From an uncultured Bacteroidales bacterium (GTDB lineage: Bacteria > Bacteroidota > Bacteroidia > Bacteroidales > Bacteroidaceae), in contig CACZJU010000009.1 in assembly GCA_902781515.1 (NCBI GenBank), positions 22,113 through 86,112 of the forward strand: DNA of 64,000 nt, written 5' to 3'. Below, one piece after another: positions 1 to 64,000 of this stretch. A model generated the notes under the pieces. It was not told the origin of the DNA, searched no databases, and saw only the letters and a list, made by a program, of their open reading frames with translations. Position 1 is the first letter of the stretch, and the number at the start of each line of letters is the position of its first letter. Both the position numbers and the translations under genes were made by a program.

Positions 1-1569
1 ATTGGCCTCACGAAGAAGTTGGGCAATGAATTCTTTGTCCATGACTACACGGCGACTATGGGTGTCGAGGTGACCTTGGGCAAGTTTCACGGCCTTACCT
101 ATCATAATTCCGAGAGTGACATGATAAAACTCCAACTCTTCAGCCATTTTTAATGTTTCGCCGATATAATTGCCATATTCCACGAAAGCCTGTTGAGGAA
201 GGTCGGGGTAGAGGGAGCGAAGTTGTTGCTCGCTCTTCATGCCACTACCGATGACAACGCGTTCAGAGCCGCTTGCCTTTGCTACCTCCATGCACTTGCG
301 GATGCTCTGTATGAAAGCCTCCTCCGAGTAGGGTTTGACGATGCCCGAAACGCCGATGATGGAGATGCCGCCCTCAATACCCAATCGTGGGTTGAAAGTG
401 CGCTTGGCAATGTCCTTTCCGTTTGGGACGGAAAGAACAATTGATAATGGATAATTGACAATTGACAATTGCTCAAGGTTCTTGCGAATCATCTCGCGTG
501 GAGCCTTATTGATAGCTGCTTCACCAGGTGGGAAGTCGAAGCCTGGGAGGGTAAAGCGGCCCACGCCCTCGCCGCCTTCTATTACTAACCACTCCCCTCC
601 TTTCGGGAGGGGCTGGGGGTAGGCCTGTGCCCTCACCTCGATGCCATCTGTCACATCTGGGTCGTCGCCTGCCTCCTTGATACAGTAGGCATATCCTTCA
701 CCATAGCCAACGGACACAGTGATGGTTTCGCCATTGGGTAAAAGCACAGGAACTTCGTCAGGCATTTCATTGCGCAGAAGGCGGATAGTTGCTGCAACTG
801 CGGCTGCAGTGGCACATGTTCCAGTAGTAAGTCCACTATGCAGGGGGTAGAACTCAGGCAGCAGGCGCTCCACCATGCGGCGTAGTCCGTATTCGCCATT
901 AACGACGTGGAACGACTGAGGCATTGGTGGACGTCGCAAGGCGACGACGCGCATACCCTTGGCCTTGGCGGCGGAAACTTTCTCTACGAAACCGCCGCTT
1001 GTGCCGCTCTCCTTCAACAGGATGGCATCGGCCTCGACGGGTATTTCCCCAGCCTCCTCGTAGTAGCAAAGTTGTTCTGGCCTTGCGCCCTGCGTAAGCG
1101 CCAGCCTGACTGACGACTCGCGGTCGAGAATGCGATAAAACACAGTGATACCGCTTTCCTCTAAACGCCTGAACCTCTTGATGCTCTGCACGCCGGTGGT
1201 GGCCAAAAGCGATTGGATGTCAGTGGGCACTTCCGAATAGTCGTCAATCCACGTGATGTCGGGGTCGCGCGGTGGATAGATGCGTTCGAAGCGGATGACA
1301 GGAATCTGTAGGGAACAGGCAACTTCTGCGATGGTCTGGTGCAGGACACTGGCAAAGGGGTGAGCCGCATCCACAACGAGCCGAATCCCGTGCTCACCGC
1401 AGAACGCTTCCATTGTCTCCTTGTCCATCGCACCGTCCGTGCGCCGCCCGTGGTGCATCGCCACGTCCTGCTCGCCCGTCTTGGTCGAATACCAATACAG
1501 GCTTCCCGCCTCTTCCAGTGCCCTGATGGCCCTGCGCCCCTCCGTCGTGCCGCCGAATACAAGTATCAT
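1..1569 (-). CDS. cbiJD: CbiJ-CbiD fusion: cobalt-precorrin-6A reductase plus cobalt-precorrin-5B C1-methyltransferase (partial, runs off left edge)
   Basis: Two corrin-ring enzymes in one chain; 523 codons are visible and the 3' end lies outside the window. Residues 1-240 are a CbiJ/CobK reductase, opening with MILVFGGTTEGR and holding VVDAAHPFA near 65-73. CbiD starts near residue 245 with SGLTTGTCATAAA, and later shows GEGVGRFTLPGFDFPPG and TFNPRLGIEGGISIIG. The ATG at 1569 is only 5 nt downstream of a TACCTTTG -7 box, so the message should be almost leaderless. Two short segments do not look like CbiD: residues 317-327, made by a GC-rich palindromic repeat, and 366-379, made by a heptamer array. 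The frame stays open through both. CbiJ and CbiD act in the anaerobic B12 pathway whose other enzymes lie at 11.6-23.2 kb. No riboswitch is seen upstream. Confidence 0.93.
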   Translation of the reverse strand, partial: MILVFGGTTEGRRAIRALEEAGSLYWYSTKTGEQDVAMHHGRRTDGAMDKETMEAFCGEHGIRLVVDAAHPFASVLHQTIAEVACSLQIPVIRFERIYPPRDPDITWIDDYSEVPTDIQSLLATTGVQSIKRFRRLEESGITVFYRILDRESSVRLALTQGARPEQLCYYEEAGEIPVEADAILLKESGTSGGFVEKVSAAKAKGMRVVALRRPPMPQSFHVVNGEYGLRRMVERLLPEFYPLHSGLTTGTCATAAAVAATIRLLRNEMPDEVPVLLPNGETITVSVGYGEGYAYCIKEAGDDPDVTDGIEVRAQAYPQPLPKGGEWLVIEGGEGVGRFTLPGFDFPPGEAAINKAPREMIRKNLEQLSIVNYPLSIVLSVPNGKDIAKRTFNPRLGIEGGISIIGVSGIVKPYSEEAFIQSIRKCMEVAKASGSERVVIGSGMKSEQQLRSLYPDLPQQAFVEYGNYIGETLKMAEELEFYHVTLGIMIGKAVKLAQGHLDTHSRRVVMDKEFIAQLLREAN

Positions 1570-1690
1570 AGGTACAAAGGTAGTGCAAACCGAGCGAAAA
1601 CACAAATTTTATTTGATTTTTCCGAGGTGCAGCCTATCTTCAGCCATATGGCTAAAGATACGATTAAGCGAGCAAAATGCCAAACTTAAT
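1570..1690 (-). promoter_or_regulatory. cbiJD promoter with upstream hairpin element
   Basis: On the minus strand there is TTTG (1603-1606), a 20-bp spacer, then TACCTTTG (1575-1582), an exact Bacteroidales promoter. Just upstream is a hairpin, TATCTT-C-AGCCAT / ATGGCT-A-AAGATA (1635-1660). The whole element closely resembles the one in front of the glycyl-tRNA synthetase gene at 25382-25540. Confidence 0.8.
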
Positions 1691-1720
1691 AAATAAAAAT
1701 ATTCCTGCTATTTCGTTTTC

Positions 1721-2560
1721 CTACCGATTCTGTCTGACGAGCTCCATGGGAGCCATCCCCGTGATGCGCCGGAACGTGCGACCGAAGTACGAAACGTTCT
1801 CATAGCCCACCATGGCCGCCACCTGCTTGACCGACTTCCGCTCCGACACGAGGAGCAACTGCGCCTGCGTGATGCGTCGGCGGATGATGTAGTCGGTGGG
1901 CGTGGTGCCTGTCTGGCGGCGAAACAGGCGGATGAAACTGTCCTTCGTCATGCAGGCTTCGTCGGCCAGACGGTCCAGAGAGGGCACGTGCGCCAGGTCG
2001 TTGTTGACGACCCACAGCGCCTGCAGGATGCGCTTGTCGCTCACCGTGCGCGGACGCGCTTGAGCAAAGAAGTGGGACAGAAGGATTTGCAGCAGGCCGC
2101 TGATTTCCATTTGTCGGGCCACGGGCCGCTGCTGGAAGTCCTTGATGCCTTGCAGGATGCGGGTCGAGGCCTCGTAGTTCCGGGGATCCTTGTTCTTCAG
2201 CGCCAGTTCGGGAGCCAGCCTCGTCAGATAGCGGACGATGCGCTCGTCCACCTCTGTGGCAGGGATGATGAGGGGAAACTGGTTTTGGTGATAGAGGTCG
2301 AACACCTGTCTGGAGGCATCCAGAAAGTGCAGGTAGTAGTGGCCGAACGCCCCATCGCAGTGAACGTTGTGTGTGGTGAAAGAGGGTATCAGGCACAGGT
2401 GTCCCGGCCGCAGTTCGTGGGTCTGGCCGACGAAGGTCACTTCGCCCCTGCCTTCCGTCACCCAATAGATGCGAGAGAAGGGGCTGCAGACGCGTTCGTA
2501 GTTCCAGTCGCCCTGGTGGTGCGAGTGCCCGATGTTGAGCAACTTGAAATCGTAGTTCAT
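1721..2560 (-). CDS. AraC family transcriptional regulator
   Basis: A 279-residue regulator with an N-terminal cupin-like sensor region (about 1-150) and a C-terminal AraC double HTH (about 180-279). The second helix pair reads SVKQVAAMVGYENVSYFGRTF, trimmed here to its key residues GYENVSYFGRTF, the usual AraC signature. The ATG at 2560 was preferred over upstream starts because a TATCTTTG -7 box lies at 2581-2588, so those starts would fall in the promoter. The gene is divergent from the beta-galactosidase gene, and a 21-bp-spaced direct repeat in the shared gap could be its operator. It probably answers a sugar ligand and controls the lacZ-metallopeptidase unit. The ligand cannot be read from the sequence. 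Confidence 0.9.
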   Translation of the reverse strand: MNYDFKLLNIGHSHHQGDWNYERVCSPFSRIYWVTEGRGEVTFVGQTHELRPGHLCLIPSFTTHNVHCDGAFGHYYLHFLDASRQVFDLYHQNQFPLIIPATEVDERIVRYLTRLAPELALKNKDPRNYEASTRILQGIKDFQQRPVARQMEISGLLQILLSHFFAQARPRTVSDKRILQALWVVNNDLAHVPSLDRLADEACMTKDSFIRLFRRQTGTTPTDYIIRRRITQAQLLLVSERKSVKQVAAMVGYENVSYFGRTFRRITGMAPMELVRQNR

Positions 2561-2629
2561 GGTATAGACTTCTCGATAGGCAAAGATAGGCATTATTTTG
2601 GGAAAACATGCTATCAGAGGGGGTAAATC

Positions 2630-2662
2630 TGTCACAATATCGACTATTCGTGTCATTATCGG
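2630..2662. promoter_or_regulatory. candidate AraC-type operator: two direct half-sites 21 bp apart
   Basis: TGTCACAATATCG at 2630-2642 and TGTCATTATCGG at 2651-2662 are similar half-sites whose starts are 21 bp apart. Direct repeats two helical turns apart are the usual layout for AraC-family binding. They lie in the divergent gap, between the regulator's -7 box (2581-2588) and the TATCTTTG box (2716-2723) before the beta-galactosidase. Function is inferred. Confidence 0.5.
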
Positions 2663-2668
2663 AGGTAA

Positions 2669-5839
<3,171 letters not shown>

Positions 5840-5849
5840 CTAAAATACT

Positions 5850-8800
5850 ATGAAACAGCTATTTATAATTATGCTCGGTTGGCTGTCGCTGACTGCTACG
5901 GCACAGACCGACGTCACAGCTAACTACCTCACTGACTACACCTTCGACAGCGGTTTCCACCACAAGGCTAGCGAAACGACCAAGGTGGATAAGGAAATCA
6001 AGACCATCAAGGGATGGACACAGGGTTTCACCGTCGATTACACCATCACTGGCATCTATGAGTACGGTTTTGCCGGTACGTTCAACGGCGGAGAAGTGCC
6101 CGCACAGGGCTACGAAGGCTCGACGGGCGGCGCACTCGCCCTATCCACCGGCTGGGGTGTGGAGATGACCTACAGCCAGACCGTCACTTTGCCCGCTGGT
6201 GTTTATACGTTTTCGGCACCTACCTACAATGGGAAAAGTGCCACAAAGGGCCATTCGCTGTTGGCATGGATTCCGCAGAAAGGCGATGCCGTTGTCTCCA
6301 CGCTTAACGGATATCCCTCGAAGACGTGGACGCTGGACCAGATAACTTTCACGCTGACTCAGGAGACTCAGGGCAAGATTCAGATCGGTTATCGGTCTGC
6401 CGAAAATGCAGGTTCGGGCAGTTCGGCCAATCTGCTCATCGACTACGTCCAGATTATAGCCAAAAGCATGGCAGACTGCAAGGCAGAACTCGTCGCTACG
6501 CTGACTGAGGCCCGAAAGCAGTACGCCGACGGAACGGGGCACGGAGCCGATGAGTTGAAGACGGCCATTGACCGTGCCCAGACCGTCTGTGATGACGAAG
6601 AAACTCCGATGGATGTCATCCTGCAGGCCCATGAGAACCTGAAAAAAGCCTTGGCAACCTATCTATGGCTCAATGCCTCGGAGACTTCGCCCGTGGATTG
6701 TACCGCTGACTATCTCGCGAATCCTTCGTTCGAGGTTGACGGAACGGCGGGCTGGACAGCCAAGGGCATGAACCCTCAGAGCAACAACGTCTTTACCAAG
6801 AAACAAGGTACCTACTACATGGAAGCCTGGACCAGCATTGGTAACAAGATAGGCGACGTGTTGCTTTATCAGACCGTCAGGAATCTGCCTTGCGGACGGT
6901 ATCGCCTGAAGGCCAATGGCCTGCACATTCAGCAAAGCGGCAGTGGCAGCATCACGAACCAAGGCAAGGCTCAGACCGGCGCATGGCTCTATGCAGGGCT
7001 GTCGCAGACCGTCGTCACCAGCATGAAGACCTACGCCGTCGATTTCTCTATCGTGGAGACCGGCGAATCCATAGAGGTGGGGGTGAAAACCACAAGTCCG
7101 ACGGGCAACTATCTGTGTGTCGATGACTTCCACCTCTATTACTTAGGCGAGGCTGACGTCAACGACATGGTGCAGGCCCTGCACGACTTGATGATATACG
7201 CCCAGACGGTCCAAGGGCGGAAGATGCAGCAGACAGCTAACGATGCCCTTGTAGCTGCGCTGGAAGCATCGCAAAAGGCATTGGCCGGAACGGGCACCGA
7301 CGACGAAAGCCAAACCACTTACGACTCGGATGCCCTTGCCGAGGCACGCACGGCACTGCAGCAGGCATTGGAGGGAGCCGAGGCTTCCCATGCCCTCTAT
7401 GTGGCTCTTGAGGAACGCATCGCATACGCCGGCAAAGTCCTGAAATGGTGGCAAGGCATGGAGCGAAAGGCCAAGGCATGGGAGACACTTTCTGAAGCCG
7501 TGACCACAGCCAGGGAACAGGACACCGACCTCACACTCACCGATGCCCAACTGAAATCGGCCACAACTTCGCTCAACACGCGCATCAAGGCCGTCGATAA
7601 GAAGATTTATTGCAGCGGTAGTGCCTGTGGTTCAGATGCCAAGTTGCAGGACAACAGCAACCAGTGGTCCTACATGCGCTCCTATCAGTCGAAGCACTGG
7701 GTGCTCTTCTGGGAGAAGGACTATGGCGACGAAGTGCCAAGCGCCGTTCCAGGCATATTGGATACTGCCGACAAGATTTTCGAGATGTATGCCGACAAAC
7801 TCGGCTTCATCACCATCAACCAAGGGAAGTCGAAGAGCGACACCTATAAGATGATCATTCGCCTCTTCTCCACCTCTGAGTGGAAAGCCGAGGGCAGCGG
7901 CATCGACAACCAGATAGGTATGCTCTCGCTCTCTCGCTGGGCCTACACCTCGCGCGGCGGTCAGACCGTGGCCCATGAGATAGGTCATTGTTTCCAGTAC
8001 CAGGTCCACTGCGACAAGGGCGACTGGAACGGATGGATGTACAACTGGCACGAATCCACGCAAAACCCCTTCTGGGAGATGTGTGCCCAGTGGATGGCCT
8101 ACGTCTATTACCCCAACAAACTGCTCAACGACAACGAATGGCTGTGGAACTCGCTCAACGGCATGCACCGCCATCCGCTGGCCGGCTATCTGCGCTATGA
8201 GAACTTCTTCATTCAGGACTGGTTCGTACACAAGCACGGATGGGACGCCATAGGTCGCCTCTGGAACGACTGCAAGGACCCCGAAGACCCCTTTGAGACC
8301 TACATGCGCACCCGCATGACGGGCGGTGTGGCACAGAAGGTCAGCCAACTGGGCGACGAGATGTGGGAGTGGGGTGCCCGCATGACCACCTTCGACCTCG
8401 ACCCCATTCGCGCCACGGCCGAGGGCAAAGCCAGTTGGCGCAGCCAGACGTCGCTTACGAAGGATGCCGACGGCTACTGGTGGCCCGAGAAAAAGCACTG
8501 CATCGAGAACTGGGGAAACAACGCCATTCGGTTGAATGCGCCTGCCAAGGACAAGACCCTCTACGTCGAATTTGAGGGCAAGGCTGGGGCCGAGGGCTAT
8601 ACCGCTTATAATACCACGCGCGCGGGATGGCGCCTCGGATTCGTAGCCTTCAAGAGCGACGGCACGCGCATCTATGGCGACATCCACAAACCCACCTACA
8701 GCTCGCCCGACTGCACCGTCGCCTTCGACTGCCCAGGTGGCTGCAGCCACGTCTGGCTCGTAGTGAGCGGAGCCCCTACAACCTACTGGACGCGCAACCT

Positions 8801-9056
8801 GACCAACTGGGTGGAGAGCACAGCCGAGCAGTGGCCCTACCGCGTCAAGTTCCACCAGACCAACGTCTATGGGGAGGCCAACAATAACACACTACCCACC
8901 GGCGTGGAGAACGTTCCCGACGCTCAACCTTCAAGGTTCGCGGACAACAACGTCTATTCCCTCACCGGACAGCTGATTCGCCGTGGCACCATATCGACAG
9001 AAGGACTGCCCCGCGGCATCTACATCGTAGGCGGCCGCCGCGTTGCTGTAAAGTAA
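5850..9056 (+). CDS. large secreted HEXXH protein with carbohydrate-binding-like domains (DUF6055-like) and C-terminal tail
   Basis: A 1068-residue secreted protein with signal peptide MKQLFIIMLGWLSLTATAQ. Residues about 20-205 and 290-435 look like jelly-roll binding modules; the second opens NPSFEVDGTAGW. Between and after them are helical FIVAR-like stretches (about 210-275 and 435-590). A catalytic-looking domain follows, with TVAHEIGHCFQYQ near residue 710, an HEXXH zinc-peptidase signature; the surrounding pattern recalls DUF6055. The last 45 residues (VYSLTGQLIRRG...GLPRGIYIVGG) form a tail shared with two other secreted proteins in this window. It follows the beta-galactosidase by 10 nt, which suggests joint action on glycosylated proteins or glycans. 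Peptidase activity is inferred from the motif only. Confidence 0.8.
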   Translation: MKQLFIIMLGWLSLTATAQTDVTANYLTDYTFDSGFHHKASETTKVDKEIKTIKGWTQGFTVDYTITGIYEYGFAGTFNGGEVPAQGYEGSTGGALALSTGWGVEMTYSQTVTLPAGVYTFSAPTYNGKSATKGHSLLAWIPQKGDAVVSTLNGYPSKTWTLDQITFTLTQETQGKIQIGYRSAENAGSGSSANLLIDYVQIIAKSMADCKAELVATLTEARKQYADGTGHGADELKTAIDRAQTVCDDEETPMDVILQAHENLKKALATYLWLNASETSPVDCTADYLANPSFEVDGTAGWTAKGMNPQSNNVFTKKQGTYYMEAWTSIGNKIGDVLLYQTVRNLPCGRYRLKANGLHIQQSGSGSITNQGKAQTGAWLYAGLSQTVVTSMKTYAVDFSIVETGESIEVGVKTTSPTGNYLCVDDFHLYYLGEADVNDMVQALHDLMIYAQTVQGRKMQQTANDALVAALEASQKALAGTGTDDESQTTYDSDALAEARTALQQALEGAEASHALYVALEERIAYAGKVLKWWQGMERKAKAWETLSEAVTTAREQDTDLTLTDAQLKSATTSLNTRIKAVDKKIYCSGSACGSDAKLQDNSNQWSYMRSYQSKHWVLFWEKDYGDEVPSAVPGILDTADKIFEMYADKLGFITINQGKSKSDTYKMIIRLFSTSEWKAEGSGIDNQIGMLSLSRWAYTSRGGQTVAHEIGHCFQYQVHCDKGDWNGWMYNWHESTQNPFWEMCAQWMAYVYYPNKLLNDNEWLWNSLNGMHRHPLAGYLRYENFFIQDWFVHKHGWDAIGRLWNDCKDPEDPFETYMRTRMTGGVAQKVSQLGDEMWEWGARMTTFDLDPIRATAEGKASWRSQTSLTKDADGYWWPEKKHCIENWGNNAIRLNAPAKDKTLYVEFEGKAGAEGYTAYNTTRAGWRLGFVAFKSDGTRIYGDIHKPTYSSPDCTVAFDCPGGCSHVWLVVSGAPTTYWTRNLTNWVESTAEQWPYRVKFHQTNVYGEANNNTLPTGVENVPDAQPSRFADNNVYSLTGQLIRRGTISTEGLPRGIYIVGGRRVAVK

Positions 9057-9093
9057 GATAAAGTTTTGTGTTTCGCGCTCATCACTCAATGCG

Positions 9094-10011
9094 GTGGTGA
9101 AACATGCTCTGTCGCACGAGGGATATGTGGGTGGATGGTTGGACGGCGAGACAGGACTCTACTATTTCGACAGTACGCGACTATTTCCTGAGGACTCCAT
9201 CGTGGCAGCCCTGCTCTTTGGGTTGGACAATGGGCAACGTTGCGCTTACATCCTGTCATCAGGTACGGAAATAGACCTCCATGCACTCACAGAGATACGC
9301 CAGCGTGGACGTTTGCTTGTGGGCACGACGGGCGACTACAGACCGCTCTCGTTCGTGGAACCAGAAACACATGAGTATTGGGGCTTCGGCATTGACTTTG
9401 CCCGACTGATTGCCGAGCGACTGGGCGTTGAGCTGGAATTTGTGCCCACTTCGTGGCCCACGCTCTCCAACGATGTGCTCAGCGACCCACCGACCTTCGA
9501 CCTGGCTTTGGGCGGCATCACCATCACCGAGGCACGGAAGCAGACGATGCTCATGTCTGAAGGGTATCTGGCCAATGGTAAGACCATCCTCTGCCGTAAA
9601 GAAGACGCTGGACGATTCCGTTCGCTCAGCGACATCGACAAGCCAGAAGTGACGGTAGTGGTGAATCCTGGTGGTTTGAACGAGGCTTTCGCCCGTGAGC
9701 ACCTGACACAGACGAACATCGTGGTTCATGCCCGTAACGAAGAGATTCCGAACCTGATAGCCGAGGGACATGGTGATGTGATGATAACGGAGATAACTGA
9801 AGTTCCTTACTATGTCCGGGTCGACGAACGACTGGCCGCGCCCCTGCTGGCATCGCCCTTAACACGCGGCGAGATAGGAGTCCTAATGCGCCCTGAACAG
9901 GAAGGACTGCTGACCTTTGTCAATGCCGCCATCCGAGAGATGAAGGCTGATGGCACGCTGTGCCGCCTGTGCGAGAAGTATGGACTGGTCTATGCCTACG
10001 GTTTGGAGTAA
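9094..10011 (+). CDS. periplasmic solute-binding-protein-like ORF (SBP family 3) without signal peptide
   Basis: About 305 residues from a GTG start. Residues about 68-300 are a type 3 solute-binding fold, with GRLLVGTTGDYRPLSF, WGFGIDFARLIAERLGVELE and FDLALGGITITEARK; cyclohexadienyl dehydratase (PheC) belongs to the same family. Residues 1-65 form a separate small module containing GYVGGWLDGETGLYYFDSTR, for which I recognise no family. No signal peptide or lipobox is visible, which is odd for a binding protein, and no transporter genes are adjacent. The frame is open upstream into the end of the previous gene, so the start is uncertain and the 5' end may be eroded. The 3' end overlaps the convergent hxlR gene by 16 nt. 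Confidence 0.7.
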   Translation: MVKHALSHEGYVGGWLDGETGLYYFDSTRLFPEDSIVAALLFGLDNGQRCAYILSSGTEIDLHALTEIRQRGRLLVGTTGDYRPLSFVEPETHEYWGFGIDFARLIAERLGVELEFVPTSWPTLSNDVLSDPPTFDLALGGITITEARKQTMLMSEGYLANGKTILCRKEDAGRFRSLSDIDKPEVTVVVNPGGLNEAFAREHLTQTNIVVHARNEEIPNLIAEGHGDVMITEITEVPYYVRVDERLAAPLLASPLTRGEIGVLMRPEQEGLLTFVNAAIREMKADGTLCRLCEKYGLVYAYGLE

Positions 10012-10370
10012 GCATCAATGACGACCTGATGGGCGACCACGTCGTCGAAGTGGTCAAGTGCCCACTGGATGAGTTGGTGGAGGGATGGCATAAGAGAGCG
10101 GCCTGTCTCCGTGAGGCTGTACTCGACACGGGGCGGCACCTCGGGAAAGACCTCGCGGTGGACGAGGTTGTAGTGCTCCAGGTTCTTCAGTGTCTGCGAA
10201 AGCATCTTCTGAGAGCAGTCCGTCATCATGCGGCGCAGTTCGTTGAAGCGCATCACGCCCGTCTCGCTGCGGTCGATGCCGTAAAGCACCAGGAGCGACC
10301 ACTTGTCGCCGAAGCGACTGATGATTTGCCTTATCGGACAGGCCATGTATTCCACCTTGATATCTGCCAT
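9996..10370 (-). CDS. HxlR family winged-helix regulator
   Basis: A 124-residue DNA-binding protein, the normal HxlR size. The conserved order is seen: CPIRQIISRFGDKWSLLVL, then RFNELRRMMTDCSQKMLSQTL as the recognition region (quoted only to show its position, near residues 45-65), and SLTETGRSL in the wing. An early Cys precedes the helix, as in redox-sensing members. The start at 10370 (MADIKVEY) is placed after the TACCTTTG box at 10399-10406. The inverted repeat GGTAAC..GTTACC overlaps this gene's promoter and recurs before the divergent cupin gene, so it probably controls both itself and that pair. Relatives respond to electrophiles, quinones or aldehydes; the signal here is unknown. Confidence 0.9.
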   Translation of the reverse strand: MADIKVEYMACPIRQIISRFGDKWSLLVLYGIDRSETGVMRFNELRRMMTDCSQKMLSQTLKNLEHYNLVHREVFPEVPPRVEYSLTETGRSLMPSLHQLIQWALDHFDDVVAHQVVIDAYSKP

Positions 10371-10398
10371 AATCCTTAGTATTTCTTGCTGAACATCG

Positions 10399-10430
10399 CA
10401 AAGGTAACTAAAAGTTACCATACCGCCAAA
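10399..10430 (-). promoter_or_regulatory. hxlR promoter with overlapping operator
   Basis: Minus strand TTTG (10427-10430), a 20-bp spacer and TACCTTTG (10399-10406). The inverted repeat GGTAACT-AAA-AGTTACC (10403-10419) fills the spacer and overlaps the -7 box, the expected place for autorepression. Confidence 0.75.
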
Positions 10431-10501
10431 TGTTTTGGAATGTTAATGTGTGTTAACGTCAGAAACGCCTCGTCTCGTCGTGATGCCAATTCCTACTTTT
10501 T

Positions 10502-10560
10502 GGTAACCGAGTTACCGTGCGGTGCCTTCTTGCACGGGTCGAAAGTTCGCCGTACCTTTG
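10502..10560 (+). promoter_or_regulatory. cupin operon promoter with second HxlR-type operator
   Basis: The inverted repeat GGTAAC-CGA-GTTACC (10502-10516) has the same half-sites as the operator at hxlR. It lies just upstream of CTTG (10529-10532), a 20-bp spacer and TACCTTTG (10553-10560). The 5' UTR to the cupin gene would be about 75 nt. Confidence 0.7.
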
Positions 10561-10639
10561 CACCAGCAAAAACGAAAGAGAATCATAAAAGAGACAACAA
10601 GAACAACAATAAACAACATTAATTAAACAATAAAAGACT

Positions 10640-11092
10640 ATGAGAAAGATTGAGACAATCAAGACGGGTGAGAACTACAGCGCCGTGAGCGTAGGTCGAA
10701 TCAATGAAATCATCGAGCACAAGTTGTCTATGGGTCCCGTGACCATTCAGGGCAAGGTGTTTGCCGGACAGGCTGTGGGTGCTACAGGCAGTGAACTGTC
10801 GTTCCAGACGCTCGTGCCCGGGCAGGACAGCGGTTTCCTGCACACGCACAAGACCCACGAGGAACTATATATCATCCTGAAAGGCGAGGGCCTGTATCAG
10901 GTAGATGGCGAGCAGTTCCCCGTATCGGAGGGCACCATAGTCCGCGTGGCTCCCAACGGTAAGCGCGCACTGAAGAATACAGGCCGGGACAACCTGACCA
11001 TGCTCTGCATCCAGTACAAGGCCAATGCCTTCACGGAGTCCGATAGCCCCATGACGGACGGTATCATCCTGCAGGACAAACTGAAGTGGTAA
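10640..11092 (+). CDS. cupin domain protein
   Basis: A 150-residue single-domain cupin. The first cupin motif is seen as GFLHTHKTHEELYIILKGEG (about residues 72-91), with two His and a Glu as metal ligands; the second motif region, VSEGTIVRVAPNGKRALKN, lacks the usual His. It is the first gene of a short unit divergent from hxlR and is followed after 4 nt by a flavin split-barrel protein. Such pairs under HxlR regulators are often linked to handling of reactive small molecules, but the substrate cannot be told from the sequence. Confidence 0.85.
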   Translation: MRKIETIKTGENYSAVSVGRINEIIEHKLSMGPVTIQGKVFAGQAVGATGSELSFQTLVPGQDSGFLHTHKTHEELYIILKGEGLYQVDGEQFPVSEGTIVRVAPNGKRALKNTGRDNLTMLCIQYKANAFTESDSPMTDGIILQDKLKW

Positions 11093-11096
11093 ACGG

Positions 11097-11552
11097 ATGG
11101 AACGAGCACTTGACTTTCTGCGCAAGCACAATGAGGTAGCCTTCGCCACGGTGGGTGGCGAAGGCACGCCCGTGCCTAAGTTGCGCATCTTCCAGGTGAT
11201 GAAGCAGGAGGGCACGACGCTCTACTTTGCCACTTCGGCACGCAAGGCCGTATGGACGGAACTACAACAGAACCCGAACGTAGAACTGGTGGCGTACGCC
11301 GACAATATTTCCGTGCGTTGCGCAGGCATGGTGAACTTTCATGTCCCCGACGACGTGAAGCGCTGGATATACGACCACAATGCCGTGCTTTCGCGCCTTT
11401 ATGAGCGGTACGACCAGATGGAATACTTCGCCCTGTCCATTGCGGAAATGGACTACTACGACCTGTCGCCCACTCCGCCCCTGTTCCTCCACTTCGACCT
11501 CATGACGGGCGAGACGGGAAAAGGATTTGTCGGCGAACGCTACAGCAAATAG
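11097..11552 (+). CDS. pyridoxamine 5'-phosphate oxidase-like flavin split-barrel protein
   Basis: A 151-residue protein of the FMN-binding split-barrel (PNPOx-like) fold. It opens with the typical strand pair FLRKHNEVAFATVGGEGTPV and continues with LYFATSARKAVWTELQQNP, where the Ser/Ala-Arg-Lys stretch normally contacts FMN phosphate. It begins 4 nt after the cupin stop, so the two are cotranscribed from the HxlR-type promoter. It may be an FMN- or F420-type reductase; the lack of PdxH C-terminal residues argues against vitamin B6 synthesis. It converges on cbiGF with 22 nt between the stops. Confidence 0.85.
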   Translation: MERALDFLRKHNEVAFATVGGEGTPVPKLRIFQVMKQEGTTLYFATSARKAVWTELQQNPNVELVAYADNISVRCAGMVNFHVPDDVKRWIYDHNAVLSRLYERYDQMEYFALSIAEMDYYDLSPTPPLFLHFDLMTGETGKGFVGERYSK

Positions 11553-11574
11553 TTTCTCCTAAATCTTTTCTTGG

Positions 11575-13359
11575 TTATTCCCCACCTTGACCCTTTCGGA
11601 AGAGGTGGGTGAAATGTTTGTTATACAGTTCCGATAGTCCGTGGCGGTTGTCGATGGCCTCGCCCACGACAAGCATGGTGGTGAGCGTGAGGTGGTTGTC
11701 ATGGACTATGCGGGCAAGGTCTTTCAGTTGGCCGCGATATATCTTCTGGTCGGGCCAAGTCAAATGATAACAGGCAGCAACTGGAGTGTCCTCTGGGTAT
11801 TCCTGCAAGAGTTCGCGCTGCACTTCGTCAACAATAGCCGCAGAGAGGAAGATGCACATCGTACTCTGACTCTTTGCCAACAGATGAAGTTGCTCCTTCT
11901 CGGGCATGGGAGTACGACCTTCGCCACGGGTTAGGATGATTGTCTGTGTGCGCTCAGGAATCGTAAACTGACTACGCAACTCAGCAGCCGCTGCAAGGAA
12001 GGAAGATATGCCGGGAGTGATATGATATGACATATTGTTGGCATCGAAGAAAGCCATCTGCTCCTGTATGGCACCGAAGATGCAGGGATCGCCGGTATGC
12101 AGACGAACTATGAAATGACCTTTGTCGTAATGCTCCTTCATCAACGCGCATTGCTCCTCAAGATTCATATCAGCCGATGACCGCACCACAGCACCAGGCT
12201 TATGACATTCGGTGAGAGCCTTAGGCACTAAAGAGCCTGCGTATAATATAAGGTCGGCCTTCTCAAGCATCTTGCGACCTCTTACTGATACCAAGTCTGG
12301 GGCACCAGGACCTGCACCAACAATCTCAATATGGCCCTGTTGGTTTCTGAGATGACAATAATCGATGGCAAGGGCTGCTGTCCAGTTCTTTCCCTTAATC
12401 TTTGGAATGATGAGTTTGCCGTGATTGGAGCCGAGGATAGCAGCAGCCTCACAGACGCTGGGCGTACCAACATGTTTCGCAACAGTATTGCTCGGATTTG
12501 GAACTTCGACAGCGGCAAGTTCCTCGGCAGTATAGAACATTACTTCTTCATCATATTCGTCTTCAAGCATTGCACAAAAATCCTCGTCCTCTTTTACATC
12601 GATAGTACAATAGCGGTGAGAACAAGGAAGAATACCTCTTTCTGCAAAAGCCTCATCGATTTCGTCATAAATGGATATATAATTCTCTGGGTGATGTGCC
12701 AAGCCAAAGCCTATAGTTCCCACCATTGGCACGAAATGAAGTTCGAGCATACCATAAGGTGCAGAGCGATTGTATGGCGATACTATAATCAATAGTTTGT
12801 ATTTCCTCGGATCGGCTTCGTGGATGTCATTGATAATGGTCACGTGGTCTGGCTTGGTTGACTCCAGATAGTCGGTACCCTCGTCGCGAGCCTCCAGTAG
12901 CAGAGCCGTTGGTTTACGATTAACGAAAGCAAAGATGCAGTCGTTCATATCATCGATATCACTGGCTACAGGCCAGTCGAAGCGCTGCTCAAATGTATCT
13001 AAAGCCCATAGTCCGGCATTGTCGCTTTGAGTGGTGATAACATCATGGGCTCCAAGAATACCAGCAATATCTCGCGTCAGCTCATTAGCACCTCCAATAT
13101 GACCACTGAGCACGGATATGACATTCTGCCCCATCGAGTCGATACAGACTACTGCAGGGTCTTCGTGCTTATCCTTGACATAAGGCGCAATCGTACGGAC
13201 ACAGATACCCATAGCTCCGATGAATACGAAAGCATCGAACTGCTTCCATTCCTTGCCAACATCTGTGCGTTGGATGGTTGTGGCATATAGTTGGCGCTTT
13301 AGCGTAGCAGCTATATCGCCACCAGCCTCGCAAATCTGTATAATCGCTATCTTCTGCAT
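11575..13359 (-). CDS. cbiGF: CbiG-CbiF fusion: cobalt-precorrin-5A hydrolase plus cobalt-precorrin-4 C11-methyltransferase
   Basis: 594 residues in two parts. CbiG (about 1-335) shows FVFIGAMGICVRTIAPY and LSGHIGGANELTRDIA in its N-terminal domain, then a C-terminal CbiG domain starting near GTIGFGLAHHPENYIS. CbiF (about 341-594) begins IEIVGAGPGAPDLVSVRG, the SAM-dependent corrin methyltransferase signature, and carries RLHTGDPCIFGA and TPGISSFLAAAA. CbiF methylates C11 of cobalt-precorrin-4; CbiG opens the lactone and releases acetaldehyde, the next step, so the fusion joins consecutive reactions. The start overlaps the end of cbiET by 13 nt, implying coupled translation. It is the last gene of the minus-strand cobalamin run. 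Confidence 0.95.
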   Translation of the reverse strand: MQKIAIIQICEAGGDIAATLKRQLYATTIQRTDVGKEWKQFDAFVFIGAMGICVRTIAPYVKDKHEDPAVVCIDSMGQNVISVLSGHIGGANELTRDIAGILGAHDVITTQSDNAGLWALDTFEQRFDWPVASDIDDMNDCIFAFVNRKPTALLLEARDEGTDYLESTKPDHVTIINDIHEADPRKYKLLIIVSPYNRSAPYGMLELHFVPMVGTIGFGLAHHPENYISIYDEIDEAFAERGILPCSHRYCTIDVKEDEDFCAMLEDEYDEEVMFYTAEELAAVEVPNPSNTVAKHVGTPSVCEAAAILGSNHGKLIIPKIKGKNWTAALAIDYCHLRNQQGHIEIVGAGPGAPDLVSVRGRKMLEKADLILYAGSLVPKALTECHKPGAVVRSSADMNLEEQCALMKEHYDKGHFIVRLHTGDPCIFGAIQEQMAFFDANNMSYHITPGISSFLAAAAELRSQFTIPERTQTIILTRGEGRTPMPEKEQLHLLAKSQSTMCIFLSAAIVDEVQRELLQEYPEDTPVAACYHLTWPDQKIYRGQLKDLARIVHDNHLTLTTMLVVGEAIDNRHGLSELYNKHFTHLFRKGQGGE

Positions 13360-14585
13360 CGTAATATGGTAATTGGGTGATTGTCGTTAAGTTGTATTCT
13401 TATTGGTGGGTCATGTCTAAGCCCTAATTCTGCGCAGGCTTCATCCCAAAGTTGACGACTATCGGTAAGCACCTTGGGAGCAACGACGCTGTTCATCACT
13501 ATCACGCCTTCAGGAGCCAACACGGTCAGCACCTTCACCATGATTTCCTTCAGACATCCGCCGTGACCGCCGATGAAGACGGCATCGGGGTGTGGAAGTT
13601 CACTGATATCTGTTGTGAGGAAGTTGCCAATATGGACATTGATACCCGGAGCTCCAAAGCGACGGGAATTCTTTTGTATGATGACCTCGCACTCCGGACG
13701 AATCTCGAAAGCCTCTATCTGTAGATGAGGAAACTGGAGACGGGCCTCAATGGAAACGCTACCTGTGCAGAAGCCTATGTCCCAAAGTACATGTCTCTTA
13801 GGAAGATCGAGAGCCTGAAGCGTCAATAAACGGATAGGCATTTTGGTTATCATCTTCTCACGACCATCAAGGAGGGTAAATTCGGTATCGGGGAGACCGA
13901 ATTTAGAGGTGAGAGGTAAGAGGTGAGAGGTGAGAGACTCTACAATCACGCAATTCGGAATAGAAACTTCTTGACGGGTGGCTTCTTCGAGGGATAGCGT
14001 GGTTACCTTTTCCTCGTTGGGATTACCCAAATGTTCACCAATGTGCATCTGATAATCCTTATATCCATATTCAAACATGCGCTGGGCAATAGCCGATGGT
14101 GTATGTTCGCGGTCGGTAAGAATTCCTATCTTGTCAGCTCGTTCGATGAGCGCACGGTCGAACTCCTGCCAAGGACGGCCCGTAAGCGAAACTATACGCA
14201 TATCATGATAGGGCATCACCAACTTATGAGCCAACATTTGCAGAGAGTTGAAGGTTGGATAAACAACTATATCAGCCTCTGGAATCTTCCGCTTAATGGT
14301 ATTGGCAAAACCAAAGAACAACGGGTCGCCGGAGGCAAAGACGATAATACAGCCTACCCCCATCCCCTCCCCAAAGGAGGGGAGTTGTGAATACTGTTTG
14401 AATACATCATCAAGGGGTACGGTGATGTCTATCCATTGGGCATCGGATGGGAGCAACGGAGCAACTATCTCGTGATGACGTTTGCCACCTGAGAATACTT
14501 TGCCGTTCTTGATAATCTCCAACACCTCTGGAGTGAACCAAGGCTGCGGATTATCCGTAATTCCTATTACAATGAATCTAATCAT
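13347..14585 (-). CDS. cbiET: CbiE-CbiT fusion (CobL type): cobalt-precorrin-7 C5-methyltransferase and cobalt-precorrin-6B C15-methyltransferase (decarboxylating)
   Basis: 412 residues from the ATG at 14585; a TTG three codons earlier is less likely. CbiE spans about 1-205 (FIVIGITDNPQPWFTPEVL, FASGDPLFFGFANTI) and CbiT about 230-412, with the SAM-binding loop DIGFCTGSVSIEARL near residue 266 and DAVFIGGHGG further on. Together they methylate C5 and C15 and remove the acetate carboxyl. Two repeat-derived segments are embedded: residues about 65-78 (LPSFGEGMGVG, from the GC-rich palindrome at 14353-14390) and about 213-226 (SLTSHLLPLTS, from a tandem array at 13905-13945) in the CbiE-CbiT linker. 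Both leave the frame intact. It overlaps cbiGF by 13 nt. Confidence 0.95.
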   Translation of the reverse strand: MIRFIVIGITDNPQPWFTPEVLEIIKNGKVFSGGKRHHEIVAPLLPSDAQWIDITVPLDDVFKQYSQLPSFGEGMGVGCIIVFASGDPLFFGFANTIKRKIPEADIVVYPTFNSLQMLAHKLVMPYHDMRIVSLTGRPWQEFDRALIERADKIGILTDREHTPSAIAQRMFEYGYKDYQMHIGEHLGNPNEEKVTTLSLEEATRQEVSIPNCVIVESLTSHLLPLTSKFGLPDTEFTLLDGREKMITKMPIRLLTLQALDLPKRHVLWDIGFCTGSVSIEARLQFPHLQIEAFEIRPECEVIIQKNSRRFGAPGINVHIGNFLTTDISELPHPDAVFIGGHGGCLKEIMVKVLTVLAPEGVIVMNSVVAPKVLTDSRQLWDEACAELGLRHDPPIRIQLNDNHPITILRCRR

Positions 14586-14619
14586 AATTGTCAATTATCA
14601 ATTATCCATTGTCAATTAG
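14586..14619. repeat. heptamer tandem array between cbiHC and cbiET
   Basis: AATTGTCAATTATCAATT followed by ATCCATTGTCAATTA: tandem 7-bp units of the AATTATC / AATTGTC type filling the gap between the two coding regions. The same family occurs at 445-475 and 21852-21885. Confidence 0.75.
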
Positions 14620-16023
14620 TTACAGATCGCGGCCTGGTTTCAGTTGTTCGGCATCGTTAAAAGTAAGTATGGCATTACAAAGGGTTGCTGCAAGATTAGA
14701 GCCGCCTTTCCTACCCTCGATGATAATCTTTGGAATCTGCTTCAATGTCTTAACGGCATGCTTACTTTCGCAGACATGCACAAAACCCACTGGAGCTGCA
14801 ATGATACCATCCGGACGCATTTTGCCCTTACGCACCAAATCGCAAATTTCAAAGAGAGCTGTCGGAGCATTACCCACAACGTAGAGAGCCTCGGGATATT
14901 CCTCCGCTGCCAGTTGCATACAAGCCTGACTGCGAGTGATGCCTTTCTCGTCAGCCGTCTGCTTAGAACGAGTGTCGTTGATGTAGCAATGTACCTGAAT
15001 ACCCAGTCTCTCCAGAGCCCCCTTACGGATACCGCTTGCAGCCATTGTCACATCGGTTACTATGTGTTTAAGAGTTCCGTCCTTTACCTTATTATATATA
15101 ATCTCCGTCGCACGTTCATCCATCCACAGACATTCTTCCATACCGAAATCAACCGTTGTATGGATAGCATGAAGCAATGGCCAAAGGCGCCACTTAGGCA
15201 CATCAGGATGTTTCATCTCAGAAAGGATAGTACGGAAACTTTCCATCATGATGGATTGGCCTGGCTTAACATCTTCTTGTGATTGCTCACGATAATAACC
15301 GCGAGGTGTGATAAACTTACCATCAGCAATATATGATTGCGAATTGCCTATCAATACGACGGTAAACATATCTATATCCTCTGGATCGAATTGTCCCAAG
15401 GTGGTTAGTTTTACCTCTTGCTCTTCGCGACCAGCCTGACGGACGTAACCAACAGGTGTTTCAGGAGAACGACCTTCTTGAAGGAATATTTCTACGAGGC
15501 GATAAAGTTGCCAATAGCGCCCGTGCGACTTCGGATTATAGATGGCTGTGACGAAATCGCCAATAGCTGCTGCCTTTATACGTTTCTCAATGAGTGCCCA
15601 TGGTGTCATCAGGTCGCTAAGCGAGATGATGCAAACATCATGTCCTATAGGAGCACCCAACAGAGATGCTGCTTTCTGAAAGGCGCTAATGCCTGGTAGA
15701 ACGGATATCTCTACATTGCTACATTGTGCCTTCGCCATTTCATAAACAAGCGGAGCCATTCCGTAGAGACCTGCGTCACCAGATGAAATGACAACTACTG
15801 TTTTTCCTTGTTCTGCCAGTTGGAATGCCTGCTCAGCACGTTCACGTTCTTTCTTCATTCCAGTGTCAATACACTCACACCCTTCCTTAACGTAAGGCTC
15901 GATGAATTGGAAATAGTATTTATATCCAACAATGGCATCGGCTTTGCCTACGGCTTCCAGTACAGCAGGTGTGATGTCTTCCTTGCTTCCCGGACCAATG
16001 CCGGCGATTATGATTTTTGACAT
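14620..16023 (-). CDS. cbiHC: CbiH-CbiC fusion: cobalt-precorrin-3B C17-methyltransferase plus cobalt-precorrin-8 methylmutase
   Basis: 467 residues. CbiH/CobJ occupies about 1-245 (IIIAGIGPGSKEDITPAVLE, VVISSGDAGLYGMAPL, VLPGISAFQKAASLLGAPIG). CbiC/CobH fills about 255-467, with LLHAIHTTVDFGM supplying the catalytic His of the methylmutase and DVTMAASGIRKGALERLG, GNAPTALFEICDL after it. CbiH makes the ring contraction, while CbiC moves the C11 methyl to C12 to give cobyrinate, so this fusion joins non-consecutive steps. A TATCTTTG -7 box at 16056-16063 with a 27-nt leader gives it a promoter separate from the riboswitch transcript. The heptamer array separates it from cbiET. Confidence 0.95.
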   Translation of the reverse strand: MSKIIIAGIGPGSKEDITPAVLEAVGKADAIVGYKYYFQFIEPYVKEGCECIDTGMKKERERAEQAFQLAEQGKTVVVISSGDAGLYGMAPLVYEMAKAQCSNVEISVLPGISAFQKAASLLGAPIGHDVCIISLSDLMTPWALIEKRIKAAAIGDFVTAIYNPKSHGRYWQLYRLVEIFLQEGRSPETPVGYVRQAGREEQEVKLTTLGQFDPEDIDMFTVVLIGNSQSYIADGKFITPRGYYREQSQEDVKPGQSIMMESFRTILSEMKHPDVPKWRLWPLLHAIHTTVDFGMEECLWMDERATEIIYNKVKDGTLKHIVTDVTMAASGIRKGALERLGIQVHCYINDTRSKQTADEKGITRSQACMQLAAEEYPEALYVVGNAPTALFEICDLVRKGKMRPDGIIAAPVGFVHVCESKHAVKTLKQIPKIIIEGRKGGSNLAATLCNAILTFNDAEQLKPGRDL

Positions 16024-16055
16024 TGAAGATTAATATTGAAGATTGAACACAAGGG

Positions 16056-16063
16056 CAAAGATA
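16056..16063 (-). promoter_or_regulatory. -7 box of an internal promoter for cbiHC-ET-GF
   Basis: Minus-strand TATCTTTG, about 33 nt before the cbiHC ATG. The -33 element is poor (no clear TTTG at 19-21 bp). It suggests that the biosynthetic genes can be transcribed without the upstream riboswitch. Confidence 0.55.
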
Positions 16064-16103
16064 CGAAATAATTATGAAGTTTTAATTACGAATTACATTT
16101 TTA

Positions 16104-18200
16104 TTAGTATCGTAGGCGCAGGGAGGCAATGATGGAACGACCAGGGTTGATGGTCGAGAAGTTGGAACTCCAATACGATGTATCGCGTTGATTAAATAGG
16201 TTCTCTATACCAAGTCCAGGCTCAAGGGTAAAGTGCTTCAATGTGAAGACATGTCGTGTGGTCAGATCCCACTGACCGATTCCATCGGCATAGCCGTAGG
16301 TACTGCTATATCGACGACTCTGAATGTGACCATTGAGACTGACATTGAAATGATAGTTGCCCCACTTACGGCTCCAAGTCTTGTCCCATGCCGCGCTGAC
16401 ATTCCCGACGTGCTTCACACTCTTGTCCACGGGTGTTTTTGTGACAACATAGAGTTGAGTGGCGTTGTCAAGTGACTGTGTTTCGGCCTCGCTGTCCGTG
16501 AAGGTGTAGCCACCGCCGATAGTAACGCCCTTGGGCAGAAGGAAGCGGACAGAAGTGCTTATACCCCGCAATGTTGCCCTATCGATGTTATCGCGCTGTC
16601 GAATGGTTGTCCAGCCTTCAGTCTGTAATGCCGTAAGGTTTGCATCGGCTGCAATCTCAGCATTGGTCATAGTACGATAGTTAATCATGTCGCGAATCTT
16701 GTTCAGGAATCCACTAACAGACAGTCGCATCCAGTGGTTGCTGTATTCGAGATTAAGGTTCAGAAAGTGGTTTTTCTCGGGCTGAAGATTGGGATTGTTG
16801 ATAGTGTATCGCGAGGTTGTCTTAGCCTGATCTGTAGCATAAAGCTGCGACAGTGTTGGAGTACGATAGCCACCTGCGTAGTTAAAGCGGGCGCGGAAGC
16901 CCTTGATGTGATAGAACAAACCTGCATTGGGCGTAAAAGCTGCACCAAAGTTATCGTTCTGAGTGTAGCGAACACCCACGATACCTTCCAATCCCTTTAC
17001 GATGTTTATCTCGTCCTGAGCATAGATATTATAGGTATTGGTTCGTTCCGAATCTATGTTGTCGCTCTGACTCGTGAGACTCTCCTGCACCATCTCTGCA
17101 CCAGCAGTCAGTTTGTTCCACTTGGCCAAGCGGAAGATACCACGCAGGTTCTCGTTGATGTAATGAGTGCGCTTGCGAGTCTCGTCGTAGGCTTCCTTGG
17201 TATCAGTCTGCCAGTAGTCGTAGGAGGATGTGAAGTTGTCGCTATATACATCGAGATAGATGTGAATCTTCTTGTTGGGCGACCAACGTGCTCCACCCCC
17301 GTAAGCGTAGGTCTGGTGGTGCAGGTCGTAGGTGTATGCTTTCTTTGAAGTGTATGTATAGGTGTCTGTCCCTGCTGTCGTGGTCTTCTTCTGGGTGAAG
17401 TATGTAGCATCGGACGGGCGATGGGTATTGTAGTCGTAGAATGAACCGCGCAGATAGACCGACCATTTGTCATCGAACTTCCATTCGAGCCGCTGGCTTA
17501 CATTGTTGCTACCGTAGCCTACGGACATAGGGCGTCCTGTAAGTTTCAGTACCTGAGTGCCGCCTTCATCGAAGGTCTGATAGGGGTTAACCTGCCAGTT
17601 ATCGGCTTGGCGGTGGGTGTAAGAGGTCTGCGAACTGAACTTCCCAGCACTGATGTCCACGTCAATGTTCTGGTCGAGACGACCGTTGTCCCTGATGCGT
17701 GTCTCGGCGGACGCAGACACAGGCTCTTTTCCGTCTTCTGTGATGACATTGATGACACCAGCTATGGCATCGCTACCATAGAGCGACGATGCTGCTCCGC
17801 TATATATCTCAATGCGCTTGACGTTATTCATGCTGATACGCTCCCAACGGTCATCGCCGGTGAGACGCTTGCCGTTCTCCATGATGACGATATAGTCATC
17901 GCTAACGCCTCCGAAGTTGACGAACGTGCCCATACCATTGGTGTGGGTGGTGACGCTGGAGGTCAGCTTAGCCAGTGCATCCTGCAGACTGCTTACCTGT
18001 GCATTCTGCAGTTCTTTGGCAGTAATAACTTGGACTGCCACTGGTGAGTCGTCAGCCTTGTGATAGGTACCTGTACCCGTTATGACCACAGGGTTCAGAG
18101 TCTGCGAACGTAGGCTGTCAACCTTCGTCGTCTTTTTGCCAGTTTGTGCCATCACAAGTAATGGACACAAGACGGTCAGCATGAACATTGTTTTCCTCAT
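16104..18200 (-). CDS. TonB-dependent outer-membrane receptor (BtuB-like)
   Basis: A 698-residue receptor with a signal peptide ending near LLVMAQ. The plug domain (about 35-165) holds PVVITGTGTYHKADDSPVAV, the TonB-box region, and SGAASSLYGSDAIAGVINVI, the usual plug end. The rest is a 22-strand barrel ending in the outer-membrane signal ...ASLRLRY. It is shorter than SusC-type receptors, lacks a carboxypeptidase-like N-domain and has no SusD partner, which fits siderophore or cobalamin uptake. Placement after cbiK in a riboswitch-led unit points to a corrinoid, a tetrapyrrole precursor or cobalt as cargo. A hairpin (18225-18260) lies in the gap before it. Confidence 0.92.
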   Translation of the reverse strand: MRKTMFMLTVLCPLLVMAQTGKKTTKVDSLRSQTLNPVVITGTGTYHKADDSPVAVQVITAKELQNAQVSSLQDALAKLTSSVTTHTNGMGTFVNFGGVSDDYIVIMENGKRLTGDDRWERISMNNVKRIEIYSGAASSLYGSDAIAGVINVITEDGKEPVSASAETRIRDNGRLDQNIDVDISAGKFSSQTSYTHRQADNWQVNPYQTFDEGGTQVLKLTGRPMSVGYGSNNVSQRLEWKFDDKWSVYLRGSFYDYNTHRPSDATYFTQKKTTTAGTDTYTYTSKKAYTYDLHHQTYAYGGGARWSPNKKIHIYLDVYSDNFTSSYDYWQTDTKEAYDETRKRTHYINENLRGIFRLAKWNKLTAGAEMVQESLTSQSDNIDSERTNTYNIYAQDEINIVKGLEGIVGVRYTQNDNFGAAFTPNAGLFYHIKGFRARFNYAGGYRTPTLSQLYATDQAKTTSRYTINNPNLQPEKNHFLNLNLEYSNHWMRLSVSGFLNKIRDMINYRTMTNAEIAADANLTALQTEGWTTIRQRDNIDRATLRGISTSVRFLLPKGVTIGGGYTFTDSEAETQSLDNATQLYVVTKTPVDKSVKHVGNVSAAWDKTWSRKWGNYHFNVSLNGHIQSRRYSSTYGYADGIGQWDLTTRHVFTLKHFTLEPGLGIENLFNQRDTSYWSSNFSTINPGRSIIASLRLRY

Positions 18201-18224
18201 AGGATGAATTCTCTTTGGTTAAAA

Positions 18225-18260
18225 GAACTCCACACGGCAACGAAGCACCGCATGGAGTTC
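18225..18260 (-). terminator. hairpin between cbiK and the second TonB receptor gene
   Basis: Minus strand: GAACTCCA pairs with TGGAGTTC around a GC-rich inner part and is followed by TTTT. It could be a weak terminator or processing site that lowers expression of the downstream receptor. Confidence 0.5.
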
Positions 18261-18292
18261 CACTTTACACATATAGATAGATTGGATAGATA

Positions 18293-19423
18293 TTACTCTT
18301 CAGGATACATGCTGTGGTAAGCATCCTCCAGGAATTCGGCATTCTTGGTGTGGTTGATCCATACATTCAGTACACCAGGAAGCTCAAGCAGACCCAAGGG
18401 ATGCTTGTTCGTTGAAGGCATAGAGACGATGGGGGTATAGCCATTGTTCTTGAAGTACTCGAACCAACTATTGTCTTCACTCTCTGGCTCATCGGCATCC
18501 CAGTAGTCTTCGCCTTCACCAGCCATATCGTTATGAGCGTGGTCACCAGCGATAGACATCAGGGCGTGCAGATTAACCTTGCCGTTGTTAATGCCCTTGT
18601 CCTTCATACGAGCCATTACATCCTGCTTGTAGTTGTCTGGCATATCAACAGTTCCCACGAAATACTTGTTGGCATTGATGGCCTGCAGGGCATTCTCAAG
18701 CTGAGTGTAGCGAACATTAGCCTTGAAGGTGTCGTAGGTGTCGGGGTTACCGTGACCCATGAAAGCCACAACACCATCCTCGTTCTTATACAGCTCATCC
18801 AATTGCTTGGCAACCTCGTTGACATCCTCTATAGAGTCGTTCAGCAAGGGCAGGCCCAGGAAGATGGCCTTGTCCTCTTCCAACTTAGCCAGATACTCGT
18901 CGTCGAGATGAGCACTGGCAATGTAACCGTTGTTCATGAACTTCTTCACGCTGGCAACCACTGCGGCAAACTCCTCACCGGGAATAACCTGCAGCGACTG
19001 TACGTAAATCTTGCTGTACTTGGCAGCACCGATTGCATGCAGCAAGTAACGAGGCTCATAATAGTCACGCTTTACAATGTTGCCATTGTCGTCCTCGTTC
19101 TCACCAACGCTGGCACGGTTGATACAGATGTCACTTGAGAAGCTGACATATACGTCGGCATTGGGGAAAGCCTCTTCGTAAGCCTTCTGAGTAGCATCGA
19201 ATGCCAGGAATGCGTTGTTCCAAGTGGAACCGAAGGCTACCAGCAGCACGGCTTCGCTCTTGCCAGACTTTGCCTTCTGAGCGGCAACTTTGTTGTCGTT
19301 GTAACTGTACTCAGAAACGATGTTAGCATACGTTTCGTCGTCATCATCACCACAAGAGGTGAACACAGGAGCTACCATGCAAAGAGCCAAGGTAGCCAGC
19401 ATGAAAGATTTAATCTTCCTCAT
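18293..19423 (-). CDS. cbiK: CbiK-like sirohydrochlorin cobaltochelatase as a predicted surface lipoprotein
   Basis: 376 residues. MRKIKSF...APVFTSC is a lipoprotein signal (Cys24), and the next residues are GDDDDE, matching the acidic export signal that sends Bacteroidales lipoproteins to the cell surface. The chelatase domain (about 57-376) begins AVLLVAFGSTWNNAF. Expected metal ligands are present as FMGHGNPDTYD (His224) and LMSIAGDHAHNDMAG (His295, His297). The third ligand position reads FVGTVDMPD (Asp260), where the family usually has Glu. The start overlaps the first receptor gene by 14 nt, so they are cotranscribed behind the cobalamin riboswitch. A chelatase outside the cytoplasm recalls the periplasmic CbiK of Desulfovibrio vulgaris. 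Its job may be cobalt or tetrapyrrole capture rather than biosynthesis. Confidence 0.9.
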   Translation of the reverse strand: MRKIKSFMLATLALCMVAPVFTSCGDDDDETYANIVSEYSYNDNKVAAQKAKSGKSEAVLLVAFGSTWNNAFLAFDATQKAYEEAFPNADVYVSFSSDICINRASVGENEDDNGNIVKRDYYEPRYLLHAIGAAKYSKIYVQSLQVIPGEEFAAVVASVKKFMNNGYIASAHLDDEYLAKLEEDKAIFLGLPLLNDSIEDVNEVAKQLDELYKNEDGVVAFMGHGNPDTYDTFKANVRYTQLENALQAINANKYFVGTVDMPDNYKQDVMARMKDKGINNGKVNLHALMSIAGDHAHNDMAGEGEDYWDADEPESEDNSWFEYFKNNGYTPIVSMPSTNKHPLGLLELPGVLNVWINHTKNAEFLEDAYHSMYPEE

Positions 19424-21620
19424 TGTTTGTTTGTTGTTTGGTTGATAAATTATGTTGATTAACTCTCTTTCCGTAATTGAACTTTATAGCGAAGGTGCCA
19501 TGCACCGTTGTTCCTGACGTATTGTTACCTAAGTGATAGGGATGCATCGTACGGTCAACGTAATTAAAGATATTGTCCACACCTAGCTCCAGCCTATAAG
19601 CCAGTTTCTTTCCCGTCTTCCCTAAGTCGTGAGTAGTGTTTATACGCCATATCTGATACTTCTTTCCATCACCATTGTTCTGATAAAAGCGCTTGCTACT
19701 GCCACGTGTCGATAAGTTAACACCAAATTTATAGCGTGAACAGAACGTGTGGGTATACATAGCCGAGGCGCTCCATTTATGGTGTGCTGTACCATCAATG
19801 ACCACATTGATCATCTTGTTCTTAGATACATCATAGAGATTAGCTTCAGTATCAAGATAGCTGTAAGCCGCCGTCAGAGTCAGGTCCTTTATTACCTTAT
19901 ATGATAACGTAACGTCCACGCCATAGGTTTGAGCATCGTCCATATTCTTATACATACGAGCCTGAACACTGCCGCTGCCATCGCCAAGATATGCTGTGGT
20001 TATGCCTGCGGGAATCTCACCGACGGAGACATTCGTCAGTGCTATCATATTGTCCAACCGATTCAGATACCCAGTGACAGATGCCGTAACCTTTCGACCA
20101 CGATACTCAACATTGGCAGAATAGTAGTTGCTGGTCTGAGGATTAAGGTTCCTGTTACCAATATTGAAGAACGTGCTACTACCCATCACATGCAAGTAAC
20201 GATAGTGCAACTCCTTGACTGTCGGAGTTTTGAAGCCCTGACTCCAACCGAGCCTAAAGCGGAAATCACCTGCCGAGAACATGGCACTGACCTTAGGAGT
20301 AAGGCGCACGCCAAAGTTTCTATTCCCGACCAGACGCAGACCGGCCGTAACGTTAAGCCATTTCAGTTTATCGAACTCATCCTGAACATACAGAGCTGTC
20401 GTCCAGTCGTCTGCCGTTCCAGTTTCCGTTCTATCAGGGGCATTAAGATAGTCGTACCTGTATTCCGCTCCAGCGTGCAGGGTATTCTCATAAGGCAGGT
20501 AGAATATTCCTTTCAGTTGTGTCATCACCCGCTGCTGGTCGCTCTGCAACTTACTCTGACCGGGCATCATAGGCACAGAATACCACGTACCATTCAAAGG
20601 ACCGTACTTCTCGCCCTTTAACAGCACGTTTTCGTATGTCTTTTCCGTATAGTCGTAGAAATAGGCATGTTTGTTCCAATCGACATCCAGCGCGAGATAG
20701 TTCTTTCGACTCGTATTTGAATCACCCTTCACTTTTCCATTTCCATTCCCCAAGTACAACTTTCCGCCCATCGATGCCGAAGCGTTATTGTAGCGGAGGT
20801 CATAAGTATATACATCGCAACTGGGGTGGTTGCCCTTCCTCGGACGACAAATGTGCTTTATATAGTAACTTCCTTCGGCATACATTTCAAGATTCTTTGA
20901 TGGCTGATAGGTCAGACGTTCTGCAAGTTGCCAGTTGCGAAACTCGTTCACCGTTTTGTTCTTACTATCTGTAAGAATCGTGCCTTCGGCAAATTCCCTT
21001 GCAGTATTTTGCCAACCATCGTTGCGCTGCATCTGGAATTTCGTTTGGCTTCCCACCTTTCTCAAATTGAAAGCGAAGGTATTGTGCTGGCGCAGGTCGT
21101 TGTGCGAGCCATATCGTGTGGTATTATCTAACAAGAAGCCCTTTTCCGTATGCTTTTTAGTGATAATGTTTATGACACCAGCCATAGCATCGCTTCCATA
21201 CAAGGCACTCTGCGCGCCCTTTACAATCTCTATGCGTTCTATATCGTGAGGGTCAATGAGTCCCAAGTCGTTCTCACCGCCCACATCGCCATGAATACGC
21301 TTGCCGTCGATAAGGATAAGAATGTAGTTATTACCGAGGCCGTTCAACTGCATCTGAGCACCCATATCGCCCTCTGCAAAGGCAAAGGATGCAGTAAGTC
21401 CACTTAATATCTCCTCTATGCTCTTGCCACCGAAACTGTCAAGCATTTTACGGCTGATGACCTCCGTCTGTACGGGCGCATTCTTCAACAGGTGCTGAGT
21501 ACCAGTACCTGTAACGACGACCTCCTGAATGGTGTCCGTGCGGAGTATCGTCTGTGCCATCAACGTGTGGGATATAACCATCATGGCCATCCCAATTGTC
21601 AGACTTAGTCTTCCTTTCAT
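19410..21620 (-). CDS. btuB: TonB-dependent receptor, cobalamin-riboswitch led (BtuB-like)
   Basis: 736 residues with a signal peptide ending HTLMAQ. The plug (about 28-165) has EVVVTGTGTQHLLKNAPVQT and KGAQSALYGSDAMAGVINII; the barrel ends in FAIKFNYGKRVNQH plus a short polar tail that overlaps cbiK. This is the first gene after the cobalamin riboswitch at 21664-21820, which argues strongly for cobalamin or another corrinoid as cargo. It is related to the second receptor at 16104 but clearly diverged. No BtuG- or BtuH-like partner was recognised; the CbiK-like lipoprotein takes the usual position of such a partner. Confidence 0.92.
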   Translation of the reverse strand: MKGRLSLTIGMAMMVISHTLMAQTILRTDTIQEVVVTGTGTQHLLKNAPVQTEVISRKMLDSFGGKSIEEILSGLTASFAFAEGDMGAQMQLNGLGNNYILILIDGKRIHGDVGGENDLGLIDPHDIERIEIVKGAQSALYGSDAMAGVINIITKKHTEKGFLLDNTTRYGSHNDLRQHNTFAFNLRKVGSQTKFQMQRNDGWQNTAREFAEGTILTDSKNKTVNEFRNWQLAERLTYQPSKNLEMYAEGSYYIKHICRPRKGNHPSCDVYTYDLRYNNASASMGGKLYLGNGNGKVKGDSNTSRKNYLALDVDWNKHAYFYDYTEKTYENVLLKGEKYGPLNGTWYSVPMMPGQSKLQSDQQRVMTQLKGIFYLPYENTLHAGAEYRYDYLNAPDRTETGTADDWTTALYVQDEFDKLKWLNVTAGLRLVGNRNFGVRLTPKVSAMFSAGDFRFRLGWSQGFKTPTVKELHYRYLHVMGSSTFFNIGNRNLNPQTSNYYSANVEYRGRKVTASVTGYLNRLDNMIALTNVSVGEIPAGITTAYLGDGSGSVQARMYKNMDDAQTYGVDVTLSYKVIKDLTLTAAYSYLDTEANLYDVSKNKMINVVIDGTAHHKWSASAMYTHTFCSRYKFGVNLSTRGSSKRFYQNNGDGKKYQIWRINTTHDLGKTGKKLAYRLELGVDNIFNYVDRTMHPYHLGNNTSGTTVHGTFAIKFNYGKRVNQHNLSTKQQTNNEED

Positions 21621-21663
21621 TATTTCCGCCCTCGCTTGTTCCTGAGCGTGCGTATATGTTAAA

Positions 21664-21820
21664 ACTTGGTAGGTCTTCTGGCTTTCCCCAGTCCGCTCAC
21701 CTTCCCGATTGCTCAGTGGCTTTTGTCGAGCAGACCCATTGACGGGGATTACAGCTGCAGGTACAGCCCCGGACTTTCACCGGATTCCCTTACACCGAAG
21801 TACCCTTTATAGGCACCCAG
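21664..21820 (-). ncRNA. cobalamin riboswitch
   Basis: Read on the minus strand, the segment has the hallmarks of the adenosylcobalamin aptamer in order: GGGAATCCGGTGAAAGTCC, GGGGCTGTACCTGCAGCTGT, AATCCCCGTC, GCCACTG, GGGAAGG and the B12 box AGCCAGAAGACCTACC near the 3' end. About 45 nt separate it from the btuB ATG. High cobalamin should shut off the receptor/CbiK unit. Transcription would begin just upstream, about 6 nt past the TATCTTTG box at 21838-21845. Confidence 0.96.
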
Positions 21821-21837
21821 TTGCCAAGATTTGCTCG

Positions 21838-21897
21838 CAAAGATAAGAAATAATTATCAATTATCAATTATCAATTATCAATTATTTCTTACCTTTG
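21838..21897. promoter_or_regulatory. divergent promoter pair around a heptamer array
   Basis: CAAAGATA (21838-21845, minus-strand -7 box of the riboswitch transcript) and TACCTTTG (21890-21897, plus-strand -7 box of cbiA) face outward. Between them lies a near-symmetrical stretch, GAAATAATT, then four to five AATTATC units (about 21852-21885), then AATTATTTC. Neither promoter has a TTTG -33 box; the array takes its place. Confidence 0.75.
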
Positions 21898-21902
21898 CGC
21901 TG

Positions 21903-22556
21903 ATGAAAGCACAATTCCTCATAGCAGCACCGCATAGCGGCTCAGGAAAGACTACCATAGCACGTGGTCTAATGGCTTTGTATCGGGAACACGGCTACAG
22001 GGTTCAACCATTCAAGTGTGGACCGGACTATATTGATACGAAGTTCCACGAACGGGTATGCGGAAGGCCCAGTGTAAACCTCGACTCTTTCTTCGCCTCT
22101 GAAGAACATCTGCATGAGTTGTTCACTCATTATACAGCTGGAGCCGATATTGCCATTGTGGAGGGAATGATGGGGTTGTTCGACGGTTACGACCGCGACC
22201 GAGGTTCTTCATCAGAGATTGCAAGAATCCTTGGATTGCCTATAGTGCTTGTTGTTGATGCCCGTTCTGCGGCTTATAGTATGGCTGCCTTGCTGCAAGG
22301 CTTCATCAACTTCCGTCCCGACCTTACATACGCAGGCGTAATTTTTAATAAGGTAAGCTCGCAGCGGCATTTCGATATGTTGCAACAAGTGTGCGACGAT
22401 TTACATATCGAGTGCTTAGGCTATCTGCCCAAGGATGCTTCGCTTGAACAGGGGTCACGATATCTTGGACTCGACTTCTCGGAACAAACCGAGAATAATG
22501 AACTGATAAAACTATTGGAGGAACACGTCAAATGGCAGAGAATTTTAGAACTTTAA
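21903..22556 (+). CDS. cbiA: cobyrinate a,c-diamide synthase, N-terminal (ATPase) part
   Basis: 217 residues forming the P-loop half of CbiA/CobB. PHSGSGKTTIARG (residues 8-20) is the Walker A motif, followed by PFKCGPDYIDTKFH, AIVEGMMGLFDGYD and IVLVVDARSAAYSMAALLQG. In intact CbiA this half is joined to a glutaminase domain, which here is a separate ORF overlapping by 25 nt in another frame. The ATG at 21903 follows TACCTTTG by 5 nt, so the mRNA is probably leaderless; an upstream TTG would translate the heptamer array. The enzyme amidates the a and c side chains of cobyrinate with glutamine and ATP. Either a frameshift or a true split into subunits would explain the break. Confidence 0.9.
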   Translation: MKAQFLIAAPHSGSGKTTIARGLMALYREHGYRVQPFKCGPDYIDTKFHERVCGRPSVNLDSFFASEEHLHELFTHYTAGADIAIVEGMMGLFDGYDRDRGSSSEIARILGLPIVLVVDARSAAYSMAALLQGFINFRPDLTYAGVIFNKVSSQRHFDMLQQVCDDLHIECLGYLPKDASLEQGSRYLGLDFSEQTENNELIKLLEEHVKWQRILEL

Positions 22557-23179
22557 TAGCACGAAATGCCGAATCGTTTTCTTTCCTCTATCAGGAAACC
22601 ATCGACCGCCTTGCATCTCTCGGTCCCGTTGATTTCTTCAACCCAGAAGACTTTAATTATCAATTGTCCGCTCGGCCCATAGGGACGCTTTCAGAGCTAA
22701 GCGGGGAAAGAATTGTCAATTATCAATTGTTATATCTTCCAGGAGGGTATCCTGAGAAGCATCTTGAGGCATTGGTGAAGAACGAAGCATGTCGTTTGGC
22801 TATTAAGGACTTTGCCGAGCGTGGAGGTCGAATCATTGCCGAGTGCGGCGGCATGATGTACTTGTGCCAAAGTATTGTTACTGACGATGGTGAGTACCCC
22901 ATGTGTGGTGTATTCCCTTATAAGATTACGGCTCGTAAGGCAGACCGCAAACTTTCGTTAGGTTATCGTAAGTTCACATTGGACGGAAGAGAATATCGCG
23001 GACACGAATTTCACTATACCCAATTCTTAGGCGAAGTGCCACCATCAATCGTACAGGTATATAACGCAAAAGGGGAGGCCGTAGCCACCCCTGTGCTTAG
23101 ATACAAAAACGTATTGGCGAGCTACACTCACCTCTACGATTTCTATTGCCAGTCGGGAACGCCGCTGCCACTTGGATAG
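22532..23179 (+). CDS. cbiA: cobyrinate a,c-diamide synthase, C-terminal glutaminase part
   Basis: 215 residues making up the class I-like glutamine amidotransferase half of CbiA. It opens with the conserved IARNAESFSFLYQETIDRL and has LLYLPGGYPEKHLEAL, the nucleophile Cys in AECGGMMYLC (about residue 105) and the His in GHEFHYTQF (about 156). The ATG at 22532 lies inside the N-terminal ORF and has GGAGG 9-10 nt upstream, so independent translation is possible. Residues about 43-66 contain two NYQL units encoded by AATTATCAATTGTC repeats, an expansion not typical of the family. The 3' end overlaps the convergent FKBP gene by 37 nt. Confidence 0.9.
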   Translation: MAENFRTLIARNAESFSFLYQETIDRLASLGPVDFFNPEDFNYQLSARPIGTLSELSGERIVNYQLLYLPGGYPEKHLEALVKNEACRLAIKDFAERGGRIIAECGGMMYLCQSIVTDDGEYPMCGVFPYKITARKADRKLSLGYRKFTLDGREYRGHEFHYTQFLGEVPPSIVQVYNAKGEAVATPVLRYKNVLASYTHLYDFYCQSGTPLPLG

Positions 23180-23799
23180 ACGGCAGCCATGTGTATGTGG
23201 AACAGCAACGTGCTGTAGCCGGGTATTGTGCCGTGGGCGGTGGTTCCGTATGCCAACTGATATGGGATGTACACCAGCCAGTTGTCGCCTGCCACCATAT
23301 ACTGCAGCGCAGTGTGAAAACCATCTACGAAGAGCGACACTGCCGACAGACGCGGTAAAGCCTTCTCTGGGTCGAAAGGTCCATAGTAGCTCTGGTCGAA
23401 GACCTCCTGCATCACAGAGTCCACCAGTTGTTCGTTGTCGTCATTGACTTTATAAGTTGTAGGCATAAGCCAACCGCGATAACTGATTCTTATGGTGTCG
23501 TTCCACTTAGGACTGACAGGATTGGCAAGAGTGGCATCCTGACTGATGATATGCACGCAAATGCTATCTGTAACGCTTCCTGAATTGTAGCTTTGAGACT
23601 GTTGAAGGCTTTTCAGCATGAGCCATTTCCCATCGGCATTCTTCCGTGCCGAATCTGCTATCTGTTCATACCAGGCAGCATTACGAGCCGGCCAGTTATA
23701 GTAAGGGTCGTACTCCTGTTCTTCTTCAGAGCAGGAAGCCAGACATGCCAAGCCAACTAGACATACTAGACAAACTAGGTATTCTAGGTACTTCTTCAT
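23143..23799 (-). CDS. FKBP-type peptidyl-prolyl isomerase lipoprotein
   Basis: 218 residues. MKKYLEYLVCLVCLVGLACLASC is the lipoprotein signal (trimmed to its end, CLASC, with lipid Cys23), followed by SEEEQEY, an acidic stretch typical of surface or outer-membrane lipoproteins. The C-terminal FKBP domain (about 100-215) is seen from WNDTIRISYRGWL, VDGFHTALQYMVAGDNWLVY and IPYQLAYGTTAHGTIPGYST. The signal sequence is built from CTAGTTTGTCTAGTATG-like tandem units, so its hydrophobic core is repeat-derived. The ATG overlaps the stop of glycyl-tRNA synthetase (ATGA), so the two are cotranscribed. Likely role: folding of envelope proteins. Confidence 0.9.
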   Translation of the reverse strand: MKKYLEYLVCLVCLVGLACLASCSEEEQEYDPYYNWPARNAAWYEQIADSARKNADGKWLMLKSLQQSQSYNSGSVTDSICVHIISQDATLANPVSPKWNDTIRISYRGWLMPTTYKVNDDNEQLVDSVMQEVFDQSYYGPFDPEKALPRLSAVSLFVDGFHTALQYMVAGDNWLVYIPYQLAYGTTAHGTIPGYSTLLFHIHMAAVYPSGSGVPDWQ

Positions 23800-25343
23800 C
23801 AGATGAGTTTCTTTAGGAGACTGGTGATGCTAACCTTATCCTCGATGATAGAACGCAGGTCGGCAATGTTTACGCGATGCTGTTCCATTGTGTCGCGGTC
23901 ACGCAGCGTAACGGTGTTGTCCACCATTGTCTGCTGGTCCACGGTCACGCAGTAGGGACAACCGATAGCATCCATACGACGATAACGCTTACCTATCTGG
24001 TCCTTCTCTTCGTACTTGCAGTTGAAGTGGAAGCGCAGGTCCTTGATGATTTCCTGTGCCTTCTCGGGCATTCCGTCCTTCTTCGTGAGGGGGAATACAG
24101 CGAGCTTCACAGGAGCAAGGGCTGCAGGCAGACGAAGAACCACACGTGTCTCACCATTCTCCAGTTGCTCCTCGCAGTAGCTATGACACATCACGCTCAA
24201 GAACATACGGTCAACGCCGATGGAGGTCTCGATGACGAACGGAGTGTAGCTCTCATTAGTCTCGGGGTCGAAGTACTCTATCTTCTTGCCACTGTACTTG
24301 GCATGTTGACTGAGGTCGAAGTTTGTACGAGAATGAATGCCTTCTACCTCCTTGAAGCCGAAGGGCATGTGGAACTCGATATCCGTAGCAGCATTGGCGT
24401 AGTGTGCCAGTTTGTCGTGGTCGTGGAAACGATAGTTCTCTGCACCGAAGCCCAAAGCCTGATGCCAAGCCATACGAGTCTGCTTCCACTTCGAGAACCA
24501 TTCCAGCTCAGTGCCGGGCTTTACGAAGAACTGCATCTCCATCTGCTCGAACTCGCGCATACGGAAGATGAACTGACGGGCAACAATTTCGTTACGGAAG
24601 GCCTTACCAATCTGTGCGATACCGAAGGGCAGCTTCATGCGGCCTGTCTTCTGCACATTCAGGTAGTTCACGAAGATACCCTGTGCCGTTTCAGGACGCA
24701 GATAAATGGTGCTGGCACCTTCTGCTGTGCTGCCGACCTCAGTCTTAAACATCAGGTTGAACTGACGTACTTCTGTCCAGTTACGTGTACCGCTAATGGG
24801 GCATACGATTTCCTCATCGAGGATAATCTGTCGCAACTCCTCAAGATTATTGTCGTTCAGAGCCTTCGAGAAACGCTCGTGCAGAGCATCGCGCTTCTGC
24901 TGATACTCCATCACGCGGGCATTGGTCGAGCGGAACTGAGCCTCGTCAAAGCTGTCACCAAAACGCTTGGCAGCCTTATCCACCTCCTTCTGAATCTTCT
25001 CGTCGTACTTTGCCAACTGGTCCTCAATCAGCACATCAGCACGATAGCGCTTCTTTGAATCGCGGTTGTCAATGAGAGGGTCGTTGAAAGCATCAACATG
25101 ACCAGATGCCTTCCATGTTGTGGGGTGCATGAAGATGGCAGCATCTATGCCCACGATATTCTCGTGCAGCAACACCATCGACTGCCACCAATACTGCTTT
25201 ATGTTATTCTTCAGTTCCACACCGTTCTGTCCGTAGTCATATACTGCGCCCAGTCCGTCATAGATATCACTTGAGGGGAACACGAAACCATATTCCTTGC
25301 AGTGTGCAACTATCTTCTTAAAAACGTCTTCTTGTTGTGCCAT
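23799..25343 (-). CDS. glyS: glycine--tRNA ligase (dimeric class II type)
   Basis: 514 residues, the size of the single-chain alpha2 bacterial/eukaryotic-type enzyme rather than the GlyQ/GlyS tetramer. It starts with the typical KKIVAHCKEYGFVFPSSDIY and GAVYDYGQNGVELKNNIK. The class II core holds YLRPETAQGIFVNY, AFRNEIVARQFIFRMREFEQ (motif 2) and FVIETSIGVDRMFLSV (motif 3); an anticodon-binding domain closes the protein (about 400-514). It charges tRNA-Gly. A strong promoter (TTTG-20-TATCTTTG) lies at 25382-25413. The FKBP lipoprotein follows in the same transcript. Confidence 0.97.
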   Translation of the reverse strand: MAQQEDVFKKIVAHCKEYGFVFPSSDIYDGLGAVYDYGQNGVELKNNIKQYWWQSMVLLHENIVGIDAAIFMHPTTWKASGHVDAFNDPLIDNRDSKKRYRADVLIEDQLAKYDEKIQKEVDKAAKRFGDSFDEAQFRSTNARVMEYQQKRDALHERFSKALNDNNLEELRQIILDEEIVCPISGTRNWTEVRQFNLMFKTEVGSTAEGASTIYLRPETAQGIFVNYLNVQKTGRMKLPFGIAQIGKAFRNEIVARQFIFRMREFEQMEMQFFVKPGTELEWFSKWKQTRMAWHQALGFGAENYRFHDHDKLAHYANAATDIEFHMPFGFKEVEGIHSRTNFDLSQHAKYSGKKIEYFDPETNESYTPFVIETSIGVDRMFLSVMCHSYCEEQLENGETRVVLRLPAALAPVKLAVFPLTKKDGMPEKAQEIIKDLRFHFNCKYEEKDQIGKRYRRMDAIGCPYCVTVDQQTMVDNTVTLRDRDTMEQHRVNIADLRSIIEDKVSITSLLKKLI

Positions 25344-25381
25344 AATACCTTTATATATTTAATTTTACTACTTTCGGGCGA

Positions 25382-25540
25382 CAAAGATAGTGCAAATTGA
25401 GCGAAAAGTCAAATTTATTTGAACATTTCCGAGATGCAGCCTATCTTCTTGCTCCGTTTCACTACGCAAGCGCTTCGCGATTACGAGACTACGTAGTAGG
25501 CTCAGAGATACGATTAAGTGAGCACAAAACCAAAATAAAA
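25382..25540 (-). promoter_or_regulatory. glyS promoter within a repeated promoter-hairpin element
   Basis: Minus strand TTTG (25410-25413), 20-bp spacer, TATCTTTG (25382-25389). Upstream sequence, including GCAGCCTATCTTC and GATACGATTAAGTGAGCA, matches the element before cbiJD at 1570-1690. The middle of the hairpin is replaced here by about 45 bp (25450-25500). Confidence 0.75.
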
Positions 25541-25915
25541 TCGAATATTACTATCGCTCCGTGCGAAGCATTACTATCCCTACCTCCACAAGGTCTAGAC
25601 CTTATTGCCATAAGGCCTGCGTCTTCTTGCCGTAAGACCTAGGTCTTGTAAATGCTGTCATTAACCCTAAAAAAACTTGTCTTCATATAAACCCTAACAA
25701 ACTATTTTCAGGCAAAACAGATAAATATTATCTCTGTCCACAAGTTAATATTACCTGTGTGCATAGGTTAATATTACCTGTGTGCATAGGTTAATATAAC
25801 TTACCTGTATAGGTTCTAGTACTTGTTTCGATATGTACTACTACCTGTAGCAATAAGGACTAGTACCTTGTGATTATCCTGTCAGTGTCTCACTCTCTAA
25901 TCATGTAAACGTTAA
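25541..25915. repeat. gene-free repeat block between glyS and the transglutaminase gene
   Basis: With the promoter element, this makes a stretch of about 570 bp without a gene. It holds GAAGCATTACTATC units, the perfect palindrome AAGACCTAGGTCTT (25634-25647) with TTAACCCT nearby, a three-unit array of 23-bp GGTTAATATTACCTGTGTGC-type repeats (about 25742-25803), and scattered ACCTGT/CTAGTAC words. A similar block is at 63671-64000. No ORF with coding character is seen. Confidence 0.7.
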
Positions 25916-25916
25916 A

Positions 25917-26894
25917 TCAGATTTTCTTGGCGGAAATCTTTTGGTTTATCTTTATTTCTGCATAGGTGTCATACCAAAACCAATAGGAGTATTTCTGTAG
26001 TAGATTAATATCTCTCGAACCGCAACCAGAGGTATTATAAGTCATTGCAACTCCCTTTTGAACAACTGCCATATTTTTGTGGTTGTATCTGCCGAAATAA
26101 TTGCCATGTGGATTGCTGTTCTTAAAAGTTACATCTACAGGAACCCAGCCAAAATCCTGTATGTAGAACTCGGCCCATATATGTGTATCATTAGGCATGA
26201 TTGCTATGACATGCCGTGCAGGAATGTCTTTCGCCCTCAGGAGTGAGATATAAATAGATGAAAGGTTACCACAGTCGCCACCGCCTGCATCTAATATTTT
26301 TGACAACGGGTGAATCCCTGTGTATGGATTTAGGTATTTATAATTGCTAGCTATATACTCATAGCATTTCTCCGCATAAGCTAGCAGATTGTTGTTACAT
26401 TCGGCAAGAATCTGATTCGAGAGGACTTGTATCGTTTTATTCTTCGGCACTACAATATTGCCGCTCCGCTTCGTATTGTCCTTGTAATCCCGCGATGTGG
26501 TGTCATAAGCAGGCATCTCTTTCCAACTGCCGTCATCGTTTTTCAGTGGTGAGAAATCAATGGAAATGGTTTTAGGAGACAATGTGAAGGTATAGGCTAC
26601 GCTGAAATTTTGACTGACAGCCCTAAGTTGATTGCCATACAAGTCAAATTCAAGGTACTGATTCTGATTCTCCTCAATAGTCCTCAACTTCCATTTGCCG
26701 TAGGATGAATAGTTGAGATCTATCACTTCCTGATACTCGTTCGTTTGTGGGCATGGCGCTACAAGAACAAACTTATTAAAAGCCGTCTGACTGCTTCTTG
26801 AGATATTAAATACATTGCTATAATGGTCATATTCTTGCGCGAACAGAATAATATGGCAACAGCACAGGAATATGATAATTTGAACCCTTTTCAT
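25917..26894 (-). CDS. secreted transglutaminase-like cysteine protein
   Basis: 325 residues from the ATG at 26894, with signal peptide MKRVQIIIFLCCCHIILFAQ. A transglutaminase-core domain lies at about 170-290. The catalytic Cys is in GGGDCGNLSSIYISLLRAKD (about residue 205), the His in IMPNDTHIWAEFY and the Asp in WVPVDVTFK, a complete Cys-His-Asp triad. In Bacteroidales such proteins often cleave or rearrange peptide bonds outside the cytoplasm; the substrate here is unknown. A tiny secreted protein is encoded 11 nt upstream on the same strand and is probably cotranscribed. A+T content is higher than in neighbouring genes. Confidence 0.85.
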   Translation of the reverse strand: MKRVQIIIFLCCCHIILFAQEYDHYSNVFNISRSSQTAFNKFVLVAPCPQTNEYQEVIDLNYSSYGKWKLRTIEENQNQYLEFDLYGNQLRAVSQNFSVAYTFTLSPKTISIDFSPLKNDDGSWKEMPAYDTTSRDYKDNTKRSGNIVVPKNKTIQVLSNQILAECNNNLLAYAEKCYEYIASNYKYLNPYTGIHPLSKILDAGGGDCGNLSSIYISLLRAKDIPARHVIAIMPNDTHIWAEFYIQDFGWVPVDVTFKNSNPHGNYFGRYNHKNMAVVQKGVAMTYNTSGCGSRDINLLQKYSYWFWYDTYAEIKINQKISAKKI

Positions 26895-26905
26895 ATTACG
26901 CAAGT

Positions 26906-27085
26906 TCAAGCGATTACTTCTTTTTGCCGCGATATGAAGATTATCATATCATCACTTAGCGCTTTTGGAAGAGTCTTAAGCTGTTTTTCATCAACATTAA
27001 AGGGGATTCCATTTAGCGAAAGAATTTGTGCATTAATGCGTAATGCAAATGTACACATTATTAAAAATGGTAATATCTTTTTCAT
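26906..27085 (-). CDS. small secreted protein (59 aa), unrecognised
   Basis: A short reading frame with a convincing signal peptide, MKKILPFLIMCTFALRINAQ, and a mature part of about 39 residues (ILSLNGIPFNVDEKQLKTLP and onward, ending RQKEVIA). It lies 11 nt upstream of the transglutaminase-like gene on the same strand, with similar composition. No family is recognised. The mature part is rich in Leu, Lys and Asp and has no Cys. It could be a partner or substrate of the transglutaminase-like protein, or the remains of a longer gene. Confidence 0.6.
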   Translation of the reverse strand: MKKILPFLIMCTFALRINAQILSLNGIPFNVDEKQLKTLPKALSDDMIIFISRQKEVIA

Positions 27086-27528
27086 GGTCTCAACACTCTT
27101 AGATTTAACATATAAAGCCGAATTCTATAGATATTGAATGATAATCATATTGCGTCCTATTAGGAACTTGGCTACGAAATTACGAATTAAATTTTAATGG
27201 TTAAAGGAAAAGCCCAAAAATGTTACTATAGTAAATAGGCGAAGTTAATATAGTGAATCGTCAAAGTCACTATATTGAACAGGCTATGTCACTATAGATG
27301 TTTTGCAAAAAGACTATAGATCTTCCGGCGGAAGATTAGTAATGCTTCGTGCTATGCATTACTAATGCGTTATATATCGCTTTCATAACAATATGTGAAG
27401 GTCGAAGGATGCTTTTTCTTGCGAAATGCTTCGCTGAATCAGAAAAAAAATGTACTTTTGCAGCGAAATAATTGTTTCGGAAACGGTCGTTTCGATAATC
27501 AAAATACAGTAGCTCAAAAGGTTATACA
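27086..27528. repeat. gene-free region with inverted repeats before the ATPase gene
   Basis: No coding region is seen. The stretch holds a set of GTCACTATA / TATAGTGA words (27220-27300), a perfect hairpin ATCTTCC-GGC-GGAAGAT (27320-27336), the inverted repeat AGTAATGC..GCATTACT (27338-27363), a -7-like TACTTTTG (27453-27460) and a cluster of CGAAA/TTTCG half-sites (27464-27494). The last two probably form the promoter and operator of the ATPase gene. Confidence 0.6.
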
Positions 27529-28848
27529 ATGAAATTCTACGACAGAGAAGAAGAAATCGCCTTCCTAAGGGAGACTCGAGAAACATCTGAACGGGTGGCT
27601 CGCTTTACAGTGGTGACCGGACGGAGGCGAATTGGTAAGACAACACTGATTAGGGAGGCTTACAAGGATGAGCCATTCGTGTATTTCTTTGTGGCCAGGA
27701 AGGCGGAATCGGACCTGTGCGAGGTGTATCTGGAGGAGATCAGCGAGAAATTGGACATCCCCACACTGGGAAGCAGTAGGCACTTCAGCGACATTTTTCG
27801 CTACCTTATGCAACTGTCGCAGACGCGAAGCTTTACGCTTGTGATTGACGAGTTTCAGGATTTCTTTCGAGTGAACAAGGCCGTTTACAGCGAGATGCAG
27901 GATATATGGGATGAGTTTGAGAAGACGTCGAAGATCAATCTGGTGGTGTGTGGCAGTATTTACTCGCTGATGCAGAAGATTTTCAAGAACAAGAAAGAGC
28001 CTCTGTATGGAAGGAATACAGGCGAGCTGAGGGTGAAACCTTTCCGGCCCTCGGTGTTGAAGCAGATTATGGCGGACGTCAAGCCCGGCTATACGAAGGA
28101 GGACCTGCTGGCGCTGTTCACCTTTACGGGTGGCGTGGCTAAATATGTGAGCCAACTTGTGGATGGTGGAGCGCTAGACAAGGATGATATGATAAGGCAC
28201 ATCGTGAGCCCTAACTCGACCTTCCTGAACGAGGGCAAGAACAACCTGATAGAGGAGTTCGGCAAGGACTACGGCATATATTTCTCCATCCTGTCATGCA
28301 TAGCCCGGGGCAAGAACACCCGCAGCGAGATAGAGGATGTGATAGGCAAGGAGGTGGGGGGATATCTGACCAACCTGGCCGAGGATTATGAGTTGATTAG
28401 CAAGCGGCAGCCTCTGTTTGAGAAGAGCGCGAACAAGAATGTTCGCTACGAACTGGATGACGTGTTCTACAGTTTCTGGTTCCGGTTTATATTTAAGTAC
28501 AGCTATATCATAGAGATTGAGAACTATGCGAAGCTGCAGGATATTATCGCGCGTGACTACAACACGTTCAGCGGGCTGATGCTGGAGCGCTATTTCCATC
28601 GTGTGGCAATGGAGTCGGGCGAGTTTACACGTATTGGCCGTTGGTGGGATAGGAAGGGTGAAAACGAGATTGACATGATTGCCGAAGACGAGCTTTCGGA
28701 TAGCGTGACGTTCTGCGAGATCAAGCGTCAGGCGGAGGAAATCAGCATGGGTGTGCTGAAGCAGCGAGCAGAGGTGATGCTACAGGCAACGCACGAGTTC
28801 AAGAAGTACGACATCCGATACAAGGGTCTGTCGATGAATGAGATGTAA
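27529..28848 (+). CDS. AAA-family ATPase with DUF234-type C-terminal domain
   Basis: 439 residues. An N-terminal P-loop ATPase has Walker A TGRRRIGKTTLIRE (about residues 27-40) and Walker B FTLVIDEFQDFF (about 103-114), with sensor-like LVVCGSIYSLMQK. The C-terminal part (about 330-439) is DUF234-like, with a PD-(D/E)XK-type pattern IGRWWDRKGENEIDMIAED and FCEIKRQAEE. Proteins of this archaeal/bacterial family are common in Bacteroidales and their role is mostly unknown; a nuclease-linked or defence function has been considered because of the C-terminal fold. A promoter and palindromic half-sites precede it. It stands alone, 38 nt before an unrelated lipoprotein peptidase gene. Confidence 0.88.
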   Translation: MKFYDREEEIAFLRETRETSERVARFTVVTGRRRIGKTTLIREAYKDEPFVYFFVARKAESDLCEVYLEEISEKLDIPTLGSSRHFSDIFRYLMQLSQTRSFTLVIDEFQDFFRVNKAVYSEMQDIWDEFEKTSKINLVVCGSIYSLMQKIFKNKKEPLYGRNTGELRVKPFRPSVLKQIMADVKPGYTKEDLLALFTFTGGVAKYVSQLVDGGALDKDDMIRHIVSPNSTFLNEGKNNLIEEFGKDYGIYFSILSCIARGKNTRSEIEDVIGKEVGGYLTNLAEDYELISKRQPLFEKSANKNVRYELDDVFYSFWFRFIFKYSYIIEIENYAKLQDIIARDYNTFSGLMLERYFHRVAMESGEFTRIGRWWDRKGENEIDMIAEDELSDSVTFCEIKRQAEEISMGVLKQRAEVMLQATHEFKKYDIRYKGLSMNEM

Positions 28849-28886
28849 GAAATACAATAAAACATAAAAATATACTGATTCGTCTA

Positions 28887-29909
28887 ATGAACAATCTTGT
28901 ACGACTTATATTGCTTCCGCTGTTTGCAATACTCGCATTGGTGAGTTGTGTGAACGAGGAAACGTTTGAGAACACGCCGGAGGGGAACTTCGAGGCTCTG
29001 TGGCAGATGATTGACGAGCACTATTGTTTCTTGGATTATAAAGCGCAGGAGTATGGACTGGATTGGAATGCTGTGCACACTCAATACAAGAAACGCATAA
29101 GTCCGAATATGACAAACACTCAGTTGCAAGAGGTGCTGACAGAGATGCTGGCAGAACTGAGGGACGGGCATGTGAATCTGTACACAGCATCTGATGTCGG
29201 TAGATATTGGGCCTGGCATGAGGAATCGGCAAGGAACTGGTCGCAAGAGTTGCGCGACAAATATTTGGGTACGGGCTACAACTACAAGATTGCATCAGGG
29301 CTATACTACCGCATTCTGGAAGATAACATAGGGCTGATAGTATATGAGTCGTTTGCCAATGCCATCGGTGAAGGGAATTTGGACGATGTGCTGTACTACC
29401 TGCGCTCGACAAATGGTCTTATTATCGATGTTCGTGGTAACACTGGCGGTCAACTAACCTATGCCGAACGACTAAGTCAGCGCTTCACTAACGAACGCAT
29501 ACTCGTAGGATACAGCCAGTACAAGACTGGACGCGGACATAATGATTTTTCGACACCAAAGGCAGAATATATGGACCCTTCGACAGGCATCCGTTGGCAA
29601 AAAGATGTTATTGTCTTACAAAACAGCGAATGCTATTCCGCCTGCAATACATTTATAAGGAATATGCGCTCATGTCCGCGCGTAAGAACGTTAGGTGACA
29701 AATCAGGCGGCGGTAGTGGCATGCCCTTCTCATCGGAACTGCCCAACGGCTGGTTAGTACGTTTTAGTGCCTCTCCCTCGTTCGACAAAGACATGCAGCA
29801 GATTGAATTCGGGATTGCTCCCGATATCACCTGTACTCTTGATTCTGCAGATGCATCAAAGGGTTACGACACTCTGATAGAAGCAGCCCGGAAGTTACTT
29901 AAAAACTAA
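28887..29909 (+). CDS. S41 family peptidase lipoprotein
   Basis: 340 residues. The signal is MNNLVRLILLPLFAILALVSC (lipid Cys near 21), trimmed to LALVSC, followed by VNEETFE. The tricorn/CtpA-like core includes GLIIDVRGNTGGQLTYAERL, then NSECYSACNTF with the nucleophile Ser (about residue 250) and LGDKSGGGSGMPF with a Lys for the Ser-Lys dyad. No clear PDZ domain is seen, so the protein is of the short Bacteroidales type. It would act in the periplasm or at the surface on peptides or misfolded proteins. The stop overlaps the end of the convergent small yolD-like gene. Confidence 0.88.
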   Translation: MNNLVRLILLPLFAILALVSCVNEETFENTPEGNFEALWQMIDEHYCFLDYKAQEYGLDWNAVHTQYKKRISPNMTNTQLQEVLTEMLAELRDGHVNLYTASDVGRYWAWHEESARNWSQELRDKYLGTGYNYKIASGLYYRILEDNIGLIVYESFANAIGEGNLDDVLYYLRSTNGLIIDVRGNTGGQLTYAERLSQRFTNERILVGYSQYKTGRGHNDFSTPKAEYMDPSTGIRWQKDVIVLQNSECYSACNTFIRNMRSCPRVRTLGDKSGGGSGMPFSSELPNGWLVRFSASPSFDKDMQQIEFGIAPDITCTLDSADASKGYDTLIEAARKLLKN

Positions 29910-30070
29910 TAGGAATCCTCATTCTGGCGAGCCGTATCGGCAATAGCCTCATCATGACCTGACAACGCGGCAAAAGGTGCGAACTGAGCCGCACGTTGTT
30001 TCATCGACATTCGCGGATGTGTCTTTGATGTCGGATGCTCCATATCGATTATATCGTCATACTCAGCCAT
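29906..30070 (-). CDS. YolD-like small protein next to the Y-family polymerase
   Basis: 54 residues. The diagnostic core MKQRAAQFAPFAALSGHDEA (residues 23-42) is that of YolD-like proteins, which are usually encoded beside UmuC/UvrX-type polymerases. Here it follows the Y-family polymerase gene by 76 nt on the same strand, so an SOS-type operon is likely. YolD-like proteins are thought to regulate or assist the polymerase. The stop region overlaps the S41 peptidase gene by 4 nt in the opposite direction. Confidence 0.85.
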   Translation of the reverse strand: MAEYDDIIDMEHPTSKTHPRMSMKQRAAQFAPFAALSGHDEAIADTARQNEDSY

Positions 30071-30146
30071 CTTTTTAATTACGAATTATGAATTGCGATT
30101 TACGATTTAACCCTTAACTTTTAATCCTTAACCAGCGTGAGTTCGC

Positions 30147-31562
30147 TCACGCCTTATGTCCTCCAATCTGGCGATTACGTTCTTTAGCTGTAGCACCATC
30201 TTCAAAGTTCAGTCCACGCAGGATGGCATTCTTGCCAAAACGCTCCTTTATCTTCAGTCGCGCTTCCTGCACGCGCCGTTCCTTGGCTAACAACTCTTCA
30301 CGTGCCTTTTGTTCCGACCTCAAAGCTTCATAGTCAGTAAAAAGATCCAATTGTTCCACCATTCTCGGCTTTATCGCCATTTCTTCCCTTACTACGTTAT
30401 TTACAGTCAGATTAAGCCTGCGAATCAATAAATCCGGATTCACGTTATTATCGAAAACACCCTTTACTGCATCAGTAATAATATGCATTGAGGATGTCGG
30501 TTCTATAAAGTTTGCTGTCCCATGACTTGGTTTAGGCGCCAAACGTCCATAATAATCCTTCACGATTTCACCATGATACTTCTCACGAATGTCGGAACGT
30601 GTTAGTGACTCTACATCATAGTTGACAGTCAGTGTCAATTGACTACACACCAGACGATTGCTGACAAGTTCCAATGCCATTCCATCAGCCATCTCCTGCA
30701 CCACAACACGTGCTTTCTCAAATGTGTATGGAACTGACAGCACCTGTCCGCTCGACAAAGAATGAGTTTCAGGTCTGTATGCCTTTACCTCATCGATAGT
30801 ACATGGTTCCCAACCCCAGGCATGATCAATTAGCAATTCGGCATTCACTCCAAACAGTCTATAAAGAAGCTCCTCATTATGTATTGAGTATCGAGCCAAA
30901 CGGCCCATGGTATCTATGCCATACATGGCAAGCTTCGCAGCTATTCCCCTACCGAAACGCCAGAAATCGGTCAGTGGACGATGATTCCACAACTGCTGGC
31001 GATACGACATCTCGTCGAGTTCGGCAATACGAGCTCCATATTCGTTCGCCTCCATGTGTTTTGCCACAATATCCATCGCCACTTTACAAAGATACAGATT
31101 TGTACCTATGCCCGCCGTAGCTGTTATACCAGTTTCCGACACAACATCTTGCAAAATACGCTGGGTCAATTGTCTGGTCGTCATCTTATACATCGCAAGG
31201 TATTTAGTGGCATCCATCATCACCTCATCGATACTATATACATGGATGTCTTCAGGCGCTATGTAATGAAGGTATATGCTATATATGCGCGTGCTGTAGT
31301 CAATGTAGAGCTGCATGCGTGGAGGAGCAATGATAAAGTCCACCCCATGTGCCTTCTGCTTTACTTCGAACAGACGCGGTCTGCCTGGTATGCCTAGTTT
31401 CTTCAGTGCAGGACTAACTGCTAAGCAGATGGTTTTGTCCGTACGCGAAGCATCAGCTACGACAAGTTTAGTGTGGAGCGGGTCAAGGCCCCGCTCCACA
31501 CACTCAACTGAAGCATAGAATGACTTCAGGTCAATGGCTATGTACTGACGTTCCCCCACCAA
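30147..31562 (-). CDS. Y-family DNA polymerase (UmuC/UvrX type)
   Basis: About 471 residues. The catalytic palm shows YIAIDLKSFYASVECVERG near the start and VYSIDEVMMD (about 105-115), the two acidic motifs of translesion polymerases. A C-terminal VEQLDLFTDYE (about 410) is a clamp-binding motif, followed by a charged helical tail. The first codon is uncertain: TTG at 31562 or GTG at 31559, both directly after an ATTTACC tandem array that occupies the usual ribosome-binding region. It is paired with a downstream yolD-like gene. It would copy damaged DNA; no LexA or UmuD gene is adjacent. Confidence 0.92.
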   Translation of the reverse strand: MVGERQYIAIDLKSFYASVECVERGLDPLHTKLVVADASRTDKTICLAVSPALKKLGIPGRPRLFEVKQKAHGVDFIIAPPRMQLYIDYSTRIYSIYLHYIAPEDIHVYSIDEVMMDATKYLAMYKMTTRQLTQRILQDVVSETGITATAGIGTNLYLCKVAMDIVAKHMEANEYGARIAELDEMSYRQQLWNHRPLTDFWRFGRGIAAKLAMYGIDTMGRLARYSIHNEELLYRLFGVNAELLIDHAWGWEPCTIDEVKAYRPETHSLSSGQVLSVPYTFEKARVVVQEMADGMALELVSNRLVCSQLTLTVNYDVESLTRSDIREKYHGEIVKDYYGRLAPKPSHGTANFIEPTSSMHIITDAVKGVFDNNVNPDLLIRRLNLTVNNVVREEMAIKPRMVEQLDLFTDYEALRSEQKAREELLAKERRVQEARLKIKERFGKNAILRGLNFEDGATAKERNRQIGGHKA

Positions 31563-31604
31563 ATGGTAAATGGTTAAATGGTAAATGGATAAATGGTAAA
31601 TGCC
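31563..31604. repeat. ATTTACC-type heptamer array
   Basis: Tandem AAATGGT / AAATGGAT units (forward strand) fill the gap between the rhamnose operon and the polymerase gene, reaching up to the polymerase start codon. Confidence 0.7.
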
Positions 31605-31922
31605 CTAGTCCATGTGGAAGAGTTCCGGCAGGGGAATAGTAACAGGCGAATTATCCGGATTAACCTCCATTATGTCAGCCATCATATCCCACCAACGCTG
31701 GGTAATAGGATCTACATCAGTGGTATCCTGTGAACTTCCCTCACCAGCACACTCTTGATATGCAAACAGAATATTAGTATCACGATCCCAATAGATACTG
31801 TAGTTTCCCACGCCCTGATCCTTTATCATTTGTTTCAATTCGGGCCAGATGGCAGCATGCCGTCTCTGGTACTCTTCCTCGAAGCCTGGCTTCAGGAACA
31901 TTTTAAATGCAAAGCGTTTCAT
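31605..31922 (-). CDS. rhaM: L-rhamnose mutarotase
   Basis: 105 residues, the usual RhaM/RhaU length. It starts MKRFAFKMFLKPGFEEEYQR and has RRHAAIWPELKQMIKDQGV and NYSIYWDRDTNILFAY, typical of the family, with RWWDMMADIM before the C-terminus. It interconverts the alpha and beta anomers of L-rhamnose. It overlaps the rhaD stop by one base and is the last gene of the rhamnose operon. Confidence 0.95.
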   Translation of the reverse strand: MKRFAFKMFLKPGFEEEYQRRHAAIWPELKQMIKDQGVGNYSIYWDRDTNILFAYQECAGEGSSQDTTDVDPITQRWWDMMADIMEVNPDNSPVTIPLPELFHMD

Positions 31923-32734
31923 TATTTTGGAAGGTTAAAGGCACGAGACATTTCGGCCATTTGTTCGTCACTCATGCCTTCGGGCTCATGACCCATGGCA
32001 CGGCTTTGGATATAAATGAGCGCACTCTTATTCAATACATCAATCTGGTCAAAAGCAGCCATTACATCGACGTCAACGGCAAATACACCATGTTTCTCCC
32101 ACATCACTACATCATAATCGTCGTCAATGGTGCGGATGGTAGCCTCAGCCAATTCTGTGCTGCTGGGTAACATGTAAGGTACCATACCCAAACCTCGTGG
32201 ACAGAACGCTTTCGTTTCGGGAATCATCGACCAAAGCATACGGGTAGCCACATCCTTCTGCATCCACTTCTGGCTGTGGGTAAGGGCAACAAGTTCGATA
32301 GGATGCGTGTGAACACTGGCACGATATGGTGACCCCTTGCCGAGCAGATAATTGTGTACAGCCAGATGGCTGGGCAGTTCCGAAGTTGGGCGCACAGGAT
32401 TGTCGGCAATCATCTCGTATGATGCACAATCATCAAGAATGCGAATAATGCTACCATTTTCCATAGGGCGACGAGCAAGGTCGCGCATACGCATATTTGT
32501 GCCCTTGCAATAAAAAAAGCAACCCTTCAGGTGGGGCAAGGTCAATCCGATTGGAGTAACAGGACCGATGGCAGGCATCTGACGAATCTCATCGTCAACT
32601 AGTTCTGTTACGTTTACTGTGATGTTACCGCCATTACGCTCGGCCCAACCTTTTTGCCAAAGATATCCGGCCACCTCTGCCACTTTCTCTACTTCAGCCC
32701 TCAAAGCAGGGCGATTGTCTAAAATACTTTTCAT
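31922..32734 (-). CDS. rhaD: rhamnulose-1-phosphate aldolase
   Basis: 270 residues, class II aldolase fold. NGGNITVNVTE is near the N-terminus, with VHTHPIELVALTH (about 139-151) carrying the zinc-binding His pair and VMWEKHGVFAVDVDVMAAFD later on. It splits rhamnulose-1-phosphate into dihydroxyacetone phosphate and lactaldehyde. It lies between the MFS transporter and rhaM in a same-strand run with short gaps. Confidence 0.95.
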   Translation of the reverse strand: MKSILDNRPALRAEVEKVAEVAGYLWQKGWAERNGGNITVNVTELVDDEIRQMPAIGPVTPIGLTLPHLKGCFFYCKGTNMRMRDLARRPMENGSIIRILDDCASYEMIADNPVRPTSELPSHLAVHNYLLGKGSPYRASVHTHPIELVALTHSQKWMQKDVATRMLWSMIPETKAFCPRGLGMVPYMLPSSTELAEATIRTIDDDYDVVMWEKHGVFAVDVDVMAAFDQIDVLNKSALIYIQSRAMGHEPEGMSDEQMAEMSRAFNLPK

Positions 32735-32752
32735 ATCTCTAAACTTTAAACT

Positions 32753-34087
32753 CTAAACTTTCAGATTACCATATCGTTCACGGGTAATTTGCTCCAGCGA
32801 TTTACCACGTGTATTAGGAGCACCCATAACACCTACTATGAGAGAGACAACCAGCAGACCTATCATACAGTAGGCCGCAAGAGTAAAGCCCTCGCCTTTC
32901 TCACCGTAGATATATGTGAATACAAGTCCCCATGCAGCAGAGAGACCGCGTACGAGGAAGAACATCAGGCCCTGTGCTCCTGCACGGAACTTGGCAGGGA
33001 ACAGTTCGCTACCCCACAGCGCATAGAATATCTGTACACTCAGACCACCTTCGATACCCCACAGTATTGCAAAAGCCCAAAGCGAAGCAGTACTACCGAT
33101 ACCTGTTGTGACAACCATCGCCCAAGGGGAAATGGCTACAAGCAGACCAAGAACATATACGAACTTATGGCTTGTGCGGTCGATATACTTGGATAGGATT
33201 GCAGTAGTGACAACAGTGCAGAACCACAGTACACAACCCAACCAGTTAGCCTGTTCGTTGCTTACTCCACCTGCCGTTTCGTAGATATGAGGCAAGAAGA
33301 AGCCCATGACAGAGGCCACGAGGTTCCATGTGAGATATATCACGGCAAGGTAGGCAACAGTCTTTACGGCTATTTTGTTGGTGAACAACACCTTAATATT
33401 ATCCACTATACCACTCTTCTTTTCCTCCTTATTTGCCTTGAACTCGGCACTTTCTTCGAGCTGACGTTGCAAGTTCCAAGCAACGAATGCCACGATGAAA
33501 AGGGTGAAAAAGACAACACGAGAACTAAAGACTTCAACAGCCTCAGTTACAGCATCTGCACCAATGACAGCGTGAGCCAGTGTCTCTACAATATTATATA
33601 GGTAGCCGCCAGGAGCAAAGAACATGCCGAAGAGCAGAATAACCATTGGACCTATGCCCCACGACATCTGAGAGATACAGATGTTACGTCCACGGTTGTT
33701 AACCTCCGAACTCTCTGAAATGTATGTCCACGATGCAGGGACACCAACACCAACGGATATGCCCGTAATGAGGAATCCGCAAAGCAACATAGGAAAGTTG
33801 ACAGAGAGCATGATTACCAACACACCCAGCATATATACCAACAGGTTATAGGTGAAGATGAACTTGCGTCCGAACTTATCAGCCAAGAAACCTCCAATGA
33901 TAGCACCAATGGCTGCACCAAGGGCATTTGCGCTGATGGCATTAAGCCAACCCAGATGCATCTCGCTCAGCCCTAAATAGTTTTTCCACAGCGTAATGCC
34001 GCTCGCACCTGCCACAATAGCACCTGCGTCAAGATAGTTATTGAGAGACACCGCCAAGGTGCTCTTCAAACTTCCACCCTTACTCAT
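32753..34087 (-). CDS. MFS sugar transporter of the rhamnose operon
   Basis: 444 residues with about 12 hydrophobic segments. GGFLADKFGRKFIFTYNLL between segments 2 and 3 is the MFS signature, and GSELFPAKFRAGAQGL in the second half resembles the sugar-porter PETKG region. A central polar loop (about 215-235) is present. It is not RhaT, which belongs to another family. Placement between rhaD and the isomerase makes L-rhamnose the likely cargo. A GAATTTTGAATTATGAATTT-type repeat fills the 30-bp gap before it. Confidence 0.88.
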   Translation of the reverse strand: MSKGGSLKSTLAVSLNNYLDAGAIVAGASGITLWKNYLGLSEMHLGWLNAISANALGAAIGAIIGGFLADKFGRKFIFTYNLLVYMLGVLVIMLSVNFPMLLCGFLITGISVGVGVPASWTYISESSEVNNRGRNICISQMSWGIGPMVILLFGMFFAPGGYLYNIVETLAHAVIGADAVTEAVEVFSSRVVFFTLFIVAFVAWNLQRQLEESAEFKANKEEKKSGIVDNIKVLFTNKIAVKTVAYLAVIYLTWNLVASVMGFFLPHIYETAGGVSNEQANWLGCVLWFCTVVTTAILSKYIDRTSHKFVYVLGLLVAISPWAMVVTTGIGSTASLWAFAILWGIEGGLSVQIFYALWGSELFPAKFRAGAQGLMFFLVRGLSAAWGLVFTYIYGEKGEGFTLAAYCMIGLLVVSLIVGVMGAPNTRGKSLEQITRERYGNLKV

Positions 34088-34117
34088 AATTATGAATTTT
34101 GAATTATGAATTTTGAA

Positions 34118-35548
34118 TTAACGACATACTACATCGCAGTCAATGTTGAAAATCTTAGCCACCTTCAAGATGGTATCGATATGATGACCTACGGCAGCCG
34201 CCATGTGGTGGGTAGGACCAGCCTCACTCCACTTGTTGACGAACTCACGACACGACAATGAGAACTTGGTGCGCATGTTGGTATCGCCGAAGGTGAAGAT
34301 TTCGCCTTCCTCATTGATTCCTTCTGCAACCACAAACTTAAACACGCCGTTCTTGTCTTGCGTGATAGCCAAATAAGTAACAGGACCTGTAGGAGGATAG
34401 AACTGAGTAAGGTATCCGCCGCCAGCCTTTCCGTGGAATACAGGCACAATCTTCATAGTAGGCTTCTTGGCTTGGGAAATATCAAAGTCGCCGGATCCAG
34501 AGTGACCAATGATGCAAATGTCCTTGGGGAAGTCGATAGAGTACATCTCAGCCAATGTTCCTGTGCCAGAGATAGTCTTCAGGATAGACATAGCCATAGC
34601 CACCTTCATATCGCCTTCAACTGCACAAGCTGTATGTTGTTTGATAAGCATTGAGAAAGCTGGTATCAGCATTGAATCGAGTTTGCCAGCAACGCCCTGT
34701 GCAAAACCATCGTAGTGAGAGGCTATCATGCCCAACTTCTCATCCTTAACCCATTGCTCGAAGGCTACCACATACTTCGCCATATCCCAGACCTTCTCAA
34801 CAGTACCACCACCCTCGATGTCGAAGGTTGCAAGAATATCCTCTGCCTTCGCACGGATCGCAGTCTCGTCTGTGATATTGTCGGCAATAGCCCACATCTT
34901 CTCCCAGTCGAACTGCTTGGTATAGACAAACATACGATGATAAAGATTGGTCTCATCTATATAAAGATCCATCATGCCTGGATACGGACGTCCAATCTGT
35001 GCGATGTTGGTATCGCGGAAACGACGACGCACCTGAGCAGCACGGCACCAGTCCTCAATCTCAGCCTGAGCACCTGGGTCTCCGCCCTCAACAACACCTG
35101 TAATCACTGCCGAACGCTTGCCAGCACGATTCAGGTCAGCCACCATCTCACCGATAGCGCCACAGGCATAGAGTTCACCCAACCAAGTGGGGATATCAGT
35201 CTTGGCATAGTCTGGTGCCAACTTCTTCTGCAAGTTCACGATGACAACAGGAACATCGAGGTCGCGAACTGCGGGCAACATATTATAAGAGGTACAATAG
35301 GTGAGCATTTGCAAGATGACGAGGTCAACATCAGCAGCACGGAACTTGTCGCCGGCAGCCATTGACTGCTCCTTGGTGGTCACCATACCGCCATCGATAA
35401 TCTCAATTGTAGAAGGCAATGTCTTCTTAAAAGCCTCATACTGGGCCTCAAACTCAGGAATAAGCTGAGGAAATTGTGGCAGGTAAGCCTGAAGGGCTAT
35501 ACTGAATACACCTACCTTTGCTTTTGTTTCAACTAATGGTTTTGCCAT
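34118..35548 (-). CDS. L-fucose/L-arabinose isomerase-fold protein in the rhamnose operon
   Basis: 476 residues of the FucI/AraA superfamily: N-terminal Rossmann-like part (KVGVFSIALQAYLPQFPQLI, VDLVILQMLTYCTSYNMLPA) and C-terminal isomerase domain with GTGTLAEMYSID, IIGHSGSGDFDIS and GPTHHMAAAVGHHIDT, holding likely metal-binding His. It is not homologous in pattern to RhaA. It sits exactly where a rhamnose isomerase would be expected, between rhaB and the transporter. I infer that it converts L-rhamnose to rhamnulose, or handles fucose alongside. Confidence 0.85.
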   Translation of the reverse strand: MAKPLVETKAKVGVFSIALQAYLPQFPQLIPEFEAQYEAFKKTLPSTIEIIDGGMVTTKEQSMAAGDKFRAADVDLVILQMLTYCTSYNMLPAVRDLDVPVVIVNLQKKLAPDYAKTDIPTWLGELYACGAIGEMVADLNRAGKRSAVITGVVEGGDPGAQAEIEDWCRAAQVRRRFRDTNIAQIGRPYPGMMDLYIDETNLYHRMFVYTKQFDWEKMWAIADNITDETAIRAKAEDILATFDIEGGGTVEKVWDMAKYVVAFEQWVKDEKLGMIASHYDGFAQGVAGKLDSMLIPAFSMLIKQHTACAVEGDMKVAMAMSILKTISGTGTLAEMYSIDFPKDICIIGHSGSGDFDISQAKKPTMKIVPVFHGKAGGGYLTQFYPPTGPVTYLAITQDKNGVFKFVVAEGINEEGEIFTFGDTNMRTKFSLSCREFVNKWSEAGPTHHMAAAVGHHIDTILKVAKIFNIDCDVVCR

Positions 35549-35581
35549 AATTCTAAATTATTTCGTTATATCATTATTACA

Positions 35582-37042
35582 TTATTTCGACAATTGGAGG
35601 AAACGCTCATAGGCCTCATCCCATTCGGAAGTACGGTTGGGAGCGTATATCTTCAGTTCAATGCTTTGGGCGATAATGCGACGCATCGCCGACAGTGTTT
35701 CCACATCGCCCGCTGCACGTACCTGCACCATAGTATTACCAAGCGCAGTACCCTCGGCAGGACCGGCAATCACGGTAAGGTTTGTGGCATCGGCCGTCCA
35801 TTGCATCAAATGTTTGTTAAGGGAACCACCACCTATTACATGTAGGCGTTTTATTTCGAAATCAGCCATTCCACCAAGGATTTCCAATATCTGACGATAA
35901 CGGAGAGCAAGGGAGCGGAAGATACAACGCACATAGTCAGCCGGATGTTGTGGCTCTGCCTGACCTGTCTGTCGGCAGAACTGCCGTATAGCCGCTGTCA
36001 TACTGTCGGGATGGGCAAAGAGTGGGTCATCAGGTTGGATAAGTCCGTCGAATGTCGAGGTGTGACACAAGGCGTTCAACTCGTTCACATCCTGTGGTAC
36101 ATCCTTGAATTCCTTGCGGCAGTTTTCAAAAAGCCATAGTCCACAAATGTTTTTCAAGAAACGTGTAGTTCCGTCCAAGCCACCTTCATTGGTAAAGTTA
36201 TGACGGAAACTCTCATCGTTGATGATGGGATGGGAACTCTCGATGCCCAGAAGCGACCAAGTACCACAAGAGAGATAGGCATATTCACTATCCTCAGCCG
36301 GAACAGCGGCAACGGCTGATGCTGTATCATGACCAGCAACACACACCACAGGAATCGGTCCGACACCAGTAGCGGTCTGTACCTGCTCTGTCAGCACCCC
36401 TGCCCTATGTCCGGGCTTCACCAACCTTCCCAGTTTGTTGCGGCTGAGTCGCAACTTACCCAACAGGTCTTCATCCACGTCACCTGTTTCGGGGTTCATC
36501 ATCTGGCTTGTACTTAAAATTGTCTGCTCACAAACGGCTTCACCAGTCAGCATATATGTCAAGGCATCGGGAATGAAGAGTATCTTGTCTGCCTTATCAA
36601 GTGCATCACAGCCGTTACGTCTCAGTGTTTCCAATTGAAACAGCGAATTGAATGACATGAACTGTATGCCAGTACGCTGATAAAGTTCATTAGCTGGCAT
36701 ATATTCATTGAAGAAACGCTCAACCGCTCCATCAGTATGACTGTCGCGATAGCAGTATGGCAGGCCTAACAATTGACCGTCCTCGCTAAAAAAGGCGAAG
36801 TCCACGCCCCAAGTGTCAATACCTATAGATGTTAGACTAATTCCCTCCTTCGCAACTTTTCGGAGAGCTTCAAGTATTTCGTTATACAAATGTGGGAGAT
36901 CCCAGTAGATATGACCGAGCATAGGTATCTGCGGATTACGGAAACGTGTCCATTCCTGCATTTTCACATGCTCACCATCAAAGGTCGATAATACAGTACG
37001 TCCGCTAGTGGCACCGAGGTCAACGGCAAGAAAATATTTCAT
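35582..37042 (-). CDS. rhaB: rhamnulokinase
   Basis: 486 residues from the ATG at 37042; an in-frame ATG two codons earlier is also possible. FGGY kinase fold with FLAVDLGATSGRTVLSTF at the N-terminus, GIDTWGVDFAFF, CVAGHDTASAVAAVP and LHVIGGGSLNKHLMQWTADA. It phosphorylates rhamnulose. A TACTTTTG -7 box lies about 35 nt upstream, so this is the first gene of rhaB-isomerase-MFS-rhaD-rhaM. No rhamnose regulator is adjacent. Confidence 0.95.
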   Translation of the reverse strand: MKYFLAVDLGATSGRTVLSTFDGEHVKMQEWTRFRNPQIPMLGHIYWDLPHLYNEILEALRKVAKEGISLTSIGIDTWGVDFAFFSEDGQLLGLPYCYRDSHTDGAVERFFNEYMPANELYQRTGIQFMSFNSLFQLETLRRNGCDALDKADKILFIPDALTYMLTGEAVCEQTILSTSQMMNPETGDVDEDLLGKLRLSRNKLGRLVKPGHRAGVLTEQVQTATGVGPIPVVCVAGHDTASAVAAVPAEDSEYAYLSCGTWSLLGIESSHPIINDESFRHNFTNEGGLDGTTRFLKNICGLWLFENCRKEFKDVPQDVNELNALCHTSTFDGLIQPDDPLFAHPDSMTAAIRQFCRQTGQAEPQHPADYVRCIFRSLALRYRQILEILGGMADFEIKRLHVIGGGSLNKHLMQWTADATNLTVIAGPAEGTALGNTMVQVRAAGDVETLSAMRRIIAQSIELKIYAPNRTSEWDEAYERFLQLSK

Positions 37043-37110
37043 GTTCATTTATTTATTATTACACAGAACAAAAGTACATATTTTTTTCGATACATTCGCT
37101 TTTTCTCCCT

Positions 37111-37209
37111 ACTTTTCGTAAGTTTGACATTAAATGCCGAACTTACTCCGTCTCTACATAAAAAATAAACGAGTTTATTTTGTTCTCTTCTCGACTTTTC
37201 GTAAGTTTG
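37111..37209 (+). promoter_or_regulatory. two tandem promoters with an identical 16-bp -7 region
   Basis: ACTTTTCGTAAGTTTG occurs at 37111-37126 and again at 37194-37209, each holding the -7 box TAAGTTTG. The second has a TTTG 19 bp upstream and leads to the ATG at 37230. The first would put a transcript start close to the ATG at 37134, in the same frame, allowing two protein forms. Confidence 0.7.
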
Positions 37210-37229
37210 TAACAAAATTCCATACTAGT

Positions 37230-40200
37230 ATGATAAAACCATGCATCGACTGTTTTGTGCCGTTCGAAAATGAAGAACAGGCACACGAGACTATTGCCCA
37301 ACTCAAGGCAGACCCCAATGTAGCAGATATTCATCACATTACCGAAGCTCCATACTCAACACGTGCACTACACGAGATATCTAATCTTGCTCAAGCACGC
37401 TATACATTATTATATTTAAAGACCTGGCCTCTTCGGCTTGGATATCAGGCTTTAAGTCGTATGGTTACGATAGCCGACGACAGCAATGCAGCAATGCTCT
37501 ATGCCGACCACTACACGCTGTTGCCAGACGGTACCACTGAACGCCGTCCCCTCATCGACTACCAGTTAGGAAGTGTGCGCGATGACTTTGCCATGGGCTC
37601 TGTCCTGCTAATACGCACCAGTCTTCTCCACGAATACTTCCTCCAACCCAAACAGCACAGTTATCTTCATGCAGGGCTATATGACCTCAGATTATTCCTG
37701 AGCCGCACATGTCTGCCTCTGCACATTACAGAATATCTATACACCGAGGTTGAAACCGACACAAGACTGAGCGGACAACGTCAGTTTGACTATGTAGATC
37801 CACGTAACCGTACCCGCCAAATGGAAATGGAACGTGCCGTGACACGCCACCTACGACATATTAATGCCCATTTGGCAGCTGGCGAGTATGATCAGGTAAA
37901 ACTGGAAGAGCCCGAAATGCCTGTCGAGGCCTCAGTAATAATACCTGTTCGTAATCGTGTAAAAACCATCGAAGATGCAGTTCGCTCTGCCCTTTCTCAG
38001 GAAACTACTTTCCCCTTCAATGTAATCGTAATCGACAACCATTCCACCGATGGAACTTCGGATGTCTTACGTTCTGTATGTTGCGATACTATCGCAACGA
38101 AAGGAACATTAGTAACGCTCACTCCCGAACGAACCGACCTTGGCATTGGAGGATGCTGGAACCTCGCCATACACGACCCACGTTGCGGACGTTTTGCAGT
38201 ACAACTTGACAGCGACGATCTATATTCCTCACCACAAACTCTGCAACGCATTGTCGATACGTTCTATCAAGAACGTGCAGCAATGGTAATCGGTTCGTAC
38301 CGGATGTGTAACTTCCAGCTCGAAACATTGCCACCAGGACTCATCGACCATCGGGAATGGACAGAAGCCAATGGTCGCAATAATGCTTTACGCATAAATG
38401 GACTTGGAGCACCGCGTGCCTTCTACACACCCATCCTACGTGAGATACAGATTCCAAACACCAGTTATGGAGAAGATTATGCTTTGGGACTGATGCTGAG
38501 CCGACGCTATCGTATAGGACGCATATACGATGAATTATACCTGTGCCGTCGTTGGGAAGGTAACAGTGATGCGGCCCTGTCAACAGAAGCGGTCAACCGA
38601 AACAATCTCTATAAAGATCAACTGCGAACCCATGAGATACGTGCCCGTCAGCAACTCAACCAACTATGGCAACACGAAGTAAATGCCGAAGAGATTGAGC
38701 AATTCCATGCTTCAGAAATTGCCTCATGGCCTGCTGCTGCAGAACGCTATGCGGCATTGGCAAACGTTCAGACAAAAGAGCTTGAGGTGAAGAATGAAGA
38801 ATTACTAAGAATGGTGGCACAATGGAATCCGGCTCGTATCGTCAGCACTGGGGCAAATATCGACCCAAAGAGTATAAGCGAGCGCCCGTGCTTTCTCTGC
38901 AATCACAATAGGCCCAAGGAACAGCACTGCCTGCCCACAGAGAAACATTACGAAATCCTTCTCAATCCGTTCCCTATACTGCCAGGACATCTAACCATAC
39001 CAACACGTCGCCATCAGCCACAAACCATATTCGCACACTTCAATACGTTGCGTCATCTGGCATGGAATATGCCACGCCACATTGTTTTCTACAACGGACC
39101 AGAATGTGGAGCTTCATGTCCTGACCATTGCCACCTGCAAGCCGGTATGCGTGGAATACTGCCAATAGAGCGCGATTGGAAACACTTCGATACACAATTG
39201 AAGAAACTTTACCCCACCACGCCCCAGCAAGAGGCAGAACTGGAAGAATCAGGAAACAAGAGAGGGTGCGGACTATATCTTTTAGACACATGGGCTTGTC
39301 CGGTCTTCGTTATTCGTTCTATGCCAACAGCCCCTGACAGCGTTTTATGCCAACTTCTCTATAACGCTCTTCCGATACCCGAAGAATCAGACGAGCCGCG
39401 AATGAATGTGATATCATGGCATCAGGAATGGGGTGCTGGGCGCGATGATGAAATCGTGACCTTGGTCTTCCCACGCAAAAAGCACCGTCCAGAATGTTAT
39501 CACGCCGAGGGTGACCAACAATTTTTAATAAGTCCAGGGGCACTGGATATGGGTGGTCTTATTATCACACCAAGGGAAGAAGATTTCCGCCGCATTACAT
39601 TTGAAAAAGCAGTCTCTATACTTCGCGAAGTTACTATGACCAACGAGGAACTGCAGCCTGTTATTGCTAAAATCCAAGGCTCCGTTTGTAGCGACTCAGT
39701 CGCAACAGACAATGACCCTACCCCATTAACTACAAACCCTTCACAATCCATTGAACCAGAAGTTAGTGTAGGTATCACGACTACTGAAGTCCTGAAATTC
39801 CGATTGAATGGAGAATTCCGAGCAAAGGGAGCCGTCATTACCGGAGAACAGGAAGTAGATATTGAGGATGGAGCACTGCGATGGAATGGTAACATCTACC
39901 ACGACCTTACATTCCGTCCGCAGGATGAAGAAGCATCGTTTAGCATCAATGACGTTACTATTGGCCGTGAGTTCCATTGGGAGCGTCAGGAAACACAAAC
40001 CTTCCGCGGCAAACTGCTGTTGGTAGTTGACGAAGGCAAAGTGGTAGCAATCAACCAATTGCCTGTAGAACAATATCTGGCAAGTGTTATCAGCAGCGAG
40101 ATGAAAGCCACTTGTCCACTTGAGTTCCTAAAGGCGAGTGCAGTCATTAGCCGTTCATGGCTATTGGCTCAAATAGAGAAAAGAAAGAACGGACCTGCAC

Positions 40201-40979
40201 AGGCTTTCTTCCAGTTCAAGAAGACAGATACCGAACTCATTCGCTGGCACGATCAAGAGGAACACACCATTTTCGATGTATGTGCCGATGACCACTGCCA
40301 ACGATATCAGGGCATAACACGTCAGATAAGTTCTCAAGTTCAACGAGCCATAGACGAGACTCGTGGACAAATACTGACCAGTGATGGTGAAGTATGCGAC
40401 ACTCGCTTTGGCAAGTGCTGCGGCGGACAGACCAACGACTTTGAAAACTGTTGGGAGGATAAGCCGCACTCATACCTCCATAGCGTGAGCGACACTTATT
40501 GCAACACTCATGATAAAGAATTGCTGGCTACAGTGCTAAATGACTATGATCAGGAAACTGAGGATTTTTACCGCTGGACTGTTGAATACACTCAAGAGGA
40601 ATTACATAAAATCATTACCGAACGATTGGGACGCGACCTCGGACATATAGTTCGACTGGAAGATGTAGAGCGGGGGCAAAGCGGTCATCTCGTACGATTG
40701 AAAATCGTGGGCACTGAAGCATCGTTCACCATCGGTAAAGAATTGGAGATAAGGCGTACTCTTAGCACTTCACACCTAAAGTCATCCAACTTTACAGTAG
40801 AATACGAACAAGAGAATCAAGAGAATATTCCACAGCGTTTCATACTGCATGGAGCCGGTTGGGGACACGGTGTTGGTCTGTGTCAAATAGGCGCTGCTGT
40901 TATGGCTTCGCAAGGTCACACCTACGATGACATCCTCAGCCATTACTATGACGGAGCATCTCTAACTCAGAAATATTAG
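37230..40979 (+). CDS. multidomain fusion: glycosyltransferase 2 + DUF4922/HIT-like nucleotidyltransferase + SpoIID/LytB
   Basis: 1249 residues from the ATG at 37230, or 1281 from 37134. Order: a degenerate GT-A-like part (about 1-210); a GT2 domain (about 230-470) with [31 protein letters not shown] and [11 protein letters not shown] (DxD); a HIT/GDP-galactose-phosphorylase-like DUF4922 domain (about 545-790) with [26 protein letters not shown] and [10 protein letters not shown] (His-x-His-x-Gln); and a SpoIID/LytB domain (about 855-1249) with [17 protein letters not shown] and [20 protein letters not shown]. SpoIID domains cut denuded glycan strands outside the cell, yet no signal peptide or membrane segment is seen. 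It follows rhaB divergently and precedes a flippase-like gene. Role unknown; cell-envelope glycan metabolism is inferred. Confidence 0.88.
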
Positions 40980-41947
40980 GAATCCTTAATTCTGACAAGC
41001 CCCACTAGACCTAATAGCGCTACCAGCATTGTCTGAAGTGAATGTACGATAAGCACAAACATTGCTCCCTCGTTTCCATCCACTCCATAGAGCATCAGTA
41101 CTGTCTTAACGGCAAAATGCCACGGACCAGCACCATTCGGTGTGGGCACTATGACTGCGAAGGTTCCAACAACAAAGGCTACTAAAGCAACAATCGGGCC
41201 CAACTGCTCTGTATAGGAAAAGCAATAAAAAGTAAGATAGAAGTGGAGATAATACGAAACCCATATCCCCACAGAGTATATCCAGAAAAGCAGTTTGTGG
41301 TGAACTCGGCGCACACTGAGCAGTCCGTCTATCAAGCCACGAACGGCCTCACGACCGCGATTCTTCACATGCAGACGACGCGCCACATACCACAACATCA
41401 TCATTACAAGCAAAGCACATGCAGCAGTAACCAGCCATCCAGTCAGTGAGAAACCGGATACTATTCCTTCTACTGACATACCTGTGCTTCCCATAAAGTG
41501 AATAAACACCGGCACCTGCCACATAACGGTAAAAAGAGTGAGCAGGAGAATAAGCAAAACATCAACTACTCTCTCCGTCACAACAGTACCTAAAGCGCGA
41601 CTCATTCGCGTGCCCTCAGTCCTGTTGAGATAGCCGCAGCGTAGCAGTTCACCAACGCGTGGAACAGCCAGACTGCTGGCGTAGGAAATAAATATGGCAT
41701 TAACACAAGAAAGACGGCGAGGACGTTCATCCATTGGCTCTAACATCTGTCTCCATCGCAGTCCTCGTAACACCTGAGCCAATATTCCAAAAGGCATTGA
41801 GAGCAACATCCATTCCCAACGCATACCGGTGGACAAGGCATCACTTACCTCCTTCCACTCAAAACCACGATACATCCACCACAATATAGCACCGCCAAGC
41901 ACTATTGGTAGTCCTATTCGCAGAATAGTATGCAGCGTTTTCTTCAT
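40976..41947 (-). CDS. lysylphosphatidylglycerol synthase TM region / UPF0104 family membrane protein
   Basis: 323 residues from the ATG at 41947, chosen because TATCTTTG lies 8 nt before it. About eight hydrophobic segments. Conserved features include [40 protein letters not shown] and [14 protein letters not shown], typical of the AglD/flippase-like family found in the membrane half of MprF. No catalytic MprF domain is attached. It may move a lipid-linked sugar or a lipid across the membrane. The stop overlaps that of the convergent fusion gene by 4 nt. Confidence 0.88.
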
Positions 41948-41969
41948 AACTCCTGCAAAGATACAACAA

Positions 41970-42003
41970 ATTTTCAATTTTCAATTTTCAATTTTCAATT
42001 TTA
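41970..42003. repeat. heptamer array (TTTTCAA)n
   Basis: Five near-perfect TTTTCAA units between the flippase-like gene's promoter and the tRNA promoter. It supplies the -33 regions of both. Confidence 0.8.
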
Positions 42004-42008
42004 TTTTG

Positions 42009-42016
42009 TACCTTTG
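42009..42016 (+). promoter_or_regulatory. -7 box of the tRNA-Leu promoter
   Basis: TACCTTTG about 15 nt before the tRNA 5' end; the heptamer array is immediately upstream in the -33 region. Confidence 0.65.
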
Positions 42017-42030
42017 TGCCCATTAAGGCT

Positions 42031-42114
42031 GCCCAGATGGTGGAATTGGTAGACACGAGGGACTTAAAATCCCTTGGCCTAACAGCCGTACGGGTTCGAG
42101 TCCCGTTCCGGGCA
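42031..42114 (+). tRNA. tRNA-Leu (anticodon TAA)
   Basis: 84 nt with a long variable arm. The anticodon loop is CTTAAAA within GGGACTTAAAATCCC, and the T arm is ACGGGTTCGAGTCCCGT. The acceptor stem GCCCAGA / TCCGGGC has an A-C mismatch at the fifth pair, where related tRNAs have G-C. CCA is not encoded. A strong terminator follows. Confidence 0.93.
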
Positions 42115-42120
42115 CTGCAC

Positions 42121-42158
42121 AAATAATCCCTGTCGCGATGCGACAGGGATTATTTGTT
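42121..42158 (+). terminator. terminator after tRNA-Leu
   Basis: A perfect 16-bp stem (42121-42136 with 42140-42155, core ATCCCTGTCGC) around a GAT loop, followed by GTTT. Confidence 0.85.
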
Positions 42159-42178
42159 TAAAGGAGGGGAACCACTAA

Positions 42179-42362
42179 AAAAAAAGAAGCCACGCCCGAA
42201 AGCGCAGCTTCTTTCTTTTAGTGGTTTATCGCTCACTTAACCACGACCTTGAGCTTTTGCTCGAAGTCGTTCGCGCTCGGATAAGCCATAAAAAAAGAAG
42301 CCACGCCCGAAAGCGCAGCTTCTTTCTTTTTAGTGGTTTATCGCTCACTTAACCACGACCTT
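42179..42362. repeat. direct repeat carrying a terminator and the 3' end of the large secreted protein gene
   Basis: Copies at 42179-42250 and 42290-42362, offset 111-112 bp, differ mainly by one T. Each holds the hairpin AAAGAAGC..GCTTCTTT and, on the minus strand, the last codons GTCGTGGTTAAGTGA. The second copy is the real gene end. The first sits beyond it and is preceded on the minus strand by a mini-frame starting at 42289 (MAYPSANDFEQKLKVVVK). Confidence 0.8.
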
Positions 42363-45300
42363 CTTACCATTGATGATGTAGAGGCCCTTGACAGCCTTAG
42401 CAACACGCTGACCAGCGATGTTGTAGATAACAGCCTTGGCAGGAGCCACTGTATTCTCAATGCCCTTGATTGTAGTGGTGGTGGGATCATTTGAGGGTTC
42501 CTCGGTGCCAACATATTCCAGACGCCAGTTAGTAAAGACAGTCCAGTCACCATACTCGAATGCCTCTATGCCGGCTTCTGCATCAGCCTTCACGTTGAGA
42601 TCGTGCTCCTTGCGGATACCAATAGTAACATCTGTCTCACCTTCCTTAACCTCGAACTGCAGGATGTTCAGCCACATTGGGTCTTCTGAGTCATCCTCAT
42701 AGTTAAGATTGAATGCGGTATAAGCAGCAAGAGCAGTATTCGGGATGTACATGGTTTCATCATCTTCAAGCTCGTCTAAGTTATCAGCCTTAAGAACAAT
42801 CTTACCAGAGCTGGCTTCTGAAATATTTTCGATACCAGCATCATCCACGATGAATTCAGTCCAACGGTTAAAGTCCTCTTCATTAGTAATGCGCAGCATA
42901 GTTGTCTCCTTATCACCAGCATACAAGTAAGCGTATGAAAGATTATCGAAGCCTTCCTTCTTGTTCAGACAACTGTCGATACGAGCAGCATTACCATCAC
43001 GATAGAAACCGTTAACCTTCAGACGATAGAAACCAGGAGTCAGGTTATAGATAGTCTGGTTGATATCGAATGCCTGCTGGAAGAACTCAGTAGCCTTATT
43101 TCCGCTGTTACCATAACCAACAGTACCCTTGCTTACATTCCAACCCTTAGCACCAATAGCATAGTAATCGCTGGTCTCGTCGTCAATGTCGTAGCTCATG
43201 TTGTTGGGGTTATAGATGGCAGCAGTTACGTCTGCAGGAGAAGCTTCGTCGGCACTGCCAACACTTGCACCTTCCATAACGGCAGCAGTGTAAGCCTTCT
43301 TCATGTTCAGACGATAAGTCTTAATCTCTGTGGTATCGGCAAAAGCATTCTCTGCGCTAGTGAGTTTTTCACGAATCACATCCAGAATTTCAGGAGTGCC
43401 ATTAAAGCTCAGGTCATCACCATAATAATCGCTGAGGTCGAAGCGCCAATCGGCCATTTCTGCATATTCGTTATAGAACTCAGTAACAAATATCATTGTA
43501 TTCTGAACTTCGGCCAGAGCCTCGCGCAGAGCTTTAACTGCAGCGCTTGACTTGTCGTAGTCGTTGTCACCCTTAGCCTCAACACCAGTAGCAATGGCAG
43601 CATCGGCTACAGTCTTCACGTCCTTGGTCAGAACGATGTCGCTCTCGTTCACCTGAGCATTCTCAATCTGAGATGTCAAGTCATCAATAGTTTTATCGAG
43701 CTGACGGGCATCCTTACCCTTATAAACAATCTGGAAGTCGTCGAAGAGGGTCCAGTAGTAATTAGCCTTGCATCGTGCACCTACAACGATGTTAGATGTC
43801 TCAGCCACAACAATATCGAACTCCTGCTTATAGTAACCTGCAGCAAAGTGAGCACTTGCACCGCACATACCATTGGGATAATACATACCATTGGCAGGAC
43901 CAGCCTCGTTCTTGTCTTGTTCTGTACCTACACCACCGCCGTAAGCAACACCTTCGTCACCTGCACTTGCACCATTGTAGAGCATAAAATCAGAGCAGTC
44001 TCCGAAGATATTGGCAAACTTCTGAGTTTGTAAATCTTCACCTACGATAGCAAACAACTCGGCTGCACCTTCTGGTACAGAAACGTCGCTCTGGTTGTTC
44101 TCGTTACGCTGGAAACCCTTACAGCTCAGTGTATATACACCAGCAGGCATGTTGTAGATAGTCTGCTGATACTTGAATGCACCTTTCCAGATTTCATTAC
44201 ATCCGCTGACGAGTGTTTCCTGTTCAGCTACCTCAACGCCGCCTTCCTTAACGAAGCCTGCGGGAAGAATAACGTTCTCACCACCCCAACGGTGGTTACC
44301 AGCCTCAACTTTGCCAGTTCCATCATAATTAGTGATTTCCCAACCAGACTGATCCTTGTCGAAACCAGGATTGTTGAGCAGAATGGTTACGTCCTTACCA
44401 GGAGTTACGTTCTCACTGATGTAGTCGGCAATTGCCTTAGAAGACTTATTCGCAAAGTCTGCAATGGATTCGCTGGTAGCAGTACCATTTTCGTAGCTTG
44501 TACGTGCTTCCTGATAAACATCCATAACATATGTACCCATGCCAGGCCATTCCTCTGCATTATCCTGTACCTTTGCTATGAATGCATCGAGTTGCTCTGC
44601 AAAGCTTGCATAGAAGGCGATAGATTCCTCGAGATTCGCTACTATGGCTTCCAAATCTGCCTTAATGGCCTTGAAGTCTTCTACAGCTTCCTTAGCCGCA
44701 GCCAATTTGGTAGTATATGTAGTCTTGATATCAGCATTTGCCTTAACAGTGGATAAATCACCATACTTTTTCTCCAACTCCGCAATATAGGTGTTAAGAA
44801 TAATTTGATCGGGATCGCCAGTTACCTCACCATAATAAGTCAGAGTGAAGTTATCAGCAGCAATCCAGTTGGCAGTTGCGTTATTGGTACGCAGACCAAT
44901 CTCAACGTCACCACCAGTGCTGATGAATAATACCTCAAAGTGCTCAGGCAAATCGTTTCTGGGCGTAATCTTTGTTGCAATAGCCTTTGTTTGAGGGAGT
45001 TCTCCGCCAATAGCGAAGAGCTCAACGCCTGTAACAGGATTCTCAGATGTCTGATGCTGCTGAACAGAAATAGCATCACAAGTAAACTTATATTTACCCT
45101 GAGGCAGTGCAGACATGGTCTGGCTCAACTTACCATCACCAATAGCACTGAAATTAAGATTTGGATTGAATCTTGAAGAGCTGTTTGCCCATGCCTCAAT
45201 GAACTTCTCTACCTTGATAGTTCCGTCTTCATTAGCATGACTTGCACTCTGATAACCCACATTATTGGCGTTTTGACCACTAACGAAAGTACAAGTCCAG

Positions 45301-46172
45301 CCACTGATGTTACCAGCATCGAAGCTGGCATTCTTAATCAGAGGAGTAGCGTCACAGGGATTGTCATCAGAAGGAGGATTCACACCGTCTTCACCTACAG
45401 ACAGCACCTTGTAAACCTTGGCTAAATCGTATTGCTTCTGCAGTGCTGCAATAGCTGCTTTAATGGCCTCATAATCGGAACCATTGTAAACATCAGTATA
45501 AGCCTCATAGTCAACATCCAATTCTTCGTCAACGATAGCCTTTGCGAGGTTATACAACTCGGTCTTAACAATTAAGAGGTGTTGATTCTGGTCAATGAAC
45601 TCAAATTCTGCGAATGTGTTTTCATCGTCAGGTACCAAAGCGGCCTGTATAGCACCATTTTCGGCAGCATCATCAGCCTTGTCCCAGCATAAGAACTTCT
45701 CCTCCCAGTCTGTGGTCTTTGACTTACCATAGGTATCGTCAGCCTCAGCTACACGAATACGATACTTGTTGTCGCCTTGGGCTATAATTTCAAAGTAGCG
45801 GTGTTGGTCGGAAGCATTGTCAACATGCATAGCGTAACCTTCCTTTCCATTACCGGAAACGAACAGATATTTGCCGTTCCATGTGCCGCCATAGTTCTTC
45901 AGGGTCCAGCCCTTTTCTTCCTGAGTCAGAAGGAAATTAATTCCGTCTTCCTCGAGTTCCTTAAGCACAGCGGTAGTGCTCCAGTCAAACCAGGCCTTTC
46001 CGCCACCTAAGTACTTTTGTGATTCTACATTTCTCACTTTGTAGACATGTTCAGAAGCGAGAGCAGACGGCTCGGTATCCGGATCCATCGGCTCTGGTTC
46101 TGTCCACGTCTGAGCAAATGAGGTCATGGCAACGAGGGCCATACCCAACAGAATAAGTAATCTGTTTCTCAT
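42345..46172 (-). CDS. large secreted multidomain protein with galactose-binding-like modules and C-terminal tail
   Basis: 1275 residues with signal peptide MRNRLLILLGMALVAMTSFAQ (trimmed to end MTSFAQ). Near the N-terminus a ricin-like or lectin-like unit (about 40-190) opens YKVRNVESQKYLGGG. Three or more jelly-roll units follow, starting IKNASFDAGNISGWTCTF (about 280), LLNNPGFDKDQSGWEITN (about 590) and a diverged one near 1010. They are separated by helical linkers (about 450-560, 790-900). The tail reads VIYNIAGQRVAKAVKGLYII and ends VVVK. No catalytic domain is seen. It probably binds glycans outside the cell. Its function is unknown, and acidic residues are frequent. Confidence 0.82.
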   Translation of the reverse strand: MRNRLLILLGMALVAMTSFAQTWTEPEPMDPDTEPSALASEHVYKVRNVESQKYLGGGKAWFDWSTTAVLKELEEDGINFLLTQEEKGWTLKNYGGTWNGKYLFVSGNGKEGYAMHVDNASDQHRYFEIIAQGDNKYRIRVAEADDTYGKSKTTDWEEKFLCWDKADDAAENGAIQAALVPDDENTFAEFEFIDQNQHLLIVKTELYNLAKAIVDEELDVDYEAYTDVYNGSDYEAIKAAIAALQKQYDLAKVYKVLSVGEDGVNPPSDDNPCDATPLIKNASFDAGNISGWTCTFVSGQNANNVGYQSASHANEDGTIKVEKFIEAWANSSSRFNPNLNFSAIGDGKLSQTMSALPQGKYKFTCDAISVQQHQTSENPVTGVELFAIGGELPQTKAIATKITPRNDLPEHFEVLFISTGGDVEIGLRTNNATANWIAADNFTLTYYGEVTGDPDQIILNTYIAELEKKYGDLSTVKANADIKTTYTTKLAAAKEAVEDFKAIKADLEAIVANLEESIAFYASFAEQLDAFIAKVQDNAEEWPGMGTYVMDVYQEARTSYENGTATSESIADFANKSSKAIADYISENVTPGKDVTILLNNPGFDKDQSGWEITNYDGTGKVEAGNHRWGGENVILPAGFVKEGGVEVAEQETLVSGCNEIWKGAFKYQQTIYNMPAGVYTLSCKGFQRNENNQSDVSVPEGAAELFAIVGEDLQTQKFANIFGDCSDFMLYNGASAGDEGVAYGGGVGTEQDKNEAGPANGMYYPNGMCGASAHFAAGYYKQEFDIVVAETSNIVVGARCKANYYWTLFDDFQIVYKGKDARQLDKTIDDLTSQIENAQVNESDIVLTKDVKTVADAAIATGVEAKGDNDYDKSSAAVKALREALAEVQNTMIFVTEFYNEYAEMADWRFDLSDYYGDDLSFNGTPEILDVIREKLTSAENAFADTTEIKTYRLNMKKAYTAAVMEGASVGSADEASPADVTAAIYNPNNMSYDIDDETSDYYAIGAKGWNVSKGTVGYGNSGNKATEFFQQAFDINQTIYNLTPGFYRLKVNGFYRDGNAARIDSCLNKKEGFDNLSYAYLYAGDKETTMLRITNEEDFNRWTEFIVDDAGIENISEASSGKIVLKADNLDELEDDETMYIPNTALAAYTAFNLNYEDDSEDPMWLNILQFEVKEGETDVTIGIRKEHDLNVKADAEAGIEAFEYGDWTVFTNWRLEYVGTEEPSNDPTTTTIKGIENTVAPAKAVIYNIAGQRVAKAVKGLYIINGKKVVVK

Positions 46173-46317
46173 AATTTTAAATTGTTAGTTAATAAATAGG
46201 TTAATAAAGTTGTTATCTTGCTACAATTTGTTAGAATTTAAGCGAAATTTCGAACAAATATACACATTTATCCAATACGATAATGCGTTGGAGGTAAGAT
46301 TTTTAACTTTTTTAACA

Positions 46318-47112
46318 CTACATTAAAGCCTCTATGCGCTGTGTGAGGGCTATAAAGTCGCTGACTGAGAGTTGTTCGGGGCGCAGATTGAAGAGAGGAT
46401 CAGTCAACAGCTCGGAGTTGTCAATTCCAAGTGTAGTAAGGAGTGGGCGTATGTTGTTACGCAGTGTTTTACGGCGTTGGTTGAATGTAGTCTTAACAAT
46501 GCTGCGAAAAAGATGTTCGTCGCATCCAAGTTCAGTAGTTTGGTTGCGAGTGAGACGAATAACAGCCGAGCGCACCTTTGGAGGTGGATTGAAAACACCA
46601 GGTTCCACCGTAAACAAGTATTCCACATCGTACCAGGCCTGTATGAGCACAGACAGTATGCCATAGGTCTTCGAACCCGGACGGGCAGCAATACGTTCTG
46701 CCACCTCTTTCTGCACCATACCTGTACAGCAGGGAATGAGCTGCTTGTAGTCGAGCATCTTGAAAAATATCTGGCTCGATATGTTGTACGGGTAGTTACC
46801 TGTAAGCACAAATGGTTGTCCCTCAAAGGTTCGGTCGAGATGCATCGTAAGGAAGTCGTCCTCAATGATTCCTTCCTCCAACGATGGGAAATGGTCGCGA
46901 AGGTATCGAACAGACTCAAAGTCTATCTCCACAACCTTCAGCGGGCGTGGTTTCTGAGCCAGAAACTGAGTCATAACTCCCATACCCGGACCAACCTCCA
47001 AAACAGGCAGTTCAGGGCAAGCATCCACAGTATCGGCAATACGTTTGGCTATACTGAGGTCGGTGAGGAAATGCTGACCGAGGAACTTCTTTGGCTTTAC
47101 CTTTTGGAACAT
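46318..47112 (-). CDS. rsmA: 16S rRNA dimethyladenosine transferase
   Basis: 264 residues, the RsmA/KsgA length. PKKFLGQHFLTDLSIAKRIA is at the N-terminus, VLEVGPGMGVMTQFL is the SAM loop, and TGNYPYNISSQIFFKMLD carries the NxPY catalytic motif. It dimethylates the two adenines of the 3' hairpin of 16S rRNA. It lies 51 nt after a lipoprotein gene on the same strand, with a GGTTATT heptamer array between them. Confidence 0.96.
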   Translation of the reverse strand: MFQKVKPKKFLGQHFLTDLSIAKRIADTVDACPELPVLEVGPGMGVMTQFLAQKPRPLKVVEIDFESVRYLRDHFPSLEEGIIEDDFLTMHLDRTFEGQPFVLTGNYPYNISSQIFFKMLDYKQLIPCCTGMVQKEVAERIAARPGSKTYGILSVLIQAWYDVEYLFTVEPGVFNPPPKVRSAVIRLTRNQTTELGCDEHLFRSIVKTTFNQRRKTLRNNIRPLLTTLGIDNSELLTDPLFNLRPEQLSVSDFIALTQRIEALM

Positions 47113-47117
47113 TTTTA

Positions 47118-47160
47118 ATGGTTATTGGTTATAGGTTATGGGTTATTGACAAAAGGTTAT
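47118..47160. repeat. GGTTATT/GGTTATA heptamer array
   Basis: Tandem GGTTATT, GGTTATA, GGTTATG units between the rsmA start and the lipoprotein gene. The same family is at 49139-49175. Confidence 0.7.
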
Positions 47161-47163
47161 TAC

Positions 47164-47751
47164 CTATTTATTATTAATGGAGAGGGTGTTGTTGCCGTAA
47201 TAGACTCGGTAGCGATAGAGAGCTTTTCCAGTCTCGCCCTGCGACACCTGACCAAGGTTGTTGAGGTTGTAGGTACGCTGACAGCGCGAGCAATATGCCC
47301 TTCCATTCTCCTGAAGAGTGAGCTTACGAACGAGAAAATCAGTCTCTTCGTAACAATTACGGCAGGCAAGGTCGTAACAAGTGACTACACTATATGTTTC
47401 GCCCATTTCAGGAATATTGGGCAGTCCTACGAGAAATCCTCCCAATCCCATATAGAAACCCGTATATCCATCCAACGCCTCACGATTTGCCTCTCCCTGC
47501 GAGCCATCGGCTTTGGTAAACAGGAACTTGCTGCCATTGGAAGAGAGAGTTATAGTGCACCATTCCCCCATCGACTCACATGAAGTATATAGCTGCGAAA
47601 TGCTGTTGACAGGCCAGAACGAGAAACGCGCTGGCAGGTTTGAGTATTTGTTATCCACCAATCCGTCGCTGCATGATAATAACCCCCCTCCGACTCCCCC
47701 GAGGGGGAGAGCAAGCAGCAACATACGGGATATGGCTTTCGGGAGGTGCAT
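47164..47751 (-). CDS. small lipoprotein with paired CxxC motifs
   Basis: 195 residues. The lipoprotein signal (about 1-27, ending LLSC) contains ALPLGGVGGGL, encoded by the GC-rich palindromic repeat at 47690-47725. The mature part has DLACRNCYEE (about 127-136) and AYCSRCQRTYNLNN (about 152-165), two CxxC pairs in a Rieske-like arrangement where His ligands are replaced by Cys, so a zinc or iron site is likely. Function is unknown. The position between argH and rsmA, on the same strand, suggests cotranscription only. Confidence 0.78.
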   Translation of the reverse strand: MHLPKAISRMLLLALPLGGVGGGLLSCSDGLVDNKYSNLPARFSFWPVNSISQLYTSCESMGEWCTITLSSNGSKFLFTKADGSQGEANREALDGYTGFYMGLGGFLVGLPNIPEMGETYSVVTCYDLACRNCYEETDFLVRKLTLQENGRAYCSRCQRTYNLNNLGQVSQGETGKALYRYRVYYGNNTLSINNK

Positions 47752-47778
47752 TCTTATGGGTTTAAGAGTTTAAAGGGT

Positions 47779-49113
47779 TTAAGAGTTTAGGAGATTTTGT
47801 TCGGCGGTGAGGGCTTGGGAGAAGCCGATGGAATCGTAGGCCTGCTGCATGAGAGCAGCGATTTGGGCTGTGCAGAGATTGCCAATAGAGCCTTGATGGG
47901 TGTGATGAACCTCCTTGCAAGGGGTAAAACGACCAGCCTCTATGTCCATTCCCACCTTCTTGTAAGCATCGCGGAAAGGCATACCCTCGGTTGTAAGGCG
48001 GTTCACCTCCTCTACGCTGAACATAAGGTCGTAGCGTGGGTCATCGAGAATGTGTTCGTTAACCTCCATTCGGTTGATTATGTAAGTCACCATAGCCAGA
48101 CAGTCACGCAGTTCCTGGAAAGCAGGCAGGAACACTTCCTTTATAATCTGCAGGTCGCGGAAGTATCCGCTGGGCAGATTATTCATGATGAGTGTAATCT
48201 GGTTGGGCAGTCCCTGCAGTTTATTACACTTGGCACGAGTTAGCTCGAATACATCGGGGTTTTTCTTGTGCGGCATTATGCTGCTGCCCGTTGTACATTC
48301 CTTCGGCAGACGGACGAAAGCAAAGTTCTGACTGTTGAAGAGGCAGGCATCGAAAGCCAGTTTAGACAAAGTGCCTGCAATACTTGCCAAAGCAAAACTA
48401 ACTGTACGTTCCATCTTTCCGCGTCCCATCTGGGCATAGACTACGTTGTAGTCCATAGAATCGAAGCCCAGAAGGTCGGTAGTAAGCTGACGGTCGAGGG
48501 GGAACGAGCTACCGTATCCTGCAGCAGAGCCCAATGGGTTGCGGTTGGTAACACGATAGGCAGCGCCCAGCAGCGTCATATCGTCAACAAGGCTCTCGGC
48601 ATAGGCTCCGAACCAGAGACCGAAGCTGGAAGGCATAGCCACCTGCAAATGGGTATAACCAGGCATAAGTACCTGCTTGTATCGCTCGCTTTGTGCCTGC
48701 AACTGCTCGAAAAGCTGATGCACATCGTCTGCAATGAGTCGCAGTTGTTCGCGTGTCCAAAGTTTCAGGTCCACCAAGACTTGGTCGTTGCGACTGCGAC
48801 CAGAATGAATCTTCTTGCCCATATCACCAAGTCGGCGTGTAAGCAAGAGCTCCACCTGAGAATGTACATCCTCAATGCCCTCTTCTATTTCGAAACGGCC
48901 TTCGGCAGCCTCTGCATAGATGTTGCGCAGTTCGGCAAGCAGCGCATCGAGTTCATCAGAAGCGAGCAGCCCAACGCGGTTAAGCATCGTTATGTGAGCC
49001 ATAGAGCCCAATACATCGTGACGAGCGAGGAAGAGGTCGAGCTCACGGTCGCGACCAACAGTGAAACGCTCTACTGCGTCATTTATATCGTATCCTTTGT
49101 CCCAAAGTTTCAT
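47779..49113 (-). CDS. argH: argininosuccinate lyase
   Basis: 444 residues. The fumarase/aspartase signature is GSSIMPHKKNPDVFELTRAK. Earlier motifs are EDVHSQVELLLTRRLGD, HSGRSRNDQVLVDLKLW and PGYTHLQVAMPSSFG. It splits argininosuccinate into arginine and fumarate, the last step of arginine synthesis. No other arg gene is nearby. Confidence 0.97.
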   Translation of the reverse strand: MKLWDKGYDINDAVERFTVGRDRELDLFLARHDVLGSMAHITMLNRVGLLASDELDALLAELRNIYAEAAEGRFEIEEGIEDVHSQVELLLTRRLGDMGKKIHSGRSRNDQVLVDLKLWTREQLRLIADDVHQLFEQLQAQSERYKQVLMPGYTHLQVAMPSSFGLWFGAYAESLVDDMTLLGAAYRVTNRNPLGSAAGYGSSFPLDRQLTTDLLGFDSMDYNVVYAQMGRGKMERTVSFALASIAGTLSKLAFDACLFNSQNFAFVRLPKECTTGSSIMPHKKNPDVFELTRAKCNKLQGLPNQITLIMNNLPSGYFRDLQIIKEVFLPAFQELRDCLAMVTYIINRMEVNEHILDDPRYDLMFSVEEVNRLTTEGMPFRDAYKKVGMDIEAGRFTPCKEVHHTHQGSIGNLCTAQIAALMQQAYDSIGFSQALTAEQNLLNS

Positions 49114-49127
49114 TTCTCTACAGGTTA

Positions 49128-49176
49128 GAGGTTAGAGGTTATAGGTTATAGGTTATAGGTTATAGGTTATAGGTGA
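49128..49176. repeat. GGTTATA heptamer array upstream of argH
   Basis: Two GGTTAGA units followed by about five perfect GGTTATA units and GGTGACT, between argH and the SRPBCC gene. Confidence 0.85.
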
Positions 49177-49659
49177 CTAATAAGGAAGCATGGCAAGCAT
49201 ATCGGCAAAGCGCTCTATGCCGTCCTGTAGCTTGCCCTTCAGCATTTGCTTGAGGAAGAAGTTGAGGTCAGCACCGAGAGTAACCTTCATGGCACACTGA
49301 GTATCGCTGGCAGGCAGCAACTGAATCCACAGATTAGCCTGAACAGGTGAATTCTCTGTAGTAAACTTGACAAGTTTCGGCTCTTCGCGTTCTACTACAC
49401 GAAGACCGACTTCGCCCAACGGAGCGATGTTTGCCACCACCCAGTCGCGGTCGAACTGCAAGCCCTGCACTATCTCACGCAGTCTGGCAAGCTGTTCGTC
49501 GTTGACCTTGTCGCCAGCCTGTTGACGGATTACCTGCTCAAAGGCTGGGTCTGTCAAACGCTGCTGTATTGAAGCCAGATGAGTGAGGTCACTCAGTTTG
49601 GCATATACGTTCCCGATGGGAGCATATATCTTCTTTACACTACTTTCGTATTTTGTCAT
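49177..49659 (-). CDS. SRPBCC family protein
   Basis: 160 residues of the START/Bet v1-like (SRPBCC) fold: KYESSVKKIYAPIGNVYAKL at the N-terminus, RVVEREEPKLVKFTTENSP, NLWIQLLPASDTQCAMKVTL and a C-terminal helix LKGKLQDGIERFADMLA. It overlaps pyrE by 4 nt. Such proteins bind hydrophobic ligands; the ligand here is unknown. The pyrE-SRPBCC pairing is common in Bacteroidales. Confidence 0.85.
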   Translation of the reverse strand: MTKYESSVKKIYAPIGNVYAKLSDLTHLASIQQRLTDPAFEQVIRQQAGDKVNDEQLARLREIVQGLQFDRDWVVANIAPLGEVGLRVVEREEPKLVKFTTENSPVQANLWIQLLPASDTQCAMKVTLGADLNFFLKQMLKGKLQDGIERFADMLAMLPY

Positions 49660-50288
49660 TTCTTCCAGTTGGCGGGGTCCTTACGCCATTCGTGAAGGAG
49701 GTCAATATCGGCCTCGTGGATATATCCAATGCGAAGAGCCTCGCTGACCACAGCCTCATAGTTAGTTAGAGTCACCAGATTGACCTTAGCTTCCTTGAAG
49801 GCACGCTCGGCTTCGGGGAAGCCATAGGTGTAGGCGGCTACCATACCGATGACCTCGCACCCATTGTTACGAATAGCCTCCACAGCCTTCAGACTGCTGC
49901 CGCCTGTAGAGATAAGGTCCTCAATGACAACAACTTTCATACCAGGACGCAGTTCGCCTTCAATAAGATTCTCCAGCCCATGATCCTTTGGTTTCGAACG
50001 GACATAGACGAAGGGCAGACCCAAAGCATCAGCCACAAGAGCACCCTGTGGTATTGCACCCGTTGCCACACCAGCTACAGCCTCAGCCTCAGCGAAGCGC
50101 TCCATAACGATGCGAGCAGTCTCCAACTTTACGAACGAGCGGAGAGCCGGATAAGACAGAGTCTTTCGGTTATCACAATAGAATGGCGACTTCCAACCAG
50201 AGGCCCATGTGAAGGGGTTGTTGGGCTGTAGTTTAATAGCCTTTACGTTGAGCAGCTTTGCTGCAAAAATTTTCTCTAACGTTTTCAT
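49656..50288 (-). CDS. pyrE: orotate phosphoribosyltransferase
   Basis: 210 residues. The PRPP-binding motif is MKVVVIEDLISTGGSSLKAV. WASGWKSPFYCDNRKTLSYP and VAGVATGAIPQGALVADALG are conserved PyrE segments. It makes OMP from orotate in pyrimidine synthesis. Its promoter is an exact TTTG-20-TACCTTTG (-7 box at 50346-50353), with a leader of about 55 nt made partly of GCAAAACTGCATAACTG-type units. Confidence 0.97.
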   Translation of the reverse strand: MKTLEKIFAAKLLNVKAIKLQPNNPFTWASGWKSPFYCDNRKTLSYPALRSFVKLETARIVMERFAEAEAVAGVATGAIPQGALVADALGLPFVYVRSKPKDHGLENLIEGELRPGMKVVVIEDLISTGGSSLKAVEAIRNNGCEVIGMVAAYTYGFPEAERAFKEAKVNLVTLTNYEAVVSEALRIGYIHEADIDLLHEWRKDPANWKK

Positions 50289-50345
50289 ATTCGGTTTTTA
50301 CGGTTTTGCAGTTATGCAGTTTTGCGGTTATATGGTTTTGCGCGA

Positions 50346-50461
50346 CAAAGGTAAGGAAATAATACGACTTATGCAAATAGGTTATATTAACTTATAGCGA
50401 TAGGTTAATATTATCTATGGCGATAGGTTAATATTATCTGTGACGATAGGTTAATATTACC
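50346..50461. repeat. pyrE promoter and 23-bp repeat array
   Basis: Minus-strand TTTG, 20-bp spacer, TACCTTTG (50346-50353). Beyond it, about 50372-50461, lie four GGTTAATATTATCTATGGCGATA-type units of 23 bp (quoted here by their core GGTTAATATTA). The last unit supplies the final codon and stop of recX. Confidence 0.75.
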
Positions 50462-50927
50462 TATTTTCGTCGATTGCGGAAGAGGCTTCGTCAAGTTCGA
50501 ATCCACGACCTGTGAGGAAGCGCAATAGTTTACCACGAAGATCGTATTCGGAACGGGCTTTAACGGTTGGAAGTTTCTGTTCCACTAAATGCCGGAGGAT
50601 TGAGAAATACTCATCATCGGGCAATTCTGCAATAGCGGCCTCGCGATCGGCATTGGAAACACCCAACATCCTGAGCATTTGACGAATCTTAACCCTGCCC
50701 CAATGATTATATCGCATCTTATCGAGAGCATAAGCCCTACTGAATCGAGCTTCATCGATGAAATGCTCCTCAATCAGCTTGGAGATTATGCGCTCACAAG
50801 CCTCAGTCGATTGTCCCCAAGCGACGAGTTTCTCTTCTATCTGACTCACGCAGTACTCGCGCTGGCTGCACAAAGCCGCAGCTCTGGCAAGGGCATTCTC
50901 CTCTTCTATTTCTTTTACCTTATACAT
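50457..50927 (-). CDS. recX: RecX family regulatory protein
   Basis: 156 residues of three-helix repeats: CSQREYCVSQIEEKLVAWG, EEHFIDEARFSRAYALDKMR and WGRVKIRQMLRMLGVSNADR are diagnostic. RecX modulates RecA filaments. The start overlaps prmC by 13 nt, so they are cotranscribed. The last codon and stop come from the 23-bp repeat array. Confidence 0.92.
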   Translation of the reverse strand: MYKVKEIEEENALARAAALCSQREYCVSQIEEKLVAWGQSTEACERIISKLIEEHFIDEARFSRAYALDKMRYNHWGRVKIRQMLRMLGVSNADREAAIAELPDDEYFSILRHLVEQKLPTVKARSEYDLRGKLLRFLTGRGFELDEASSAIDENR

Positions 50928-51751
50928 TTTATGAAACGATCGTGCCCAAAACCATCCTTTAGGACTTGAACATCTGCAAAGCCATATTCTTCGATTAAAT
51001 GGGCTGTTTCCTTACCTAAATACTGATTAATCTCAAACCACAACTGACCATCCTTCTGTAAATGCTTCGATGCATATCCGGCAATAGCCCGATAGAAGAG
51101 AAGAGGATCGTCATCGGATACAAAAAGAGCAAGATGAGGCTCGTAGTCAAGCACATTGCTGTCCATCTCTGTCGATTCACAGCGACGGACATAGGGAGGA
51201 TTCGATACAATGACGTCCCAACGACGGTCGTCATTTGGTGGAGACAATATATCGGTCTTTTCAAAAACGACCTTTGCATCGGGAAAAAGTTCCGTATTCT
51301 GCCGAGCCACAACCAATGCCTCATCGCTAACATCCCACGCCGTCACACTCGCTTCGGGCAAACCCAAAGCAAGCGAAAGAGCTATACAACCCGTCCCTGT
51401 GCCGACGTCGAGGATATGAGGCCGTTGGGACTTATTGGACTCGAGAATGAGGTTAACCAATTGCTCAGTTTCTGGACGTGGGATAAGAGCCCCAGGAGCA
51501 GTATGAAATCGGTGTCCGCAGAATGTCGTATATCCAAGAATATACTGAATTGGTTCGTGACGAAGCAGTCTTTGCACAATTTCTTTCGACTTCGCAATGC
51601 TGTCTGCCGATAAATCATTATCTTTGTCGAGCAGAATGTCAGTTTGCGAAAGGCCAAAGCACTCCTCGCACAACCATCGAGCCAAAGCCTGAGCCTCGCC
51701 TTCCGGGTACTGCTGACGCAGGTCGCACACTATCTGACGGTAGGTTTTCAT
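50915..51751 (-). CDS. prmC: peptide chain release factor N(5)-glutamine methyltransferase
   Basis: 278 residues from the ATG at 51751. ILDVGTGTGCIALSLALGLP is the SAM loop and DVIVSNPPYVRRCE the NPPY motif. It methylates the GGQ glutamine of release factors. A TACCTTTG box ends 4 nt before the ATG, so the message should be leaderless. An upstream in-frame extension would translate an AAAATTG heptamer array and overlap ribD, and is rejected. Confidence 0.95.
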   Translation of the reverse strand: MKTYRQIVCDLRQQYPEGEAQALARWLCEECFGLSQTDILLDKDNDLSADSIAKSKEIVQRLLRHEPIQYILGYTTFCGHRFHTAPGALIPRPETEQLVNLILESNKSQRPHILDVGTGTGCIALSLALGLPEASVTAWDVSDEALVVARQNTELFPDAKVVFEKTDILSPPNDDRRWDVIVSNPPYVRRCESTEMDSNVLDYEPHLALFVSDDDPLLFYRAIAGYASKHLQKDGQLWFEINQYLGKETAHLIEEYGFADVQVLKDGFGHDRFIKCIR

Positions 51752-51767
51752 GCTACAAAGGTAGCTA

Positions 51768-51802
51768 TTTAATTGAAAATTGAAAATTGAAAATTGAAAA
51801 TT
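51768..51802. repeat. AAAATTG heptamer array between prmC and ribD
   Basis: About four to five tandem TTGAAAA units in the divergent gap. They occupy the -33 regions of both genes. Confidence 0.8.
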
Positions 51803-51806
51803 ATTT

Positions 51807-52772
51807 GTGGAACAGAGGGAAATAGATGAGAGGTATATGCGGAGATGCCTGCAACTGGCACGCATGGGTTGGCAGGGTGCAGCTCCGAATCCAATGGTGG
51901 GAGCCGTAGTTGTGTGCAACGGACGCATTATAGGAGAGGGATACCATAGGAAATGTGGCGGTCCTCATGCCGAAGTGAATGCCATCAACAGCGTCAAGGA
52001 ACGCAACTTATTGAAACAAAGCACCATCTATGTCAGTCTGGAGCCCTGTGCCCACTATGGCAAGACGCCACCTTGTGCACAACTCATCATAGATTCAGGC
52101 ATTCCACGTGTCGTTGTTGGTTGCAAAGACCCTTTTGCACGAGTTGACGGACGAGGAATAGACATGTTGCGCGCAGCAGGAATAGAGGTCACAGTAGGTG
52201 TGCTTGAGGACGAATGCCTATGGCTCAACCGCAATTTCATCACCTTCCACACCAAGCATCGTCCCTATATCGTACTGAAATGGGCACAAAGTCGCGACGG
52301 ATTTATCGACAAGCACAGAGAAAGCAATGAAGAAAGGCCCGTCACATTCTCCACAGCAACCACACAGGCGTTGGTGCACCAACTGAGGTCGGAATGCGAA
52401 GCAATCTGTGTTGGACACAGAACGTGGGAACTCGACCGTCCGAGCCTGACCGTCCGTCACTGGTACGGGCACAACCCCTTGCGCATAGTGCTTAGCAGCG
52501 AAGAAAGTATAGAAGGTTGCGACCTAGTCGCGACAGACATAGAGGGACTGATGAGCGAACTCTTCCAAAAAGGTGTGCAAAGCCTGTTGGTGGAAGGGGG
52601 ACGACAGACACTTCAATCGTTCATTGACGCAGGACTTTGGGACGAAGCACGCATAGAGACAGCACCTATAACTCTCTCTGACGGCATAAAAGCACCCCAA
52701 ATAGAGGGCAGAAAAGGCGAAAAAATGTTAATAGACGGTAATACTTTGCAATATATCTATAAAAAACCTTAA
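51807..52772 (+). CDS. ribD: riboflavin biosynthesis deaminase/reductase
   Basis: 321 residues. The deaminase domain (1-145) has zinc motifs GGPHAEVNAI and LEPCAHYGKTPPCAQLI. The reductase domain (about 150-321) has YIVLKWAQSRDGFIDKH and LLVEGGRQTLQSFIDAGLWD. GTG at 51807 is chosen because the homologous start MEQREIDERYMRRCLQLARM begins there; an ATG ten codons later (51837) is the alternative. It catalyses two early steps of riboflavin synthesis. It is divergent from prmC across a heptamer array. Confidence 0.95.
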   Translation: MEQREIDERYMRRCLQLARMGWQGAAPNPMVGAVVVCNGRIIGEGYHRKCGGPHAEVNAINSVKERNLLKQSTIYVSLEPCAHYGKTPPCAQLIIDSGIPRVVVGCKDPFARVDGRGIDMLRAAGIEVTVGVLEDECLWLNRNFITFHTKHRPYIVLKWAQSRDGFIDKHRESNEERPVTFSTATTQALVHQLRSECEAICVGHRTWELDRPSLTVRHWYGHNPLRIVLSSEESIEGCDLVATDIEGLMSELFQKGVQSLLVEGGRQTLQSFIDAGLWDEARIETAPITLSDGIKAPQIEGRKGEKMLIDGNTLQYIYKKP

Positions 52773-52811
52773 ATATGAAGCGCGAAGTTTCGCCGTACAA
52801 AAGAATTATCG

Positions 52812-52819
52812 TACTTTTG
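52812..52819 (+). promoter_or_regulatory. -7 box before the DUF6242 lipoprotein gene
   Basis: TACTTTTG about 30 nt before the ATG, with TTTC 20 bp upstream as a weak -33 element. It probably starts the envelope operon running to murI. Confidence 0.55.
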
Positions 52820-52847
52820 TAGGCCAAATAATGAAACGCGCGTATAC

Positions 52848-54242
52848 ATGTATATAAAAAGGCATACAATTCTACTGTTGCTGGCCATCACACTCGTGCC
52901 ATTTGCAACATCTTCATGCAAAAGCGACGACGAAGCAACGGAATATTCCCAAAACTGCTACATCTCGTCATTCACACTTGGTTCGCTACAACGCATCATC
53001 TACGGTAAGACCTCGAAAGGTATGGATAGTATTTACACCACTACCTATTCAGGATCATACTTTCCGATGATTATCGACCAACGCGGTGACAGCATAGTAA
53101 ACAACGACTCGCTGCCAGTCCGCACAAAAGTGGACAGAGTATTGACAACCGTCAGTTTCTCTGGAACGCTAATATGGCGTAAGGCCGACCTCACAGAAGC
53201 GACAGATACATTATGGAGAACGTACAGCAGTACCGATTCATTGGACTTTACCAGCCCACTGCACTTCCGCATATATTCCGACTTTGGTTCATACCGCACA
53301 TACACCGTGAAGGTTAACGTACACCAACAAATGGGCGATAGTACCACATGGAACGCTTTAGGACAAGTGCCGGCATTGACTGCTACAACCGACCACAAAG
53401 CAATAGTATGGAACGGACAGTTGACAATCCTGTCGAAGCAAACCGACGGAACACTGCAACTTACACAACATCCATTATCGGCTGGAGGCAGTTGGACTTC
53501 TTCCGCAACCACTGGTACCCTGAATGCCATTCCTGCAACACTGCAGCAGCAAGGCGGACGAATGTTGGTAAGCACCACCGATGGCAATCTGCTGGAAACC
53601 ACTGATGGAACGAAATGGACGGCAGCAGCCTATCCCACTTTGACCGGAATGCGACTGATGGCAGCATCAGACGAATATATTTACGCGACATCGGGAGGTA
53701 AACTATATCGCAGCAATGGAGCTGCATGGGACGAAGAGCAGTTGGACGACGATGCAAGTCTGCTACCAAATTATTATCTGAATAGTGTGCGCTATACTAT
53801 GGATAATGGTATGGAGCGACTGATGATTATAGGCAGTCAGAAAAGCAACGACAAATATGCCACCATCTGGGCAAAATCCTGGGAAAAAGGACATGAAGCA
53901 CAGGAAGGATGGATATATTACGAACCGAACGATGCCGATAAATTCCGTTGTCCCGTTCTGCGCAACCTCTGCATCGTGCCATACGACGGAGGTCTGCAAG
54001 CACTTGGAGGTCGCAGTCTCGACGGCAGCATTGAGCCTATGGACTCAGTACGCCATAGTGCCGATCACGGTATTACCTGGAAGGGATATACCAATAACGA
54101 CCTGAACATAGACCCAGCCATACAGACTGCAGCACAGACGGCACAGTATATCACAGCCACAGCGGACGACGAGCAACATCTTTGGATTATCATTGATGAT
54201 AAGGTTTGGCGCGGTCGCATTAACAGACTGGGATGGGAATAA
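52848..54242 (+). CDS. DUF6242-like lipoprotein
   Basis: 464 residues. The signal ends ATSSC (lipid Cys near 24) and is followed by KSDDEATEYS, an acidic surface-export-like stretch. Residues about 40-170 form a beta-rich domain; from about 180 on there are repeats resembling beta-propeller blades (WNGQLTILSKQTDGTLQLTQ, MLVSTTDGNLLETTDGTKW, YATSGGKLYRSNGAAWDEEQ). It is placed before the DUF6089 barrel and uppS, as in other Bacteroidales. Function is unknown, presumably in outer-membrane assembly or surface binding. Confidence 0.82.
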   Translation: MYIKRHTILLLLAITLVPFATSSCKSDDEATEYSQNCYISSFTLGSLQRIIYGKTSKGMDSIYTTTYSGSYFPMIIDQRGDSIVNNDSLPVRTKVDRVLTTVSFSGTLIWRKADLTEATDTLWRTYSSTDSLDFTSPLHFRIYSDFGSYRTYTVKVNVHQQMGDSTTWNALGQVPALTATTDHKAIVWNGQLTILSKQTDGTLQLTQHPLSAGGSWTSSATTGTLNAIPATLQQQGGRMLVSTTDGNLLETTDGTKWTAAAYPTLTGMRLMAASDEYIYATSGGKLYRSNGAAWDEEQLDDDASLLPNYYLNSVRYTMDNGMERLMIIGSQKSNDKYATIWAKSWEKGHEAQEGWIYYEPNDADKFRCPVLRNLCIVPYDGGLQALGGRSLDGSIEPMDSVRHSADHGITWKGYTNNDLNIDPAIQTAAQTAQYITATADDEQHLWIIIDDKVWRGRINRLGWE

Positions 54243-54329
54243 AGTTGAGAGTTTAGAGTTGAGAGTTTAGAGTTGAAAGTTTAGAGTGAGAGGTAGATGA
54301 GAAGGAGAAATAATGTATCAAAAATACAG

Positions 54330-55061
54330 ATGAGAAAGTATGTGATAATGCTATCTCATTTTCTCATTCTCTCATTTTCTCAATCCCTATGGGCGCAGGA
54401 TGAAGACGTGTATAAGATGGAACTTGGTGGAGCACTGGGAGTCGATTTCTACATGGGCGATGCTAACAGCACACCATTCCGCCACACAAGTGCTATGGGA
54501 GGAGTTATAATGCGCCGAATGTTCAACCCACGCATGGCTCTGAAAGCCGACCTCGCAATGGGACATCTGACTGGAAACACCAAGGGACGATACATTCCTG
54601 CCAGCGCTGGTACGCCTGTTCCTTCAGGAGGTTTACCCGTAAGTTTCAACTTCAAACGCAATGTCCTTGATTTAGGAGCACAGTTTGAATTCAACTTCTG
54701 GGGCTTTGGCATGAAGAACGAATCGTATCTGGGCAACAGTCGCATCACGCCATACGTACTGGCTGGTGCAGGACTGACATTGGTAACCGGAGGAGGTGGC
54801 GGAACAAAAGTGGCTCTCAACCTGCCAATAGGTCTTGGAGTAAAATATAAAGTAAAGAAGCGTGTGAACATAGGCGCAGAGTGGACATTCCGCTTTACCA
54901 CCACCGATGCGCTGGACACCGCTAAAGGATGGAGACAACTCAACCAGCCATACTCTATACAGAGTTCTGGCTTAAAGAATAAAGACTGCTACTCGTTTCT
55001 GATGTTTTTTGTCACCTACGAGATGCTACCAAAATGTAAAACCTGTCACAACAATGATTGA
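54330..55061 (+). CDS. DUF6089-like outer-membrane beta-barrel protein
   Basis: 243 residues from the ATG at 54330, which starts the signal peptide [20 protein letters not shown]; an ATG at 54297 is the alternative. The mature part has alternating strands ([60 protein letters not shown]), typical of small barrels of the DUF6089 type. The C-terminus CKTCHNND overlaps uppS by 8 nt. It may help envelope biogenesis with uppS and bamA. A tandem GAGTTTAGAGTT array lies before it. Confidence 0.85.
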
Positions 55062-55782
55062 CAACAGCAGAATACCCGAACATGTGGCCATCATAATGGA
55101 CGGCAACGGACGTTGGGCACAGAAAAAAGGACTACCACGCACAGCTGGACATTCCCAAGGCGTGGAGACAGTGAAGAAAATCACCACCGAGGCAACACGT
55201 CTTGGTGTGAAATACCTAACACTCTATACATTCTCGACAGAGAACTGGAACAGACCAGCAGCAGAAATAGAGGCTCTGATGGGACTGATACTGGACCATC
55301 TGGAGGAGGAAATATTCATGAAGAATGATGTTCGCTTCCGTGCCCTTGGAGGACTAGAACTGTTACCCCCGAAAGTTCAGCAACGACTGGCAGAATGTAT
55401 GGAACGAACAGCAGGCAACAAGAGAATGACGCTGAACATCATGTTGAGCTATTCGTCGCGCTGGGAACTTACTGAAACCATGCGACATATTGCAGAGGAT
55501 GTAAAGCAAGGAGTGCTGCAACCCAAAGACATTACTGAGGACCTGATATCCAGCAGACTGCTTACCAACTTCATGCCAGACCCAGACCTGTTGATTCGCA
55601 CAGGCGGCGAGCTGCGCATCAGCAACTACCTGCTTTGGCAGTCGGCATACACAGAGTTTTATTTCTGCGATACATTCTGGCCCGACTTCAATGAAGAAGA
55701 CCTGCGTAGTGCTATCGAAGATTTCCAACAGCGTCAACGCCGATTCGGAAAGACTGGAGAACAAGTTGAGCAAGAAGGATGA
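55054..55782 (+). CDS. uppS: undecaprenyl diphosphate synthase
   Basis: 242 residues from the ATG at 55054. [20 protein letters not shown] is the catalytic Asp motif; [15 protein letters not shown] and [19 protein letters not shown] are conserved. It makes the C55 lipid carrier for peptidoglycan and glycans. The start overlaps the previous gene (ATGATTGA), and bamA follows after 21 nt. Confidence 0.97.
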
Positions 55783-55803
55783 AGGATTAAGGATTAAAGA
55801 TTA

Positions 55804-58440
55804 ATGAAGCTGAAACAACTCATCATACTGATACTACTGCTTTGCGACGCAGGTCTGTCTGTTGCGCAAAGCCTGAATAAAGACACAAGTCCGGTGGTTG
55901 ACTATGGTCGTACACCGCGCGAATACATATTGGGCGGTATCACCGTGGGAGGAGCACCAAACTACGACGACTATCTGCTGATAGGTCTGTCAGGACTGCA
56001 GGTTGGTGAAAAGATAACCATTCCCGGTGATCAGGTTACCAAAGCACTGCGCAGATACTGGCGTCACGGATTGTTTAGCAACGTGGCAATAAGTCTCGAC
56101 AGCGTAGTACGCGACTCGGCCTACCTGCACATACAGTTGACTCAACGTCCACGCATATCGCAAATCAACTACACAGGAATAAAGAAGGGCGAGCGCGAGG
56201 ATTTGGAAAAGAAGTTGGGACTGGTACAGGAAAACCAACTGACACCCAACTCCATAGACCGTGCCAAGCTCTTGGGTAAGAAGTATTTCGATGAAAAGGG
56301 ATACAAGAACGCCGAGATAAACATAACACATCGCGACGATGCCTCTAAGCCCGACCGCGTGATAGTTGATGTGGATATCAAGAAAAACGACAAGGTGAAG
56401 GTAAACCACATCTACATCAGCGGAAACGACAATCTCAAGGAAAAGAAAATCAAGGGTGACCTTTTCCATAAGGGTGTCCTTAAGACCATACACGAACGGC
56501 ACAACACCAGTAGCTGGTTCCGCTCGAAGAAGTTCGTTGAAAAGAAATACAAAGAAGCCAAAGACAACCTCATCAACAAATACGCACAACTGGGTTATCG
56601 CGATGCTGTAATAGTTAGCGACAGCGTGGTTACTTTCGATGAAAAAAGCGTAAATGTCTATCTGAACGTTGATGAAGGACAGAAATACTACATCCGCAAC
56701 ATCGAATGGGTGGGTAATACACTGTACAATACCCAAACCCTCGACCAAATGCTGCAAATGAAGAAGGGCGATGTCTATGACCAGAAGTTGCTGAACGACC
56801 GTCTGTCTGGCGATGAAGATGCCATTGGTAACCTTTATTACAACAACGGTTACGTCTTCTACCAGCTCGACCCAGTGGAAACCAACATCGTTGGCGATAG
56901 CGTGGACTTGGAAATGCGCATCTTCGAGGGTACGCAGGCCCACATTAGTCACGTACGCATTATAGGTAATGAGCGCGTATATGAAAATGTAGTAAGACGC
57001 GAACTTCGCAACAAACCCGGTGACCTATTCTCAAAGGAATCACTCGAACGTTCATACCGAGAGATTGCCTCTATGGGTTTCTTCGAACCTGAGAGCATTG
57101 ACCCGAAGGTGACTCCAAATCCTGAAACAAGTACGGTGGATATCAACTGGGGACTGACATCGAAGTCGAACGACCAAATCGAGTTCTCTCTTGGTTACGG
57201 TCAAACGGGCGTTATTGGTAAAATCGGTCTGAAATTCTCCAACTTCTGCATGGCAAACCTGTTCAACCGCAAGAGCTTGCGCCGCGGTGTTATGCCACAA
57301 GGCAACGGTGAGACATTCAGCATAAGCGGTCAGACCAACGGTCGTTACTATCAGGCTTACAGCGTGTCGTATATGAACCCTTGGTTCGGAGGCAAACGTC
57401 CCAATTCATTAAGTGTCAGCGCATTCTTCTCGAAACAGACCGACGTGAGCGACCAATACTACAACTCCGCTTGGCGTAACAACTACATGAGCAGTTATCT
57501 GTATGGCTACGGAAATAACGGCTATTACAATAACTACTACGAGAATTTCTACGACCCCGACAAGTTCATCAAAGTGTTTGGAGCCAGTGTTGGTTGGGGT
57601 AAGCGCCTGTCATGGCCCGACGACTACTTCCAGTTCTCTGCCGACCTTGGCTTCACACGCTATATGCTTAAAGACTGGGAATACTTCCTGGTTTCTAATG
57701 GTAACTGCAACTCCTTGGCGCTGAACCTCACTTTGGCTCGTACCTCTACTGACAACCAAATCTTCCCACGTCGAGGCAGTGAGTTCCTGATGACATTGTC
57801 GCTGACTCCGCCATACAGTCTCTTCGACAACAAGGACTACGCAAACCTTGCCAACGACTACAACTCGGCAACATACCAGAGAGAACAACAGGAGAAATAC
57901 CGTTGGATAGAATACCACAAGTGGAAATTCAAGGGACGTTTATTCGTTCCCCTGACAAAGGGAAGCAAGTGTCTTGTGCTGATGGCACGCGTGGAATTCG
58001 GCATTCTGGGTCACTACAACAAGAATAAGCGCAGTCCGTTCGAGACATTCTATGTTGGCGGCGACGGAACTTCGGGATATAGCTCAAGCTATGCTACAGA
58101 AACCATCGGTCTGCGTGGTTACGAAAACGGTGCTCTGACTCCACGCGGCTATCCAGGCTATGCCTACGATCGCTTCACCCTAGAATTACGTTATCCGCTC
58201 ATGCTCGGCAATACAGCAAACATCTATGCACTGACATTTGCTGAAGGTGGTAACGCATGGAATAGCGTGAAGAAATTCAATCCCTTCGACATGAAGCGCT
58301 CCGCAGGTGTGGGCGTTCGTATCATTCTGCCTATGGTGGGTCTGCTGGGTATCGACTGGGCATACGGTTTCGACAAGGTAATGGGTTCGAGCTCTGTAGG
58401 TGGCAGTCAGTTCCACTTCATTCTCGGACAGGAGTTCTAA
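55804..58440 (+). CDS. bamA: outer-membrane protein assembly factor BamA
   Basis: 878 residues with a signal peptide ending LSVAQS. POTRA domains fill about 40-450 (for example RPRISQINYTGIKKGEREDL, KVNHIYISGNDNLKEKKIKG, YYIRNIEWVGNTLYNTQTLD). The C-terminal barrel has the lid motif GLRGYENGALTPRGYPGYAY and ends FHFILGQEF. It inserts beta-barrels into the outer membrane. Three Skp-like chaperone genes follow. Confidence 0.97.
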   Translation: MKLKQLIILILLLCDAGLSVAQSLNKDTSPVVDYGRTPREYILGGITVGGAPNYDDYLLIGLSGLQVGEKITIPGDQVTKALRRYWRHGLFSNVAISLDSVVRDSAYLHIQLTQRPRISQINYTGIKKGEREDLEKKLGLVQENQLTPNSIDRAKLLGKKYFDEKGYKNAEINITHRDDASKPDRVIVDVDIKKNDKVKVNHIYISGNDNLKEKKIKGDLFHKGVLKTIHERHNTSSWFRSKKFVEKKYKEAKDNLINKYAQLGYRDAVIVSDSVVTFDEKSVNVYLNVDEGQKYYIRNIEWVGNTLYNTQTLDQMLQMKKGDVYDQKLLNDRLSGDEDAIGNLYYNNGYVFYQLDPVETNIVGDSVDLEMRIFEGTQAHISHVRIIGNERVYENVVRRELRNKPGDLFSKESLERSYREIASMGFFEPESIDPKVTPNPETSTVDINWGLTSKSNDQIEFSLGYGQTGVIGKIGLKFSNFCMANLFNRKSLRRGVMPQGNGETFSISGQTNGRYYQAYSVSYMNPWFGGKRPNSLSVSAFFSKQTDVSDQYYNSAWRNNYMSSYLYGYGNNGYYNNYYENFYDPDKFIKVFGASVGWGKRLSWPDDYFQFSADLGFTRYMLKDWEYFLVSNGNCNSLALNLTLARTSTDNQIFPRRGSEFLMTLSLTPPYSLFDNKDYANLANDYNSATYQREQQEKYRWIEYHKWKFKGRLFVPLTKGSKCLVLMARVEFGILGHYNKNKRSPFETFYVGGDGTSGYSSSYATETIGLRGYENGALTPRGYPGYAYDRFTLELRYPLMLGNTANIYALTFAEGGNAWNSVKKFNPFDMKRSAGVGVRIILPMVGLLGIDWAYGFDKVMGSSSVGGSQFHFILGQEF

Positions 58441-58480
58441 TGAATTAAAAAGTAATAATTAAAAAGTAAAAGATATTAAT

Positions 58481-59032
58481 ATGAACAATTCACGCGAAAA
58501 ATCACCCTTCCTTTGGAGGGGATGGGGGAGGCTCATTTTAATGCTGTTGGTGGCACTGGGTGCCGCTACTGCACAGGCACAGAAGTTTGCTCTTGTAGAT
58601 ATGGAATACATCCTCAGGAATATTCCTTCCTACGAACGTGCCAATGAGCAACTGAATCAGGTTTCCAAGAAATGGCAGGCCGAAGTCGACGTGCTGCAAA
58701 CCGAAGCACAGACTCTCTACAAGAACTATCAGAACGAAGCTGTATTCCTCAGCGACGAACAGAAGACCAAGAGAGAAGAGGCTATCGTGGCAAAGGAGAA
58801 AGAAGCTGCAGAGTTGAAAAAGAAGTATTTCGGTCCCGATGGCGAACTGTTCAAGAAGCGCGAGAGTCTGATGACTCCCATTCAGGACGAGATTTACAAT
58901 GCCGTTAAGGACATCTCAGAACTGAAAGGCTATACCCTGATTCTGGACCGCGCTTCCGACGCCGGCATCATCTTTGCCTCACCAAAGATTGACATCAGCA
59001 ACGAGGTTCTCAGGAAACTGGGATACAACTGA
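58481..59032 (+). CDS. OmpH/Skp family periplasmic chaperone (first of three)
   Basis: 183 residues. The N-terminus MNNSREKSPFLWRGWGRLIL contains the GC-rich palindromic repeat (58503-58530, SPFLWRGWG), so the n-region of the signal peptide is repeat-derived; an ATG at 58541 may be the ancestral start. After cleavage near AQAQ the mature protein starts KFALVDMEYILRNIPSYERA and has a long charged coiled coil (about 55-125). It carries unfolded outer-membrane proteins to BamA. Confidence 0.9.
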   Translation: MNNSREKSPFLWRGWGRLILMLLVALGAATAQAQKFALVDMEYILRNIPSYERANEQLNQVSKKWQAEVDVLQTEAQTLYKNYQNEAVFLSDEQKTKREEAIVAKEKEAAELKKKYFGPDGELFKKRESLMTPIQDEIYNAVKDISELKGYTLILDRASDAGIIFASPKIDISNEVLRKLGYN

Positions 59033-59034
59033 AT

Positions 59035-59091
59035 TAAAGGGGAGTTAAAAGGGAGTTAAAGGGGAGTTAAAGGGGAGTTAAAGAGGAGTTA
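59035..59091. repeat. GGGGAGTTAAA tandem array
   Basis: About five units of GGGGAGTTAAA (10-11 bp) between the first and second skp genes. Confidence 0.8.
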
Positions 59092-59166
59092 GTATCTTCA
59101 TTTTAACTTCCAAGCGAAGCGATAACTTCAGAAATATAAATTAATAAAATATAAACATTTAGAATT

Positions 59167-59673
59167 ATGAAAAAGATTTTGTTTGTAATCATGATGCTCG
59201 CACCTATGAGCATCTTTGCACAGAAGTTTGCACACTTCAACATGGCCGAGGTTCTGCCCATGATGGCCGAGTACAAAACCGCCAGCGCCGACATTCAGAA
59301 GCTGACAACACAGTATCAGGAAGAGCTGGAGCGTCTGCAGAAGGAATATCAGAGCAAGGCTGAAGAGTTCCAGAAGCTGTCGGCTGACAGCAACACTGCT
59401 CAGGCCATCCTGCAAAGCAAGGGTCAGGATCTGCAGAAAATGGAGCAGAGCATCCAGGACTTCTATCAGGCCAGTCAGCAGGATCTGCAGAAGCAACAGA
59501 GCGAGAAGATGGAAGCTATTCAGGTAAAGGTTATTGCTGCCATCAAGAAGATTGGTGAGGCTGGTTCTTACATCTATATCGTGGACGTATCAACAGGTGC
59601 AATTCCTTTCGTCAACGAATCACTGAGCACCGATGTTACCGCTCAACTGAAGGCTGAACTGGGAATTAAGTAA
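59167..59673 (+). CDS. OmpH/Skp family periplasmic chaperone (second)
   Basis: 168 residues with signal peptide MKKILFVIMMLAPMSIFAQ. The mature part starts KFAHFNMAEVLPMMAEYKTA and has a Gln/Glu/Lys-rich coiled coil at about 40-120, then YIYIVDVSTGAIPFVNE. It is closely related to the neighbours and shares the Skp role. It follows the tandem array and precedes the third copy by 11 nt. Confidence 0.92.
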   Translation: MKKILFVIMMLAPMSIFAQKFAHFNMAEVLPMMAEYKTASADIQKLTTQYQEELERLQKEYQSKAEEFQKLSADSNTAQAILQSKGQDLQKMEQSIQDFYQASQQDLQKQQSEKMEAIQVKVIAAIKKIGEAGSYIYIVDVSTGAIPFVNESLSTDVTAQLKAELGIK

Positions 59674-59684
59674 AGTTTAGAGTT

Positions 59685-60224
59685 ATGAAACGACTGATAG
59701 TAATAATTTTTCACTTTTCACTTTTCCTTTTTCCTTTATCAGCAAGCGCTCAGGTAAAGTTTGCCACAGTGGACTATGATGCAGTGCTGAAGCAGATGCC
59801 CGAATACGCACAGGCTCAGCAGAGCTTAATGGGTCTGAAAGCTAAGTACGACAAAGAGGCTACACGCGGCGAGGAGGAGTTTCAGAAGAAATTCTCCGAA
59901 TTCCTGCAGGGACAGAAGGAGTTTCCCGAAAACATCCTTGTAAAGCGTCAGGCTGAGCTGCAGACACTGATGGAGGCAGGTATCAAGTTCCGTCAGGAGG
60001 CACAGCAACTGCTCACCAAAGCCGAACAGGAGACAATGGCTACCGTAAAGGCTAAACTGAACGATGCCATCAATGCTGTAGGCATGGAAGGCGGTTATGC
60101 TTTCGTACTGAGCACTTCAAAAGATGCTTGTCCGTTTGTCAACCCCATGGTTGGCGACAATGTCACAAAACAGGTACTCAAGCATCTTGGTATCGAGGTT
60201 CCTGAAAAAGAAAATGCTCAGTAA
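59685..60224 (+). CDS. OmpH/Skp family periplasmic chaperone (third)
   Basis: 179 residues, signal peptide ending SASAQ. The mature part starts VKFATVDYDAVLKQMPEYAQ and has a coiled coil at about 45-130, then YAFVLSTSKDACPFVNPMVG. The stop lies inside the start of murI (11-nt overlap), so the two are translationally coupled. Confidence 0.92.
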   Translation: MKRLIVIIFHFSLFLFPLSASAQVKFATVDYDAVLKQMPEYAQAQQSLMGLKAKYDKEATRGEEEFQKKFSEFLQGQKEFPENILVKRQAELQTLMEAGIKFRQEAQQLLTKAEQETMATVKAKLNDAINAVGMEGGYAFVLSTSKDACPFVNPMVGDNVTKQVLKHLGIEVPEKENAQ

Positions 60225-61056
60225 GCCGACTACACTTTCAGCCGGACCAATCGGAATATTCGACTCGGGCTACGGCGGTCTGACGGTTCTTCGTCAGATA
60301 CGTCAGCTTATGCCCCAATACGATTACCTCTATCTCGGAGACAATGCGCGTGCGCCTTATGGCACGCGCTCCTTCGAGGTGGTTTATGAATTCACACTTC
60401 AGGCCGTGCGCCGTCTCTTCGACATGGGCTGTCCCTTGGTAGTTCTGGCCTGCAACACGGCCTCAGCCAAAGCCCTGCGTACCATTCAGCAGCGCGACCT
60501 GCCACAAATCGATGCCTCGCGTCGTGTCCTTGGCGTCATTCGTCCTACGGCAGAGTGCGTGGGCGATATTTCCAAAACACGCCACATCGGCATCTTTGCC
60601 ACACCGGGCACCATACGCTCACAGACCTACGATATAGAAATAGGTAAACTGCATCCCGACATCACCGTCACCGGACAGTCTTGTCCTATGTGGGTTCCCC
60701 TGATTGAGAACGGAGAGTTCAATAGCGACGGTGCCGATTTCTTCGTACAGAAATACATCGACCAACTGCTCAGTCGTGATGCAGACATCGACACCATCAT
60801 TCTGGGCTGCACACACTATCCCCTACTCTACGACAAGATTCGCCGTCACACTCCCAAGCATATCCAATTGATACCTCAGGGAGAATATGTGGCTCGCAGT
60901 CTTGCCGACTATTTCCGTCGCCATCCCGAAATGGAGGGGCGCATCACACAAAACGGAGGCATACGCTTCCTCACCACCGAACAACCAAGCCAGTTCAACG
61001 ACAACGCTGCAATGTTCCTTGGCGAAAGTATCAATGCCGAACATGCCGTGCTCTAA
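60214..61056 (+). CDS. murI: glutamate racemase
   Basis: 280 residues from the ATG at 60214. IGIFDSGYGGLTVLRQIRQL at the N-terminus, VLACNTASAKALR (first Cys) and IILGCTHYPLLYDKI (second Cys) form the catalytic pair. It supplies D-glutamate for peptidoglycan. It overlaps the third skp gene. Confidence 0.96.
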   Translation: MLSKPTTLSAGPIGIFDSGYGGLTVLRQIRQLMPQYDYLYLGDNARAPYGTRSFEVVYEFTLQAVRRLFDMGCPLVVLACNTASAKALRTIQQRDLPQIDASRRVLGVIRPTAECVGDISKTRHIGIFATPGTIRSQTYDIEIGKLHPDITVTGQSCPMWVPLIENGEFNSDGADFFVQKYIDQLLSRDADIDTIILGCTHYPLLYDKIRRHTPKHIQLIPQGEYVARSLADYFRRHPEMEGRITQNGGIRFLTTEQPSQFNDNAAMFLGESINAEHAVL

Positions 61057-61084
61057 GCACCGGACAGAAACAAACATTATTGCC

Positions 61085-63661
61085 ATGAAAAAAATATTTT
61101 TGACACTCACACTTTTCGTTAGTTCTATCTGCGGCTTCGCAGCCGAAAGTTTCAAAAGCAACATCGTAGCCCAAGAGGGTGCTTGGTGCTGGTTTGCCGA
61201 CCCACGTGCTCTGCACTACGAAAACGCGGCAGGCACCATCAATGCCTCTTATCTCGGCTACATCGATGTTCATGGCAATGTCATGGCAACGCAATACGAC
61301 TGGCTCACAGGTCGTAAGACCGATGTGCTCATCCGCTCCTACTTCCAGCCCGACGACCACAACAACCCCACATTCGTAGTTTTGCCCGATGAACGCGTGA
61401 TGATTTTCTACACACGCCACACCGACGAGGCAAAGATATGGTATCGTATCTCGCGGAAGCCAGGCGACATCACGGCGTTGGGCGACGAGAAGTATCTGGT
61501 TACAGCAAACAACACCACCTACCCCTCGCCTTTCATCCTCAGCGACGACCCCAACCACATCTACCTTTGCTGGCGAGGCATCGGATGGCACCCGACAATA
61601 GCACGCATCACCATGCCCGACAATGACGACAACTGCCAGTTCGACTTCGGTCCCAAGCAGATTGTGCAGAGCACCGGTGCACGTCCATACGCAAAGTATC
61701 AGTCGAATGGTAAGGACAAGATTTACCTTTCCTACACCACTGGTCACCCCGATAACGAAATGCCCGACTGGCTCTATTTCAACGTAATCGACATAAACAA
61801 TGGCAACGGTCCCATCCTGCGCGACCTTGCAGGAACACAGTTGAGCATCATAAACAACGGCGTGTTCAACGTCAGCAAGACCGACAGCTACGCCTCATCG
61901 TACCCAAAGACCATAGTTGATAAGTCCTCCAACATCCGCAACTGGGTGTGGCAGATAGCCCTCGACAAGGACGAGAATCCCGTGATTGCATATCCGCATA
62001 TCGACGATGCCAAAACCAGTCATGTTTATTGGTATGCCCGATGGAATGGCTCGGAATGGCGCCGCACATGGGTGCAGTATGCCGGTCATGCCTTCCATCA
62101 GAACTGGAACAAAACGGAGCGTTGCTACTCGGGAGGTATGACGCTCGATCCCGATAACATCAACGATATGTATCTCTCCATTCCCACGAAGGATGGACAA
62201 TATAATAAGGATGGCGTGTACGAGATTTGGCGTTACACCATCGACGACGAAGGCAATGTTGCCAGTTCTGAACAAATCACCAAGGATTCGCCCAAGAACA
62301 ATGTACGCCCCTTCATCCTACCTGGTTCCAAGAATTCGAAACTGCGCCTCGGTTGGATGCAGGGCGACTACTACTATTGGATGGTGAACAAGAACTACCC
62401 TCAAGGCTATCCCACAAGTGTGCTCTGCAACTACGAGTGGACGGAGGAAGTGCGCGACATTCAGTCTGCCGCTATGGACTGCATCTGTCTGAGCACTAAT
62501 AAGACACTGCATTCCATCTTCACGATGAACGAAGCCAAATACGAGGGCACCTTGCTCAGCGCCAGCGAGGCAAACACCTTCACCTACGGTCTCGGCTCGG
62601 ACAACTATCCCTTCATCACCATCAACGGCAAAACATACAAGAGCCAGAACCGTTTGCTGACGTCTGACAATTGGGCTCTAAACTCCACTGGCACCAGCGG
62701 CGACAACCACCCGACGAAGTTGGAGACATGGCAGCTCACCCTCACCTACGACGGTCACACGCTCACAGCATACCGCAACGGCCTCGTGGATCAGGTCATT
62801 GAAATCGAGGGTCTGGACATCAACATAATGTGTCGCGGCGAAGGCTTCAACCACGAATGCCTCATGTGTGAGACAATGGGCGGCTGCGCTACACCGTTAG
62901 AAGTGCAGGCAATAGCCAAACAGGCGCTTTTCGATGTCGAGAATGCACGTTGGCAGACACTACCCACAACGCTTCAGAACGGCGATTTCGAGGGCAACTA
63001 CTCAGTACAACAAGGCAGCGGCGTGAGCGGCGACCGCGCCATCTATATGCCAGAGGGTTGGACTGTAACGCGTACATCGCCCAACGAAAACGACCTTACG
63101 GGCTTGAAGAGCGGCGACCTCTACTTCGACCAATTCTTCGGCTCGCTCGCACATCCCGACAGCCATGGTCAGAAGACCTATTGGATACGCCAAAACTGGG
63201 GAACTCCCACACTGACACTCTCTCAGGAACTGCGCCTGCCCGAAGGGGAATACACGCTCACCTGCGATGTTTGGAAGAGCGGTCTCGGCGGCGATGCATA
63301 CATGAAGGTGCAGACATGGGGCGAGACAGCCATCATGGCTCCCACCGTTGAAAACAAAGAAGCATGGCAGCAATTCACCCTTACCTTCGAAAGCGATGGC
63401 AACCTCCCCACCACCATCTCCCTGCAAGCAATGCACAACAACAATGGCTCGGCGAAAATCATCGGCTTCGACAACCTCACTCTCACCCGCAACAATGCCG
63501 ATGGAATCGGGAAAATTGAAAATGAGAAAATGAGACAATCAGAAAATGAGGGCGTGTACGACCTCAGCGGCCGTCGCCTCTCTGCGCCCTCTGTTTCCTC
63601 TGCGTCCTCTGTGCTCCCGAAGGGAGTCTATATCTCCAACGGCAAGAAGCACCTCCGCTAA
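61085..63661 (+). CDS. secreted BNR-4-type repeat protein with C-terminal tail
   Basis: 858 residues, signal peptide ending CGFAA. Residues about 25-480 resemble a BNR-4 propeller: EGAWCWFADPRALHYENAAG, TINASYLGYIDVHGNVMATQ and HIYLCWRGIGWHPTIARITM. Such domains occur in polysaccharide lyases and related carbohydrate enzymes. A lectin-like jelly roll follows at about 510-600, and a galactose-binding-like domain at about 620-800 (LQNGDFEGNYSVQ). The tail VYDLSGRRLSAPSVSSASSV leads to LPKGVYISNGKKHLR; GAGAAAATGAGA-like and CCTCTGCGTCCTCTGTG-like tandem units sit inside it. Substrate unknown, probably a plant or host glycan. It is last in the envelope gene run, 28 nt after murI. Confidence 0.82.
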   Translation: MKKIFLTLTLFVSSICGFAAESFKSNIVAQEGAWCWFADPRALHYENAAGTINASYLGYIDVHGNVMATQYDWLTGRKTDVLIRSYFQPDDHNNPTFVVLPDERVMIFYTRHTDEAKIWYRISRKPGDITALGDEKYLVTANNTTYPSPFILSDDPNHIYLCWRGIGWHPTIARITMPDNDDNCQFDFGPKQIVQSTGARPYAKYQSNGKDKIYLSYTTGHPDNEMPDWLYFNVIDINNGNGPILRDLAGTQLSIINNGVFNVSKTDSYASSYPKTIVDKSSNIRNWVWQIALDKDENPVIAYPHIDDAKTSHVYWYARWNGSEWRRTWVQYAGHAFHQNWNKTERCYSGGMTLDPDNINDMYLSIPTKDGQYNKDGVYEIWRYTIDDEGNVASSEQITKDSPKNNVRPFILPGSKNSKLRLGWMQGDYYYWMVNKNYPQGYPTSVLCNYEWTEEVRDIQSAAMDCICLSTNKTLHSIFTMNEAKYEGTLLSASEANTFTYGLGSDNYPFITINGKTYKSQNRLLTSDNWALNSTGTSGDNHPTKLETWQLTLTYDGHTLTAYRNGLVDQVIEIEGLDINIMCRGEGFNHECLMCETMGGCATPLEVQAIAKQALFDVENARWQTLPTTLQNGDFEGNYSVQQGSGVSGDRAIYMPEGWTVTRTSPNENDLTGLKSGDLYFDQFFGSLAHPDSHGQKTYWIRQNWGTPTLTLSQELRLPEGEYTLTCDVWKSGLGGDAYMKVQTWGETAIMAPTVENKEAWQQFTLTFESDGNLPTTISLQAMHNNNGSAKIIGFDNLTLTRNNADGIGKIENEKMRQSENEGVYDLSGRRLSAPSVSSASSVLPKGVYISNGKKHLR

Positions 63662-64000
63662 CTCCCCCTCCCCCGAAGCATTACTATCCCTTAACGTGGA
63701 GCATTACTATCGCTCCCTGCCAAGCCTTACTATCGCTTCGTGCCAAGCGATAGTATCGTGTGCTGGTTAAGACCTAGATGTTATGACAACAAGACCTAGG
63801 TCTTATAGCGATAAGGCCTAGGTCTTGTAAATGGTGTTCTTAACCCTGAAAAACATGCATCGCGAAGAAACAGGTAACTTACTACCTTAACAGGCGTTGA
63901 ACCCAGTATTCATCGGGCTTGGAATGGAGGTACCTGTATCAGTAACAGGTACCTGACAGGTACCTCAAACCTCACACTCCAAGTTACCTGATAAGGTACC
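63662..64000. repeat. gene-free repeat block at the right edge
   Basis: No gene is seen. GCATTACTATC / CTTACTATCGCT units (63675-63760), AAGACCTAGGTCTT (63791-63804) and AAGGCCTAGGTCTT (63813-63826) with TTAACCCT nearby, then ACAGGTACCTGACAGGTACC-type units up to the edge. The order parallels the block at 25541-25915. Confidence 0.7.

Follow-up and report, generated by a model that had tools for sequence, protein, structure and literature searches.

A CbiK-like lipoprotein of the outer membrane, paired with a TonB receptor, has already been described in Porphyromonas gingivalis as the IhtA/IhtB system (IhtB being FetB), which the available passages of PMC10913741 assign to heme, with FetB described as heme-binding. 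In Bacteroides, the lipoproteins BtuG, BtuH, BtuJ and BtuK are encoded in cobalamin-riboswitch operons with TonB receptors; several Btu lipoproteins bind finished cobalamin, BtuJ is a beta jelly roll, and none is called a chelatase, a word absent from the text as retrieved (PMC12751083). Tetrapyrrole precursor salvagers keep the corrin pathway, have lost its early steps and are presumed to import a precursor (Shelton et al., PMC6461909). The passages of that survey to hand note P. gingivalis without the steps to precorrin-2, report that validated salvagers take up ALA, name no dedicated outer-membrane precursor importer, and credit 96% of Bacteroidetes species with cobamide-dependent enzymes and 0.6% with a complete pathway. 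Corrin-ring genes unaccompanied by those for making their substrate are already known from P. gingivalis and, in literature excerpts, from ruminant Prevotella, whose incomplete B12 pathways have been noted. Among the titles and passages searched, none states that a surface CbiK imports tetrapyrroles.

A CbiK-fold lipoprotein in a cobalamin riboswitch operon

The window, the whole 64,000-nt stretch analysed here, belongs to an uncultured Bacteroidales bacterium (GCA_902781515.1), a gut bacterium and kin of Prevotella. Its locus runs from a cobalamin riboswitch through TonB receptor A, a CbiK-fold lipoprotein and receptor B to corrin-ring genes, with part of cbiA diverging from the operon:

21651..21835 (-): cobalamin riboswitch RF00174, heading the operon (cmscan 79.5 bits, E 5.9e-18)
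19410..21620 (-): TonB-dependent receptor A, predicted partner of the lipoprotein chelatase (PF00593 and PF07715)
18293..19423 (-): CbiK-fold lipoprotein (class II chelatase fold), 376 aa (PF06180, 130.5 bits)
19334..19354 (-): lipobox Cys24 and acidic GDDDDE (translation)
18752..18754 (-): His224, equivalent of Salmonella CbiK His145 (alignment)
18644..18646 (-): Asp260, where Glu is expected (alignment)
18539..18541 (-): His295, equivalent of Salmonella CbiK His207 (alignment)
16104..18200 (-): TonB-dependent receptor B, of the other receptor clade (PF00593 and PF07715)
14620..16023 (-): cbiH-cbiC fusion, ring contraction methyltransferase and methylmutase (TIGR01466, 325.6 bits, above cut-off; PF02570)
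13347..14594 (-): cbiE-cbiT fusion (TIGR02467 and TIGR02469, both above cut-off)
11575..13359 (-): cbiG-cbiF fusion (CbiG N-terminal, middle and C-terminal domains and TP_methylase, each above cut-off)
1..1605 (-): cbiJ-cbiD fusion, 590 aa in full, crossing the window start (TIGR00312, 328.6 bits, above cut-off)
21831..22556 (+): cbiA nucleotide-binding part, divergent from the operon (NF002204, 262 bits, above cut-off)
22532..23179 (+): cbiA glutamine-amidotransferase part, a separate overlapping ORF (PF07685, 103 bits)

The lipoprotein gene begins within receptor A, overlapping its end by 14 nt, and receptor A lies directly behind the riboswitch, as the initial annotation had read it; this is the only cobalamin riboswitch found in the 86%-complete genome. 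Receptor B reaches past the span of 18104..21832 at first given to the locus. The methylase half of the cbiG-cbiF fusion is presumably CbiF, judging from context, and precorrin-6A reductase models score below their cut-offs on the cbiJ half of the cbiJ-cbiD fusion. Genes for an ABC transporter binding protein and permease lie on the same contig.

The lipoprotein is a member of Pfam family PF06180 (130.5 bits, cut-off 26.2), and it falls below the NCBI equivalog for sirohydrochlorin cobaltochelatase (NF047852; 81.3 bits, cut-off 400). The best PDB match of its AlphaFold2 model (pLDDT 87) is FetB (9b86), at 28% identity in the structural alignment, and its combination of CbiK fold and lipobox is that of the IhtB/FetB lipoprotein chelatases, with which it also shares an adjacent TonB receptor and a supported clade. 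By alignment, H224 and H295 are the two catalytic His residues of the CbiK family, kept in 78/78 long lipoprotein CbiKs. Salmonella CbiK (1qgo) has the same fold and the same pair (His145/His207) but keeps the Glu, is shorter and lies on another branch of the tree, Desulfovibrio vulgaris CbiK-P (2xvx, 2xvz) shares the fold and the His pair with Glu instead of Asp, and FetB likewise keeps the Glu, lacks the insertions of the window protein and is assigned to heme. This Glu, part of a GTVE motif, is a feature of the solved CbiK members; the Pfam family does not list it as a requirement. Asp takes its place in 78/78 long lipoprotein CbiKs and in 80/80 named loci, which are nearest relatives rather than a random sample (15 repeat earlier loci, 65 are new). 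The first reading of Asp260 in place of the expected Glu was correct as to the substitution; on these alignments, Asp260 is a fixed trait of a clade that retains the catalytic His pair, not the decay of a single protein. The reading as a single odd protein is set aside, the features being class-wide across relatives. With Glu replaced by Asp at a presumed metal ligand, catalysis could have been lost.

The CbiK tree comprised 86 rows, for which 30 of the 78 long lipoproteins were sampled randomly. A 41-row set (support 100/98) unites the long lipoproteins with FetB and three short ones, and inside it a subclade of 37 rows (100/100), made up of 33 long rows and four without a lipobox by the rule used, includes the window protein and excludes FetB. 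Judged by tree and alignment, the window protein is a member of a large derived subclade marked by an acidic lipobox, the His pair, the fixed Asp and, almost always, a receptor-A-type gene upstream. A TonB receptor lies immediately 5′ of 73 of 81 long CbiK ORFs under a strict distance rule; seven of the remaining eight have one in the gene listing, where their ORF starts were over-extended; the exception, L171, stands apart on the CbiK tree. Among named loci with enough upstream sequence, the receptor is directly 5′ in 76/76. Prevotella pectinovora P4-76 is a cultured carrier of the locus. In a FastTree of subsampled receptor rows, a single supported clade unites the receptors 5′ of long lipoprotein CbiKs, and the clade of receptor B also includes receptors preceding short CbiKs. 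Two rows labelled "other" on this tree also lie 5′ of long CbiKs. A cobalamin riboswitch was found within 3.5 kb 5′ on the same strand at 66/73 long-CbiK loci and 69/72 named loci using nhmmer; a simple search for the GCCACTG box gave 36/73, an undercount.

The initial annotation had placed the lipoprotein between two BtuB-like receptors. Two TonB receptors do flank it, but BtuB model TIGR01779 gives 115 bits for receptor A and 129 for receptor B (cut-off 599.7), and NF007926 gives 94 and 99 bits (cut-off 836). Receptor A scores higher with the CirA model (133 bits) than with the B12-receptor model (115), receptor B scores about equally with the hemoglobin/transferrin receptor model (132) and the B12-receptor model (129), and among solved structures both match the colicin I receptor best, with BtuB ranking behind. 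By these scores, "BtuB-like" holds for either receptor at the superfamily level only.

Location of the lipoprotein and co-occurrence with corrin synthesis

The CbiK of Salmonella is cytoplasmic. CbiK-P is periplasmic according to its PDB title. The earlier statement that known CbiKs are cytoplasmic or periplasmic omits IhtB/FetB, an outer-membrane lipoprotein with a TonB receptor. In the window protein, translation confirms the lipobox, F-T-S-C24, followed by GDDDDE. An acidic stretch after the lipobox Cys is a surface-export signal of Bacteroidota lipoproteins. Among fetched relatives, 74 of 79 long CbiKs have at least three acidic residues in the five positions from Cys +2, compared with 6 of 85 other lipobox ORFs of the same loci, a control on which a chance acidic stretch is set aside. 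The survey that the initial annotation had suggested, of homologues with an acidic lipobox beside TonB receptors, thus came out in its favor for both the motif and the receptor. The lipoprotein is predicted to reside in the outer membrane and is probably surface-exposed. Alternatively, it may be anchored in the inner leaflet of that membrane, metalating a periplasmic tetrapyrrole that the receptors have imported, like the periplasmic-type CbiKs of its relatives; short CbiKs of the family have a signal sequence, mostly without a lipobox, and CbiK-P is close in fold. We consider this arrangement unlikely in view of the frequency of the acidic motif in long CbiKs and their pairing with one receptor clade. 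Across 118 distinct fetched family CbiK ORFs, a crude rule places a hydrophobic N-terminal stretch ahead of the domain in all 118, and 84 have a lipobox-like motif; of the family's 39 CbiX matches, 32 hit the CbiK ORFs. Cobalt insertion, if done by CbiK, would therefore be extracytoplasmic.

In 301 genomes of the window's family, many of them incomplete assemblies, CbiK and CbiD occur together in 97, CbiK alone in 7, CbiD alone in 5 and neither in 192 (Fisher p 2e-63, not corrected for phylogeny). A canonical short CbiK was defined in this count by at least 176 bits on PF06180, a threshold chosen here. Within the window's genus, 10 of 22 genomes have both genes and 12 have neither. Three long-CbiK genomes lack CbiD. 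Corrin genes lie near the long CbiK at 72 of 78 loci in the family, and part of the co-occurrence can be operon inheritance. Linkage to the cbi operon is rejected as its only cause, since five of the six long-CbiK loci without a cbi/cobQ gene in the fetched stretch are in CbiD-positive genomes, two of the stretches being short (6 and 11 kb). The distribution of CbiK across genomes points to a role in corrin synthesis.

Because CbiK tracks corrin-ring synthesis, the comparison with BtuG/BtuH drawn at the outset fits poorly. A protein that captures finished corrinoids (cobalamin, cobinamide) in place of BtuG/BtuH beside a BtuB-type receptor would suit the riboswitch and a position like that in the B. 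thetaiotaomicron Btu operons, which encode several cobalamin-binding lipoproteins (PMC12751083), and riboswitch operon, lipoprotein and TonB receptor are indeed common to both systems; the fold of the window protein, however, is that of a sirohydrochlorin chelatase. Capture of finished corrinoids is also hard to reconcile with CbiD in 97 of 104 CbiK-positive genomes and the lack of CbiK in 192 of 199 CbiD-negative ones, despite cobamide-dependent enzymes in 96% of Bacteroidetes species according to the passages of PMC6461909 (a species-level survey, not of these 301 genomes), or with receptors scoring far below the BtuB cut-off. We regard it as distinctly improbable.

Early tetrapyrrole genes

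HemB was not found in 98 of 102 CbiD-positive family genomes and is present in the other four. HemC, SUMT and CbiL were searched for in 80 of the 109 family genomes with CbiK or CbiD, picked mainly for completeness: HemC was found in only 4/80 and SUMT above its cut-off in only 3/80. Four further genomes have SUMT-like matches that, at about 160 bits, miss the cut-off of 185, and three of these four also have a weak CbiX-like match outside CbiK. In the window's own 86%-complete genome, a search covering HemB, HemC and SUMT above cut-off, and not HemA, HemL or HemD, found none of the three, and none was found in nine same-genus corrin genomes that are 87-100% complete. The own genome nevertheless has CbiD, CbiHC, CbiET and CbiGF. 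This is the pattern of the tetrapyrrole precursor salvagers, in which corrin genes are kept and early steps lost, with the difference that the validated ones take up ALA. CbiL, scored at a threshold of at least 120 bits chosen here (1/80 passes the curated 163.25), was not found in the own genome either. A divergent CbiL is set aside there, all four TP-methylases being accounted for as CbiF, CbiH, CbiE and RsmI. The genome has one CbiK and no CbiX, and neither PF06180 nor PF01903 finds a second class II chelatase, CobN-type enzymes lying outside this search.

With HemB and HemC missing, most of these genomes probably need external porphyrin, which, with FetB, a "heme-binding protein", as nearest solved relative, would suit a surface protein that strips iron from heme as proposed for IhtB/FetB. 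We nevertheless find heme or iron acquisition very unlikely: HemB is also missing from 193 of the 199 family genomes without CbiD, but CbiK occurs in just 7 of the 199; the locus is under cobalamin control; and disruption of cbiK in B. fragilis reportedly left heme-iron use unaffected (unpublished, cited in the passage seen of PMC6460266). Moreover, cobalamin riboswitches also precede IhtB-like lipoprotein loci from two further Bacteroidales families (L165 and L173), which suggests that the Iht/FetB system, assigned to heme, merits re-examination as a B12-precursor route. The order-level FetB search covered 295 genomes, among which no Porphyromonas genome was recognised, placing the P. gingivalis iht locus outside this comparison. 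Capture of Co2+ for the receptor with no tetrapyrrole ligand would accord with the conserved His/His/Asp set, the acidic stretches and the cobalt requirement of the corrin pathway, but it is highly improbable in that it leaves the source of the ring unexplained, with HemB, HemC, SUMT and CbiL undetected, and does not account for the retained chelatase fold.

A candidate route for precursor import

The receptor pairing and the cobalamin regulation are supported, as is the role suggested at the outset, capture of cobalt or a tetrapyrrole together with the receptors, as the most sensible one. We tentatively propose, giving it slightly less than an even chance, that the probably surface-exposed chelatase takes up an isobacteriochlorin from outside, in which it loads or checks cobalt, and passes the product to receptor A, feeding a truncated B12 pathway. 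Surface exposure, ligand, cobalt insertion and direction of transfer are all inferred. A lipid-anchored, exported and probably surface-exposed class II chelatase would pair with receptor A and bind an external B12 precursor of the isobacteriochlorin type, sirohydrochlorin in the ancestral state and, in CbiL-less lineages such as that of the window, perhaps trimethylated factor III. It would insert or check cobalt without ATP and pass the cobalt-tetrapyrrole to receptor A for import, after which the ABC transporter encoded on the same contig may carry it inward to CbiH and the later enzymes. In this way B12 would be made from a ring that the cell cannot itself build, in an operon that B12 would switch off through the riboswitch. 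Five CbiD-positive genomes without CbiK and four with HemB speak against the surface-chelatase reading. A further counterpoint is that P. gingivalis FetB, of the same clade, is described as heme-binding.

The locus is a concrete and widespread candidate for the missing precursor import step and for a receptor-chelatase pair. A broader version, which is possible but doubtful, is that Bacteroidota moved an early B12 step outside the cell, with a surface chelatase loading cobalt into a tetrapyrrole from neighbors or diet, a dedicated TonB receptor importing the cobalt-isobacteriochlorin, and CbiL-less Prevotella-like lineages taking up factor III or cobalt-factor III and entering the pathway at CbiH. 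If true, corrin-ring intermediates, and not just finished corrinoids or ALA, would be traded goods in the gut and rumen. Without CbiL in the window's lineage, imported sirohydrochlorin would be unusable; either factor III would have to be the imported form or CbiL would need a substitute enzyme. At four other loci (L074, L087, L097 and L180), CbiL adjoins receptor A and the long CbiK.

The CbiK-like lipoprotein locus

The gene for the CbiK-like lipoprotein follows a cobalamin riboswitch and lies between two TonB receptors, within a set of genes for corrin ring synthesis arranged as follows in the window.

21831-23179, plus strand: cbiA, split into a nucleotide-binding and an amidotransferase part as overlapping ORFs
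21651-21835, minus strand: cobalamin riboswitch (79.5 bits)
19410-21620, minus strand: TonB receptor A, downstream of the riboswitch
18293-19423, minus strand: CbiK-like protein, after receptor A
16104-18200, minus strand: TonB receptor B, after the CbiK-like gene
14620-16023, minus strand: cbiH-cbiC fusion, after receptor B
13347-14594, minus strand: cbiE-cbiT fusion, after cbiH-cbiC
11575-13359, minus strand: cbiG-cbiF fusion, after cbiE-cbiT
1-1605, minus strand: cbiJ-cbiD fusion, crossing the window start

The window covers positions 22113-86112 of its contig, and further along that contig lie cobQ, cobT, and cbiB, together with genes encoding an FecCD-type permease and a periplasmic binding protein; the source genome is 86% complete. 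The start of the CbiK-like gene overlaps the end of receptor A by 14 nt, an offset found identically in 40 of 73 relatives. Corrin enzymes are fused pairwise four times (11575-16023 and 1-1605, minus strand). In a ruminant survey, most partial Prevotella genomes are described as lacking cysG, cbiL, and also cbiJ, cbiT, and cbiE (PMC9306216), whereas the genome studied here has the last three as fusions, and the survey may have overlooked fused genes. Because 22 split cbiA pairs, mostly with a 4- or 25-nt overlap, occur beside 27 full-length ORFs among the fetched relatives, the cbiA split looks like recurrent gene fission and not sequencing error.

A CbiK-like protein predicted to be exported, with an altered active site

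The translated N-terminus of the CbiK-like protein is a lipoprotein signal ending at FTSC24, followed by GDDDDE. The closest PDB match to its AlphaFold2 model (pLDDT 87.2, pTM 0.85; 31-sequence alignment) is FetB of P. gingivalis (9b86; E 5e-20; TM score normalized to target length, 0.89), with D. vulgaris CbiK-P and Salmonella CbiK next, and a sequence search ranks the three identically. His224 and His295 align with the two catalytic histidines of Salmonella CbiK (PMC7689651), and Asp260 takes the Glu position. An alignment of 130 distinct relatives (from 174 CbiK ORFs collected), three solved chains, and the window protein shows both histidines conserved in 78/78 long lipoproteins, the length class of the window protein. 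The same 78/78 have Asp at the Glu position, whereas Glu is kept in 36 of 46 short forms, 3/3 short lipoproteins, and 3/3 solved proteins; the Glu-to-Asp change is therefore a fixed mark of one group. Sequence alignment with the solved relatives also places insertions after each catalytic histidine of the window protein, which may alter the substrate cleft.

The window's family yielded 118 distinct CbiK ORFs, and a crude rule finds a hydrophobic stretch at the N-terminus of every one. Short forms (~266-333 residues) mostly have a Sec-type signal without a lipobox, and long forms (at least 335 residues) mostly have a lipobox and an acidic motif, defined as at least three D/E within five residues. 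This motif is present in 74/79 long CbiKs versus 6/85 other lipobox ORFs in the same loci. In an 86-row tree, a 41-row set (100/98) unites FetB and three short lipoproteins with the long lipoproteins; most short forms lie nearer to the Salmonella CbiK branch. Monophyly of the long class, as labeled, is imperfect: four rows inside it have no lipobox by rule, and the "long" row L171 falls among short forms. Short exported CbiKs also occur in another context, at L175:9484-10386, where ABC-F-like, EngB-like, and Rho-like ORFs were read as neighbors, and at L178 and the similar L176, L179, L181, and L182; the L178 protein has substitutions at both catalytic histidines.

Receptor pairing and cobalamin control

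By a distance rule, a TonB receptor lies directly upstream of 73/81 long CbiK ORFs, and the gene listing shows one for seven more, which the rule missed through over-extended ORF starts; L171 is the only one of the 81 without a directly preceding receptor. In this first set, the receptor has a riboswitch within 500 nt in 53/73 cases and within 3.5 kb in 66/73. A set of 80 named loci, taken as closest relatives and not at random (15 repeat first-set loci, leaving 65 new), comes mostly from MAGs, of rumen and gut Prevotella as well as other Bacteroidales, and includes one isolate, Prevotella pectinovora P4-76. There, the receptor is present in 76/76 loci with sufficient upstream sequence, the riboswitch in 69/72, a lipobox with acidic residues in 78/78 covering the N-terminus (the rule identified 72, and reading the sequence another 6), and the Asp in 80/80, two of them in a variant motif. 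Receptors preceding long CbiKs form one clade in the receptor tree, separate from type-B receptors and from those upstream of short non-lipoprotein CbiKs.

A lipoprotein chelatase is already a known kind of protein. The Iht system of P. gingivalis comprises the TonB receptor IhtA, the CbiK-like lipoprotein IhtB (FetB), and an ABC transporter, and is thought to remove iron from heme (PMC10913741). In two other Bacteroidales families, cobalamin riboswitches (L173:6690-6906 and L165:11307-11501) precede a TonB receptor and an IhtB-like short lipoprotein CbiK, which questions a heme-only reading of Iht-type systems. In T. forsythia, a CbiK and a TonB receptor that are adjacent judging by their locus tags were both detected in outer-membrane vesicles, and the same table predicts the CbiK to be cytoplasmic (PMC4604654). 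What is new here is the Asp clade, its tie to a truncated corrin pathway, and the proposal that the system imports a precursor, of which we found no published statement in the available portions of the literature searched.

Proposed import of a corrin precursor

Among 301 genomes of the family, 97 have both CbiK and CbiD, 7 CbiK only, 5 CbiD only, and 192 neither (Fisher p 2e-63, uncorrected for phylogeny); within the window's genus, 10 have both and 12 neither. The gene is thus nearly confined to corrin-ring makers, a distribution not well explained by a need for heme or finished B12, since other family members probably share those needs. HemB was found in 4/102 CbiD-positive genomes versus 6/199 others. 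Of the 109 genomes carrying CbiK or CbiD, 80 were tested: HemC was found in 4, SUMT exceeded the cut-off in 3 (4 more were near it), and CbiL reached at least 120 bits in 35. Mostly without detected HemB, HemC, and SUMT, the corrin-ring makers are probably unable to assemble the ring on which their enzymes act. Shelton et al. defined a category of "tetrapyrrole precursor salvagers" and describe P. gingivalis as lacking the steps to precorrin-2 (PMC6461909).

The CbiKs of corrin-ring makers are exported, as predicted from their N-termini. An extracellular chelatase-receptor pair would supply these organisms with a tetrapyrrole or cobalt-tetrapyrrole precursor, which would explain the distribution, the missing early steps, and the exported CbiKs together. 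CbiL adjoins receptor A and a long CbiK in four CbiL-positive loci (L074, L087, L097, and L180), suggesting that the ancestral ligand was sirohydrochlorin. In the window's own genome (86% complete), CbiL was not found, the TP-methylases being CbiF, CbiH, CbiE, and a 16S rRNA methyltransferase. With classes drawn by our own score and length lines in the 74 CbiD-positive genomes of the 80 tested, the long form is present in 39/39 that lack CbiL, 37 of which have no canonical short CbiK; the 35 with CbiL include 17 with the long form and 24 with a canonical short CbiK. Lineages without CbiL would need factor III or a replacement for CbiL, and this requirement is the weakest link in the precursor-import reading. 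The CbiK step itself can be dispensed with or replaced, since five CbiD-positive genomes have no CbiK. Genomes G253, G271, G289, G428, and G485 carry CbiD and CbiL, but PF06180 detects no CbiK in them and PF01903 no CbiX.
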